In this document: positions 1 to 37,538 of the stretch, piece after piece
Layout: every line of letters starts with the position of its first letter
How positions within the stretch are numbered: position 1 is the stretch's first letter
DNA from: a virus
Length of the DNA: 37,538 nt
Strand: one strand, 5' to 3'
Virus record (IMG/VR): IMGVR_UViG_3300010885_002277
Span: 1-37,538 of that record
Translations under genes and position numbers: made by a program
The notes under the pieces: model-generated
The model's database searches: none
What the model was told of the DNA's origin: nothing
What the model saw: the letters and a program-made list of their open reading frames with translations, nothing else

Positions 1-335
1 ATCTCGGATGCCTTATCGCGCACAGATTGAATACCGGCAAACGTGATAGGCTCGCCAAGCTGCTTTTTTCCGATGCTCGCCGAATAGATGCCCATCGGCG
101 CTCCCGACCAATGCTGGCGCAGTTTCTGCGCGTTCTGTTCGATCAGTTCTTTAACGTGCGTTAGCATCAAGATTTGCGTCTCAGGCCAATTCATTAAAGC
201 ACCGTGGCACAGTTCGGCCACGATATGGCTTTTGCCCGATCCTGTCGGTAACACCATGCAAGGATTGCCGGTTGAGTTGCGAAACCATTCGTACAGATCG
301 TCAATGGCGCGTTGCTGATAATCACGGAGCTTCAT
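1..335 (-). CDS. Superfamily 2 DNA helicase, N-terminal part (continues at window right end)
   Basis: This is the N-terminal 111 or so residues of a superfamily 2 ATP-dependent helicase; the rest is at 36262-37538 on the same strand. The start ATG (335-333) opens MKLRDYQQRAIDDL, the Q-motif-like beginning usual for this family, and motif I (Walker A) PTGSGKSH follows at about residues 29-36. The two parts are in the same frame when joined through the 18-base end overlap, giving a protein of about 530 residues. Members unwind DNA or remodel forks during phage replication and recombination. The start overlaps the end of the small nuclease gene (stop at 322) by 14 bases, so the two are probably translated from one leftward mRNA. 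Confidence 0.9.
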   Translation of the reverse strand, partial: MKLRDYQQRAIDDLYEWFRNSTGNPCMVLPTGSGKSHIVAELCHGALMNWPETQILMLTHVKELIEQNAQKLRQHWSGAPMGIYSASIGKKQLGEPITFAGIQSVRDKASE

Positions 336-774
336 CTTGCAGCCTTTCAAATAAGCTCATGGGAAAAAGACAGCACGGCTCAATGTCTTGCAAATCGCCT
401 CGATCCCGACGCCCGGCCATTTCGATCACCATTGCTGGCCAATCTTCATTGTTTCTGATTGAAAGATAAAAAACACCATCCGTCAGTTTGACCACAAGAA
501 CAAAAGGCACCAGAAGGGCTGATACCCAATCTTTTGCAGACAGAACTTTTCCTGTGCTAAGGATTAAACCGCCAAATCTTTCAATGTCTGCGCTAGAATA
601 ATTGCGACCCTTCACTTCAGCGACCGCAACAACTCGTTTGCCATCAAGAAGCGCAAAATCTATCACGCAAGACATTTTCATTTTTGCGTATCCAAGCCCC
701 CAGTGAGCCGCAAGTCGCGAAATAACTTCGCGCTCTAAAATGCGGTCGGCTTCGCTTTCATAAATCGGTCTCAT
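322..774 (-). CDS. Putative PD-(D/E)xK-type nuclease or restriction-fold protein
   Basis: A 150-residue protein. The middle reads IDFALLDGKRVVAVAEVKGR: an aspartate followed about 15 residues later by ExK, the spacing expected of a PD-(D/E)xK metal-dependent nuclease core. No further domain is visible. I place the start at 774 because its ATG overlaps the TGA of the upstream exonuclease gene (ATGA), a typical coupled junction; an in-frame upstream ATG at 798 would overlap that gene by 28 bases for no gain. Within the leftward recombination operon it lies between the Cas4/RecB-like nuclease and the SF2 helicase, which fits a DNA end-processing role. The nuclease assignment rests on the short motif only. 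Confidence 0.75.
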   Translation of the reverse strand: MRPIYESEADRILEREVISRLAAHWGLGYAKMKMSCVIDFALLDGKRVVAVAEVKGRNYSSADIERFGGLILSTGKVLSAKDWVSALLVPFVLVVKLTDGVFYLSIRNNEDWPAMVIEMAGRRDRGDLQDIEPCCLFPMSLFERLQDEAP

Positions 775-1793
775 CTCACAATCTCCGCGCCCGGCCACTC
801 GCCCCTGATCTTGCGCACGACTTCATTGGCGCAGCCTTCAGGATTGGCAATGATTTCCTTGCTTGAAAACACGTTTGCATCTGGCGATCCGTTCGCCACG
901 TCTTGCCCAGCAATTTCATAAATCGCGATATTTTCGTAAGGCGAATCTTTCATCTTCCACGGCACCAGATCAGGATGCAGAATGTGCTGCTCGCAGCCTT
1001 CGTGCTGATATTCGGTCGGGATATTGTCGGCAGCGAAGCGCTCGCATGTCCACGAACTATCTGGTTTTGCAGTCGAGTGCGCGCAAGTTCTGCAATTTAC
1101 ATGCTTTGTCGTCTTCGTCTCGTGGCAGAACGAATGCGCTGGGCAGAACTTGCACTGATACCACGTCGCGTCAGTCGAGAGCGGTGGCGGCATCCGATCA
1201 TCAACCGCAATGCGCTTGCCGCGTTGGATCAGCTTTGTGGCTGCGTCTGCGTCGTAGCGCACGCGCTCAGTATAAATCCGGTCGTCGTCCTTGCAGATCG
1301 CCACGTAAAGCGCGCGGTCAATCCCTGTGCCTTTCATGTAAACTTGCATCTGCGCCCAGTGTTCGGGCTTGGAGTTCTGAACGCCTTTAGTCGAGACATC
1401 ATTGAACGATTTCAGCGAGTGCGTTTTGAACTCGCCGATATGGCGTTTGTGCGGCGCTCCCGGCACTCCGCCTTCGATGATCGCATCGACGCTGCCAGAC
1501 ACATGCGCACCGAAATCGACGCGCGTTTGCTCGCCTTCAAGGATGTTGATCCCGATTGCACGCAGATCGGCAAGGATGATTTCTTCTTCTCGGTGACCGC
1601 GTCGGAACAGGCGCAGGATTCGTCCCGGAAAGATGGGTTGCACAGCCCATCTAAACGAGAGCCACAGCCACCGATCACACGGATGGCCTAGCATCGATCC
1701 GCCCATATGCGGGCGCGGCTTGCTGGCGCTTGCCTCATGATGCTGATCGATCAGGCTTTGAATTGAATTTGTTGGCTCTGGAATCTTTGCCAT
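771..1793 (-). CDS. Cas4/RecB-family (PD-(D/E)xK) exonuclease
   Basis: A protein of about 340 residues resembling phage RecB/Cas4-like exonucleases. The nuclease core shows HVSGSVDAIIEGG followed by GEFKTHS, the D...ExK catalytic pair, then a QMQVYMKG segment matching the conserved QxxxY motif. A cysteine cluster (CKFCPAHSFCH, then CRTC and later Cys) follows, as in family members that bind an Fe-S cluster or zinc. Likely role: resecting DNA ends for the phage annealing system encoded next door. The start at 1793 is preferred because AGGGAG lies 6 bases upstream of that ATG; the other in-frame ATGs at 1799 and 1859 are badly spaced or overlap the DUF669 gene. The stop overlaps the next start (ATGA). 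Confidence 0.85.
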   Translation of the reverse strand: MAKIPEPTNSIQSLIDQHHEASASKPRPHMGGSMLGHPCDRWLWLSFRWAVQPIFPGRILRLFRRGHREEEIILADLRAIGINILEGEQTRVDFGAHVSGSVDAIIEGGVPGAPHKRHIGEFKTHSLKSFNDVSTKGVQNSKPEHWAQMQVYMKGTGIDRALYVAICKDDDRIYTERVRYDADAATKLIQRGKRIAVDDRMPPPLSTDATWYQCKFCPAHSFCHETKTTKHVNCRTCAHSTAKPDSSWTCERFAADNIPTEYQHEGCEQHILHPDLVPWKMKDSPYENIAIYEIAGQDVANGSPDANVFSSKEIIANPEGCANEVVRKIRGEWPGAEIVR

Positions 1794-1809
1794 TTTCATC
1801 TCCCTGATG

Positions 1810-1835
1810 AAAAGCTCCGGCACGAATGCCGGAGC
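1810..1835 (-). terminator. Hairpin with short U-tract between ssDNA-binding and exonuclease genes
   Basis: A perfect 9-base inverted repeat (1814-1822 with 1827-1835) closes a four-base loop that reads UUCG in the leftward RNA, and is followed by four U residues (1813-1810). It sits in the only gap between the DUF669 gene and the exonuclease gene. It could be an intrinsic terminator or partial attenuator reducing expression of downstream nucleases; the U-tract is short, so read-through is expected. Confidence 0.6.
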
Positions 1836-1843
1836 AGTTGTTG

Positions 1844-2347
1844 TTACTTCTTCGCCCACGGCGGCGAAGACGACTTGGCGGCAGGCGCTGAGAGCGGCGG
1901 CGCAGATTTCGGCATGGATGAAGCACCAGACGAAGGCATCGTGCCACTTACGCTCTTATACGCCTTGACTTGGTTCTTATCGCCGTATTGTTCACTTCGC
2001 TCAATCGCCAACTTGATTTGCAGATTTGATCCGATCAACTGATCTGTATCGGATAGCTGCGGCAAATTGATTGCGGCCATTAGTTCACCGAGTTGCTGCT
2101 GGCCGATCTCTTCAGCCTTCGGCGATGCGTTGCGAATGTTAAACGTACCAAACACCACGCGGCCTTCGTGCGATGGTCCGATGATGTCGTAGCGCACTGA
2201 GATATATTCGCCCGTGCCAGCTTTCGTTGGCTTGATTTCCGCAGCGGTGATGCTGGCTGAATACCAGCCCGCAGGAAGCGGCTCATAATTGCCACCAGTG
2301 CCTTTAGGCATGTCTTGCTGATTGAACGTCTGATTGAGAAAAGCCAT
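1844..2347 (-). CDS. DUF669 phage single-stranded DNA-binding protein
   Basis: A 167-residue protein matching the DUF669 pattern of phage recombination operons: an N-terminal PLPAGWYSASITAAEIKPTK strand pair, a VRYDIIGPSHEGRVVFGTF core and an LGELMAAINLPQ segment. DUF669 proteins are commonly found next to Sak4-type ATPases and are regarded as phage ssDNA-binding proteins. The C-terminal 45 residues are Pro/Ser/Ala-rich and disordered and end in WAKK, so the acidic tail usual for cellular SSBs is missing. A strong AAGGAG lies 7 bases before the ATG. It is followed by a hairpin and then the exonuclease gene. Confidence 0.85.
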   Translation of the reverse strand: MAFLNQTFNQQDMPKGTGGNYEPLPAGWYSASITAAEIKPTKAGTGEYISVRYDIIGPSHEGRVVFGTFNIRNASPKAEEIGQQQLGELMAAINLPQLSDTDQLIGSNLQIKLAIERSEQYGDKNQVKAYKSVSGTMPSSGASSMPKSAPPLSAPAAKSSSPPWAKK

Positions 2348-2352
2348 GCTGT

Positions 2353-2733
2353 TTACTCCTTAACGATGGTGAATGAAGGGCGACCGGGCGTTGTTGTGAT
2401 TGCTCCCAGAAGCGGCTTGGTGATTTCGTCGGATGCCTTGTCCCATGCTTTTACATTGAGTTCAGGCTTCCAACGAAATAGGATCGGCAGATGTTCGCTC
2501 AGATCATGCTCTGCGGCGATCTCCTGCAATAAATCTGCGTCAACTTTGCGCGTGAACCGCGTTACGAGTTTGATCTCGTAATTATTAGTGGCGCAGATGC
2601 TGATCGTGCGCGTGCCTTCGGCGTTTGATTTTCCGACATGATCCATAATCTCGTCTTCAATCTCACGGCGACGATCTACCGCTTTGCGCTCTGCGTCTTT
2701 GCAGGCGATCCACTCGGCGTAAATATCGCTCAT
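2353..2733 (-). CDS. Conserved phage protein of recombination operon, unknown function
   Basis: A 126-residue charged protein starting MSDIYAEWIACKDAERKAV, with a helical N-terminal half rich in Lys/Arg/Glu and a C-terminal part ending in TIVKE. The type is familiar as a small companion of phage Sak4/DUF669 genes, but I know no biochemical function. The start at 2733 overlaps the TGA of the Sak4 gene in an ATGA junction (2730-2733); a longer reading from 2838 would run 35 codons inside the Sak4 gene and is rejected. The spacing to the following DUF669 gene is only 5 bases, so it is clearly part of the operon. Confidence 0.8.
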   Translation of the reverse strand: MSDIYAEWIACKDAERKAVDRRREIEDEIMDHVGKSNAEGTRTISICATNNYEIKLVTRFTRKVDADLLQEIAAEHDLSEHLPILFRWKPELNVKAWDKASDEITKPLLGAITTTPGRPSFTIVKE

Positions 2734-3404
2734 GATCTTGCTCCGATTTTCTTGATGATCTCGCCAAGGTCTGGCGCTTCCCATGCGTCCAGCTTTCCGC
2801 TGCGATCTTTGGCGTTCCAAAGCCCATCGCCGTCGCACATCAGCGCGCGCTGCGTTCCACCGTCTGCGTCTTTCTCGATCCGCAGCGCCAACACTTCGTC
2901 GAAGAAATACGGCAGCGCTTGGCCGGTCTTGTTTCCCGGCATCGATGGCGAATAAAGAATGCGTCCCATTTCGTCGGTGGCTTTCTCCAACTTCGCGCTC
3001 ATATAAACGTGCTTGGCTGGAAGATCGCGAAACAATCTAATAATCTCGCCCATCTGTTCTTGCATGGCGCCGTATGCTTGACGCGGGTCTTTGGCGATTT
3101 TCTTTTCGTGGATCAGGCAGACTTCGGCGATCTCGCTGATGCTATCGAGCGCCACGCTTTCAAATTTCTCGCCGTCTGGTCCGATCAAAAACTCATAGGC
3201 TTCGCGAAGCGAATCCATGTCGACGATCTCGATGTAAGGCAGGTTGGCGCTTTGCAGCGACAACAGGCCAGCCTCGGCGCTGAGAACGATTGGCGTCGGC
3301 AGCGTCTGAATCAGCGATGTTTTGCCAGCGCCAGCCTGCCCATAGACCAACAGCTTAACGCCATTGGTTGAAAGGCCGCCAGTGTGTTTAATGTTGATTG
3401 CCAT
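2730..3404 (-). CDS. Sak4-like RecA-fold ATPase (phage annealing/recombination)
   Basis: A 224-residue single-domain RecA-fold ATPase. Walker A GQAGAGKTS is at residues 22-30, and VALDSISEI near residue 95 is the Walker B-type strand. Overall length and layout match the AAA_24/Sak4 group of phage proteins that support single-strand annealing recombination together with an SSB. Both partners fit here: the DUF669 SSB gene lies two genes downstream and nucleases follow. The start has a gap of only two bases from the stop of the DUF669-operon boundary gene at 3407. No intein or truncation is seen. Confidence 0.88.
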   Translation of the reverse strand: MAINIKHTGGLSTNGVKLLVYGQAGAGKTSLIQTLPTPIVLSAEAGLLSLQSANLPYIEIVDMDSLREAYEFLIGPDGEKFESVALDSISEIAEVCLIHEKKIAKDPRQAYGAMQEQMGEIIRLFRDLPAKHVYMSAKLEKATDEMGRILYSPSMPGNKTGQALPYFFDEVLALRIEKDADGGTQRALMCDGDGLWNAKDRSGKLDAWEAPDLGEIIKKIGARS

Positions 3405-3406
3405 TT

Positions 3407-3655
3407 CTAATGCTCCAAATCGAGTACGGATACTGCAATCTCGTACCAGTTAACGTCTTCTAAAAATGCTCTCGCGTAATCAAGAGCGTATCCAGTTGCT
3501 TGATTATCGAGCATATCGTTTGCGCGTTCTTTTAAGATTTCTGCAAGATCGCTCTGATCAACTTCAGCCCAATCCTCAGAATCATAATCTTGGAAGAGTT
3601 CCAAATTTACCCGCCACGTCGCGTAATTTGTCCAGCCGTTGTACGTCTTGCTCAT
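3407..3655 (-). CDS. Small conserved phage protein with NGWTNYATW N-terminus
   Basis: An 82-residue acidic protein opening MSKTYNGWTNYATWRVNLEL. This Trp-rich start is a recurrent signature of small phage and plasmid proteins of unknown function. The remainder is helical and acidic (many Asp/Glu), which could indicate a DNA-mimic or protein-binding role, but that is only inference. The ATG at 3655 follows AGGGAAAA at a workable distance. It is the second gene of the leftward early operon, directly before the Sak4-like ATPase gene. Confidence 0.8.
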   Translation of the reverse strand: MSKTYNGWTNYATWRVNLELFQDYDSEDWAEVDQSDLAEILKERANDMLDNQATGYALDYARAFLEDVNWYEIAVSVLDLEH

Positions 3656-3678
3656 GATTGTTTTCCCTGAAGGTAGGT

Positions 3679-3698
3679 GGGGAGGCCAAAGCCTCCCC
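3679..3698. other. Perfect GC-rich hairpin in the early leftward mRNA
   Basis: GGGGAGGC (3679-3686) and GCCTCCCC (3691-3698) form a perfect 8-bp stem with a four-base loop between the first and second early genes. There is no U-tract on either strand, so it is probably an mRNA processing or stabilising element, or part of a factor-dependent attenuator, rather than an intrinsic terminator. Confidence 0.5.
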
Positions 3699-3706
3699 GG
3701 TTGATC

Positions 3707-3916
3707 TCAATCGCGCCCAATGTGTGGAATATCGAGCGAAAGCATGTGCGCTTCATGGAACGTCTGGGTCGTCCATACTCGCGCTTGGTGAATGATGTCG
3801 TAATTCTCGCCGGTCTGTGCCTTGAGTTCGAGCGCATCATCTTGCGCCTCTTTAAGCGTTTCAAACGCTGAGAGGGTCTTGATGATGCTGCGGTCTTTGG
3901 GAACTACGTAAAACAT
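3707..3916 (-). CDS. Small early phage protein, unknown
   Basis: A 69-residue protein beginning MFYVVPKDRSIIKTLSAFET, the first gene of the leftward early operon. The sequence suggests a small alpha/beta fold: a strand pair, the FETLKEAQDDALELK helix and a second strand. I do not recognise a family. The start at 3916 is supported by GGAGCAGACAAG upstream; a longer in-frame reading to 4375 would run through the promoter region and across the helix-turn-helix gene, so it is rejected. As the most promoter-proximal gene it should be made earliest, a position where host-takeover proteins are common. Confidence 0.75.
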   Translation of the reverse strand: MFYVVPKDRSIIKTLSAFETLKEAQDDALELKAQTGENYDIIHQARVWTTQTFHEAHMLSLDIPHIGRD

Positions 3917-3964
3917 CTTGTCTGCTCCATCTGACCTGTCGGCTAATCCCGCTCGGTCAGTGAG

Positions 3965-3997
3965 GTTTACAATACACTTTTTCTGGGATATGTAAAC
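3965..3997. promoter_or_regulatory. Dyad operator with overlapping divergent promoters
   Basis: GTTTACA (3965-3971) and TGTAAAC (3991-3997) form a 7-bp dyad with a 19-bp centre. The left arm could serve as a rightward -35 (TTTACA 3966-3971) with a weak -10 around TATGTA (3989-3994, 17-bp spacer) for the helix-turn-helix gene. The right arm is the -35 of the leftward promoter. Two divergent polymerases would therefore compete for the same DNA, and a repressor bound to the dyad would block both. The small HTH protein encoded at 4034 is the obvious candidate ligand (inference). Confidence 0.5.
3969..3996 (-). promoter_or_regulatory. Early leftward promoter
   Basis: Reading leftward, a -35 TTTACA (3996-3991) and a -10 TATTGT (3974-3969), preceded by TG, are separated by 16 bases and placed correctly for the operon starting at 3916. 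A second leftward promoter at 35672-35699 has the same two hexamers and the same spacing, which makes this more than a chance match. Confidence 0.65.
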
Positions 3998-4033
3998 AGC
4001 TATCGAAGCAAAAAAAATAGGAAACGAGAAAAA

Positions 4034-4219
4034 ATGATGGAAATCGACAAAATACGCGCAGCCTTGGCCGATCTCAATCTTGCGGCAGTTGCGGCGGCGA
4101 CCGGCATCCATAAGAATGGGCTTTATGCGTTCAGGCATGGCCGCACCACGCTGCGTTACGATAGCATGGTTAAGCTCGTGAAGTATCTTCAGCAAAGGGA
4201 ATCGATCATCAATGGCTGA
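4034..4219 (+). CDS. Small helix-turn-helix (Cro/CI-like) regulator
   Basis: A 61-residue protein, almost entirely a helix-turn-helix domain: LAAVAAATGIHKNGLYAFR reads as the HTH pair with the recognition helix around residues 24-32, and the C-terminal helix is MVKLVKYLQQR. It has the size of Cro-type proteins, with no oligomerisation or cleavage domain. AGGAAACGAG lies upstream; ATG codons at 4034 and 4037 are both possible. It is the first rightward gene beside a dyad operator and overlaps the primase gene by 8 bases. Likely role: controlling the divergent early promoters; no integrase is present, so it need not be a lysogeny repressor. Confidence 0.85.
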   Translation: MMEIDKIRAALADLNLAAVAAATGIHKNGLYAFRHGRTTLRYDSMVKLVKYLQQRESIING

Positions 4220-6245
4220 TCTTACGAAAATTCTGGGCGGTCCTTGGTCGCCAAAGCCCGCGCCTCGCGTTGATCCGCCAGAGGTGCAGCTTCGCGATGC
4301 GATCTCAGCGTCAGGTCTGATGCCACCGCAAACGATCACGCTCGACGGCAAGATCCACCGCTTTCGATCCGGCACTAAAGGTCAAGGCGGGCATGGCGAC
4401 AAGACAGGCTGGTACATTGCATATGGAGACGGCATCCCTGCTGGTCGTTTTGGATGCTGGCGCTCTGGGCTGGAATCATCGTGGCGTGCTGATGTCGGGC
4501 GCGCGTTTTCAGCCGCTGAAGAAATGGCGCACACGGCGCGCATGGCGGAAGCAAGAGCGCTTCGCGATGCTGAACAGGCGCGAAGCCGAGAAATTGCCAG
4601 CAACAACGTCGATTTGATCTTTTCCAACGCCATCGGCGCGGCGCCTGAGCATCCATATCTGGCGCGCAAAGGCATCCAGCCGCATGGCGCTCGCATCACA
4701 GGCGATGGTCGGCTAGTCGTCCCGCTCTACAATTCAGACGGCGAGCTATCGTCGCTTCAATACATCTCAGACGACGGCGGCAAACAATATCACCCCGGCG
4801 GCGCCACAGGCGGTTGCTTCACGATCATCGGAACAATGGATGATCCCGGCAGGATTTACATTGCCGAAGGATTCGCCACCGCCGCCACGATCCACGAAGC
4901 CACAGGGCGACCTTGCGTCGTCGCATTTTCGGCCAATAATCTCGTGCCGGTGTGTAGCACAATTACCGACAATTTCGGATACACAAGCCAGATCGTGATC
5001 GTGGCTGATAACGACGCCAGCGGGATTGGCCAGAAATACGCCAATCAGGCATCGGCAAAATATGGCGCCCGCGTGATAGTCCCCCCATTTCTGGGCGATG
5101 CCAACGACTACAAGCAGGCGGGCGAAGATTTGGCGATCTTGTTAGAGCCGGTCTTAGATAATTGGCTGATCCCGATTGATGAGTTCAGAAAACAGCCAAG
5201 CCCGATCACATGGCTAGTTGAAGGTTGGATTCAATCTAACGCTTTGATCATGGTCCACGGTCCATCAGGCGGCGGCAAGACATTTGTCGTGCTTGATTGG
5301 TGTCTTAGAATGGCCGCAGGAATTAGCGAATGGGCGACTAGCATAGTCAAGGCTGGAAACGTCGTTTATCTCGCAGGCGAAGGCCATTACGGTTTGCGCG
5401 GGCGAGTCGCAGCATGGGCGCATCATAATGTCGTGGGAAAAATGAGTATGTGGATTTCCCGCGATGGATGCGATCTCAACACAGCCGAAGGTTTTCGACG
5501 AGTTGTCGATAACGTCTCGGAATTGCCAAGCGTGCCAAATTTGATCGTAGTCGATACGCTCCACCGCTTTCTACTCGGCGATGAAAACAGCGCTCAGGAT
5601 GCCAAAACGATGCTCGACGCCTGCAATGCGCTCATGAATAAATTCAACTGCGCCGTGCTTTTAGTCCACCATACCGGCGTTAGCGACGAGGCGCAGCACC
5701 GGGCGCGCGGGTCATCTGCATGGCGTGGCGCGCTCGATATTGAGATTAGCATCATACCAAGCAAGTCTGGCTCGCCTATGCAGATCGTGCAGCGCAAATC
5801 TAAAGACGCCGAAATGGCAGAGCCGGTTTACGCCGAATTGCGCTCGATTGAAATTCCAGATTGGTTCAACGAGCACGGTAAACCAGTAACCAGCGCCATT
5901 GTTGAGATTGTAGAAACGCCAGCCGAAGCGCCAAAGAAAGACAGCAAAATACAAAGCCAAGTTCAGATTATGCAGCGCGCGTGGTTTGCCTCAGAATGCG
6001 AAGAACGAGACGGCCAGCCATATATTAGCCGGTCGGCGTTGGCTGAATTGCTCCAAAAAGACGGCAAGGCACCGCGCACCGTGCGCAACAAAATGAATCC
6101 ATCCTATGATGATGGAATTATTGCGCAGCTTATCAATGGAAGCATTATCGAGCCGGTTGAACACGGCTGGAAAATCATCAGCCAAACTATAACGGCAGCA
6201 TGGTTATTGCGTAAAAATGGTAGCTCAACAGTTGACCCTAAATGA
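4212..6245 (+). CDS. Toprim primase / RepA-like AAA helicase fusion
   Basis: A 677-residue replication protein. The N-terminal part is a primase region with a Toprim domain: RIYIAEGFATAATIHEATG (about 214-232) supplies the catalytic Glu and VIVADNDASG (about 262-271) the DxD. The C-terminal part is a RecA-fold hexameric helicase or RepA-like ATPase (AAA_25 type) with Walker A GPSGGGKT at 350-357 and Walker B LIVVDT at about 444-449, followed by the VHHTG sensor-like segment. No zinc-binding motif is evident at the N-terminus. It would prime and unwind at the phage origin. The stop TGA lies inside the second copy of the TGACCCT repeats downstream. The start overlaps the HTH gene, implying coupling. 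Confidence 0.9.
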   Translation: MADLTKILGGPWSPKPAPRVDPPEVQLRDAISASGLMPPQTITLDGKIHRFRSGTKGQGGHGDKTGWYIAYGDGIPAGRFGCWRSGLESSWRADVGRAFSAAEEMAHTARMAEARALRDAEQARSREIASNNVDLIFSNAIGAAPEHPYLARKGIQPHGARITGDGRLVVPLYNSDGELSSLQYISDDGGKQYHPGGATGGCFTIIGTMDDPGRIYIAEGFATAATIHEATGRPCVVAFSANNLVPVCSTITDNFGYTSQIVIVADNDASGIGQKYANQASAKYGARVIVPPFLGDANDYKQAGEDLAILLEPVLDNWLIPIDEFRKQPSPITWLVEGWIQSNALIMVHGPSGGGKTFVVLDWCLRMAAGISEWATSIVKAGNVVYLAGEGHYGLRGRVAAWAHHNVVGKMSMWISRDGCDLNTAEGFRRVVDNVSELPSVPNLIVVDTLHRFLLGDENSAQDAKTMLDACNALMNKFNCAVLLVHHTGVSDEAQHRARGSSAWRGALDIEISIIPSKSGSPMQIVQRKSKDAEMAEPVYAELRSIEIPDWFNEHGKPVTSAIVEIVETPAEAPKKDSKIQSQVQIMQRAWFASECEERDGQPYISRSALAELLQKDGKAPRTVRNKMNPSYDDGIIAQLINGSIIEPVEHGWKIISQTITAAWLLRKNGSSTVDPK

Positions 6246-6346
6246 CCCTAAGGGTCAAAAAAGGGTCAGGGTCAAAAATGGGCAAAACAGCGCGATATTT
6301 GACCCTCCCTGACCCTCTCTCCTTAAGGAGAGGGTCATGAGGGTCA
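6233..6346. repeat. Nine-copy TGACCCT iteron-like cluster
   Basis: The 7-mer TGACCCT occurs on the plus strand at 6233, 6243, 6300 and 6310, and as its complement AGGGTCA at 6251, 6262, 6268, 6331 and 6340. The copies form two modules, each with two forward copies 10 bases apart facing two or three inverted copies spaced 6-11 bases. The second module is centred on a 16-bp palindrome around CCTTAAGG. The first two copies lie in the last codons of the primase-helicase gene. Location and near-helical phasing suggest an iteron-type replication origin or a multimeric operator; no protein has been tied to it. Confidence 0.85.
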
Positions 6347-6362
6347 CGCGATGCAGGCGGAT

Positions 6363-6566
6363 TTAGGGAGCGTTGAAGACATGCCTAGTGAGATGCAAGA
6401 TCGCAGAATGGCAAACGTCCCATTCTGTCCAAACATCGCTTGGAATTGGGTCACGGCCAAGCGCTGCGCACCATGCGAACCAAAGCACCGGATCAGGTTC
6501 GTTCTCAATCGATGGCTGGTGCGATGGCATGGCGGCGAGAAGGTCGAGCGCTTGTTGGCGGGTCAT
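6363..6566 (-). CDS. Small Trp-rich protein encoded antisense to the late transcript
   Basis: A 67-residue protein starting MTRQQALDLLAAMPSHQPS, with several Trp residues in a WFAWCAALGRDP...VWTEWD core. It has normal codon use and composition. Its ATG overlaps the TGA of the upstream 27-residue membrane peptide (ATGA at 6566-6563), so translation is probably coupled. The rightward 113-codon frame covering the same DNA lacks a good ribosome-binding site and looks like a shadow. Function unknown; it lies between the iteron cluster and the structured leader. Confidence 0.6.
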   Translation of the reverse strand: MTRQQALDLLAAMPSHQPSIENEPDPVLWFAWCAALGRDPIPSDVWTEWDVCHSAILHLTRHVFNAP

Positions 6567-6646
6567 GATGCGAAGCCTATGGTTAAGAATACGATGGCGG
6601 TGCAGAATAGTACGGCGGCGAGCAAATCGAAAATGGCGCTGAACAT
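6563..6646 (-). CDS. 27-residue single-span membrane peptide
   Basis: A 27-codon reading frame opening MFSAIFDLLAAVLF, ending LTIGFAS, that is almost wholly one hydrophobic segment, preceded by AGGAG at 7 bases. Its TGA overlaps the ATG of the 67-residue gene. A strong ribosome-binding site plus coupled junction argue that it is translated. Such peptides in phages act in membrane targeting, superinfection exclusion or as holin modulators, but nothing in the sequence discriminates between these. Confidence 0.55.
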   Translation of the reverse strand: MFSAIFDLLAAVLFCTAIVFLTIGFAS

Positions 6647-6708
6647 TGGCGGCTCCTGTATTGGTTCGATCAATATATGGTCAAGGTGTTAAAAAAAGGT
6701 TAAGCAGT

Positions 6709-6737
6709 TTGACGGCAGCGGCAGATCGACTTAGGCT
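6709..6737 (+). promoter_or_regulatory. Candidate rightward promoter for the ParB/modification/packaging block
   Basis: TTGACG (6709-6714) and TAGGCT (6732-6737) are separated by exactly 17 bases. Initiation near 6744 would give a leader of about 85 nucleotides containing the stem-loop and possible pseudoknot before the gene at 6829. It is the only good -35/-10 pair I find between the primase gene and the terminase genes. Confidence 0.45.
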
Positions 6738-6769
6738 GCGATCAGTCGGGTGCGCTCCACGCCCGGCAA

Positions 6770-6818
6770 GGCGGCGGGTCGTTTTCCTCCCTGAGCGATC
6801 CGCCGCCACATTCAGGGA
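6770..6818 (+). promoter_or_regulatory. Structured mRNA leader, possible pseudoknot over the ribosome-binding site
   Basis: Stem 1 pairs 6770-6781 with 6796-6807 (12 bp with one G-U pair). The loop segment 6788-6794 (TCCCTGA) is exactly complementary to 6812-6818 (TCAGGGA), which begins the AGGGAAGGA ribosome-binding region of the gene at 6829. Both pairings together would form an H-type pseudoknot. The loop linking them across stem 1 is only about 4 nucleotides, so they may instead be alternative structures. Either way the geometry suggests translational control; no known riboswitch class is recognised. Confidence 0.5.
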
Positions 6819-6828
6819 AGGATGGAAA

Positions 6829-7014
6829 ATGGGCAGTTCAGAATTTTATTGGTCGGCGTACTTAATGCAAATGCTGGCGGTGCAATGCGCCCAGCTTCAT
6901 GGTCAAGATGCGCTGGTAGATGAGTATATGCTCAAGGCTAACGAATATATCGATCTGCACTTTGATGCGATTGAGACGCATATGAACAATCTCAGGGAAT
7001 TTAATAATGGTTAA
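6829..7014 (+). CDS. Small acidic helical protein, unknown
   Basis: A 61-residue protein starting MGSSEFYWSAYLMQMLAVQ, predicted helical and acidic, with no recognised family. The ATG at 6829 is preceded by GGAAGGA at about 7 bases; a longer reading from 6646 runs through the hairpin region and has no ribosome-binding site. It follows the structured leader and overlaps the ParB-like gene by 8 bases, so it is the first gene of that transcript and the direct target of any leader control. Confidence 0.7.
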   Translation: MGSSEFYWSAYLMQMLAVQCAQLHGQDALVDEYMLKANEYIDLHFDAIETHMNNLREFNNG

Positions 7015-7822
7015 GCAAGGCAAAATTGGCACTAAAAAGGATCAGGCATGGCCAGCCGATCACGTCGAGCGCCGGTCGGTTGAAAGCCTGATCCCATACG
7101 CTCGCAATGCCCGCACGCACTCGGATGCACAGGTGGCGCAACTAGCAGCGTCTATTCAGGAATGGGGCTGGACTACGCCTGTGCTGATCGATGAAGCTGG
7201 CGGCATCATTGCTGGGCATGGTCGCATCATGGCGGCTCGTAAGCTGAACATCGAAGAAGTTCCTGTAATGATCGCCACAGGATGGAGCGAGGCGCAGCGC
7301 CGAGCATATGTGCTAGCGGACAATCAGCTGGCTATGAACGCTGGCTGGGATATGGATTTGCTAAAGGTTGAGCTTGGCGATCTCGGAGAGATGGGATTTG
7401 ACCTAGACCTTATCGGATTAGATCAGAAAGAAATCGAAGCAATATCTAACGATAATGTCGTTGGAAACATGTACTCCGATAAAGTGTCTGTCCCAACATA
7501 TGAGCCAAGCGAATCAAAGCCAAAGATCGAAGATTTGTATGATGATCTAAAAGCAATGGATCTCATCTTTTCTATTAAAGAAAGCAAACTGAACGAAAAA
7601 GAAAAACAATTTCTAATGGCGGCGGCATCTCGCCATATTGTTTTTGATTACTCTAAGATTGCTGATTTTTATTCTCACGCATCTGATGAGTGCCAAAAGT
7701 TGATGGAAGAAAACGCGCTTGTCATTGTTGACTTTAATCAAGCGATTGAGAATGGATTTGTGAAAATATCGAAGCAAATGGATGATCTTATTGATTACGA
7801 TGAAGATCACAATGAAGAATGA
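7007..7822 (+). CDS. ParB/Srx-domain protein with an AT-rich C-terminal extension
   Basis: A 271-residue protein. Residues about 22-110 are a ParB N-terminal (ParB/sulfiredoxin-fold) domain, with SLIPYARNARTHSDAQVAQL and the conserved GGIIAGHGRIMAARKL box. Phages often place such domains with DNA methyltransferase or base-modification genes, where they bind or cut DNA and hydrolyse nucleotides. From about residue 141 the character changes. The extension is Lys/Glu-rich, includes LMAAASRHIVFDYSKIADFY and ALVIVDFNQAIENGFV, and has no ParB helix-turn-helix. GC falls from 56% (7081-7380) to 36% (7441-7800) at this boundary. I think I have seen this kind of extension on other phage ParB proteins but cannot name it. 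Confidence 0.85.
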   Translation: MVKQGKIGTKKDQAWPADHVERRSVESLIPYARNARTHSDAQVAQLAASIQEWGWTTPVLIDEAGGIIAGHGRIMAARKLNIEEVPVMIATGWSEAQRRAYVLADNQLAMNAGWDMDLLKVELGDLGEMGFDLDLIGLDQKEIEAISNDNVVGNMYSDKVSVPTYEPSESKPKIEDLYDDLKAMDLIFSIKESKLNEKEKQFLMAAASRHIVFDYSKIADFYSHASDECQKLMEENALVIVDFNQAIENGFVKISKQMDDLIDYDEDHNEE

Positions 7823-8765
7823 ATATATTCTAGTAAGGCATGGTCAAACCTATTGGAACAAGAATGGGATCATGCATGGGCAGTACGACATACCCCTGAA
7901 CGATACTGGTCACAAACAAGCAAAGAAGATCGCGCAAGAGTTAAAGATCGAACATTTTGATCTTTGCTATTGCTCTCCATTACAGAGGGCAAAGTCAACG
8001 GCGGCTCGCATTCTGTTCAATCATCGCAACACAAGGGCGGTGTATGACAGAAGATTGATGGAGCTCAACAAAGGCCTGCTCGAAGGAAAACATCTCAACA
8101 GCGAGAAATTGCTAAAAAACGAAGATCATAAATTTTTGAAAAAATACCAGATCGAAAGCAAGAACGATTTTTTTATGAGGGTTAAGTCATTCGTTGCAGA
8201 TGTTGAGAGTCGATACACTGGAAAGAGAATCTTGATTGTCGCCCATAGCGGCACAATCAAAATGCTTATGTTCGCTTTTGATCCACCAAAAAAAGAACTG
8301 CATAAAGCCTACTACGATCTGCACATTAAAAACTGCAAGCCTTACAGAATCAAACCACCATCAGAGAAAGTCAGCAAAATGAAAATTGGATTCTTTCCCA
8401 TGGTCGCAGATGTCCTGCACGCTGGTCATGTGATCGCGCTTGAGGAAGCAAAGAAGCATTGCGATCTTCTGATCGTTGGTTTGCATTGCAACCCATCATA
8501 CAAAGAGCCACGCCAATCAATCTATGAACGCTATATGCAGCTTCGTGCTGTGAAATTTGTAGACGAAGTGATCCCATACGAAAGCTCAGATCGCGATGCT
8601 GATATGTTTGTATCGCTTGAATACGATGTGTATTTTCTTGGCGAAGATCATCGGCAAGACGAATGGGAAATGAAGGACAAGATCGAAGCTCTTGATAAAG
8701 AGATCATATATCTGAAGCGCAAACATGGATATAGCAGCACACGGGTGAAAAATGGAAAACTCTAA
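7812..8765 (+). CDS. Bifunctional histidine phosphatase / TagD-like nucleotidyltransferase
   Basis: A 317-residue two-domain enzyme. Residues 1-180 are a phosphoglycerate-mutase-type histidine phosphatase: LVRHGQTYWN carries the nucleophile His10, a Glu lies near residue 84 (RRLMELNKG), and IVAHSGTIK gives the second His145. Residues about 190-317 resemble glycerol-3-phosphate cytidylyltransferase (TagD) and related transferases: GFFPMVADVLHAGH contains the HxGH signature (203-206), DVYFLGEDH is the metal/substrate strand and YSSTR (307-311) corresponds to the ISSTxxR motif. The pair would remove one phosphate and activate a sugar or polyol phosphate as an NDP-linked donor. The start at 7812 overlaps the ParB-like gene by 11 bases. 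An ATG at 7800 is possible. Substrate unknown. Confidence 0.85.
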   Translation: MKNEYILVRHGQTYWNKNGIMHGQYDIPLNDTGHKQAKKIAQELKIEHFDLCYCSPLQRAKSTAARILFNHRNTRAVYDRRLMELNKGLLEGKHLNSEKLLKNEDHKFLKKYQIESKNDFFMRVKSFVADVESRYTGKRILIVAHSGTIKMLMFAFDPPKKELHKAYYDLHIKNCKPYRIKPPSEKVSKMKIGFFPMVADVLHAGHVIALEEAKKHCDLLIVGLHCNPSYKEPRQSIYERYMQLRAVKFVDEVIPYESSDRDADMFVSLEYDVYFLGEDHRQDEWEMKDKIEALDKEIIYLKRKHGYSSTRVKNGKL

Positions 8766-9654
8766 AAATTACGCAGTTTTCATTTTGACTCATGGCAGAC
8801 CTGACAACGTAATCACTTACAATGTTCTGCGTAGTTCTGGATATACGGGGAAAATTTATCTTATCGTCGATGATGAAGATCAGACAATCGATGAGTACAA
8901 AAAGAGATACAAAAATGAAGTCATAGTTTTCAGCAAGAGTTCATATCAAGGCAAGTTTGACTTAATGGACAACTTCAAGGGAAACAAGGTAATCGTGTAC
9001 GCTAGGAATGCTTGCTATGACATAGCAAGAAATCTTGGGCTCGATTATTTTTTTGAGTATGAAGATGATTATACAGGTTTTTACCATCGCTATGTTGATG
9101 GAGAAAAACTTGCAGCCATTAAATCCAAGCGAATGGATGATGTCTTATTGAGCATGATCGAGTGCTTAGACAGTACAAAATCAACAACGATTGCGTTTGC
9201 ACAAGGAGGAGACTGCATAGGAGGAGCTAAGGACTTTCATAGGGTGCAATTCAAACGCAAAGCAATGAATAGCTTTTTGTTTAAAGTGAATGAAGACCCA
9301 AAAGACGATTGCACTTTTATCGGAAGAATGAACGACGACGTAAATACATATTTAACACACGGAAAACTAGGAAAGCTGTTTTTCCAAATATCTAATGTCA
9401 TGTTGATACAAAAAGCCACTCAATCAAATGCTGGAGGAAATACAGAAGCATATAAAGAATTTGGAACTTATGTGAAATCTTTTTATTCTGTGATAGCTGA
9501 ACCATCTTGCTGCAAGATAGCTATGATGGGTACTGCGCATCAACGCATCCATCATAAAATAAATTGGAACAATGCTGTTCCGAAAATAGTTCATGAACGT
9601 CATAAAAAGACAAACAGAGAGATGGTCAATGGTTCGCATAGCACACAAGCCTGA
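8752..9654 (+). CDS. TET-associated-type glycosyltransferase (TAGT-like), GT-A fold
   Basis: A 300-residue protein with the features of the TAGT group of phage glycosyltransferases: an N-terminal strand and turn AVFILTHGRPDNVITYNVL, the donor-binding strand KIYLIVDDEDQTIDEY, the VIVYARNACYDIARNLGL helix and a metal-binding EYEDD (102-106), plus a second acidic RMNDDVNTY (192-200). This family was described from phage neighbourhoods with TET/JBP dioxygenases, as enzymes glycosylating oxidised bases in DNA. No such dioxygenase is present here. It overlaps the upstream donor-synthesis gene by 14 bases and the small terminase gene by 26. GC is about 35% in sampled lines. It would act in the cytoplasm on DNA or another acceptor; the family assignment is from recalled motifs. 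Confidence 0.82.
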   Translation: MENSKNYAVFILTHGRPDNVITYNVLRSSGYTGKIYLIVDDEDQTIDEYKKRYKNEVIVFSKSSYQGKFDLMDNFKGNKVIVYARNACYDIARNLGLDYFFEYEDDYTGFYHRYVDGEKLAAIKSKRMDDVLLSMIECLDSTKSTTIAFAQGGDCIGGAKDFHRVQFKRKAMNSFLFKVNEDPKDDCTFIGRMNDDVNTYLTHGKLGKLFFQISNVMLIQKATQSNAGGNTEAYKEFGTYVKSFYSVIAEPSCCKIAMMGTAHQRIHHKINWNNAVPKIVHERHKKTNREMVNGSHSTQA

Positions 9655-9994
9655 CGATAAAACGCGCAAGCAAGTGCTGGCTCTTGCTGGCTTTGGGATG
9701 ACTCACGATCAGATCGCAAAGGTAATGGACCTGAGCGATGAGACGTTGCGCAAATATTATCGTCACGAACTCGACACCGGATTGACAAAACTCAACGCGC
9801 AAGTGGCGCAGAACTTATTCAGCATCGCAACATCTGATCGCAAAGGCGCAGTCGCAGCCGCGATCTTCTGGATGAAGACGCGCGGGCGCTGGCATGAACG
9901 CATCGACATCAGCAACGAAGACGGTACGCTGAAGCCGGAGCCGATACAAGTCGCGGTGTTGGCAGCGTTGAATAAAATTCATGAACGCGACTGA
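9629..9994 (+). CDS. terS: Terminase small subunit
   Basis: A 121-residue protein with an N-terminal helix-turn-helix (AGFGMTHDQIAKVMDLSDET), then a coiled helical section and a FWMKTRGRWHERIDI tail, typical of small terminases that recognise the packaging site and oligomerise. It directly precedes the large subunit. The start at 9629 is chosen because the HTH begins shortly after and GAGAG lies upstream; a start at 9593 would add 12 residues inside the glycosyltransferase gene. GC returns to about 53% here, marking the end of the AT-rich island. Confidence 0.85.
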   Translation: MVRIAHKPDDKTRKQVLALAGFGMTHDQIAKVMDLSDETLRKYYRHELDTGLTKLNAQVAQNLFSIATSDRKGAVAAAIFWMKTRGRWHERIDISNEDGTLKPEPIQVAVLAALNKIHERD

Positions 9995-11363
9995 ACGGGC
10001 GCTATGCACGGCGCGTCTGTATAATTACAGCCGCCATATGTTTCGCGCTCGCAAGGGCGTGGAGATGCTTGAGAACGATCACCAGCAAATCATATGCGAA
10101 GCATTGGAGCGCGTCGTTACCGGTCACACCAATCGGCTGGTGATCAACGTCCCGCCTCGATCAGGCAAAACAGAACTGGCCGTTAAGAATTTTATCGCAT
10201 GGGCGATGGGCTTGTTTCCTGATGCTGAGTTTATCCACGCCAGCTATGCAAAGCGGCTTGCGACAGCGAACACCTATGAAGTGCGCGCAATCATGCAATC
10301 AGAAGAACACCGCGCAATCTTTCCTTGGACCGAGTTGCAAGGCGACAGCAAGGCGAAGGATGAATTTCGCACGGCTCAAGGCGGCGTCGTCTATGCGACC
10401 GGCGCAGATGGAACGATCACCGGCTATGGCGCCTCAAAGATGCGCGCGGCATTCGGCGGCGCAATCGTGATCGACGACCCGCATAAAGCGGGTGAAGGAA
10501 ATTCGGCGCTGATGCGTGAGAATGTGATCGCGTGGTACCAAAACACAATCGCTTCGCGCCTGAATAAACCTGATGGACCGATCATTGTCATCATGCAGCG
10601 CTTGCATGAAGAAGACTTGTCTGGATGGCTGCTGGCCGGCGGATCAGGCGAGAAGTGGGAGCATGTGAACATCCCAGCGCGCAATCTAGACGGCTCCAGC
10701 TTCTGGCCAGAGCAATTCCCTGAAGAAATGCTAACGCGTCTTGAATTCGCGTCGTCGTATGTGTTTGCTGGGCAATACATGCAAAGCCCAGCACCAATAG
10801 GCGGCGGCATGTTCAAGGATCACTGGTGGCAGATGATGGCTGCGCCACCGCCGACGCGCTGGCGTGCGATCTATGCCGACACCGCGCAGAAGACAGCCAC
10901 GCATAACGATTGGTCTGTGCTGCAATGCTGGGGCCAGACGCTTAACGGTCAAGCGGTCATGCTCGACATGGTGCGCGGCAAGTGGGAAGCGCCAGAGCTT
11001 GAAACAATGGCGCGCGCGTTCTGGAACAAGCACAAGAGTATCGACAACATGGGCGCGCTGCGCTCGTTCAAGGTTGAAGACAAGGTTAGTGGAACTGGGC
11101 TGATCCAAAAGCTCAAACGCGAAGGAATCCCGATCATCGGCATTCAGCGCAATATTGATAAGGTTACGCGCGCCTATGATGCGGCTCCTTTGATCCAAAG
11201 CGGCAATGTGGTATTGCTGAATAATGTTCCGCATCTGTCGGATTTTATGGCTGAGGCTTCTGTGTTCCCAAATGGCGCGCACGATGACATGATCGACACC
11301 GCGATGAGCGCGATCAACGATATGTTCAACGTCTCTGCCGCGCCTTCCATTCGTTCGCTATGA
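9981..11363 (+). CDS. terL: Terminase large subunit
   Basis: A 460-residue packaging motor with an ATPase then a nuclease domain. Walker A VPPRSGKT is at 57-64, the GAIVIDDPHK Walker B strand at about 160-169. The RNase H-like nuclease shows IYADTAQKT (Asp at 300) and a C-terminal HDDMIDT (434-440) acidic pair. It translocates DNA into proheads and cuts it. The length is slightly short of the average but both domains are complete. The ATG overlaps the small-subunit gene by 14 bases. The class and the circularly permuted assembly would fit headful packaging, but the packaging type cannot be read directly. Confidence 0.93.
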   Translation: MNATERALCTARLYNYSRHMFRARKGVEMLENDHQQIICEALERVVTGHTNRLVINVPPRSGKTELAVKNFIAWAMGLFPDAEFIHASYAKRLATANTYEVRAIMQSEEHRAIFPWTELQGDSKAKDEFRTAQGGVVYATGADGTITGYGASKMRAAFGGAIVIDDPHKAGEGNSALMRENVIAWYQNTIASRLNKPDGPIIVIMQRLHEEDLSGWLLAGGSGEKWEHVNIPARNLDGSSFWPEQFPEEMLTRLEFASSYVFAGQYMQSPAPIGGGMFKDHWWQMMAAPPPTRWRAIYADTAQKTATHNDWSVLQCWGQTLNGQAVMLDMVRGKWEAPELETMARAFWNKHKSIDNMGALRSFKVEDKVSGTGLIQKLKREGIPIIGIQRNIDKVTRAYDAAPLIQSGNVVLLNNVPHLSDFMAEASVFPNGAHDDMIDTAMSAINDMFNVSAAPSIRSL

Positions 11364-11373
11364 GGTTGATCTG

Positions 11374-12969
11374 ATGAAATTTCTCGACCGATTCCGCCGC
11401 GAACAAAAAGAAAGCCAAGCATCAAGCCTGATGGTGATGACGCCCGGCCAAGCGGTCTGGTCGCCTCGCAATTACGAACAGTTCGCGAAAGAGGCATACG
11501 GTAAGAACGTCGTCGCCTATCAATCGATCAACAAAATAGCCGAGGCAATTTCTTCAGTTGAGATGATGGTTTTCCGTGGCGATCAGGAATTGCTCGACCA
11601 TCCTCTGATCGCTTTGCTTAAAAAACCAAATCCGATGCAGTCGGGATCAGAATATATGCAGGCCAAGGTTGGCTTTCTGATGATCGCTGGCAATTCCTAT
11701 GAAGAACGCTTCATGGTCGGCAGCGAGGTTAAAGAACTTTATCAACTGCGCCCAGATCGCATGAAGATCATTCCGGCTGCAAGCGGTCTGCCCGCAGCTT
11801 ATGAATACACAGTCGGCGGCAAGAAGGCGCGTTGGGAGTTTGATTCACGCACGCTTGAATGCGATGTGCGCCATTTGAAGTTCTTCAATCCAACTGATGA
11901 TTGGTACGGATTGAGCCCGGTGGAAGCTGGCGCTTATGCCATCGACCAGCTTAACGAAAGCATGGCATGGCTTCAGGCTTTGCTTCAGAATAGCGCGCGT
12001 CCGTCTGGCGCTTTGACCGTCAAGGATGGCGGATCGCTTTCGGATGATAATTTCAATCGGCTCAAGGCGCAGATCGAAGAAAACTATTCTGGCTCTCGCA
12101 ATGCAGGGCGCCCGATGCTGTTAGAGGGCGGGCTTCAATGGCAACAGATGGGCTTGTCGCCCACAGATATGGGCATCATCGAAGCAAAGTTCAGCGCAGC
12201 GCGTGATGTTGCGCTTGCGTTTGGCGTTCCGCCGTTGCTGCTCAACATTCCCGGCGATAACACTTATTCCAATTATGCCGAAGCGCGTCTTGCGTTTTGG
12301 GAAGATACCGTTCTCCCGCTCCTCTACAAGATCGTTGAGGATTGGAACAACTGGATCGGCAAGGCTTATCAGGTCGAGATCAGGCCAGATGTTGATTCCA
12401 TCCCGGCGATTGCTGAGAAGCGCCAACGCCTTTGGATGATGGCCGACGCATCCAATGATTTAACGATCAACGAGCGCCGCGCGATCAAAGGTTATGAGCC
12501 GATCACTGGTGGCGATGTGATCCTCGTATCGTCAAGCCAGATCACGCTTGGCATGGCAGTCTCAGAGCCGACAGCGCCGATCACAGCTGAACCGGGTCTA
12601 ACTGCCAATGATCTAAAAGCGCTGGCGTATGGCATCGAATACAAAGCAGAAGGCTATCAGCCAACGACCGAGATGGCGCGCGAAGCAGAACGCGGGCTTG
12701 CATGGCGTAAAGAATTTAATCGAGGCGGAACTGAAGTTGGCGTTGCTCGCGCGCGCGACCTGTCAAACCGCGTCAACCTTTCAGCCGATACGGTCAAGCG
12801 CATGGTAAGTTATTTCGCCCGCCATGAAGTGGACAAACAGGCTGAAGGATTCAGCCCCGGCGAAAAAGGTTATCCCTCTGCCGGGCGCATTGCATGGGCG
12901 CTCTGGGGCGGCGATGCAGGCAAGACATGGGCGAACAAGATCGCCGATCAGATCGACGCCGATGATTAG
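11374..12969 (+). CDS. HK97-family portal protein with extra C-terminal domain
   Basis: A 531-residue portal (about 400 residues is usual for the HK97 type). The N-terminal 400 or so residues carry portal features such as FFNPTDDWYGLSPVEAG and FGVPPLLLNIPGDNTYSNYAEA. After about residue 410 there is an added domain with TEMAREAERGLAWRKEF, RARDLSNRVNLSADTVKRM and YPSAGRIAWALWGGDAG. I recognise this kind of module from other phage head proteins, where it is attached to proteases or other partners. The portal is the head vertex ring through which DNA passes. GAGGTTGATCTG precedes the ATG. It overlaps the next gene by 8 bases. Confidence 0.92.
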   Translation: MKFLDRFRREQKESQASSLMVMTPGQAVWSPRNYEQFAKEAYGKNVVAYQSINKIAEAISSVEMMVFRGDQELLDHPLIALLKKPNPMQSGSEYMQAKVGFLMIAGNSYEERFMVGSEVKELYQLRPDRMKIIPAASGLPAAYEYTVGGKKARWEFDSRTLECDVRHLKFFNPTDDWYGLSPVEAGAYAIDQLNESMAWLQALLQNSARPSGALTVKDGGSLSDDNFNRLKAQIEENYSGSRNAGRPMLLEGGLQWQQMGLSPTDMGIIEAKFSAARDVALAFGVPPLLLNIPGDNTYSNYAEARLAFWEDTVLPLLYKIVEDWNNWIGKAYQVEIRPDVDSIPAIAEKRQRLWMMADASNDLTINERRAIKGYEPITGGDVILVSSSQITLGMAVSEPTAPITAEPGLTANDLKALAYGIEYKAEGYQPTTEMAREAERGLAWRKEFNRGGTEVGVARARDLSNRVNLSADTVKRMVSYFARHEVDKQAEGFSPGEKGYPSAGRIAWALWGGDAGKTWANKIADQIDADD

Positions 12970-13807
12970 GCGTTTGCTGGATCAAGACGCACGCAAAGAA
13001 CAGCGCCGTCAATCGCTCTTGCTGGATCGGCTCGCTAATCAATTTGAAGATCGCTTGGCTGATGAGATCGAAGATGCGCTGCGCGAATCTTTGCGCGCTT
13101 GGCAATTTACCGGCGAAGTTTTATTGCCGCGTGATTTCAACCAGCGTCTGGAGGCGACCTATTCTCAAATGATAACGGCGTCGATCACCACATTCGGCGC
13201 GCGCGTATTTGAGCAGGGCAAATCGGTTGGCGTTGCATTAGAGCGCAAAGAAGACTTCGCCACGTTCATGCGTAACGCGGCGCTGCGCTATATCAACAAC
13301 GAAACAATCCGACAAAGGATCATTGGCGTTGAAAAGACAACGCGCCTCTGGTTGGTGCGCGCTCTTGCGCAAGCGTTTCTTGAAGGTCTAACGCAAAGCG
13401 AAACGGTCAAATCTATTTTGGAAGTGATTAAATCCATATCAAAGATGCGAGCGCGAACCATTGCACGAACCGAAACGCATGGCGCAGCCAACTATGGCGC
13501 TAACGAAGCAGCAAAGAAAACCGATCTGCCAATGAATCGCGAATGGATCAGCGCGCAGGATAAGCGCACGCGCACAACTGAAGACGGCGATCTGTTCGAT
13601 CACGTTGGCGCAAACGGTCAAATCGTTGGCGCTGAACAGCCATTCCAGATTGCTAAGTTAGATGGTGGAACAGAAGCGCTGATGTTTCCCGGCGATCCGA
13701 ATGGAAGCGCCGGCAATGTTATCAACTGCCGATGTGCGCTTGGCTTTGTTGTCGATACTGATGCGATCATCGCTCGCGCGGCGGCTCGCGTTAGAAATTC
13801 AAGCTAA
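12962..13807 (+). CDS. Mu F-like head morphogenesis / minor head protein
   Basis: A 281-residue protein with a helical N-terminal half and a C-terminal phage Mu gpF-like domain: SKMRARTIARTETHGAANYGA, WISAQDKRTRTTEDG, and the Cys-containing end GSAGNVINCRCALGF. Such proteins are minor head components associated with the portal and DNA ejection. The start at 12962 is inferred from the portal overlap (ATGATTAG); an upstream in-frame start at 12824 would overlap the portal by 146 bases. Base composition matches the neighbouring head genes. Confidence 0.9.
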   Translation: MIRRLLDQDARKEQRRQSLLLDRLANQFEDRLADEIEDALRESLRAWQFTGEVLLPRDFNQRLEATYSQMITASITTFGARVFEQGKSVGVALERKEDFATFMRNAALRYINNETIRQRIIGVEKTTRLWLVRALAQAFLEGLTQSETVKSILEVIKSISKMRARTIARTETHGAANYGANEAAKKTDLPMNREWISAQDKRTRTTEDGDLFDHVGANGQIVGAEQPFQIAKLDGGTEALMFPGDPNGSAGNVINCRCALGFVVDTDAIIARAAARVRNSS

Positions 13808-13842
13808 TTGTTCAATTAAATGTCTCATGATATGGTGACACC

Positions 13843-14649
13843 ATGCCAAAGCCTAGCAAGACTGAAAACAGACAAGAGTTTATAGACCGCTGCATGGGTT
13901 TCGACAGATATGTCGAAAAGTATCCAGACGGCGATCAGCGCTTTGCGGTGTGCAATTCCATCTGGGATGATGAAAAACCAAAATCGGATGATGCCATGAT
14001 AAGTTTCAAAAACGTATCGTTGAGCTTGAAGAAAGAGCCAGACGAAGATGGCATGTTCGAAGGCTATGCGTCTGTTTTCGGAATCATCGATCAAGGCATG
14101 GACGTTGTTGAGCGCGGCGCTTTCCGCAAATCGCTTGGCAGCGGGCGCAGGGTCAAGATGCTTTGGCAGCATGATATGGCGCAGCCAATCGGCGTTTTTG
14201 ATTACATCGAAGAAGATGATCGCGGGCTGTTCGTGAAGGGTCGTCTGCTCAAGGATGTCCAGAAAGGCCGCGAGGCTATGGCGCTGATGCGAGCTGGCGC
14301 CATTGACAGCATGTCCATCGGCTATCGCACGGTTGAAGCAGTCGCTGAAGGCGATGGCCGCGTGCGCAAGCTGATGGAAGTAGATTTGTTTGAGATTAGT
14401 TTGGTCACGTTCCCGATGCTGCCTGATGCTAAGGTGACATCGGTCAAGAGCATTGCGACCGAACGCGAGTTCGAGAAATTCCTGCGGGAAGCAGGATATT
14501 CTCGTAAAGACGCCGCTGCGATTACATTGCACGGCTTCAAGGCCATAACCGATCAGCGGGATGCTGAGACTGGCGAGGCGAAGGACGAGGGTATTTCTGC
14601 TCTCATTGAACGCATCAACAATCTCACAGGAAAGCTGAATCATGTCTGA
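13843..14649 (+). CDS. Prohead maturation protease (HK97 gp4-like, S78)
   Basis: A 268-residue protease. The catalytic His110 lies in MLWQHDMAQPIG and Ser158 in AIDSMSIGY, as in HK97 prohead proteases. An N-terminal extension of about 45 residues has RCMGFDRYVEKYPDGDQRF and VCNSIWDDE, a module often found next to or fused to phage head genes. The enzyme digests scaffolding and the capsid delta domain inside the prohead. GGTGA is a weak ribosome-binding site upstream of the ATG. The 3' end overlaps the capsid start by 8 bases. Confidence 0.92.
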   Translation: MPKPSKTENRQEFIDRCMGFDRYVEKYPDGDQRFAVCNSIWDDEKPKSDDAMISFKNVSLSLKKEPDEDGMFEGYASVFGIIDQGMDVVERGAFRKSLGSGRRVKMLWQHDMAQPIGVFDYIEEDDRGLFVKGRLLKDVQKGREAMALMRAGAIDSMSIGYRTVEAVAEGDGRVRKLMEVDLFEISLVTFPMLPDAKVTSVKSIATEREFEKFLREAGYSRKDAAAITLHGFKAITDQRDAETGEAKDEGISALIERINNLTGKLNHV

Positions 14650-15937
14650 TGAAATGAAGGGCGCCATGAGCGCCATCGAATCCCTGAACCGTGGCTTTGA
14701 AGAGTTCAAATCCGCTAACGATGCCAAGATCGCTGAAATCGCCAAGAAAGGCGCAGCCGATCCGGTGCTTGAGGAAAAGCTCCGCAAGATCGAAGCCGAT
14801 CTCGACAAGGCTCAGAAGATCGCCGACGATGCTGCTCTGGCCGTCAAGCGTTCCTCGCGCGTTGTCACCGACGCCAGCGGCTCGCATGTCGATCTCGACC
14901 AGAAGGCTCTCAGCTGGGCGCGCGGCATTGCTCGCTCGCGTGGTCTGGACGTTCGCGAGTACGGCGCTTCTGATCTGGACGCCTACAAGGCGGCGTTCGA
15001 CACGTTCCTGCGCAAGGACGAGCGTTCGCTCGGCGCGAACGAAATCAAGGCGCTCTCGGTTGGCTCCGATCCCGATGGCGGCTACGTCGTTCATCCCGAT
15101 CTGTCTGGCCGCATCGTCGCCAAGGTCTTCGAATCCTCGCCCATGCGCGCCTATGCGAGCATTCAGGTGATTTCGAGCGATGCGCTCGAAGGCTTGTTTG
15201 ATCTCGACGAAGCATCTTCGGGCTGGGTCGGCGAGACCGACGCGCGTTCGGAAACTAACACTCCGCAGCTTGGTAAGTGGCGCATCCCGACGCATGAGCT
15301 TTACGCCAAGCCGAAGGCAACGCAGAAGCTCTTGGATGATAACGAGATCAACATGGAAGCATGGCTTGCTTCCAAGGTTTCGGAAAAGTTCTCGCGCGAC
15401 GAAGCGGCTGCTTTCGTTAACGGCTCTGGCGTGAACAAGCCGCGTGGGTTTCTGACCTATGCGTCTGGCACGACCTTGCCCGGCACGATGCAGCGTTTCA
15501 TCACCGGCGTTGATGGTGGCTTTGCGGCTGCTCCCAATGGCGGCGATGTGCTGATCAATGCTCTGTATGGTCTCAAGGCTCAGTATCGCGCCAACGCAAC
15601 GTGGTTTATGAACCGCGCCACGTTGACTTTGACTCGCAAGCTCAAGGATAGCTATGGCGCGTATCTCTGGTCTCCCGGCATTGCCGCTGGCCAGCCTTCG
15701 TTCCTGATGGGCTATCCGGTTGCGTCGTTTGAGGACATGCCTGATCCGGCCACCGACAGCTTGTCGATTGCCGTCGGCGACATGCGCGAAGCGTATCAGA
15801 TCGTTGATCGCATCGGCATCCGCACGCTTCGTGACCCCTTCTCTGCCAAGCCTTACGTGGAGTTCTACACCACGAAGCGCGTTGGCGGCGATGTGGTCAA
15901 CTTTGAAGCTCTCAAGCTGATCGAGTTCACCGCGTAA
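14642..15937 (+). CDS. Major capsid protein (HK97 fold)
   Basis: A 431-residue HK97-type capsid protein. The N-terminal 90 residues are a charged coiled coil (FEEFKSANDAKIAEIAK and following) that would be the delta/scaffolding domain removed by the protease encoded immediately upstream. The core contains SVGSDPDGGYVVHPDLSG, the usual start of the mature shell domain, and ends in VGGDVVNFEALKLIEF. Codon use is strongly biased to C/G-ending synonymous codons, as in a highly expressed gene. AGGAAAG precedes the ATG. Two hairpins follow within the next 540 bases. Confidence 0.95.
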   Translation: MSDEMKGAMSAIESLNRGFEEFKSANDAKIAEIAKKGAADPVLEEKLRKIEADLDKAQKIADDAALAVKRSSRVVTDASGSHVDLDQKALSWARGIARSRGLDVREYGASDLDAYKAAFDTFLRKDERSLGANEIKALSVGSDPDGGYVVHPDLSGRIVAKVFESSPMRAYASIQVISSDALEGLFDLDEASSGWVGETDARSETNTPQLGKWRIPTHELYAKPKATQKLLDDNEINMEAWLASKVSEKFSRDEAAAFVNGSGVNKPRGFLTYASGTTLPGTMQRFITGVDGGFAAAPNGGDVLINALYGLKAQYRANATWFMNRATLTLTRKLKDSYGAYLWSPGIAAGQPSFLMGYPVASFEDMPDPATDSLSIAVGDMREAYQIVDRIGIRTLRDPFSAKPYVEFYTTKRVGGDVVNFEALKLIEFTA

Positions 15938-15944
15938 GCAATCA

Positions 15945-15966
15945 GGGGCGGCGATAACGTCGCCCC
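15945..15966 (+). other. Hairpin directly after the capsid stop codon
   Basis: GGGGCGGCG (15945-15953) pairs with CGTCGCCCC (15958-15966), 9 bp with one G-U pair and an ATAA loop, eight bases after the capsid stop codon. With no U-tract it is more likely a 3'-end stabiliser or pause element than a terminator. Confidence 0.55.
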
Positions 15967-15998
15967 ATCCCATTCACGTTCGATGAAGGACGAAAAAA

Positions 15999-16442
15999 AT
16001 GCGTGATATTAAATCTAATATGCAGCAAGTGCTGCTGGGTACCGTAACGCTCTCCGGCACCACGCCGGGCGCGTCGTCTTGGGTTGATCTGCGTGGCTTT
16101 GACGCCGCTTTGATCTCGCTGGTTACTCAGACTGTAACCGATGCTGGCGATGCTTCTGGCTTCACATTCACCGCCCAGCACAGCGATCTGACGACTGCGG
16201 CTTCTGCTGCTTCGATTGTCGCCGCTGATGCTACCGATGGCGTGATCTCGATCACCGTCACCGCTGATGCAGATGACGACAAGTTGATTGGCGCAATCGG
16301 CTACAAAGGCTCGAAGCGTTATCTGCGCCTGAACGGCGTCGGCACCACCGGCACCAACGCGGTTGTCAAGATTTTGGCTACCGTTCAGATGCCCGCGCAA
16401 GCCAAGACGACTTTCCTTGGCACCGCTGTTGCGGCCACGTAA
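15999..16442 (+). CDS. Beta-rich structural protein after capsid gene (possible head decoration)
   Basis: A 147-residue Ala/Thr/Gly-rich protein starting MRDIKSNMQQVLLGTVTLSG, with alternating hydrophobic strands (WVDLRGFDAALISLV, KRYLRLNGVGT) and no catalytic motif. Position between the capsid and the connector gene, and its own hairpins on both sides, suggest a head protein made in large amounts, perhaps a decoration protein. This is an inference from context; I do not recognise the family. AAGGACG lies upstream. Confidence 0.8.
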   Translation: MRDIKSNMQQVLLGTVTLSGTTPGASSWVDLRGFDAALISLVTQTVTDAGDASGFTFTAQHSDLTTAASAASIVAADATDGVISITVTADADDDKLIGAIGYKGSKRYLRLNGVGTTGTNAVVKILATVQMPAQAKTTFLGTAVAAT

Positions 16443-16448
16443 TAAGAC

Positions 16449-16475
16449 AGAGGCGGGCTTGTCCCGCCTCTTTTC
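16449..16475 (+). terminator. Rho-independent terminator after capsid/decoration genes
   Basis: AGAGGCGGG (16449-16457) and CCCGCCTCT (16463-16471) form a perfect 9-bp stem with a five-base loop, followed by TTT and CC. It lies seven bases after the stop of the gene at 16442 and would reduce transcription of the downstream connector genes relative to the capsid. Confidence 0.75.
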
Positions 16476-16490
16476 CAAAGGGAGCGGAAT

Positions 16491-16721
16491 ATGGAAGCCA
16501 AGATCATTGCACCGATGGGCTTCAGGATCGCGCCAGACGGCCACACAGTCGTAGTTTTCAATCTGGGCGACGTGGTTAGCGGCAGCATCGCAGAACGCGC
16601 TATACAGGCTGGAGCAGCGCAAAGAATTCATAGCATCGCGGCTGGTCTGGAGTGGAAAGCCGAAGGCTCAGAAGTTCAGACAATATCGCGCCCGCGCGGC
16701 AGGCCAAGAAAGGCAATCTAA
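16491..16721 (+). CDS. Small head protein with C-terminal AT-hook-like tail
   Basis: A 76-residue protein starting MEAKIIAPMGFRIAPDGHTVVVF and ending RPRGRPRKAI. The last ten residues form an AT-hook-like basic motif (GRP flanked by Arg/Lys). It lies between the terminator and the head-tail connector gene, in the place where many phages have a short unknown protein with a similar basic end. A contact with packaged DNA at the head is possible but unproven. Start: GGGAGCGGAAT precedes the ATG. Confidence 0.75.
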   Translation: MEAKIIAPMGFRIAPDGHTVVVFNLGDVVSGSIAERAIQAGAAQRIHSIAAGLEWKAEGSEVQTISRPRGRPRKAI

Positions 16722-17399
16722 ATGACATTGCGCCCGGCGATTCGTCTTTATCAAGATCGTGGCAATACGGTTGTCACTGGGCCAGCAGAGGAGCCGATCA
16801 CGGCTGAAGAACTCTGGGCGCATCTGCGCACGGATGAAAACGATTTTCCTGACGCGCTCGACTATATCACCGCTTCTCGCACGCATATCGAGACAGCCAC
16901 CAATGTGGCAATGGTTACGCAAACCGTCCGCATGACCATCGATCACTGGCCGAATGGCGCTGAAGCGTGGTGGGATGGGATTCGCCAGTTTCCGATCAGC
17001 GAACTCTATGGCGCAAATTCTTTGACATCTGTATCGCTCCCGCGCTGGCCGCTGGCGAGCATCGTTAGCGTCACCACATTTGACGAGGATGGCACAGCAA
17101 CGGTCGTCAACGTCGCCAACACGTTCGATGTGGACACATATAGCAATCCCGGACGCCTGACGCTGAAGCGCGGTGCAACATGGCCAAGCGCAATGCGTGC
17201 CAACAATGCGATTCAGATCATCTACACCGCTGGGCATGGCGCGCAGCCTTGCACCGTCCCGATGATGTATAAGCAGGCGGTCAAACAGCTTGCCGCGTAT
17301 ATGTATGAACACCGAGGCGATAACTGCTCGGCTGGCGATGCTTATCAAATGAGCGGCGCATCTTCGATCTTGAATATGTATAAGGCGGCTCGCATATGA
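16722..17399 (+). CDS. Head-tail connector (gp6 / phiE125 gp8-like)
   Basis: A 225-residue protein of the phage gp6-like connector type: an N-terminal EPITAEELWAHLRTDENDFP helix-turn segment and C-terminal PMMYKQAVKQLAAYMYEHRG helices, with beta strands (VRMTIDHWP, LTSVSLPRWPLASIVSVTT) between. Such proteins form a ring beneath the portal and connect head to tail. It starts directly after the stop of the preceding gene and overlaps the next by four bases (ATGA). Confidence 0.85.
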   Translation: MTLRPAIRLYQDRGNTVVTGPAEEPITAEELWAHLRTDENDFPDALDYITASRTHIETATNVAMVTQTVRMTIDHWPNGAEAWWDGIRQFPISELYGANSLTSVSLPRWPLASIVSVTTFDEDGTATVVNVANTFDVDTYSNPGRLTLKRGATWPSAMRANNAIQIIYTAGHGAQPCTVPMMYKQAVKQLAAYMYEHRGDNCSAGDAYQMSGASSILNMYKAARI

Positions 17400-18166
17400 C
17401 GTTCCCCGGCGGGCTGGACATATCGCGCGGGATTGGCCAAGGCGTCACGAAAAATCACAAGTTCGGGCGCAATAAAGTTGTTGGCGGAACATTCGTGCCG
17501 ATCAGCATCGGCGGCATCTATCAGACGCCACAAGCCAATGCGGCGACTGCATTGCGAATCCATCCCGGCGGAAACGCTAACGACACGGCGAACGGGTCTG
17601 GCGCTCGCGCGATCACCATAACTGGGCTGAACGCTGATGGCGTTGAGATCAGCGAAACGATTGCAACAAATGGCGCTTCTGCAAGCGCGCCAACTGTTCA
17701 GCAATTCATTCGGCTATATCGTGTTTTCGTTTCTGCGTCTGGAACGTATGCCACGCAGACCGCTTCTTCCCATGCTGGCGAAATCAAGATTGAAAATGCG
17801 GCTGGTGGAACTGATTGGGCAACGATAACCAATACAGATTTTCCGCGCGCTCAAAGTCAGGTTGCAGCATATAGCGTTCCGCTCCATCGCACAGCGTTCA
17901 TTAGTTCAATCAAGATTTCAAGCGATGCCGAAAAGAAGGTGAATCTGATTTTATTTCAGCGCCAGCAAATCTTGCAGATTGCTGCACCATATGAAGCCAT
18001 GCGGATCGTCGAAGAATATCCTCAGATCGCAGGCGTTCATGATATACATTTTGATCAGCCGCTTGGACCGTTTCCAGAATTGACGGACATCGGCTTTATG
18101 GGCAAGGCTGCATCCAATACCGCCGACATTTCGGTTAGTTTTGAAATCATCGAGGTGCGCCCGTGA
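17396..18166 (+). CDS. Phage structural protein, probably head-tail or tail-associated
   Basis: A 256-residue protein, beta-rich, with RIHPGGNANDTANGSGARAI and ITITGLNADGVEISETIA. Sequences of this type appear among phage virion structural proteins, but I cannot give a precise role. Its position between the gp6-like connector and the head-tail joining gene suggests a neck or tail-associated component. ATGA and GTGA overlaps tie it to both neighbours, so it belongs to the connector operon. Confidence 0.75.
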   Translation: MTFPGGLDISRGIGQGVTKNHKFGRNKVVGGTFVPISIGGIYQTPQANAATALRIHPGGNANDTANGSGARAITITGLNADGVEISETIATNGASASAPTVQQFIRLYRVFVSASGTYATQTASSHAGEIKIENAAGGTDWATITNTDFPRAQSQVAAYSVPLHRTAFISSIKISSDAEKKVNLILFQRQQILQIAAPYEAMRIVEEYPQIAGVHDIHFDQPLGPFPELTDIGFMGKAASNTADISVSFEIIEVRP

Positions 18167-18507
18167 AGTGCTGCGAAATGAGTTCGAACATGTTGAGCCA
18201 CACCGTGACGTTCCAGCGCCGCACGCTTGCTAGCGATAACGCAGGCGGTCAAACGGAAACATGGGCGGCGATCAGTGGCGCCCCAACGCGCGCCCATATC
18301 AAGCCGCTCAGTGGGCGCGAGCGTTTTGTTTCAGACAGGATCGAGGCGAGCCTTCGCGTGCGCGTTCTGGTGCGCTACTCAACCACGATCATTGAAGGCG
18401 ACCGGGTTCTGATCCGAGGACAAGCGCACCAAATTCGCTTTATCAATAATCTTGAGTTTGCAGATCGTTGGCTCCAGATTGATTGCGAAGGAGGGGTCGC
18501 AACGTGA
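18163..18507 (+). CDS. Head-tail joining (stopper-like) protein
   Basis: A 114-residue beta-barrel protein of the Phage_H_T_join type (SPP1 gp16 / HK97 gp10 neighbourhood): HTVTFQRRTLASDNAGGQTET at its start is the standard opening of this family, followed by IEGDRVLIRGQAHQIRFINN. It starts with GTG at 18163 (GAGGTG seven bases upstream) and overlaps the previous stop (GTGA). It should close the portal channel and link to the tail completion proteins. Confidence 0.88.
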   Translation: MKCCEMSSNMLSHTVTFQRRTLASDNAGGQTETWAAISGAPTRAHIKPLSGRERFVSDRIEASLRVRVLVRYSTTIIEGDRVLIRGQAHQIRFINNLEFADRWLQIDCEGGVAT

Positions 18508-18932
18508 GAACGGTAACAGTCAAGAACGTCGCTGCGGTTCAAGCCATGATTGTTCAATATGGCGAAGCTGTTGAAAAAGGCGTTTCTGAACTGGTGACGG
18601 CGGTTGGATTAGAAGCAATCACAGACGTAAAGAAAAGAATTCAAGGACCGCCAAAGACAGGCGCAATTTACACGCGCGGCAGCATTAGCCATCAGGCATC
18701 AGCGCCGGGAGAAGCACCGGCCACCGATACAGGAACGCTGGTCAATTCCATATTCTTTGAACAGACAAACAAACTTCAGGTGAAGATTGGAAGCCGTTTA
18801 GATTATGCGTATTATCTTGAATACGGAACAATGATGATGAAGGCACGCCCATCATGGGTTCATGCTGTTGTTGATGCGCGAAAAAGTCTCAACGCCAACA
18901 TCGACGCACTTATAAAGGCGTTAAGCAAATGA
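18504..18932 (+). CDS. HK97 gp10-like tail-component protein
   Basis: A 142-residue protein when read from the GTG at 18504 (GTGA overlap with the upstream stop, GGAGG just upstream). Family hallmarks are PPKTGAIYTRGSISHQASAPGE and LDYAYYLEYGT, typical of HK97-gp10_like tail completion proteins. It caps the tail terminator region at the head-tail interface. An earlier ATG at 18483 is in frame but lies inside the upstream gene and lacks the coupled overlap. Confidence 0.87.
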   Translation: MRTVTVKNVAAVQAMIVQYGEAVEKGVSELVTAVGLEAITDVKKRIQGPPKTGAIYTRGSISHQASAPGEAPATDTGTLVNSIFFEQTNKLQVKIGSRLDYAYYLEYGTMMMKARPSWVHAVVDARKSLNANIDALIKALSK

Positions 18933-19357
18933 AAGCAAAAGCGCTTCACCAAGCAATTTATAATCGGCTCAACAATGCGAGCGTTACGTCATTGTTAAGC
19001 ACTAAATATGCGCCGCTGGTTTCTATATTCTCAAGCGTTCCACAAGCTGCGAATAGCGGCGATGATTCCTATTTCCCGTTCATCACCATCGGCAACAATG
19101 TCATCTCGCCTTACGATGTTAAAGATTCGGTCGGTGGATCGGCATCTGTTCAGATCGACATCTGGGCGCGCAGCCGATCCGTTCTGGAGATAAAAGAAAT
19201 CGCCGACGCGGTAGATGCGCGCTTGCGGCGCCAGCCGCTAACGATTACCGGCGCAACGCATATTACGACCGAGCTTCAAGATTCGCAGGACATGGACGAT
19301 CCAGATGGTAAGACGCTGCGCATAATGCTGCGCTATAACGTATTGTGGCTTACCTGA
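18929..19357 (+). CDS. DUF3168 tail completion protein
   Basis: A 142-residue protein with the DUF3168 pattern: KALHQAIYNRLNNASVTSLL at the start, FPFITIGNNVISPYD, and VQIDIWARSRSVLEIKEIAD. DUF3168 proteins are tail terminators (lambda gpU-like) that end tail-tube growth. The ATG overlaps the preceding TGA (ATGA at 18929). It is the last gene before a 39-base gap that precedes the tail-tube genes. Confidence 0.87.
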   Translation: MKAKALHQAIYNRLNNASVTSLLSTKYAPLVSIFSSVPQAANSGDDSYFPFITIGNNVISPYDVKDSVGGSASVQIDIWARSRSVLEIKEIADAVDARLRRQPLTITGATHITTELQDSQDMDDPDGKTLRIMLRYNVLWLT

Positions 19358-19372
19358 TCCCTGTGGTAGGAT
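19343..19372 (+). promoter_or_regulatory. Candidate promoter before the tail-tube genes
   Basis: TTGTGG (19343-19348) and TAGGAT (19367-19372) with an 18-bp spacer would start transcription just upstream of the tail-tube ribosome-binding site, inside a rare gap. The segment TGTGGTAGGAT resembles TGTGGTATGGT before the fibre gene at 26168. Weak evidence. Confidence 0.3.
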
Positions 19373-19396
19373 CGCCAATCGAAAGAGGTTATCAGC

Positions 19397-20071
19397 ATGG
19401 CAATTTCAGGCCGCAAACTGCGTATCATTCGAGATGGCGTGACAGTTGTCGGCGCGCGAACTGATAACTTCACAATTTCGAATGAGCCTATCGACATAAC
19501 CGACAAAGACGACGCAGGCTGGTCAACCATGTTGGCTGATGCTGGAGTTCGATCTATTGAAGCAACGGTCGAAGGCGTGCTGAAAAATTCGACGCTGATT
19601 GCAAACGCCACAGGGTCTTCAAGCCTGCTGATAAAGTCTTGCGTTCTGGACGTTGATGGAATTGCTGCGTTTACCGGAAACTTCTACCTAAACAGTTTGG
19701 AACTTGGCGCAGAACAAGAGGACGCGGTGACGTTCTCAGCCACGCTGGCAAGCTCTGGCGCCATCACCGCCACCATCGCGCCTTACAACACGGTTGCGCC
19801 TGCCGTCACCGGCACTACGACCACAGTCTCCACGTTGACCACGACCAATGGCACATGGGCTGGCGATGCTACGATCACATTCGCCCGCCAATGGCAGAAC
19901 GGCACCAGCGCCGATCCCAACAGCCCATCATGGGCAAACATCAGCGGATCGACCGGGACCACGTTGGCGCTTACCGCTCAACTTGGAAAACGCATCCGTT
20001 GCGTCGTCACTGCCACCAATTCGGAAGGCTCAACTATTGCCTTCTCGAACATCGTTGGACCTGTTACCTAA
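19397..20071 (+). CDS. Major tail tube protein with C-terminal Ig-like domain (paralog 1)
   Basis: A 224-residue protein. Residues 1-130 match the tail-tube paralog encoded next, sharing GRKLRI, GARTDN, NEPIDIT, LADAGVRSIEA and FYLNSLELG. Residues about 135-224 are an added Ig-like domain: VAPAVTGTTTTVSTLTT, ARQWQNGTSADP, KRIRCVVTATNSEGST. Ig domains on tail tubes are known in lambda-like phages, where they decorate the tail surface and may bind cell surfaces. AAAGAGG precedes the ATG. This copy is the first of a tandem pair. Confidence 0.88.
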   Translation: MAISGRKLRIIRDGVTVVGARTDNFTISNEPIDITDKDDAGWSTMLADAGVRSIEATVEGVLKNSTLIANATGSSSLLIKSCVLDVDGIAAFTGNFYLNSLELGAEQEDAVTFSATLASSGAITATIAPYNTVAPAVTGTTTTVSTLTTTNGTWAGDATITFARQWQNGTSADPNSPSWANISGSTGTTLALTAQLGKRIRCVVTATNSEGSTIAFSNIVGPVT

Positions 20072-20085
20072 AAGGAAACTGAATC

Positions 20086-20475
20086 ATGGCTGCAACTGCT
20101 GGACGTAAACTGCGTATCAAAAAAGGCGGCGTTTCTATTGCTGGCGCTCGCACTGATAATCTGACGATCAACAACGAGCCTATCGATATTACCGAAAAGA
20201 GCGATGCTGGTTGGACAACATTGCTTGCAGATGCTGGCGTTCGTTCTATTGAAGCCGACGTTGAGGGCATTCTTGAAGACAGCACGTTGCTTGCTCTGGC
20301 AGTCGGCGCAGTTGCAAACTTGCTGGCGGCTTGGAGCATTGAGGTTGAAGGCATCGGTACGTTCGCCGGAAACTTCTATCTCAACAGCTTGGAGCTTGGT
20401 GGTGAACAGGAAGATGCTGTCACGTTCACGGCGAACATTCAGTCTTCTGGCGTTATCACATTTACGGCGGTCTAA
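20086..20475 (+). CDS. Major tail tube protein, Ig-free paralog 2
   Basis: A 129-residue tail-tube protein equivalent to the N-terminal domain of the upstream gene but without the Ig module (MAATAGRKLRIKKGGVSIAG start, FTANIQSSGVITFTAV end). The two probably arose by tandem duplication and have diverged; a single AAGGAAACTGA ribosome-binding site lies in the 14-base gap. Either both polymerise together, giving a tube with sparse Ig decorations, or one is the main subunit and the other specialised. Nothing in the sequence decides which. Confidence 0.88.
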   Translation: MAATAGRKLRIKKGGVSIAGARTDNLTINNEPIDITEKSDAGWTTLLADAGVRSIEADVEGILEDSTLLALAVGAVANLLAAWSIEVEGIGTFAGNFYLNSLELGGEQEDAVTFTANIQSSGVITFTAV

Positions 20476-20478
20476 AAA

Positions 20479-20808
20479 ATGGCAGTCTTCAGGGAAATTA
20501 AAATTGTATGGCGTGGCAAAGAATATTTTGTCACGCCATCAATGCGGCTCATGCGCTCCATTGAAATGGGCGACATCAGCCTAACGGCCATTGCGGTTAA
20601 TACGGCCAAAGGCGTTCCGCAAATATCGCACATGGCGTTTGTCCTGCATCGTATGCTTTCGGCTGCTGGAGCGGTTGCGACCGAAGATGAAGTGTACGAA
20701 GAACTGATGAACGGCGATCAAGCCGAAGTTGGAGAATTGATTCAGTTAACGCTTAAGGCGTTCACGCCAGAGGCGCGCGAAATAAAAAATCAGGACGTCC
20801 AAGCCTAA
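20479..20808 (+). CDS. Tail assembly chaperone, zero-frame product (lambda G-like)
   Basis: A 109-residue protein starting MAVFREIKIVWRGKEYFVTP and containing ISHMAFVLHRMLSAAGA, with an acidic C-terminal helix pair, directly upstream of the tape measure gene. That is the place of the lambda G/GT chaperones, which coat the tape measure during tail assembly. It ends just after a slippery heptamer (20784-20790), beyond which a -1 frame continues to 21050. The start follows the tail-tube stop at 3 bases. Confidence 0.85.
   Translation: MAVFREIKIVWRGKEYFVTPSMRLMRSIEMGDISLTAIAVNTAKGVPQISHMAFVLHRMLSAAGAVATEDEVYEELMNGDQAEVGELIQLTLKAFTPEAREIKNQDVQA
20784..20790 (+). other. -1 frameshift slippery site A-AAA-AAT
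   Basis: In the frame of the chaperone gene the codons are ATA AAA AAT, giving the heptamer A AAA AAT of the XXXYYYZ type. A -1 slip here joins the upstream chaperone to an open -1 frame running from 20790 to 21050 with no stop. Position, direction (-1) and the tape-measure context match the lambda G/GT mechanism. Confidence 0.8.
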
Positions 20809-21050
20809 AAACGGTCGAAGGCGAGGGCGTCAAGCCGTTAGACTGGAATAATCTGTATCTATGGGCGCGACAATGGGGAATCCAGCCAAGCGAGTTCTGG
20901 GAAATGACTATCTCAGAATGGTGGCTAGAGTACCACATGCACATGGATCAGTTTGAGCAGATCAATGAGCCGAAGAAATACGCAGGGAAACTAAAGCAAA
21001 ACGACGTTGACGACCTCAAGGCATGGATGAAGAAATCAGATGGCCGATAA
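20790..21050 (+). CDS. Tail assembly chaperone, -1 frame extension (GT-like C-terminus)
   Basis: This is the C-terminal 86 residues of the frameshift product; the full fusion from 20479 would be about 190 residues. The extension has no plausible start or ribosome-binding site of its own. It encodes LYLWARQWGIQPSEFWEM and SEWWLEYHMHMDQF, a Trp-rich segment characteristic of tail assembly T-type chaperones. It overlaps the tape-measure start by 11 bases. The T part normally recruits tail-tube subunits to the tape measure. Confidence 0.8.
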   Translation, partial: SGRPSLKTVEGEGVKPLDWNNLYLWARQWGIQPSEFWEMTISEWWLEYHMHMDQFEQINEPKKYAGKLKQNDVDDLKAWMKKSDGR

Positions 21051-22788
21051 CAAAACTATTGAGATCGTCATCAGCGCCAACACAGACGGAATCAAAAAAG
21101 GTTCTGCTGAGACTGTTACTGCGTTAAAGCAAGTTGAAGCGGCTGCTGATTCAGCAGGCAGAACAACTGCAACGGCGATGGAACAAGCCGGAAAGAATAT
21201 AGAATCCTCAACTGTTCCTGCTGCTGGTCGTCTTGCTGGCGCTTTGATGAATTTGGTAAATCCTGCAAATCTGGCAGCAACTGCTGTTACTTTGCTTGGA
21301 GGTGCTATTGTTACTTATGTAACAAGCGGATTGGACAAAATTGCAACTCTTGACGAAGTCTTAAAGCAGCACGCCGAAGTTATCAAAGCGATTGGGTTGG
21401 CGTATCCAGAAGCCATTAAAGGCTTAGAAGAATTTGAAAAAAAATCAGATGAAGTCTTAAAAGTAAAAAGCCAAGAATCAATCAGAAGTCTGCAAGAAAA
21501 AGTTCAGCAATTATCAGAAGCAATCGTTAATTCTATATCTTCAACGCGACCTGCGTTGGACGAAATCACTATTATGTTTGGCAATGTTGATGCCGCAGGA
21601 ACAACTCTTAAAAAAGGCTTTGAAGCATTTCAGGCTCCTATTCTTGCCTTCAATGATAGCGTTAAGAGAGGCACTCCTGATTTACAAACTTTTGAACGCG
21701 CTGTTGCCGCATTGGCGCTTCAATTTCAAGACGATGCTTCCATTCAGAAATATGCAAACGAACTATTAAAAATTATTTCGTCTGCCGAAGGCGTAGCAGT
21801 TGCACTTAACAAGGCAGGGGCATCAGCCGCAAATCTTGATCTTGAAATTTCTGGTGCTGCTGAATCATTGCGCAAATTTGAAGCAGCAATGAAAACAATT
21901 CAAGGAATATCTCCAACACCAATATCTGACAGAACAAAACTAGAAAATGCTTACGCTGAAGCATTAGCTGCTGGAAATATTGAAGGTGCAGCAAGAATTA
22001 AACTAGAAGCAGAACGAGCAGCCGCTCTTAAAAGAATATCCGACGCCGAAGCGGCAAAAGTAAAACCAGCAGCAGTCGAAGACGACGGCATGACCGCGCA
22101 GATGCAGCGACGGATGCAGTTCATTATCGACAGCACGTTGACCGAAGAACAACTGTTGATTGCTCGCTATGAGCGCAATCGTCTGTTGCTTCAAGAAGCG
22201 TTCGCGATTGAATTGGCTGATACAGCTTTGCATGGTGAAGCAAAGGCTGCTCTAAAAGCTGAACAAGATGCAGTCATCGAAGCACTCGATGCAAAGCATC
22301 AGCAAAATATGCAACGGATGCAAGCCGCAACAGATGCAAGAACGCTTGGAAACATGGCAAGCACGTTTGGCAGCATCGCCAGCATCATCGAAAGCGGTGG
22401 CAAGAAAGGTGCGGCAGCAGCGAAGGCGTTCTATATAGCGCAGGCTCTTATGTCTACGTTCTCGGCTGCAACGCAAGCTATGGCCGATCCTACACTTGTG
22501 ACTCCGTTCCAGAAGTTTGTGGCGTATGCTGCGATTGCGGCAAAGGGTCTTGCTGCGGTTGCATCAATTAAAAGCGTCAATTCATCAGGCGGCGGTGGAG
22601 GTGGCGGAGGCGCTGCGGCTGCTGGCGCTGGAGGTGGAGGCGCTGCTGCTCCATCGCCAACGACCACGTTTCAATTCACAATGGCAAACGATCCAATGGG
22701 CTTTGGAGAAAAGTTTGCGCGGCAGTTCATAGATCAGCTAAACTCCACGCAACGTAATGGCGGGCAGATCAGAGGCGTAATGGCATGA
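21040..22788 (+). CDS. Tail tape measure protein
   Basis: A 582-residue tape measure protein: coiled-coil N-terminal half, hydrophobic segment around residues 75-95 (LVNPANLAATAVTLLGGAIV), a second hydrophobic stretch near 470-500, and a Gly-rich linker (nine Gly) followed by Ala/Pro-rich sequence near the C-terminus. By the usual rule of about 0.15 nm per residue the tail would be near 85-90 nm. GC is 28-37% in sampled lines of the N-terminal two-thirds but 58% right after about 22080, indicating a mosaic gene. It overlaps the chaperone extension and the next gene (ATGA). Confidence 0.9.
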   Translation: MADNKTIEIVISANTDGIKKGSAETVTALKQVEAAADSAGRTTATAMEQAGKNIESSTVPAAGRLAGALMNLVNPANLAATAVTLLGGAIVTYVTSGLDKIATLDEVLKQHAEVIKAIGLAYPEAIKGLEEFEKKSDEVLKVKSQESIRSLQEKVQQLSEAIVNSISSTRPALDEITIMFGNVDAAGTTLKKGFEAFQAPILAFNDSVKRGTPDLQTFERAVAALALQFQDDASIQKYANELLKIISSAEGVAVALNKAGASAANLDLEISGAAESLRKFEAAMKTIQGISPTPISDRTKLENAYAEALAAGNIEGAARIKLEAERAAALKRISDAEAAKVKPAAVEDDGMTAQMQRRMQFIIDSTLTEEQLLIARYERNRLLLQEAFAIELADTALHGEAKAALKAEQDAVIEALDAKHQQNMQRMQAATDARTLGNMASTFGSIASIIESGGKKGAAAAKAFYIAQALMSTFSAATQAMADPTLVTPFQKFVAYAAIAAKGLAAVASIKSVNSSGGGGGGGGAAAAGAGGGGAAAPSPTTTFQFTMANDPMGFGEKFARQFIDQLNSTQRNGGQIRGVMA

Positions 22789-23570
22789 CGATAAACACGG
22801 CAGGCTATACGGTCGGAAGCAATTATCCTTTGACCCATGCGCGGATTCTTTATGCTCCAATAACTGGAACTTTAACGGCTACCGGAACAAATGGAACATA
22901 TGCAACGAACGACTACACAGCGCAGCGTTGGGCTTGTGCGGCTGGCGCAAATACTTGGACGCTATTAACCGCTGCAAGCGTAAACGTGGATTGCGTTTTT
23001 ATTGCTGCGCATAATCTCAGCGGAAGAACAATTACGGTGCAAACAGAAGCGACAACTGGAAGCACATATGTGACTCGCGCAACTGTTACGCCAACTGACA
23101 ATACAGCTATATGCGTATTGTTCAATAATGCAGGAACGCCTTATTCAATCCGTCAACTACGCATCACAGTTGATTCAGGATCAGGAATATATATCGGCAT
23201 CATCCGCGCTGGCGTTGCCTTGCAAATGACGATGCCGATCTATGGTGGACACAAGCCGATCACTCTGAACCGCGTCACCGAAGCGCAGCAACAGTTCAGC
23301 GAGACAGGGCAATGGCTAGGCAGGATCGCCAAGCGCCAAGCGATTACGACTTCATATTCGTGGGATTATCTGGAAGCAGCTTGGTACGATTCAACGTTTG
23401 AGCCGTTTGCTAAAACGCTCCCTCTTTATCCGTTCGGCATTGCTGGCAATCCAGCATCGATCACAACCGACGTTGGCTGGGTATGGACGAGTTCAGACGT
23501 TCAGCCTGCTAACATGGGCGTGAAAGCCTATCGCGCCGTTTCCATTGACGTCACAGGTTATGCCGGATGA
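22785..23570 (+). CDS. Distal tail or tail-tip protein
   Basis: A 261-residue beta-rich protein after the tape measure, in the position of distal tail proteins. Features: LTHARILYAPITG, IRAGVALQMTMPIYGGHKPIT, and an EAAWYDSTFEPFAKTLPLYPFG region; no enzyme motif. It would build the ring at the tail end to which the hub encoded next attaches. The start overlaps the tape measure stop (ATGA) and the end overlaps the next gene by 4 bases. Family membership is by context and general appearance only. Confidence 0.75.
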   Translation: MTINTAGYTVGSNYPLTHARILYAPITGTLTATGTNGTYATNDYTAQRWACAAGANTWTLLTAASVNVDCVFIAAHNLSGRTITVQTEATTGSTYVTRATVTPTDNTAICVLFNNAGTPYSIRQLRITVDSGSGIYIGIIRAGVALQMTMPIYGGHKPITLNRVTEAQQQFSETGQWLGRIAKRQAITTSYSWDYLEAAWYDSTFEPFAKTLPLYPFGIAGNPASITTDVGWVWTSSDVQPANMGVKAYRAVSIDVTGYAG

Positions 23571-25309
23571 CATTCGCCCAAGAACCGTTGGAAATGGTCG
23601 AGATCATCCAGCCGCTTTGCTCGCGGGTGTTTGGAACGTCGCCTTGCTTGGCGACCGGAGATAAATGCTTCAATACAAATACAACATGCAAATATCGATC
23701 TGCTCTTAATCTTGTCAATACTCTATCGCTTCAATTCGTGCGCGATCTAGCGCATGAATGGATCACTACGGCTGGCGCTTATCAACCGGCGCTTGGCATT
23801 CCTGCACTCATGTCTTATCAGACTGCGCCGACGATGCTCAACATTGCATCTGGCAGCAAGAATAAATCTCCGCTTGGCTATCGCGGCGTTTGCCAGATCA
23901 CGATCAAAGATTTTCCTTGGAACGACATTGGCACCGATCCATATCTAAGCAGTCGATCTTATAATCCAGCATTGCAAGGCTCGTTCTGGTCAAAATGGTT
24001 GGCACGCAATCCAAATCATGTTGGATTTATCGTCAGGATTTATGAAGGCTATCGTGGACAAGCATTGTCTGCAATGACAAAGCGCGAATACATAATCGAA
24101 AAGATTGACTTCGGTCGCAACGGCGTCTCGATTACAGCTAAAGATATTCTGCGCAAAGTCACGGATACAAACGTCAACGCGCCAACGCTTTCGCCGGGAG
24201 AACTTGCAACCGCTTTGACGGTTGATGCGACAAGCATCGAAGTTGCTGGTGCAGTTCTGACCGATTACCCATCGAGCGGCTATCTCAGGATCGGAAGCGA
24301 GGTCGTTTCCTATACGTCGCGAGCAATTAACGCTTTTAATAATGTAGTGTTCAGCGGAGTTGTTCGCGCGTTGCTCAATACAGAAGCTGCGACAGCATCT
24401 TAGAACGCAAAAGTTCAGCGCGTCCTTGCTTACGAGAATGTTCGCTTTGATGCGATATTATACGATCTATTGACAACATGGGGAAAGATCGGCTCTAGCT
24501 ATATTGATTATGCAGCATGGCAATCTGAAGCCGACGAATGGCGCCCAGAATTTATCTTCACCGCTTATTTAACTGAAACAAATAAGGTTGAAGAATTGGT
24601 GGCCGAGATTTGTCTTCAGGCTTTGGTGAGCATCTGGTGGGATGAGCGAGTGCAGAAGATAATTCTGCGCTCGCAGCGCCCAGACGCAGCACCGCCTTTG
24701 ATCACCGATGATGCCAACATCATCGCTGGTTCGTTTTCTGTAAAAGAAATCCCAGAAGAACGCGCCTCGCAAATCCATGTCTATTATATCCAGCGCAGCA
24801 TTACTGGATCGGTAACTGACAAGTTTAATTACGAGCGCGCAACTGTCTTCATCAATGTCGATAAGCAAATTGAGTACGGTGGCGAGCCTCAAGTGCGTGA
24901 ATTGTTTTGCCGGTTTATCCAGACAGACGCCATTGCGAATAATCTGGCCGCAACTTATCTTAACCGTTTCCAAGATGTTCGGCGTGAAGTATCGTTCAGC
25001 TTGACGGATGAAACGGCATATTGGACCGGCGATAATCTGACGATCAGTCACTTCATGGACGTTGATTTTACCGGCGCAGCCAAGCAGAATACGTGGGTCA
25101 TCACGTCGGCTGAAGCAAAAATAAACGGCAGCGTTTATGATTTTGTGGCTGAAGACAACGATATGGTTGGAATCCTTTGGGAATGGGTTGACGATACCAT
25201 CCCAGAATGGGCTAGTGCCACGCCAACACAAAAAGCCACAATCGGCTATTGGCTTAAGGATGATGACACAGACTTAGACGGCGTTGAACGCCCATTCAGG
25301 TGGCTATAA
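23567..25309 (+). CDS. Tail-tip/hub protein interrupted by one in-frame TAG codon
   Basis: One continuous reading frame of 581 codons with a single TAG at 24401-24403 (codon 279). Residues 1-60 hold a cysteine pattern CX8CX6CX6C (LCSRVFGTSPC, DKCFNTNTTC), reminiscent of Fe-S-binding tail-tip proteins such as lambda gpL. After the TAG the frame reads NAKVQRVLAYENVRFDAILY and continues as a normal domain to 25309. The second part has no credible start of its own (only a TTG at 24470 without a ribosome-binding site), so it depends on read-through. Elsewhere TAG is an ordinary stop. A sequencing error, a nonsense variant or regulated read-through are all possible. Confidence 0.82.
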
Positions 25310-25735
25310 ATGACAACATGGACAACTATACCAAATACCGCCGTGGCGGCTGGTGGCAGGCCGCGTGGCTCGGTTATCACTGCTCTGCGGGATAACCCTG
25401 TGGCAATATCAGAGGGCGCTGCTGGTGCGCCTCGCGTTTTGTTTGCAGCGGTTAGAGATGGGATTGCTGGTGCAACATATGGAACGCTTGGAACGTATGC
25501 GTTCTTACATTCAGACGATGTTATTACGCCGGGAACAACGGTTGCTGGTTCAACATTAAAATACTCAGGCGCGATTGATTATTTGCTGTTTGATAATTCA
25601 GGCGGATTCACTGCAACAGCTAATGCTCTGACCTCTCCAGCAGGGACATGGCGTTGCATGGGTCGAATCAATCCCGGCAACAGCGGATCGGCCACTGGGC
25701 TTGGCGTTTCGTCACTATTCTTGAGGACTGCATAA
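25310..25735 (+). CDS. Tail-associated structural protein
   Basis: A 141-residue Gly/Ala/Thr-rich protein opening MTTWTTIPNTAVAAGGRPRG followed by SVITALRDNPVAISEGAAGAP. This N-terminal pattern recurs in short phage proteins encoded after the tail-tip genes. The C-terminal part is beta-rich. Probable role: a minor tail or fibre-attachment component; no function can be read from it. It starts immediately after the hub stop codon and is followed one base later by the next gene. Confidence 0.75.
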   Translation: MTTWTTIPNTAVAAGGRPRGSVITALRDNPVAISEGAAGAPRVLFAAVRDGIAGATYGTLGTYAFLHSDDVITPGTTVAGSTLKYSGAIDYLLFDNSGGFTATANALTSPAGTWRCMGRINPGNSGSATGLGVSSLFLRTA

Positions 25736-25736
25736 A

Positions 25737-26078
25737 ATGGACATCCGCAATCCTGTTTTCACCGCCAATGGCGCCATCGACTGCGAAATTCAGCATCCGC
25801 AATATGGCTGGATTCCGTTCACTGCTGATCCAGCCGATGTTGAACCGCATGGCCGTGAGATTTACGCCGAAGCGCTGAAACTCAATCCAGCGTTATATGT
25901 TCCCGTTGTGCCGACGCCTGAGCAGATCATCGCCAATGCAAAGGTTCAGCGCGCAAACGCTTATCGCGTTGAATCCGATCCGCTGTTTTTCAAATGGCAG
26001 GCGGGCGAAACAACAGAAGCAGTATGGACAAGCAAACGCGCTGAAATCCGCGCACGCTTCCCATATCCTGAAGCATGA
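25737..26078 (+). CDS. Small tail protein, possibly tail-fibre assembly chaperone
   Basis: A 113-residue protein starting MDIRNPVFTANGAIDCEIQH, with TPEQIIANAKVQRANAYRVE and a C-terminal helix EAVWTSKRAEIRARFPYPEA. The layout (a beta-rich fibre-like head and a charged helix) is that of small chaperones encoded with fibres. Its family cannot be fixed from sequence alone. It sits between minor tail genes and precedes an 89-base gap. Confidence 0.7.
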   Translation: MDIRNPVFTANGAIDCEIQHPQYGWIPFTADPADVEPHGREIYAEALKLNPALYVPVVPTPEQIIANAKVQRANAYRVESDPLFFKWQAGETTEAVWTSKRAEIRARFPYPEA

Positions 26079-26107
26079 CAATGTATCGTTGAGATATAGC
26101 GGCGATC

Positions 26108-26124
26108 TCAATTTGTGGTATGGT
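26108..26124 (+). promoter_or_regulatory. Weak promoter-like motif before fibre genes
   Basis: TGTGGTATGGT (26115 onward) with a possible -10 TATGGT (26119-26124) lies in the 89-base gap before the gene at 26168. No matching -35 at the right distance was found. It shares TGTGGTA with the motif before the tail-tube genes. Low confidence. Confidence 0.22.
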
Positions 26125-26167
26125 GTGGCAAGTTCAATAAATCGCGCCGATTGAAAAGGAAACGGCT

Positions 26168-26596
26168 ATGTCGAAATCAAATACCTTCGAAAATGATCTG
26201 CTTCTTCTGATCTTCAACGGCACGGCGATTGCCAACCTTGCAGACAATGCCACGTCGTCGCCTTTGACTAATCTTTATGTTTCGCTGCATACCGCTGATC
26301 CGGGAGAAGCTGGAACTCAGACGACTAACGAAACGGCATATACCGGATATACTCGCAAGACAGTTGCTCGTACATCTGGAGGCTGGACTATAACGGCCAA
26401 TAGTGTTTCGCCTGTTGCGGCAATCGACTTTCCAGAATGTACTGCTGGAACTTCAACAATCAGCTATTTTGCAGTTGGAACTGCGGTTAGTGGAACTGGA
26501 AAAATTCTCTACTCTGGCACCGTTACGCCCAACATCAGCGTTGCAGCTAATGTGACGCCTCGTCTCACGACGGCTTCAACGATCACTGAAGATTAG
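26168..26596 (+). CDS. Tail fibre-associated phage protein
   Basis: A 142-residue protein with YVSLHTADPGEAGTQTTNE and AYTGYTRKTVART, a signature shared by many small phage proteins found among tail-fibre genes. The rest is beta-rich and ends with strands VTPNISVAANVTPRLTT. Function unknown; probably part of the tail tip or adhesion apparatus. AAAAGGAAA precedes the ATG. Confidence 0.8.
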   Translation: MSKSNTFENDLLLLIFNGTAIANLADNATSSPLTNLYVSLHTADPGEAGTQTTNETAYTGYTRKTVARTSGGWTITANSVSPVAAIDFPECTAGTSTISYFAVGTAVSGTGKILYSGTVTPNISVAANVTPRLTTASTITED

Positions 26597-26602
26597 TAAA
26601 AC

Positions 26603-26629
26603 TGGCCGCTGGGCATCTTTCAGCGGCCA
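26603..26629 (+). terminator. Hairpin after fibre-associated gene, possible terminator
   Basis: TGGCCGCTG (26603-26611) pairs perfectly with CAGCGGCCA (26621-26629), loop of nine bases, seven bases after the stop codon at 26596. The downstream TTCGTCTTTAT is only moderately U-rich, so partial termination or mRNA end stabilisation is likely. Confidence 0.5.
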
Positions 26630-26655
26630 TTCGTCTTTATGCTTGAGGATTGAAG

Positions 26656-27219
26656 ATGGCTGTTTCATTAAAGCATAAATTCGCAAGTCTAAAGTCAGAT
26701 GACGCAGACACAACTATTGTTCGCCCTTCCAACTGGAATGATGAACACGATCTATTAATGGCGACTGCTAAATTAATGGGTCGAACAACTGCCGCAACTG
26801 GAGTCGCTGAAGAAATAGGCGTATCCGGCGAATTAACACTTGCTAGTTTGACACTTGGTGTTGGGACAACGTTATCATCTAAAAATTTGTCTGCTCCTGT
26901 TATTTTGGATGGATATACGGAAGAAATTCATATTCTTTCTGGAACAACTCCAGCAATAACGCCAACAAATGCTTCAATTCAAACTTGGACTCTTTCTGGC
27001 AATTCAACTCCAACTGCTGGAACATGGGCTGAAGGTCAATCAATTACGTTAATGGTCAATGACAACACAACTCCATTTACAGTGAATTGGACTTCAATGC
27101 CGATTGTATGGGTAGGAGGTTCTGCGCCTGTCCTTACTCCATCTGGCGGCTACACCGTGATTCAGCTTTGGAAGATTAGCACCACAATTTACGGCGCGCT
27201 TGTTGGTCAGGTGACGTAA
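26656..27219 (+). CDS. Tail fibre/adhesin N-terminal-type protein
   Basis: A 187-residue protein whose start KHKFASLKSDDADTTIVRPS and NWNDEH are the familiar N-terminus of phage tail fibres. The rest is Thr/Ser-rich with repeated strands and ends WKISTTIYGALVGQVT. The length is short for a complete fibre; the next gene probably supplies the distal part. GAGGATTGAAG precedes the ATG at 26656, preferred over a TTG six bases upstream. AT-rich compared with the capsid genes. Confidence 0.75.
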   Translation: MAVSLKHKFASLKSDDADTTIVRPSNWNDEHDLLMATAKLMGRTTAATGVAEEIGVSGELTLASLTLGVGTTLSSKNLSAPVILDGYTEEIHILSGTTPAITPTNASIQTWTLSGNSTPTAGTWAEGQSITLMVNDNTTPFTVNWTSMPIVWVGGSAPVLTPSGGYTVIQLWKISTTIYGALVGQVT

Positions 27220-29114
27220 TGCTTGCTGATAAACTCAGAGCAGCCTCTTTTAAGGGTGGAGAGGCTTACGTCGAAGACGTTTTTTCAACGTACCTTTACA
27301 CAGGCAACGGCACAACGCAGCCATTTACGAATGGGATTGACCTATCTACAAAAGGAGGCATGGTTTGGATTAAAAACAGAGGGTTTGCTTCTGGTCATTT
27401 CCTTTTTGACACAACTCGTGGCGTGTTAAACGAAATAAACACTAACACGACAGATATTGAGGCTTCTCTTGCCGCGAGCTTGACGTCGTTTAACACAACT
27501 GGTTTTACACTGGGCGGAGCGGTTGGAATAAATACTAATGGCTCTACATACGCTTCATGGACCTTCCGTAAGCAGGCAAAGTTCTTTGAAATTGTCTCCG
27601 TCGTCCATACGACTGGAACAGCCAGCACTGTTAATTTGTCTTCGCTTGGTACTGTGGGTTTTGTAGCAATTAAAAACACCACAGGTGCAGTTGCAAGCTG
27701 GGTTTGCTGGAACCAAGCATCTCCTACTCGCAATCCGGCGTTCAACTCGACCGCGGCTGGGTCCACAACCTTGACCCTGACTGTTTCAGGCACAACGGCA
27801 ACTCTTGCGTCAACGCTTCCGAGTGCGACCTACATCGTTTACGCATGGGCGCACAACGCTGGTGGCTTTGGCCTTGATGGCACGCAGAGCGTTGTTACAA
27901 CTGGGACGTTTGCCGCAACAACTGGAACGGTTGTAAATCTAGGTTGGGAACCGCAGTTTCTACTTTTGAAGGCATACGCCAACTCTTCGAATTGGTGGAT
28001 GATCGATAATATGCGAGGAATGTATGCCAGCACGGCTAACGCAAATTTAATTGCAAATTCAACTGCTGTTGAAGCAACTGCGGCTCAGGCTTACGTCACG
28101 TCTACGGGTTTTATTAACCAGATAAGCGACGCCGGTATTACCTATACTTATGTCGCCATACGTCGTGGTCCGATGAAAGTTCCAACTGATGCGACGAAGG
28201 TGTTTGGGCTAAATGCCCGCACTGGCACCGGGGCGAACGCCACCGTTACTGGGGGTCAGACCGCAGACGCTGTTATTATTAAAAATCGAGCTTCTGTTGT
28301 TGCGAATCTTATTTCGTCGAGGCTGACCAGTACGGGCTATCTTTCAGGGGTTGGAACAACGGCAGAAACTGCGGCAGGCGTAACGATATTGCAGGCCAAT
28401 CCGTGGGATGTGATGGACGGCGTGAATGTCGGCACAACATCAACGCTTACAAACAACTCCAGCGCCACGTTCATCAACTATCTTTTTCAGCGAGCACCAA
28501 GTTTCTTTGATGTTGTCTGCTGGACAGGAACAGGCGCGGTTCAAACAGTTAGCCACAATTTAGGGGTAGCTCCTGAATTGATAATTGGTATCAATAGAGC
28601 AACCGGGGCAGACAAACCTGTCGGCGGAACTGCAATACCAAATACAAACAATCTTATCTTAAATAAAACTGATGCGAGTTCGTCAACTTCTAACATTTGG
28701 AACAACACCTCTGCTACAACTACAAATTTTACAGTTGGTAACACAGTAAGTTTAATCAATGGGGCTGGTGAAAACAACATCGCTTACCTCTTTGCTACAT
28801 GTCCCGGCGTAAGTAAGGTTGGCTCTTACACCGGTAACGGAACAACGCAAACCATCAACTGCGGGTTTGGTGCCGGTGGCGCGAGGTTTGTGCTTATCAA
28901 ACGCACAAATAGCACAGGGGATTGGTACGTTTATGACACGGCTCGCGGCATGACAACTTTAACAGACCCCTACTTCCTTCTAAACACCACCGCTGCGGAA
29001 GTAGCAACGCTTGGCGCTGTGACCACAGTTTCAACAGGATTTGCGCTTAACTCGGCTATTCTAGCGGCTATCAATGTCAGTGGCGGCGCATACCTTTTCT
29101 TAGCAATAGCGTGA
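27219..29114 (+). CDS. Large tail fibre with repeated DUF7483-like modules
   Basis: A 631-residue fibre protein. Repeated elements such as YTGNGTTQ (near residues 27 and 546) and similar FDVVCWTGTGAVQ with GVAPELIIG show several related beta modules of about 110-160 residues. This matches the DUF7483-type domains of phage fibres. No enzymatic motif is seen. It is probably the main host-recognition protein. The ATG overlaps the preceding stop (TAATG) with AGGTGA upstream. The following gene is a small chaperone. Confidence 0.82.
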   Translation: MLADKLRAASFKGGEAYVEDVFSTYLYTGNGTTQPFTNGIDLSTKGGMVWIKNRGFASGHFLFDTTRGVLNEINTNTTDIEASLAASLTSFNTTGFTLGGAVGINTNGSTYASWTFRKQAKFFEIVSVVHTTGTASTVNLSSLGTVGFVAIKNTTGAVASWVCWNQASPTRNPAFNSTAAGSTTLTLTVSGTTATLASTLPSATYIVYAWAHNAGGFGLDGTQSVVTTGTFAATTGTVVNLGWEPQFLLLKAYANSSNWWMIDNMRGMYASTANANLIANSTAVEATAAQAYVTSTGFINQISDAGITYTYVAIRRGPMKVPTDATKVFGLNARTGTGANATVTGGQTADAVIIKNRASVVANLISSRLTSTGYLSGVGTTAETAAGVTILQANPWDVMDGVNVGTTSTLTNNSSATFINYLFQRAPSFFDVVCWTGTGAVQTVSHNLGVAPELIIGINRATGADKPVGGTAIPNTNNLILNKTDASSSTSNIWNNTSATTTNFTVGNTVSLINGAGENNIAYLFATCPGVSKVGSYTGNGTTQTINCGFGAGGARFVLIKRTNSTGDWYVYDTARGMTTLTDPYFLLNTTAAEVATLGAVTTVSTGFALNSAILAAINVSGGAYLFLAIA

Positions 29115-29124
29115 GGTTGATCGC

Positions 29125-29589
29125 ATGAGCGAATATAGAATCCGCAACACTGGCGAAATTATTACAAATATCCGTTCTGCATTTCCGCAGATTTCGATGC
29201 CGGAAAATCCGTCGCCTGAGATCATAGAGTGGCTAGGTCTTGATCCAGTTTTTGAAGGACCGCAGCCTGCCGATCTGAGCGCATATCAGTACTCGTCTCG
29301 CGATGGAGTTATGCAGGACGTAGATGGTAAATGGTATACAAGATATATTGCGGCACCTGTTTTTGAAAACGCAGAAGATGAAGCCTCCTATAAATCTAGA
29401 AAGGATGCAGAGCAATGGGCGATAGTTCGTAAGCAGCGAAATGATCTCCTTGCTGCTTCTGATTGGACGCAGCTTGCAGATGCTCCGGTTGATCCGTTTG
29501 CTTGGATTACATATCGCGAGGCTTTGCGTGATATAACCATCCAAACTGATCCATTTAATGTGATTTGGCCGGTGGCTCCGCAAGGATAA
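29125..29589 (+). CDS. Tail fibre assembly chaperone (Phage_tail_APC-like)
   Basis: A 154-residue protein. The C-terminal RNDLLAASDWTQLADAPVDP and WITYREALRDIT match the phage tail assembly chaperone signature, in which fibre-end folding is assisted. The N-terminal half is a fibre-like segment (EYRIRNTGEIITNIRSAF). A GAGGTTGATCGC ribosome-binding site is present. It follows the large fibre gene, as is usual for these chaperones. Confidence 0.82.
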   Translation: MSEYRIRNTGEIITNIRSAFPQISMPENPSPEIIEWLGLDPVFEGPQPADLSAYQYSSRDGVMQDVDGKWYTRYIAAPVFENAEDEASYKSRKDAEQWAIVRKQRNDLLAASDWTQLADAPVDPFAWITYREALRDITIQTDPFNVIWPVAPQG

Positions 29590-29595
29590 AAAATC

Positions 29596-30624
29596 ATGCC
29601 TTTTGGCTTCCAATCAAATGCGTTTCAGAAAAACGCCTTTCAGCAAACAGAAGTTCGCGAAGGCGATGGAGCAGCGGTTGGATCGTGTATTGTTGAGGCT
29701 ATCAGCGATGCAATAATCAGCGCAGTAGGAAGCGCAGATGGATCGTGCGTTGTTTCTAGCGTTGGCGCTTCAACATTTGCAAGCGTTGCAAGTGCATCAG
29801 GATCAGGCGTAGCGTCGGCTTCTTCTGACGCTATCATAAGTTCAACTGCGGCTGCGGTTGGCGCTGGCGATGCTTCAGGTATTGGTGCGTCTACGAATAC
29901 CGCCATTGCGGATGCAAGCGGCTCTAGCACTGTTCAGGCTGTTAGCGTTGCTTTTACAAATGGCATTGCCAGCGGATCAGGATCATCAACCGTAACAGCT
30001 GTTGGCGATAGCATTAATCCCGGAGATCATATTGGCGAGTCCGAAGGATTCGCTGTTGTTCTTGGAATTGGAAAATCTACAAACTCAGCAATAGGCGCTG
30101 CGGCTGGATCGTCAACGGTTGTTGCATCAAGTTCAACAGTTATAAACAGCGTTGGATCGGCTGTTGGATCATGCAGCGTTACAGGCGCATCGCAAACAAT
30201 CATTGCTGGCGCTGGGGCGAGTACAGGAACTTCAACGGCGGCATCTGTTGGCGCTTCTATCAACGCTGGTTCAGGTGCGGCCACAGGGTCTTGCACAGTT
30301 ACAGGCGTTGGCGGCTTAATCTTTTCATCCTTAGCTGTTGGAGCCGGTACGTCTGTTGTACTTGGCGTTGGCGCATCAACAGCGGCGACCGCAGCGAACG
30401 CCAATGGATCGTGTAACGTCGTAGGTATTGCAAGTAGCATCCAAAAAGCTGTTGCAAATGCAGCTGGAACATCAACAGCACAAGCAATAGGAAATACATT
30501 TGCTCCCGGCACTCTGTTGCTTGGATCGATTGAAATTTATGCGGCTCTGAACGATACTGAGGTCGATATTTATTCGGCACTCGATGGCGTTTCTGAGATC
30601 ACAATTAACCGATGGGTTGCATGA
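29596..30624 (+). CDS. Repetitive Gly/Ser/Ala/Val structural protein
   Basis: A 342-residue protein. The opening GFQSNAFQKNAFQQ is typical of phage virion proteins. Residues about 22-310 consist of about a dozen 20-residue repeats with consensus A-x-G-S-x-x-V-x-x-V-G-x-S, such as ATGSCTVTGVGG and ANGSCNVVGIAS, several with a Cys after GS. Such regular repeats suggest a beta-solenoid or elongated fibre. The C-terminal 30 residues (IEIYAALNDTEVDIYSALDG) form a separate end domain. Function unknown; it probably belongs to the adhesion or tail surface. Confidence 0.75.
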   Translation: MPFGFQSNAFQKNAFQQTEVREGDGAAVGSCIVEAISDAIISAVGSADGSCVVSSVGASTFASVASASGSGVASASSDAIISSTAAAVGAGDASGIGASTNTAIADASGSSTVQAVSVAFTNGIASGSGSSTVTAVGDSINPGDHIGESEGFAVVLGIGKSTNSAIGAAAGSSTVVASSSTVINSVGSAVGSCSVTGASQTIIAGAGASTGTSTAASVGASINAGSGAATGSCTVTGVGGLIFSSLAVGAGTSVVLGVGASTAATAANANGSCNVVGIASSIQKAVANAAGTSTAQAIGNTFAPGTLLLGSIEIYAALNDTEVDIYSALDGVSEITINRWVA

Positions 30625-30935
30625 TGGTTGCCTTTGTCGCCAATACAAACGTGCTGGAACTGCAAGGCTTGCAGGACGCAATCGATCAAACTTACGTCAA
30701 CGATGCCACAGTCACCGTGACGATTAAGGACGACTGTGGAAGCAATGTTGCCGGGCAAGCATGGCCAGCGGCTATGAATTATGTAAGCGCCAGCAATGGC
30801 ACTTACAGACTAATCGTCGCCAGCACATTACAAATTAAATCTGGCAAGAAATACTTTGCTGAGATTTCTGTAAACGGCGGTGCATCTGAGATTGGTTTCT
30901 GGCGTTATCCGTTCCGCCCACAAACGAGGCAATGA
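30621..30935 (+). CDS. Small beta-sandwich-like virion protein
   Basis: A 104-residue protein read from the ATG at 30621 (ATGA overlap with the preceding stop), starting MMVAFVANTNVLELQGLQDA. The following VTVTIKDDCGSNVAGQAWPA, YRLIVASTLQIKSGKKYFAEI pattern is beta-rich and of a type seen in phage tail regions. I do not know a function. Position after the repetitive protein suggests a tail-associated component. Confidence 0.7.
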   Translation: MMVAFVANTNVLELQGLQDAIDQTYVNDATVTVTIKDDCGSNVAGQAWPAAMNYVSASNGTYRLIVASTLQIKSGKKYFAEISVNGGASEIGFWRYPFRPQTRQ

Positions 30936-30939
30936 TGGA

Positions 30940-31410
30940 ATGGACCCTGCAACGATTGCGCTGATATTTGGAGCGGCTAAAACCGCGTATAGCGCAGTTC
31001 AGCAGGGAATAAAAATTGGCAAAGACATCAACTCTATGTGTGTTGATATTGCTAAACTGTACGGATCGGTTGCTAAACTTACTCAAGCAAGCAAAACGCC
31101 ACCAAAGCCAAAACTGTTTAGCAAGGTCACCGCAGAAGAAATTGCTCTTGATGCTGTTGTAAAGCGTAAGCAAGCAGCGGATTGGGCAGAAAAAGTAAAG
31201 AACGACTTCGTTTCAATTTATGGTGTAAAAGGCTGGGAGGAGGTTCTTAAAGAGGTCATTCGGGTGCGAAAGCAACACAGACAACTTGAAGAACAAAAAG
31301 CCCGCGAAGCCAAGCAAATGCGTGATGATCTGATCCAGCTTGGATTGATCTTTATAGTAGCGACGACAATTATGGCTGGGTTGTTTATCTTAGCCATTTT
31401 GATCAACTAG
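30940..31410 (+). CDS. Predicted membrane protein with coiled coil, lysis/tail region
   Basis: A 156-residue protein starting MDPATIALIFGAAKTAYSAVQ. It has a central helical coiled-coil rich in Lys/Glu/Arg and one C-terminal hydrophobic segment (LIFIVATTIMAGLFILAILIN). Similar unknown proteins occur in marine and freshwater phage genomes next to lysis genes. A holin-like or injection role is conceivable. Start at 30940: other ATG codons just before are in a different frame or run into the previous gene. Confidence 0.65.
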   Translation: MDPATIALIFGAAKTAYSAVQQGIKIGKDINSMCVDIAKLYGSVAKLTQASKTPPKPKLFSKVTAEEIALDAVVKRKQAADWAEKVKNDFVSIYGVKGWEEVLKEVIRVRKQHRQLEEQKAREAKQMRDDLIQLGLIFIVATTIMAGLFILAILIN

Positions 31411-31426
31411 ATAAGGATGGTTATAA

Positions 31427-31921
31427 ATGGCGACCGCCGAAGAAAAACAGGCTAAAATTTCAGAAGACATGGCAGCAAGCGCCAGCAAGGGTGCGCTAGT
31501 TGAAAAAGTTGTATTCGCTGGCGTGCCGATCCTGTTCTCTTGCGTCGTCTACCTCATGAATAGCTTGTCATCTGCTAACTCAGAGATCATCCAGCTTAAA
31601 TCCAAAGTCTCTGTCGTCGTAACGTCTGAGAACAAAGCTATTCCGCCTCAAGGTACTACGATTGATATGGCGGTGATCCGCGAGCAACTGAACGACAAGA
31701 TCGACAAAGTTGAGCGCGACGCGGCATTAGCGCGAGCAGCGATGACGCTCGACCGTGAAAAATCTATGGCTGCGATTGAAAAATCTCGCCTTGAGATGAC
31801 CGCCGATGCAGCGCAAGCCAGATCGTCAATTCGATCCGATGCTGCTCTAGCCAGAGCCTATCTTGAACAGAAGATTTCACTTCTGGAACGCGAAGTTCAA
31901 GCCATCAAAACAGGAAAGTAA
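31427..31921 (+). CDS. Membrane-anchored coiled-coil protein of lysis region
   Basis: A 164-residue protein with one N-terminal membrane segment (VVFAGVPILFSCVVYLMNSL, about 28-47) followed by about 110 residues of charged helices with heptad-like spacing (KIDKVERDAALARAAMTLDR). This is a plausible spanin- or holin-accessory architecture, yet no family is recognised. It sits directly before the endolysin gene (3-base gap), so it is part of the lysis operon. Confidence 0.65.
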   Translation: MATAEEKQAKISEDMAASASKGALVEKVVFAGVPILFSCVVYLMNSLSSANSEIIQLKSKVSVVVTSENKAIPPQGTTIDMAVIREQLNDKIDKVERDAALARAAMTLDREKSMAAIEKSRLEMTADAAQARSSIRSDAALARAYLEQKISLLEREVQAIKTGK

Positions 31922-31924
31922 GCC

Positions 31925-32644
31925 ATGAAAATGTCCGCAGAAGGTCTTGCAACGGTTAAAGAATTTGAAGGATTGAGGCTCAAGGCGTACAAATGCCCAG
32001 CGGCTGTTTGGACGATTGGTTACGGCCATACTTCGGCGGCTGGCGTTCCTATTGTGAGCGCTGATCTTGAAATCACCAAAGATGACGCCGAGGAAATCCT
32101 CAAGCGCGATATGGGACAATACGAGGATGGCGTCAGAAAGTATGTCAAGGTTAATCTTACTCAAGGTCAATTTGATGCGCTTGTTGATTTTGCTTACAAT
32201 GCTGGCGTAGGCGCTCTTGCTAAGTCTACATTATTGAAGAAGGTCAACGCTGAGAAGTTCGACGAAGTTCCAGCCGAGTTTATGAAATGGACTAAAGGCG
32301 GAGGTAAAGAGCTTCCGGGGTTGGTTCGTCGTCGTCGCGCAGAAGTTAAGTTGTGGCGCGGTCTTGATACCGATGTTCCAGTGGTTCATACACAGGCGCG
32401 ATTCACGCCGGATCAGCCCAAGGCGTCAAAGTCTATCGTTCAATCTAAAGAAGCCAATGCGGCTGTTGCTGCTGGCGGGCTTGGCACCATTGCAGTGGTG
32501 CAAGAGGTCATGCCGATGGTTCGCGAAGGCGGCGATATGCTTGGGTCGTTCAGCCCAACTGTGCTGATCTTGGTGGTTATCATTGCGGCTGCTGGCGCCG
32601 TCTGGTATTTCCGCAAACAGAGGCTAGATGAGGAGGGCGCATGA
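31925..32644 (+). CDS. Endolysin, GH24 lysozyme with C-terminal membrane segment
   Basis: A 239-residue muramidase. The catalytic region is EFEGLRLKAYKCPAAVWTIG: Glu15, a Cys at 24 in the place of the usual Asp (E-8-C-5-T, a variant known in phage lysozymes) and Thr30. LTQGQFDALVDFAYNAG is the conserved helix. Residues 1-155 form the enzyme. The C-terminal portion includes a hydrophobic span SPTVLILVVIIAAAGAVWYF (about 210-229) and a short charged end. No N-terminal signal or SAR segment is present. The C-terminal span could anchor the enzyme or be a second function. It overlaps the Rz-like gene by 4 bases. Confidence 0.9.
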   Translation: MKMSAEGLATVKEFEGLRLKAYKCPAAVWTIGYGHTSAAGVPIVSADLEITKDDAEEILKRDMGQYEDGVRKYVKVNLTQGQFDALVDFAYNAGVGALAKSTLLKKVNAEKFDEVPAEFMKWTKGGGKELPGLVRRRRAEVKLWRGLDTDVPVVHTQARFTPDQPKASKSIVQSKEANAAVAAGGLGTIAVVQEVMPMVREGGDMLGSFSPTVLILVVIIAAAGAVWYFRKQRLDEEGA

Positions 32645-32871
32645 TCCCGTTATTGTTCAGCCCGCTTGGGCGATACGCTATGATTGCTATCGCTCTTGTA
32701 GTGGTCTTGAGCGGCGTTTATGTTAAAATCAGATCAGACGCCGTTTCCGATTATGAAGCTCAAGTAATGTCGGACATTCTAAAGAGGACGCAACATGCGA
32801 TTGATGCTGGTGATTCTGCCGCTGTTAGTCCTGACAGGCTGCTCGAAAGTGATGGGCATAGGCGCGACTGA
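32641..32871 (+). CDS. Rz-like inner-membrane spanin
   Basis: A 76-residue protein with an N-terminal membrane anchor (PLGRYAMIAIALVVVLSGVYV) and a short charged helix, ending LLESDGHRRD. It overlaps the lipoprotein gene at 32795, which is the arrangement of Rz/Rz1 spanin pairs that fuse the inner and outer membranes at lysis. It is short compared with lambda Rz (153 residues). The start overlaps the endolysin stop (ATGA). Confidence 0.75.
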   Translation: MIPLLFSPLGRYAMIAIALVVVLSGVYVKIRSDAVSDYEAQVMSDILKRTQHAIDAGDSAAVSPDRLLESDGHRRD

Positions 32872-32992
32872 TCTGTCGTCTTGCACCGTCTGGCGTGATA
32901 TTTCGTGGTCGTCTAAAGATACGCCTCAAACGATCACTGAGGTTAAGATAAACAATGCCCGCCGCGAAGGATTTTGCGAGGGCAAGAAATGA
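32795..32992 (+). CDS. Rz1-like outer-membrane lipoprotein spanin
   Basis: A 65-residue lipoprotein. The signal peptide MRLMLVILPLLVLTGC ends in the lipobox LTGC (Cys16), and the rest is small and polar with a second Cys pair. It lies in another frame inside the 3' end of the Rz-like gene, extending past it, as for classical Rz1. GAGGAC precedes the ATG. It would attach to the outer membrane and join the inner-membrane spanin. Confidence 0.85.
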   Translation: MRLMLVILPLLVLTGCSKVMGIGATDLSSCTVWRDISWSSKDTPQTITEVKINNARREGFCEGKK

Positions 32993-33198
32993 GCGATCTG
33001 GAAATGTATCAAGACATGGGCAGCGTAAAGGCGCAACTTGAAGTTCTGAATCGCGAAATGAAAGAACTGAAAACAGATGTGCGCTGCATACGAGAAGACT
33101 TTGCACAAGTCAAAGGCGGATGGCGCACATTGATAGGCGTTGCAGCAATCCTTGGCGCTAGTGTGTCATGGATCGCCAACTATTTCTTTCAGCGTTGA
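32989..33198 (+). CDS. Holin-like small membrane protein
   Basis: A 69-residue protein starting MSDLEMYQDMGSVKAQLEVL: a charged coiled-coil followed by a single C-terminal membrane span (GGWRTLIGVAAILGASVSWI). This coiled-coil plus one-span layout is typical of small phage holin-like proteins. It overlaps the Rz1 stop (ATGA) and is the last rightward gene; its stop overlaps the convergent GcrA gene by about 10 bases. Identity as the actual holin is inferred from position. Confidence 0.7.
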   Translation: MSDLEMYQDMGSVKAQLEVLNREMKELKTDVRCIREDFAQVKGGWRTLIGVAAILGASVSWIANYFFQR

Positions 33199-33716
33199 GC
33201 GCCAGCTAACCACTGTTTCAAAGATTGACACTTTTTGATTTCTGCTATTTCGGCAGGAGTCAATTTGCGCTTTTTTACAAAAACAATTCCGTGATGCTCA
33301 GAACAATAATTGGTTTTGCTATCGCGCGTCACAGCACCGCAGAAATAATGCTGATCGTTGAACCGGCTGGTCGGAAAACGGCATTGATTATGCTCCAGAT
33401 CAATTAGCGCCAATCCGTTAGCGGCTGAACTGTTTTCATCTTGATACATGATCGGCGCATCCGTCAGCAGATGATCTGGCAGTTTTATTTTTTGATCTCT
33501 TGGCTTGCGTAATTTATGCCCGTGTTTTGCTATATTTCCAAGACGCCCGCGTTTTGAGTATTCAAACACTATTGGCCGCGTAATGATGCCAGAAGGGCGA
33601 AGCCTTGTTACAACGCCAATGATGGTGTTGCGGGTGATGTTCAATTCCATTGAAATAAATGTGGCGCTCTTGTTAGCGTTCCAAAGTCTAACGATTTCTG
33701 CGTTTCTATCGTTCAT
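33189..33716 (-). CDS. GcrA-like regulator
   Basis: A 175-residue protein of the GcrA cell-cycle regulator family. Residues 1-45 form the N-terminal helix-turn-helix (IVRLWNANKSATFISMELN, TRNTIIGVVTRL). The C-terminal part carries QCRFPTSRF (Cys112), HYFCGAV (Cys126) and NYCSEHH (Cys138, His141), the GcrA Cys/His pattern. In Caulobacter GcrA works with RNA polymerase at promoters affected by GANTC methylation. A phage copy could redirect host or phage transcription in an alphaproteobacterium. It overlaps the upstream gene by 11 bases (AGAGAAAAAAA before the ATG). Confidence 0.88.
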   Translation of the reverse strand: MNDRNAEIVRLWNANKSATFISMELNITRNTIIGVVTRLRPSGIITRPIVFEYSKRGRLGNIAKHGHKLRKPRDQKIKLPDHLLTDAPIMYQDENSSAANGLALIDLEHNQCRFPTSRFNDQHYFCGAVTRDSKTNYCSEHHGIVFVKKRKLTPAEIAEIKKCQSLKQWLAGAQR

Positions 33717-33888
33717 TTTTTTTCTCTACATATACCGCCGCTGTCTTTCCGCCTTTACTGCATGTCGGGCATTTTGCAGTATTGACACTCTTAACAACTT
33801 CAAAAATATCCATAGGCAAGTTGCACACTTCATAGATTGTCCCGCATTTACAGATCAAGCGCAACTTTGCTACAATATCGTCAGTCAT
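33706..33888 (-). CDS. Small zinc-ribbon-like protein
   Basis: A 60-residue protein with two cysteine pairs (LICKCGTIYEVC and AKCPTCSKGGK), the arrangement of a small zinc ribbon. It opens MTDDIVAKLRLICKCG. GGGAGAAGAAAG precedes the ATG. It lies just before GcrA and shares its operon by overlap on both sides. DNA or protein binding is likely but not assignable further. Confidence 0.7.
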   Translation of the reverse strand: MTDDIVAKLRLICKCGTIYEVCNLPMDIFEVVKSVNTAKCPTCSKGGKTAAVYVEKKNER

Positions 33889-34141
33889 CTTTCTTCTCCC
33901 AAACTTGAGCGCATACTCCGCACTCTTTTATTGTTCCTTTGCGCAGCAGCCAACCAGACATGCTGATATAATTTCCGCATGAACATTGGCACCTAAAGAC
34001 AGCGCGTGATCTTTTTGGTTTGCTCTTCATGTAAATCCGTTCGATCACTGTCAATCGCCCGAATGTCTTTCCGGTTTCGTCTATAAATTCTTGAGTACGT
34101 TTTTCACATATTTTGATTGTGTCTTTGACTTTCGTTTCCAT
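33881..34141 (-). CDS. Zinc-ribbon DNA-binding-like protein (HNH-associated type)
   Basis: An 86-residue protein. GKTFGRLTVIERIYMKSKPK followed by FRCQCSCGNYISMSG and ECGVCAQ is the pattern seen at the start of many phage HNH/AP2-type homing proteins, but here there is no HNH catalytic part, so it may be a stand-alone or truncated DNA-binding module. Start chosen at 34141, where AGGGAG lies seven bases upstream; the frame continues to 34207 without such a site. It overlaps the transglycosylase gene by 61 bases and the zinc-ribbon gene by 8. Confidence 0.7.
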   Translation of the reverse strand: METKVKDTIKICEKRTQEFIDETGKTFGRLTVIERIYMKSKPKRSRAVFRCQCSCGNYISMSGWLLRKGTIKECGVCAQVWEKKDD

Positions 34142-34521
34142 CCACCGACTCCCTTTAAATGACACGCGGCCATCTCGGCATCTGTTTGCACGCCAAACTG
34201 AATGCACAGGCGCATATGAGCCACGCCAGCGGCGATCCCGTATTGCATCTGATTCAGGCGCTTATAATCAAATCCAAGTGCTCTTGCTGTTCCCGGCATG
34301 ACCTGAAACACTCCAGCCGCTCGACCGTGCTTTGTCTTCGGTCCAATAGCGCGCGGATTATATCGGCTCTCTACGAATGCAATCCGCACCGCCACACTTT
34401 CCCAACGCTCGCCGATAGCTGCTCTGGTTTGCGATCTGATCTCAGCCACCACGATTGCATTGGCGGTGGCTGAGACAGACGACAACAGCCAAACAGATAT
34501 GGCGATTGCCGCACTTCTCAT
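34081..34521 (-). CDS. Secreted lytic transglycosylase (SLT-like)
   Basis: A 146-residue protein: an N-terminal signal peptide (MRSAAIAISVWLLSSVSATANA) followed by an SLT-type catalytic domain with Glu51 in AFVESRYNPRAIG and GRAAGVFQVMPGTAR. It lies in the leftward, probably early, gene block and far from the lysis cassette. Secretion by the host Sec system would place it in the periplasm. Roles could be cell-wall remodelling during infection or a second lytic activity. The stop-start overlap (ATGA) couples it to the KGG gene. Confidence 0.88.
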   Translation of the reverse strand: MRSAAIAISVWLLSSVSATANAIVVAEIRSQTRAAIGERWESVAVRIAFVESRYNPRAIGPKTKHGRAAGVFQVMPGTARALGFDYKRLNQMQYGIAAGVAHMRLCIQFGVQTDAEMAACHLKGVGGWKRKSKTQSKYVKNVLKNL

Positions 34522-34706
34522 TCAGTCGGCATTTTCTTAGGCGACTTACCGCCTTGCTTGCCAGCGGATCGAGCAAGGTCGCGACTTTTTGTAAAAGCGC
34601 GATTTGCAGGATTGACGGCTTTGCCGCCCATGCTGGCGATTTCTTTGCGGCGCTCCGGCGTCATGCTGGCAAAGCCACGGCGTGATTTTCCATTCTGTTC
34701 GGTCAT
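34518..34706 (-). CDS. KGG-motif stress-type small protein
   Basis: A 62-residue basic protein starting MTEQNGKSRRGFASMTPERR with MGGKAVNPANRAF and AGKQGGK, the Gly/Lys-rich pattern of the bacterial stress-induced KGG family (con-10-like). The function of these small proteins is not established; phage copies are occasional. Start at 34706, internal to a longer frame that begins in the upstream gene. The end overlaps the transglycosylase start (ATGA). Confidence 0.75.
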   Translation of the reverse strand: MTEQNGKSRRGFASMTPERRKEIASMGGKAVNPANRAFTKSRDLARSAGKQGGKSPKKMPTE

Positions 34707-35014
34707 GATCTTTCCTTTGGTCTGTCGTCCAAATCTGGACGGGTTTGGAGCATATTGATAGCAAACATTATACAGCACGCAGCGTGCGCCAGATGCTGGC
34801 ATCCGCTTTCCTGATCGAATGTTTCTCCGTCGTTATGAGCCAAGATGTGCCGCAACGCTGCGGCTATTAAACGACTTTGCGATATTCCATCACGCCAGTT
34901 GTGGCGATTGTACTTAGTCGCGCCATATCGCAAGGCGTATGAAATTTGCTCTAGCGCATATCGATCAAGCAGATCGAGCGGAGGCTTGCCGCTATCGTAT
35001 TTATTCGCACTCAT
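34703..35014 (-). CDS. dATP/dGTP diphosphohydrolase N-terminal-like protein (DUF5664)
   Basis: A 103-residue helical protein with KYDSGKPPLDLLDRYALEQ, ALRYGATKYNRHNWRDG, AALRHILAHNDGETFDQESG and HLAHAACC. This is the all-alpha pattern of the DUF5664 (dATP/dGTP pyrophosphohydrolase N-terminal) group, related in architecture to MazG-type enzymes. It probably hydrolyses particular dNTPs, shaping pools for phage replication or base modification. It is not accompanied by a PurZ gene, so a diaminopurine genome is not indicated. Overlap of 14 bases with the DnaA-like gene. Confidence 0.8.
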   Translation of the reverse strand: MSANKYDSGKPPLDLLDRYALEQISYALRYGATKYNRHNWRDGISQSRLIAAALRHILAHNDGETFDQESGCQHLAHAACCIMFAINMLQTRPDLDDRPKERS

Positions 35015-35393
35015 TGTTCTGAGCCTCCAACAGTTTTTTATGCCGGTTTACGGCGTGCATCACTGTTGTATGATCGCGATCTAATTTTGCAGCAACATGA
35101 TTGAAACTCATTTTGAGATTCACGACCATATCCCAGCAAATTTCTTGTCGAGCGCGAACGATCTTTCCAACGCGATTTTGCTTCATAATGTCTGCCCACT
35201 CGACATCATGCTTTGCGCAGATCGCAAATGCGTTTTTCCGCCAACGCGGAATCCATTGCTCAACTTTTGGTTTCTCAACTTCAACAACTGGAGCACTGAT
35301 TGGTTCTGAATGCGCTTCAACTGCTTTAGCTTTCAAGCGATCTAAAAACGCAATGTGGCGAGCGTGAATTTCCTTTCTCAGTGCGTGGTTCAT
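35001..35393 (-). CDS. DnaA domain IV-like DNA-binding protein
   Basis: A 130-residue protein; the C-terminal half (about 75-120) is DnaA domain IV: IVRARQEICWDMVVN, FNHVAAKLDRDHTTVMHAV contains the DHTT-MHA DnaA-box recognition signature. No AAA+ ATPase domain precedes it; the N-terminal 50 residues are charged and helical. It could bind DnaA boxes in the host or phage origin and compete with or recruit the host initiator. The start at 35393 has AAGGAG eight bases upstream; a second ATG six bases earlier is too close. Confidence 0.85.
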   Translation of the reverse strand: MNHALRKEIHARHIAFLDRLKAKAVEAHSEPISAPVVEVEKPKVEQWIPRWRKNAFAICAKHDVEWADIMKQNRVGKIVRARQEICWDMVVNLKMSFNHVAAKLDRDHTTVMHAVNRHKKLLEAQNNECE

Positions 35394-35398
35394 CTGCA

Positions 35399-35647
35399 TT
35401 ACTCCTTGCAGGCTTCTTTGATCTCTGCGCAAAGATCACGATCTGAATAAACCGATGCGATAATTTCGCGCTCGATCCAATCTCCATGATCTAGCTGAAC
35501 AACTTTGTTCCCTGTCGTCACAATGGACACGCTTTGAATATACCAATCGCGCATTGTATCGACTTCAATGTCCAGCGTGCATTCCGTGATCGTGATCGGA
35601 TACAAGATCAGGTCGAGGTCGTTAACGGTAAAAAAGATCGGCTGCAT
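35399..35647 (-). CDS. Unknown small protein, first gene of second leftward operon
   Basis: An 82-residue acidic protein starting MQPIFFTVNDLDLILYPITI, with a beta-rich first half and an acidic helix ending AEIKEACKE. I recognise no family. AGGGAG is six bases upstream of the ATG, and the promoter at 35672-35699 lies just before it, making this the first product of that transcript. Spacing to the DnaA-like gene is 5 bases. Confidence 0.7.
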   Translation of the reverse strand: MQPIFFTVNDLDLILYPITITECTLDIEVDTMRDWYIQSVSIVTTGNKVVQLDHGDWIEREIIASVYSDRDLCAEIKEACKE

Positions 35648-35671
35648 ATTCCACTCCCTGTTTATCGCTTA

Positions 35672-35699
35672 ACAATACAGAATTGGCGGATACTGTAAA
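35672..35699 (-). promoter_or_regulatory. Leftward promoter of the GcrA/DnaA-like operon
   Basis: Leftward -35 TTTACA (35699-35694) and -10 TATTGT (35677-35672), with TG before the -10 and a 16-base spacer, identical in all these respects to the promoter at 3969-3996. The only intergenic gap in this part of the genome lies here. TACAG (35676-35680) and CTGTA (35693-35697) form a small dyad within it. Confidence 0.65.
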
Positions 35700-35702
35700 G
35701 CG

Positions 35703-36089
35703 TTATTTCCTGAGCGCAGCCACGTATGAGCGCACCAGTTCTTTAGCGTGGTCTGAGCCTTTGCAGACAATTACCATGTCGCCACAGGTTTCGAGATAGG
35801 CGTGCCAATCTGCTTGCGCAGGATCGACGCGCCCGCCTTTCTGGCGCTTCATCTCGATCCAGAGACGCCACGCTGGAACGTAAAGATCAGGGACGCCTGC
35901 GCTTACGCCTTCGACCTTTAGGCGCGTAGCGGTCGCGATGTTTCGCGCTCCACCGTTAGGGATTGCAAAGATTCGAACGCCATCAAACGTCTGGCGAAAC
36001 CATTTCACTAGTTCGCGCTGTTCTTCATGCTCAGTCGGAATCCTTACCGGCGCTTTCAAAACGGCATTTCCGGTTTCCATGCAGAACAT
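35703..36089 (-). CDS. VRR-NUC domain nuclease
   Basis: A 128-residue single-domain VRR-NUC endonuclease: PNGGARNIATATRLKVEGVSA, GVPDLYVPAWRLWIEMKRQ with the catalytic D and ExK, and VDPAQADWHAYLE. Phage VRR-NUC proteins act on branched DNA or process ends. It follows the Cys-rich gene and helicase in the leftward operon and ends just before the next promoter. The start could be 36089 or 36080; neither has a strong ribosome-binding site. Confidence 0.85.
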   Translation of the reverse strand: MFCMETGNAVLKAPVRIPTEHEEQRELVKWFRQTFDGVRIFAIPNGGARNIATATRLKVEGVSAGVPDLYVPAWRLWIEMKRQKGGRVDPAQADWHAYLETCGDMVIVCKGSDHAKELVRSYVAALRK

Positions 36090-36265
36090 TCGCCCGGCGT
36101 TGCGGCGAACTCTTCAGGCGGCTCCATGTGGAACTTATCGCACATGCCATCGCTCGCGTAATAATTGCAAGTGTGGCAGCACTTCGGCGGTCCAGCCTGC
36201 ATCCACGCCCAATAATCTTTTACGAACTGTGGCGTCGGATGCTTCTTCAACTGCGGATTGCTCAT
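36056..36265 (-). CDS. Small Cys-rich phage protein
   Basis: A 69-residue protein with PKCCHTCNYYASDGMCDKF and PGECSAWKPEM, a cysteine pattern found in short phage proteins encoded near replication and recombination genes. The cysteines probably bind zinc. The ATG at 36265 overlaps the helicase TGA (ATGA) with AGAGGGA upstream; an ATG six bases earlier touches the ribosome-binding site. It overlaps the VRR-NUC gene by 34 bases. Confidence 0.72.
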   Translation of the reverse strand: MSNPQLKKHPTPQFVKDYWAWMQAGPPKCCHTCNYYASDGMCDKFHMEPPEEFAATPGECSAWKPEMPF

Positions 36266-37538
36266 GCCCATTCCCTCTTAACGACGCGGAAAAACTTTCC
36301 ATCTTGACGATATTCTATCGTTTTTGGATATTGTCCAGCCGATAATCCATCAGCCATTTGTTCAAAGTCTCGCACTCGCATCAAATCTAATACGGCTCCG
36401 GCTTGGTTAGCAATTACGGCAATGGCGCGCCTTGCTTTCTCTCCTGCATATCCTTCATGCGTTATTGGGAAGTATTCAGTAACAGATTTGTCAGACAGAT
36501 TTGAGCCGTAATAAGTAGCGGCGAGCATTTCTTTGCCGCTAGTGCGACTGATGTGCTTGCGCCATACCCATTTACTGACATTCATATTATGCCCGTCAAG
36601 GCCCATGATGTCGTCATCGCGCAAGTTCATAGACTTTGGCGGTGGCGCAGGAAATGGATTGCCGCACGCTGGGCAAACTTGCGCCGATATGTGAACGATC
36701 TCGTTGCAAGCCTCGCAGACTTTAGACGGCGCTTCGCCTGTCCCATCGCCTTTCTTCTTCGGCGCTTGAACTGCCGTGATCGGTCCATGCGTTTCGACAA
36801 CGCCTGCAAAGTCTAAAACCAGACAATGATCGGTGTGGCTCTTCGGTCGCATTCCTCGCCCAGCCATCTGAACGTAAAGCGATGGACTCATGGTCGGGCG
36901 CAGCATCGCAATCAGATCGATGTCGGGATAATCAAATCCGGTCGTAAGCACGTTGGCGTTAGTCAGTGCTTGCAGGCGACCAGCTTTGAAATCTGCAATC
37001 ATTCGCTCGCGTTCCTTCTTTGGCGTTTCTCCTGTCACGCACTCAGCGTTGATGCAGCGCGATTGCAGCACGCTTGCAATATGCTGCGCGTGCTTGACGC
37101 CAGTGCAGAAAAACAGCCACGCCTTGCGATTGCCCGCCAGCGATATGACCTTATCAACAACAGCTTGGTTCTTGTCGTCATTATCGACTGCGGCTTGAAG
37201 TTCACTCTCGATAAATTCTCCTCCACGTTTATGCACGCCAGACAGATCAAACTTTATGCCGGTGATCTTGCTGCGAAGAGGCGCAAGGAATCCTTTGTAA
37301 ACGAGTTCTTCAATCGTCACGGATTCCAACAGATCATCGAACAGGGCTGGCTTGTCGGTGATCAGCCCGTGGCCGAGCCGATACGGCGTCGCGGTCAAGC
37401 CGATAACGCGCAGCATGGGATTGATCGCTTGCAGATTGCCGATCAGCTTTCGATAACCGCCTTCGTCCTTGTGCGAAACAAGGTGGCATTCGTCAATGAT
37501 GATCAGATCGATGTGGCCGATCTCGGATGCCTTATCGA
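36262..37538 (-). CDS. Superfamily 2 DNA helicase, C-terminal part (N-terminus at 1-335)
   Basis: The rest of the helicase begun at 335-1. It carries the DECH motif II (IIIDECHLVSHKDEGG, near the window end), motif III-like GLTATPYR, the C-terminal RecA domain with TTGFDYPDI and QMAGRGMRP (motif VI), and a zinc ribbon CEACNEIV...CPACGNPFP after it. The end of the window falls within this gene. The frame is continuous when the 18-base end overlap is merged. It is the largest protein of the recombination block. Confidence 0.9.
   Translation of the reverse strand, partial: DKASEIGHIDLIIIDECHLVSHKDEGGYRKLIGNLQAINPMLRVIGLTATPYRLGHGLITDKPALFDDLLESVTIEELVYKGFLAPLRSKITGIKFDLSGVHKRGGEFIESELQAAVDNDDKNQAVVDKVISLAGNRKAWLFFCTGVKHAQHIASVLQSRCINAECVTGETPKKERERMIADFKAGRLQALTNANVLTTGFDYPDIDLIAMLRPTMSPSLYVQMAGRGMRPKSHTDHCLVLDFAGVVETHGPITAVQAPKKKGDGTGEAPSKVCEACNEIVHISAQVCPACGNPFPAPPPKSMNLRDDDIMGLDGHNMNVSKWVWRKHISRTSGKEMLAATYYGSNLSDKSVTEYFPITHEGYAGEKARRAIAVIANQAGAVLDLMRVRDFEQMADGLSAGQYPKTIEYRQDGKFFRVVKREWA
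37520..37537. repeat. Terminal direct repeat with positions 1-18
   Basis: Bases 37520-37537 are identical to 1-18. The last base of the window (37538, a) differs from base 19 (c). The overlap restores one open helicase frame, so the window is one circular unit of about 37,519 bp. The mismatch of the final base may be an assembly artefact. Confidence 0.9.

Follow-up and report, generated by a model that had tools for sequence, protein, structure and literature searches.

A TAGT-family glycosyltransferase with a constant partner domain and a putative donor-forming enzyme: a candidate DNA glycosylation cassette in phages

Introduction

Among the closest described systems is that of bacteriophage T6, whose TAGT (ggt, beta-glucosyl-HMC-alpha-glucosyltransferase) adds glucose to glucosylated hydroxymethylcytosine in DNA, according to passages of two reports (PMC13216743, PMC13390438). 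Solitary TAGT homologues, occurring without T4-type glucosyltransferases, were found in 288 of 753 phage genomes in a 2026 survey, which called them potentially novel transferases (PMC13216743). Donor synthesis encoded by the phage is a feature of arabinosylation in RB69 and Mosigvirus, for which the relevant passages list a predicted isomerase, epimerase, sugar kinase and NTP transferase together with a DNA glycosyltransferase (PMC13390438, PMC6024577). ParB domains are also found fused to methylases, for example in Bce_0392 (cited in PMC5512222) and in PHROG 498.

The locus described here lies in a virus record of 37.5 kb (the window, which spans the full length of the record) and its TAGT belongs to the same Pfam family as that of T6, PF20691. 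The T6 enzyme is, however, distant (39 bits to PF20691) and adjoins the dCMP hydroxymethylase gp42, whereas the records tested that pair TAGT with the partner domain defined below (PCD) carry no gp42-type enzymes; PCD was found nowhere in the T6 genome. The locus resembles RB69 and Mosigvirus in its putative phage-encoded donor synthesis alongside a candidate DNA glycosyltransferase, but those phages have a thymidylate synthase (TS)-family 5-hydroxy-dCMP synthase and other donor enzymes, and a ParB/PCD partner goes unmentioned in the passages concerned. The ParB/Srx N-domain is of the type seen in the ParB-methylase fusions, likewise joined to a DNA-modifying partner, although the predicted partner here is PCD-TAGT and not a methyltransferase. 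A further parallel is GmhB with the C-domain of HldE (ADP-heptose), where a phosphatase and a subsequent HIGH-type nucleotidyltransferase yield an NDP-sugar. GmhB belongs to the HAD phosphatases, whereas the phosphatase of this locus is a fused histidine phosphatase, and its nucleotidyltransferase scores well under the cut-off of the HldE-type model. Metavirome TET-TAGT systems have reportedly been described, by Iyer in 2013 and Burke in 2021, in which TAGT is said to act as a DNA glycosyltransferase on 5hmC supplied by a TET dioxygenase.

No report joining ParB, a glycosyltransferase and a cytidylyltransferase in phage DNA modification was found in the literature, an earlier mention of ParB with TAGT being possible (Iyer et al. 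2013). Although TAGT is an established family, its obligate pairing with PCD, the putative HP-CT donor module (described below) and the absence of a T6-type hydroxymethylase from the records tested set the present system apart.

Results and Discussion

Organization and composition of the cassette

Three genes of the + strand overlap mutually and run into the gene for the terminase small subunit. The features of the region are:

7395..9630, no strand: low-GC block holding PCD, HP-CT and TAGT (two-breakpoint maximum-likelihood fit)
7007..7822, + strand: ParB-like gene, 271 aa, with a ParB/Srx N-domain and a TAGT-partner C-domain (PHROG 620 over residues 19-258; structure model)
7007..7441, + strand: ParB/Srx N-domain, residues 1-145 (VIA-align to 7bnr; PHROG 498; PADLOC MTase_II; identity patterns)
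7469..7780, + strand: PCD, residues 155-258 (alignments; coupling to TAGT; helical core model)
7782..8765, + strand: HP-CT gene, 327 aa, with a probable start at 7812 judging from relatives (PF00300, PF01467)
7815..8351, + strand: histidine phosphatase domain (HP), with RHG at residues 19-21 and AHSG at 154-157 (PF00300 and motifs)
8364..8762, + strand: HIGH-type nucleotidyl(cytidylyl)transferase domain (CT), with HAGH at 213-216 and RKHGYSST at 313-320 (PF01467 and motifs)
8752..9654, + strand: TAGT glycosyltransferase, 300 aa, with the DxD-type motif EDDY at 104-107 (PF20691; PHROG 842; conservation)
9593..9994, + strand: terminase small subunit, context (PHROG 309, 1e-13)
9981..11363, + strand: terminase large subunit, context (PHROG 38, 1e-110)

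The fitted block has a GC of 0.388 against about 54% around it, and the model with a block stands approximately 78 log units above that without one, with border support at 7305-7440 and 9590-9760. By part, GC was 0.540 in the ParB N-domain, 0.365 in PCD, 0.408 in HP, 0.436 in CT, 0.372 in TAGT and 0.551 in TerL. The three overlapping genes of distinct composition recognized in the first-pass annotation were thus borne out, and its coordinates of 7430-9654 were accurate, although its GC of 35-36% is slightly low for the block as a whole (38.8%). The left-hand boundary of the block lies within the ParB gene, close to the junction of the N-domain with the C-terminal domain; this position is not due to chance, since in all 39 HP-bearing loci the GC of PCD was below that of the ParB N-domain encoded by the same gene.

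PCD is a constant partner of TAGT

The assignment of the third gene as a TAGT-like glycosyltransferase was upheld, with a score of 114.1 bits against PF20691 (cut-off 27.5) over the full profile, positions 1-205, and a match to PHROG 842 at 8e-66. Among 90 sequences compared, residues D105, D106, Y107, D196, H267 and H268 are conserved in at least 97%.

Relatives were collected from viral contigs, bacterial genomes and named phages. It was found that PCD adjoins TAGT in 43 of 43 TAGT loci from bacterial genomes (one PCD being a fragment), and lies within 4 kb of TAGT in 190 of the 193 non-identical TAGT genes that have at least 900 bases upstream. The three exceptions comprise a contig cut ahead of PCD (L082), a multi-TAGT cluster with PCD some 4.1 kb off (L277) and a broken gene (L163). 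As the set of 193 takes in loci that were found by the PCD query, the former count is the cleaner figure. In the reverse direction each PCD scan comprised the best 80 loci, very distant PCD lying outside that scope, and the second such scan recovered TAGT in 79 of its 80 best loci, the remaining one being cut at a contig end (79 of 79 testable). Where the pair has been duplicated, divergent TAGT paralogues are each accompanied by their own divergent PCD (L338, L345, L355 and L364). PCD also stands beside TAGT in the archaeal virus HHTV-2, Nocardia phage NTR1, Lactobacillus phi jlb1, E. coli vB_EcoS-673R7 and the large Vibrio phage pv27, in the last of which it is a stand-alone protein. PCD and TAGT form a core whose two genes are neighbours in hundreds of phages. 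Wherever enough sequence is available, PCD is present at virtually every TAGT locus, be the phage bacterial, archaeal or T4-like, and it is an obligate partner of TAGT.

The co-occurrence of all three genes, which the first-pass annotation had proposed as a check, was also evident, the order ParB-PCD, HP-CT, TAGT being present in about 50 non-identical loci, usually ahead of the terminase. Its description of the cassette as acquired is apt in that the module has a composition of its own, but the module is old and widespread, and no one-off acquisition.

Surface glycans are among the possible targets of phage glycosyltransferases and cytidylyltransferases, and the cassette might instead alter the host surface (LPS, teichoic acid or O-antigen) and lie beside ParB by chance. 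This is highly improbable, as the coupling to PCD spans bacterial phages and an archaeal virus, the envelopes being dissimilar, no flippase or membrane gene was seen in the unit, and the T6 member of the TAGT family acts on DNA.

The partner domain and its exchangeable ParB N-domain

PCD is characterized in alignments by the conserved motifs P-x-Y-E-P, RHxVF, YxH, SALVIxD and AIENG, and includes invariant Tyr residues. Stand-alone copies, which have no Pfam family, measure approximately 130-150 aa and occur together with TAGT in many loci. In the model of the isolated PCD the helical core is confident whilst confidence is low in the conserved PxYEP and SALVIxD segments, which would fit folding on a partner. 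A structure search of the PDB with PCD alone gave no match at E<1, which is not in itself proof of a new fold. The idea of PCD as a divergent ParB helix-turn-helix, suggested by Foldseek alignments of 240 columns, was rejected, the high-scoring VIA-align alignments ending at about residue 153.

The N-domain of the same protein scored 22.9 bits against ParB_N (PF02195), just under the cut-off of 26.3, and its ParB/Srx fold was supported by comparison of the structure model with ParB-CTPgammaS (7bnr; VIA-align Z 15.2, rmsd 1.9 over 92 residues). No ParA gene was seen among the genes of the window that were scanned. The N-domain is of the type fused to DNA methyltransferases, matching the DNA methyltransferases of PHROG 498 at 5e-51 and PADLOC MTase_II at 1.5e-38; other than this match, PADLOC returned no defence system. 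The domain is often absent from PCD-TAGT loci, and in others it has been exchanged. In one locus (L295) 70% of the N-domain is shared, compared with 46% of PCD and 47% of TAGT, and four others (L050, L051, L107 and L110) share 21-31% of the N-domain versus 47-67% of PCD and TAGT. At least 12 changes are needed for the N-domain, a swappable part, on the TAGT tree. An unassigned ParB C-terminal domain had been put forward as the DNA-binding partner of the cassette; that C-domain, PCD, is indeed the partner of TAGT, but ParB as such is not, its N-domain being optional and exchanged.

A putative donor-forming enzyme tied to one TAGT clade

Both domains of the proposed phosphatase-nucleotidyltransferase fusion are present with their active-site motifs. 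HP scored 136 bits against His_Phos_1 (PF00300, cut-off 21.7) and keeps RHG along with H155 within AHSG, and CT scored 50.2 bits against CTP_transf_like (PF01467, cut-off 21), with HAGH and, at residues 318-321, SSTR. The phosphatase is nevertheless optional, HP being absent from some CT-bearing loci, whereas CT is constant in one TAGT clade. A complete ParB-HP-CT fusion (L055/L105) was considered as a Rosetta-stone link and set aside, because its junction deletes the RHG catalytic motif and it looks like a deletion or chimeric assembly.

In that clade, which is supported by an SH-aLRT of 98, CT accompanies TAGT in all 14 members under several gene orders, with one further case of CT elsewhere among the 90 sequences. 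Position 104 of TAGT is E in the clade and D elsewhere, such that the DxD motif reads EDDY in 14 of 14 members versus DDDY in 75 of the 76 others, and the clade also has a loop insertion ahead of the NDDVN motif. This constancy of CT in one clade, together with the altered DxD motif and loop, provides the strongest evidence that CT feeds the donor site of TAGT.

CT falls far below both equivalog cut-offs that bear on the nature of the donor, with 50.7 bits against glycerol-3-phosphate cytidylyltransferase (TIGR01518, cut-off 165.4) and 52.7 bits against the heptose-1-phosphate adenylyltransferase domain (TIGR02199, cut-off 181.5); naming it TagD or HldE is accordingly unsupported. The closest solved structures are glycerol-3-phosphate cytidylyltransferases (2b7l, 1coz), which would favour HP-CT yielding a CDP-alditol such as CDP-glycerol, and not a nucleotide sugar, with an alditol or alditol phosphate then being attached. 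We consider this quite unlikely, given that CT scores equally against domain II of heptose-1-phosphate adenylyltransferase, that NDP-sugar enzymes occur at other PCD-TAGT loci, and that nucleotide sugars are the usual donors of GT2-like GT-A enzymes.

Neighbouring genes and the nature of the acceptor

At other loci PCD-TAGT is coupled to NAD-dependent epimerases, a UDP-galactopyranose mutase (L171), CofD-HAD with an NTP transferase (L198), methyltransferases, and radical-SAM genes (L135, L155, L158, L161, L220 and L293). The terminase lies downstream of the pair in many other loci, and the placement before the terminase that had been pointed out in the window is usual for loci of the ParB-PCD/HP-CT/TAGT order. 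It is not universal, however: elsewhere the pair adjoins sliding-clamp (beta clamp) genes (L114, L133, L216, L296 and L312, some with scores near the cut-off) or, in L145, a helicase-primase (Toprim-DnaB protein).

The first-pass annotation linked the glycosyltransferase to modified DNA bases. TAGT, a donor-forming enzyme and a methyltransferase-type ParB domain do point to DNA modification, but in the records tested the acceptor hydroxyl that base glycosylation requires lacks a T6-type hydroxymethylase as its source. Such an enzyme was found in none of 47 PCD-TAGT records, the window included, by a search for the thymidylate synthase family (PF00303), many of these records possibly being fragments. 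The set consisted of 26 records apart from pv27 together with 21, mostly larger. No PF00303 match was present in 46 of the 47, the sole match, in pv27, being to an ordinary thymidylate synthase encoded next to dihydrofolate reductase, and as a positive control the same search recovered the gp42 that adjoins TAGT in T6. The acceptor is therefore not a TS-made hydroxymethylpyrimidine, and the known route is inapplicable to the records tested. A 5-cytosine methylase (C5) was likewise absent from 26 records, and a search of 27 records for TET dioxygenase (PF12851), made without a positive control, gave no match; the TET-TAGT systems reportedly rely on such an enzyme. Complete genomes such as those of vB_EcoS-673R7 and phi jlb1 have no annotated acceptor-making candidate. 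With neither hydroxymethylase, C5 methylase nor TET found in the records searched, there is no known acceptor hydroxyl on the DNA.

One way of accommodating this within DNA glycosylation is that an unrecognized enzyme (the ParB/PCD protein, a host enzyme or, in some loci, a radical-SAM enzyme) first hydroxylates the base. The radical-SAM genes coupled to PCD-TAGT in several loci would suit such a step, which we regard as rather unlikely, as most loci, including the window, have no adjacent oxidizing enzyme and the small stand-alone PCD is enough with TAGT in many of them. As a tentative and still doubtful proposal, PCD-TAGT may be a widespread two-component DNA glycosyltransferase that needs no prior hydroxylation and adds sugars straight to an unmodified base (or to some other DNA group that bears no hydroxyl). 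PCD would then stand in for the base hydroxylation of T4-like phages, and the donor modules (CT, HP-CT, UDP-galactopyranose mutase, epimerase) would be interchangeable.

Alternatively the acceptor could be a protein, with PCD-TAGT glycosylating a DNA-binding protein of phage or host origin (the terminase, the clamp, the capsid or ParB-PCD itself). The want of a known base hydroxyl in these genomes, the invariant Tyr residues of PCD with its obligate pairing to TAGT, and the position of the genes among late structural or replication genes are consistent with such a target. It nonetheless appears unlikely, because the neighbours differ (terminase, clamp, primase), leaving only PCD as a shared protein substrate, and because the TAGT of T6 works on DNA and the type of ParB N-domain is that found with DNA methyltransferases.

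Proposed function

The cassette most likely serves to glycosylate phage DNA with a custom donor, a reading that we favour, if by no means firmly. It draws on the strong TAGT family assignment, the action of the T6 member on DNA, the coupling of PCD with TAGT in both directions, the CT-bearing TAGT clade with its altered DxD motif, the NDP-sugar enzymes near other pairs, the DNA-centred gene context and the methyltransferase-type ParB N-domain. The core would be a two-protein unit of a GT-A-type TAGT and the small helical PCD, which probably binds TAGT and presents or recognizes the acceptor, whilst the ParB/Srx domain ahead of PCD in this phage likely keeps the complex on DNA. HP would take one phosphate off a host sugar bisphosphate, and CT would put a nucleotide (from CTP or ATP) onto the remaining phosphate to give a private NDP-sugar. 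TAGT would then move the sugar onto phage DNA around replication or packaging, where it may shield the DNA against host nucleases. Within this scheme we infer that PCD and TAGT form a physical complex, which sugar and nucleotide are used, that DNA is the acceptor, and that the modification is protective.

Occurrence in E. coli prophages and implications

The pair is also found in Rac-type prophages of E. coli, with matches in 1572 of 5426 complete E. coli genomes and at least 80% of the pair covered in 885 of these 5426 (approximately 16%). E. coli K-12 MG1655 retains YnaK alone, the first 84 residues of which match the N-domain of the intact protein, and YnaK of the K-12 Rac prophage is a truncated relic of the pair. 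At least one intact copy is labelled in RefSeq as missing its C-terminus. The intact pairs in these prophages make the model testable.

Many TAGTs thereby gain a constant partner, PCD, around which donor genes vary, and the usual acceptor-making enzyme is missing from the records tested. A DNA (or protein) glycosylation system may have gone unnoticed in a common class of E. coli prophage.

Other genes of the viral record

Two genes of the window bear on the host and on the completeness of the record:
33189-33716, minus strand, GcrA-like regulator (PF07750)
36262-37416, minus strand, helicase gene lacking its N-terminal half, close to the end of the record

The GcrA-like regulator hints at an alphaproteobacterial host. 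The truncated helicase indicates that IMGVR_UViG_3300010885_002277 is probably incomplete. Among the 33 window ORFs scanned, one matched PF18909, the dATP/dGTP diphosphohydrolase N-terminal family (8.5e-32).

Variation among related loci

In the Rac prophage of E. coli K-12, YnaK (NC_000913.3 1425377-1425640; locus L317) corresponds to residues 1-84 of the protein joining ParB to the TAGT-partner domain (PCD), and the PCD, the TAGT glycosyltransferase and the terminase have all been lost. An intact copy of the ParB-PCD gene in another strain is labelled an incomplete pseudogene in RefSeq. Vibrio phage pv27 (OR413349.1) encodes a PCD-TAGT pair at 174413-175842 and, approximately 83 kb away, a homologue of the cytidylyltransferase domain (91509-91907; 42% identity).

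Clusters with more than one TAGT gene and duplicated PCD-TAGT pairs were observed at loci L277 (five TAGT genes), L320, L321, L333, L338, L345, L355 and L364, on contigs of up to 161 kb. At L055, L105, L182 and L266, ParB-PCD was fused in-frame to a histidine phosphatase devoid of its RHG motif, probably through deletion or chimeric assembly. Radical-SAM genes were closely coupled with PCD-TAGT at L135, L155, L158, L161, L220 and L293, where they may perform chemistry on the base or sugar.

Follow-up and report, generated by a model that had tools for sequence, protein, structure and literature searches.

TAGT glycosyltransferase and its partner domain

The TAGT family glycosyltransferase encoded by virus record IMGVR_UViG_3300010885_002277 (analysed over its whole stretch of 37,538 nucleotides, here called the window) has a constant companion, a short domain at the C-terminus of the ParB-like protein encoded upstream. 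The chances are about even that the two make up a two-part, terminase-linked DNA-glycosylation module which has no need of TET, and the position of this pair beside the packaging genes suggests a DNA-marking system. The name ParBC was coined in this analysis for the partner domain, the C-terminal ~105 amino acids of the ParB-like protein. The genes concerned are as follows.

7007 to 7441, + strand: ParB_N part of the ParB-like protein (open reading frame 7007 to 7822); PF02195, AlphaFold2 model like ParB/Noc, GC 0.54
7457 to 7822, + strand: ParBC, helical partner domain of ~105 amino acids, C-terminal part of the same reading frame; recognised by its position 5' of TAGT, GC 0.36
7782 to 8765, + strand: fused protein with a histidine-phosphatase part (~7827 to 8354; His_Phos_1, 1.6e-39) and a cytidylyltransferase-like part (~8409 to 8753; CTP_transf_like, 3.8e-13)
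8752 to 9654, + strand: TAGT glycosyltransferase; PF20691 (1.1e-32), PHROG 842, AlphaFold2 model with GT-A fold
9593 to 9994, + strand: terminase small subunit, directly downstream of TAGT and overlapping its end; PHROG 309 (1.2e-13), GC 0.53, start at ATG 9593, with the internal ATG 9629 also possible
9981 to 11363, + strand: terminase large subunit (TerL), from the open reading frame list; homologous to TerL of loci L122 and L123

The reading frame at 8752 to 9654 encodes 300 residues, and the chance of 301 open codons is ~7e-11 on base composition alone. Its product matches the full TAGT profile (positions 1 to 205 of PF20691 in Pfam) with 114.1 bits against a gathering cut-off of 27.5, and PHROG 842, labelled 'beta-glucosyl-HMC-alpha-glucosyltransferase', at 8e-66; a weak PHROG match was to phrog_14945, 'glycosyltransferase' (8.7e-4 over 48 residues). 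Within its EDDY motif, D105 and D106 do not vary among 73 sequences, and the AlphaFold2 model, built with 73 sequences (mean pLDDT 92), adopts a GT-A fold. The gene was thus correctly described as TAGT-like in the initial annotation, which had allowed for an ordinary cell-surface glycosyltransferase family; the profile search gave no such family, TAGT being the sole Pfam match at E up to 1. Searches of PDB sequences gave no convincing solved relative. Among the best 50 entries, the best VIA alignments of the model were to polypeptide GalNAc-transferases, GnT-I and cellulose and chondroitin synthases (Z 11.8 to 13.9), with the protein glycosyltransferase ppGalNAcT-2 at Z 13.9, and the top Foldseek matches were TarP, RmlT and collagen galactosyltransferase. 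These matches of the predicted structure are generic for GT-A and do not name the acceptor.

The ParB_N part matches PF02195 at 8.9e-5 (22.9 bits), just below the cut-off of 26.3, and its AlphaFold2 model matches CTP-bound ParB and Noc with Z 15.2 and an rmsd of 1.4 to 1.8 over 91 to 92 residues. By this model it has the ParB/CTPase fold, from which CTP binding, hydrolysis and DNA loading are only predicted. As ParB_N matches fill the list, the fold search with the ParB-like protein bears on ParB_N alone. A role as a partition protein was set aside, no ParA having been noticed among the scanned window genes.

ParBC matches no Pfam family above the cut-off, gives only chance-level matches in a PDB sequence search and is helical in the AlphaFold2 model. 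In 62 proteins five residues are invariant (Y165, R209, Y222, E234 and D242). H210 is replaced in several members and there is no invariant histidine, so that a metal site of the Fe/2OG type is not to be seen. The module can do without ParB_N: Vibrio phage pv27 (L077) has ParBC by itself, and so, judged by short frames, apparently do L056, L082, L091, L095, L107, L108 and L119. Since several pairs are without ParB_N, tethering to DNA cannot depend on this part alone. At L110 (4465 to 5126) two overlapping frames encode ParB_N and ParBC separately, which may reflect a frameshift, an error of sequencing or programmed slippage.

ParBC and TAGT are obligately paired

A ParBC-TAGT module is defined here as ParBC directly 5' of TAGT or separated from it by accessory genes only, as in the window, where ParBC (7457 to 7822) is followed by the gene at 7782 to 8765 and then by TAGT. 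No uncut locus departs from this arrangement, and the pairing is obligate. Of the 80 loci first collected, 71 are uncut and all of these have ParBC beside TAGT; in the other nine the contig starts less than 575 bases from TAGT. Loci in bacterial genomes, found with the TAGT alignment, had ParBC just upstream in 41 cases out of 41. In the reverse search from ParBC, among the best 80 of at least 583 relatives, TAGT adjoined in 74 of 76 loci and the other two stop at a contig end; these 76 loci are not independent, since many are on contigs already in the first TAGT set.

The two domains also diverge together. At 158 loci ParB_N, ParBC and TAGT are all in place; for the 69 left after dereplication, the Spearman correlation of distances was 0.46 for ParBC with TAGT compared with 0.17 for ParB_N with TAGT (bootstrap difference 0.29, 95% interval 0.09 to 0.46). 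Accessory genes differ between phages, and ParBC and TAGT are constant.

The pairing was not found in print in the open-licence literature, which omits most subscription papers and preprints. The available portions of papers on HHTV-2 (PMC8651126, PMC3950731), MetaGPA (PMC8670742), cryoconite phages (PMC7468147) and 7-deazaguanine phages (PMC6884629) hold no mention of it. No known modified base was found for the phages which carry the pair.

Accessory genes of the cassette

The ParB-like gene and the phosphatase-cytidylyltransferase gene, which form one cassette with TAGT, were overlooked in the initial annotation. Solved relatives of the fusion protein at 7782 to 8765 are phosphoserine phosphatase (4ij5) and glycerol-3-phosphate cytidylyltransferase (1coz/2b7l), and the protein is likely to make or trim an activated sugar or polyol donor. 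The fusion is optional and occurs mainly in the window's own clade. At L055/L137, which are one contig, a single frame runs through ParB_N, ParBC, phosphatase and cytidylyltransferase.

GC content along the window is 0.54 in ParB_N (like the rest of the phage), 0.36 in ParBC, 0.42 in the phosphatase-cytidylyltransferase gene, 0.37 in the TAGT gene and 0.53 in the terminase small subunit gene, so that the AT-rich cassette starts at the junction of ParB_N and ParBC. From these steps (0.54 to 0.36 to 0.53) it looks like a foreign cassette that was joined in frame at this border.

The products of many accessory genes are of types that form or convert nucleotide sugars or attach further sugars. UDP-galactopyranose mutase accompanies the pair at L118 and L119, a lone cytidylyltransferase at L082, L172 and L191, and second or third TAGTs at L083, L085, L087, L119, L171 and L189. 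Between ParBC and TAGT are found CofD with an NTP_transf_3 nucleotidyltransferase (L158, 3083 to 5474), a radical SAM protein (L174, 4330 to 5319) and a methyltransferase (L196, 4341 to 5114). The minimal pairs of E. coli (L074) and halovirus HHTV-2 have no other enzyme in common.

Linkage to terminase genes and distribution

From 189 TAGT loci, 104 remained at 85% identity, of which 75 have 3 kb of downstream sequence and 69 a downstream frame of at least 350 residues (six were dropped). TerL is the first large downstream open reading frame in 58 of these 69 dereplicated loci by chained profile searches, and tallies with Pfam and PHROG agree. The remaining 11 have no recognised TerL next; two of these are cases of terminase small subunits (L074, so annotated, and L088, judged by its position ahead of TerL), and other downstream genes encode a helicase (L077), UDP-galactopyranose mutase (L118, L119) and DNA polymerase or sliding clamp (L171, L189).

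The pair lies directly before the terminase genes, in some cases with one small gene between, in Rac-type phages of E. coli, Lactobacillus phages phiLdb and jlb1, Nocardia phage NTR1 and a Porphyromonas phage; in HHTV-2 it lies a few genes before the terminase. Lactobacillus phages phiLdb, c5 and jlb1 and HHTV-2, which infect harmless hosts and offer themselves as model systems, carry the pair in its minimal form. In phiLdb (L075, 848 to 1713) the annotation divides TAGT between two genes, and tblastn recovered it in two pieces.

The pair is common: among 5426 complete genomes of E. coli, 763 carry 80% or more of a 5-kb segment in which it lies. The pair is optional cargo, since some E. coli terminase relatives (L128) are without it. 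The Rac-type prophages (ynaK followed by 'GREB1-related protein') have the same ParB_N-ParBC and TAGT pair before the terminase as the window but, unlike it, no phosphatase-cytidylyltransferase gene between ParB and TAGT. MG1655 has only a shortened ynaK: in its Rac prophage (L133, 3709 to 3972) this K-12 gene is what is left of the pair, a shortened ParB_N. Rac-type copies that are intact, found in other strains, still have TAGT, annotated as 'GREB1-related protein' or hypothetical.

The same slot holds DNA methylases in close relatives

In L122 and L123, which share 72% identity with the window in TerL, a homologous ParB_N (60% identical) again occupies the slot before the terminase small and large subunit genes, but is fused to an N6/N4 methylase (N6_N4_Mtase, 9.5e-19) as effector in place of ParBC and TAGT. 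At the 80 loci examined for close relatives of ParB_N, the homologous methylase is present in 55 and ParBC in seven, one is cut and 17 have something else, two of these 17 being methylases by Pfam (L222, L228). Six of the seven ParBC-bearing relatives have TAGT, and the seventh (L212) shows none on a contig piece that ends soon after. TAGT was found beside the methylase in none of the methylase-fusion loci among these 80 relatives.

A parallel is seen in Mycobacterium phage Nigel (L293, 1 to 4129, gp1 to gp4), in which a ParB-like gene (gp1) overlaps a TET-like gene (gp2) and is followed by a P-loop nucleotide kinase gene (PF18751) and the terminase. Like the window it has a ParB-like gene and a gene of DNA-modification type before the terminase; unlike it, gp1 is without ParBC and the effector is the TET-like protein with the P-loop kinase. 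Given this parallel, the succession of ParB-like gene, base-modifying enzyme and terminase recurs, and its effector is of at least three kinds (methylase, TET-like and ParBC-TAGT). The label 'queuine tRNA-ribosyltransferase' that PHROG 6059 gives to the TET-like protein of Nigel looks wrong. A ParB-methylase of Bacillus cereus is reported to have nicking activity (PMC5512222, a review, in its available text), and by analogy ParB_N could also nick DNA.

No recognised enzyme makes the acceptor

Positions 1 to 18 of the window are identical to positions 37520 to 37537, and joining the ends at this 18-bp overlap restores a single 537-codon helicase frame that is otherwise split over both ends. The record is therefore a closed circle, and the initial annotation was right to call the genome essentially complete. 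A fragmentary genome as the cause of a missing enzyme was set aside.

In a six-frame search Tet_JBP was found in none of 48 records, the window's own included. As this search was without a positive control it was repeated with phage Nigel, whose gp2 was detected (E 4.2e-8, 28.1 bits, below the Pfam cut-off of 34.9), and Tet_JBP was again absent from the window and ten other records. Thymidylat_synt (PF00303), to which the dCMP and dUMP hydroxymethylases belong, has no match in the window and is missing from 37 of 39 records, being present only in T6 (the control, with gp42 among its matches) and Vibrio phage pv27. Neither family occurs among the 47 window proteins scanned with Pfam, and the same protein scan gave no companion alpha-GT or beta-GT family. 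The initial annotation had recognised no dioxygenase, hydroxymethylase or thymidylate-synthase-like gene, and with controls positive this holds for the window: there is no known acceptor-making enzyme in its genome or in the relatives checked.

Comparison with known TAGT systems

The founding analysis of the family reportedly named its members TET/JBP-associated glycosyltransferases. The TAGT domain is common to that system and the window; Tet_JBP is expected in the former, and none was found in the window or the other pair-bearing records searched. According to the available text of PMC13216743, the TAGT of T6 has a GT-A fold, and in T2 and T6 TAGT puts a second glucose on glucosylated hydroxymethylcytosine; the hydroxymethylcytosine used in T6 comes from dCMP hydroxymethylase (PMC13216743, PMC13390438, as far as their available text goes). 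The initial annotation was right about the family but overstated its tie to TET, for this PF20691 member works on hydroxymethylcytosine supplied by dCMP hydroxymethylase; TAGT does not imply TET.

The T6 gene ggt encodes a PF20691 member like the window's (1e-8 in T6, 1e-32 in the window). Unlike window TAGT it adjoins dCMP hydroxymethylase and extends an existing glucosyl group (reaction from the available text of PMC13216743), and no ParBC is present in the 30-kb stretch of T6 examined. The T-even glucosyl-hydroxymethylcytosine system requires dCMP hydroxymethylase, whereas the window has no PF00303 in the search that found gp42 of T6. A profile of the 73 TAGTs from ParBC loci did not detect T6 ggt at E 10; since it misses ggt though Pfam links both, the homology is distant.

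Solitary phage TAGTs are already in print: the available text of PMC13216743 (2026) describes 288 of 753 phage genomes with TAGT and neither alpha- nor beta-GT, which may encode new DNA transferases. The ParBC partner is the addition made here; the word ParB is absent from the main text of that paper. For solitary TAGTs the present work names the piece to test, one obligate partner domain in one fixed slot that is shared with DNA methylases.

A proposed module for DNA glycosylation and its alternatives

In the module proposed, ParB_N or another element would bring the complex to DNA, ParBC would hold TAGT and present the base, and TAGT would move sugar from a nucleotide sugar onto bases of the phage's own DNA around packaging time, presumably as protection. 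The donor would be host-derived in minimal versions and phage-made where extra enzymes occur, here the phosphatase-cytidylyltransferase fusion. Such a module would be the alternative to the ParB_N-DNA methylase fusions in the same slot of close relatives. As no hydroxylating enzyme is recognised, the base would either be glycosylated unmodified by TAGT or be prepared beforehand by ParBC. Direct glycosylation would be new chemistry, since standard bases offer no hydroxymethyl-type acceptor. It is tentatively proposed, as a possibility with less than even chances, that ParBC and TAGT are a minimal TET-free hypermodification system in tailed viruses of bacteria and archaea and in E. coli prophages, where an unmodified base is glycosylated directly (for example on an exocyclic amine) after ParBC has delivered or activated it. 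If the pair does modify DNA, the labels 'ParB' and 'GREB1-related protein' would conceal a widespread modification.

A protein might be glycosylated instead, be it terminase, capsid, a host protein or ParBC itself, which has the invariant tyrosines Y165 and Y222; the initial annotation had named a virion protein as a possible target. The closest solved folds of TAGT include the polypeptide GalNAc-transferases, and GREB1, the human protein after which the NCBI pipeline names the E. coli TAGT gene, is reported in the available text of PMC12645433 and PMC10908778 to O-GlcNAcylate a receptor. Against this, the TAGT module swaps with a DNA methylase behind a common ParB_N, some loci away from terminase adjoin DNA polymerase or sliding clamp (L171, L189), and T6 ggt, a phage TAGT of known reaction, acts on DNA (PMC13216743, available text). 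As protein glycosyltransferases are among the fold matches, GREB1 is reported to act on protein and a DNA target is deduced from context, DNA is given no better than even chances and a protein target is regarded as unlikely, though a serious contender. That TAGT is an ordinary cell-surface enzyme which alters LPS, capsule or teichoic acid of the host is hardly credible and is disfavoured; TarP and RmlT lead the Foldseek matches together with collagen galactosyltransferase, and a TagD-like cytidylyltransferase and nucleotide-sugar enzymes accompany TAGT, but Pfam gives no surface family, and TAGT is linked obligately to ParBC and frequently to terminase.

The initial annotation had also considered that the acceptor is made by the host or by an unrecognised phage protein. 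That the host supplies a modified base, or that an unlinked phage enzyme missed by profiles does so, is very unlikely: highly diverged enzymes do escape profiles, and the TET-like protein of Nigel itself scores below the Pfam cut-off, but PF00303 is nearly always absent (the two exceptions are given above) and the phages that have the pair infect hosts as diverse as E. coli, Lactobacillus, Nocardia, Porphyromonas and Haloarcula, which are not known to share any base hydroxylation. The evidence does point to an unrecognised phage protein, ParBC, though as a partner encoded upstream and more likely not as a base hydroxylase. It is improbable that ParBC is the missing acceptor-maker, such as a new base hydroxylase or transferase whose product TAGT glycosylates. 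Its obligate pairing with TAGT, strong conservation (five invariant residues in 62 proteins) and presence in minimal pairs that share no other enzyme would suit such a role; its size of only ~105 residues, helical model, lack of an invariant histidine and hence of a visible Fe/2OG-type metal site, and lack of any enzyme family by sequence in Pfam or PDB speak against it. A targeting or acceptor-presenting subunit of the proposed DNA-glycosylation module is the more likely role of ParBC.

Other genes of the window

The gene at 34703 to 35014 (- strand) encodes a member of the dATP/dGTP diphosphohydrolase N-terminal family (PF18909, 8.5e-32), which could bear on nucleotide pools. A homologue of the cell-cycle regulator GcrA (PF07750, 2.2e-12) is encoded at 33189 to 33716 (- strand), from which the host of this virus is probably an alphaproteobacterium.
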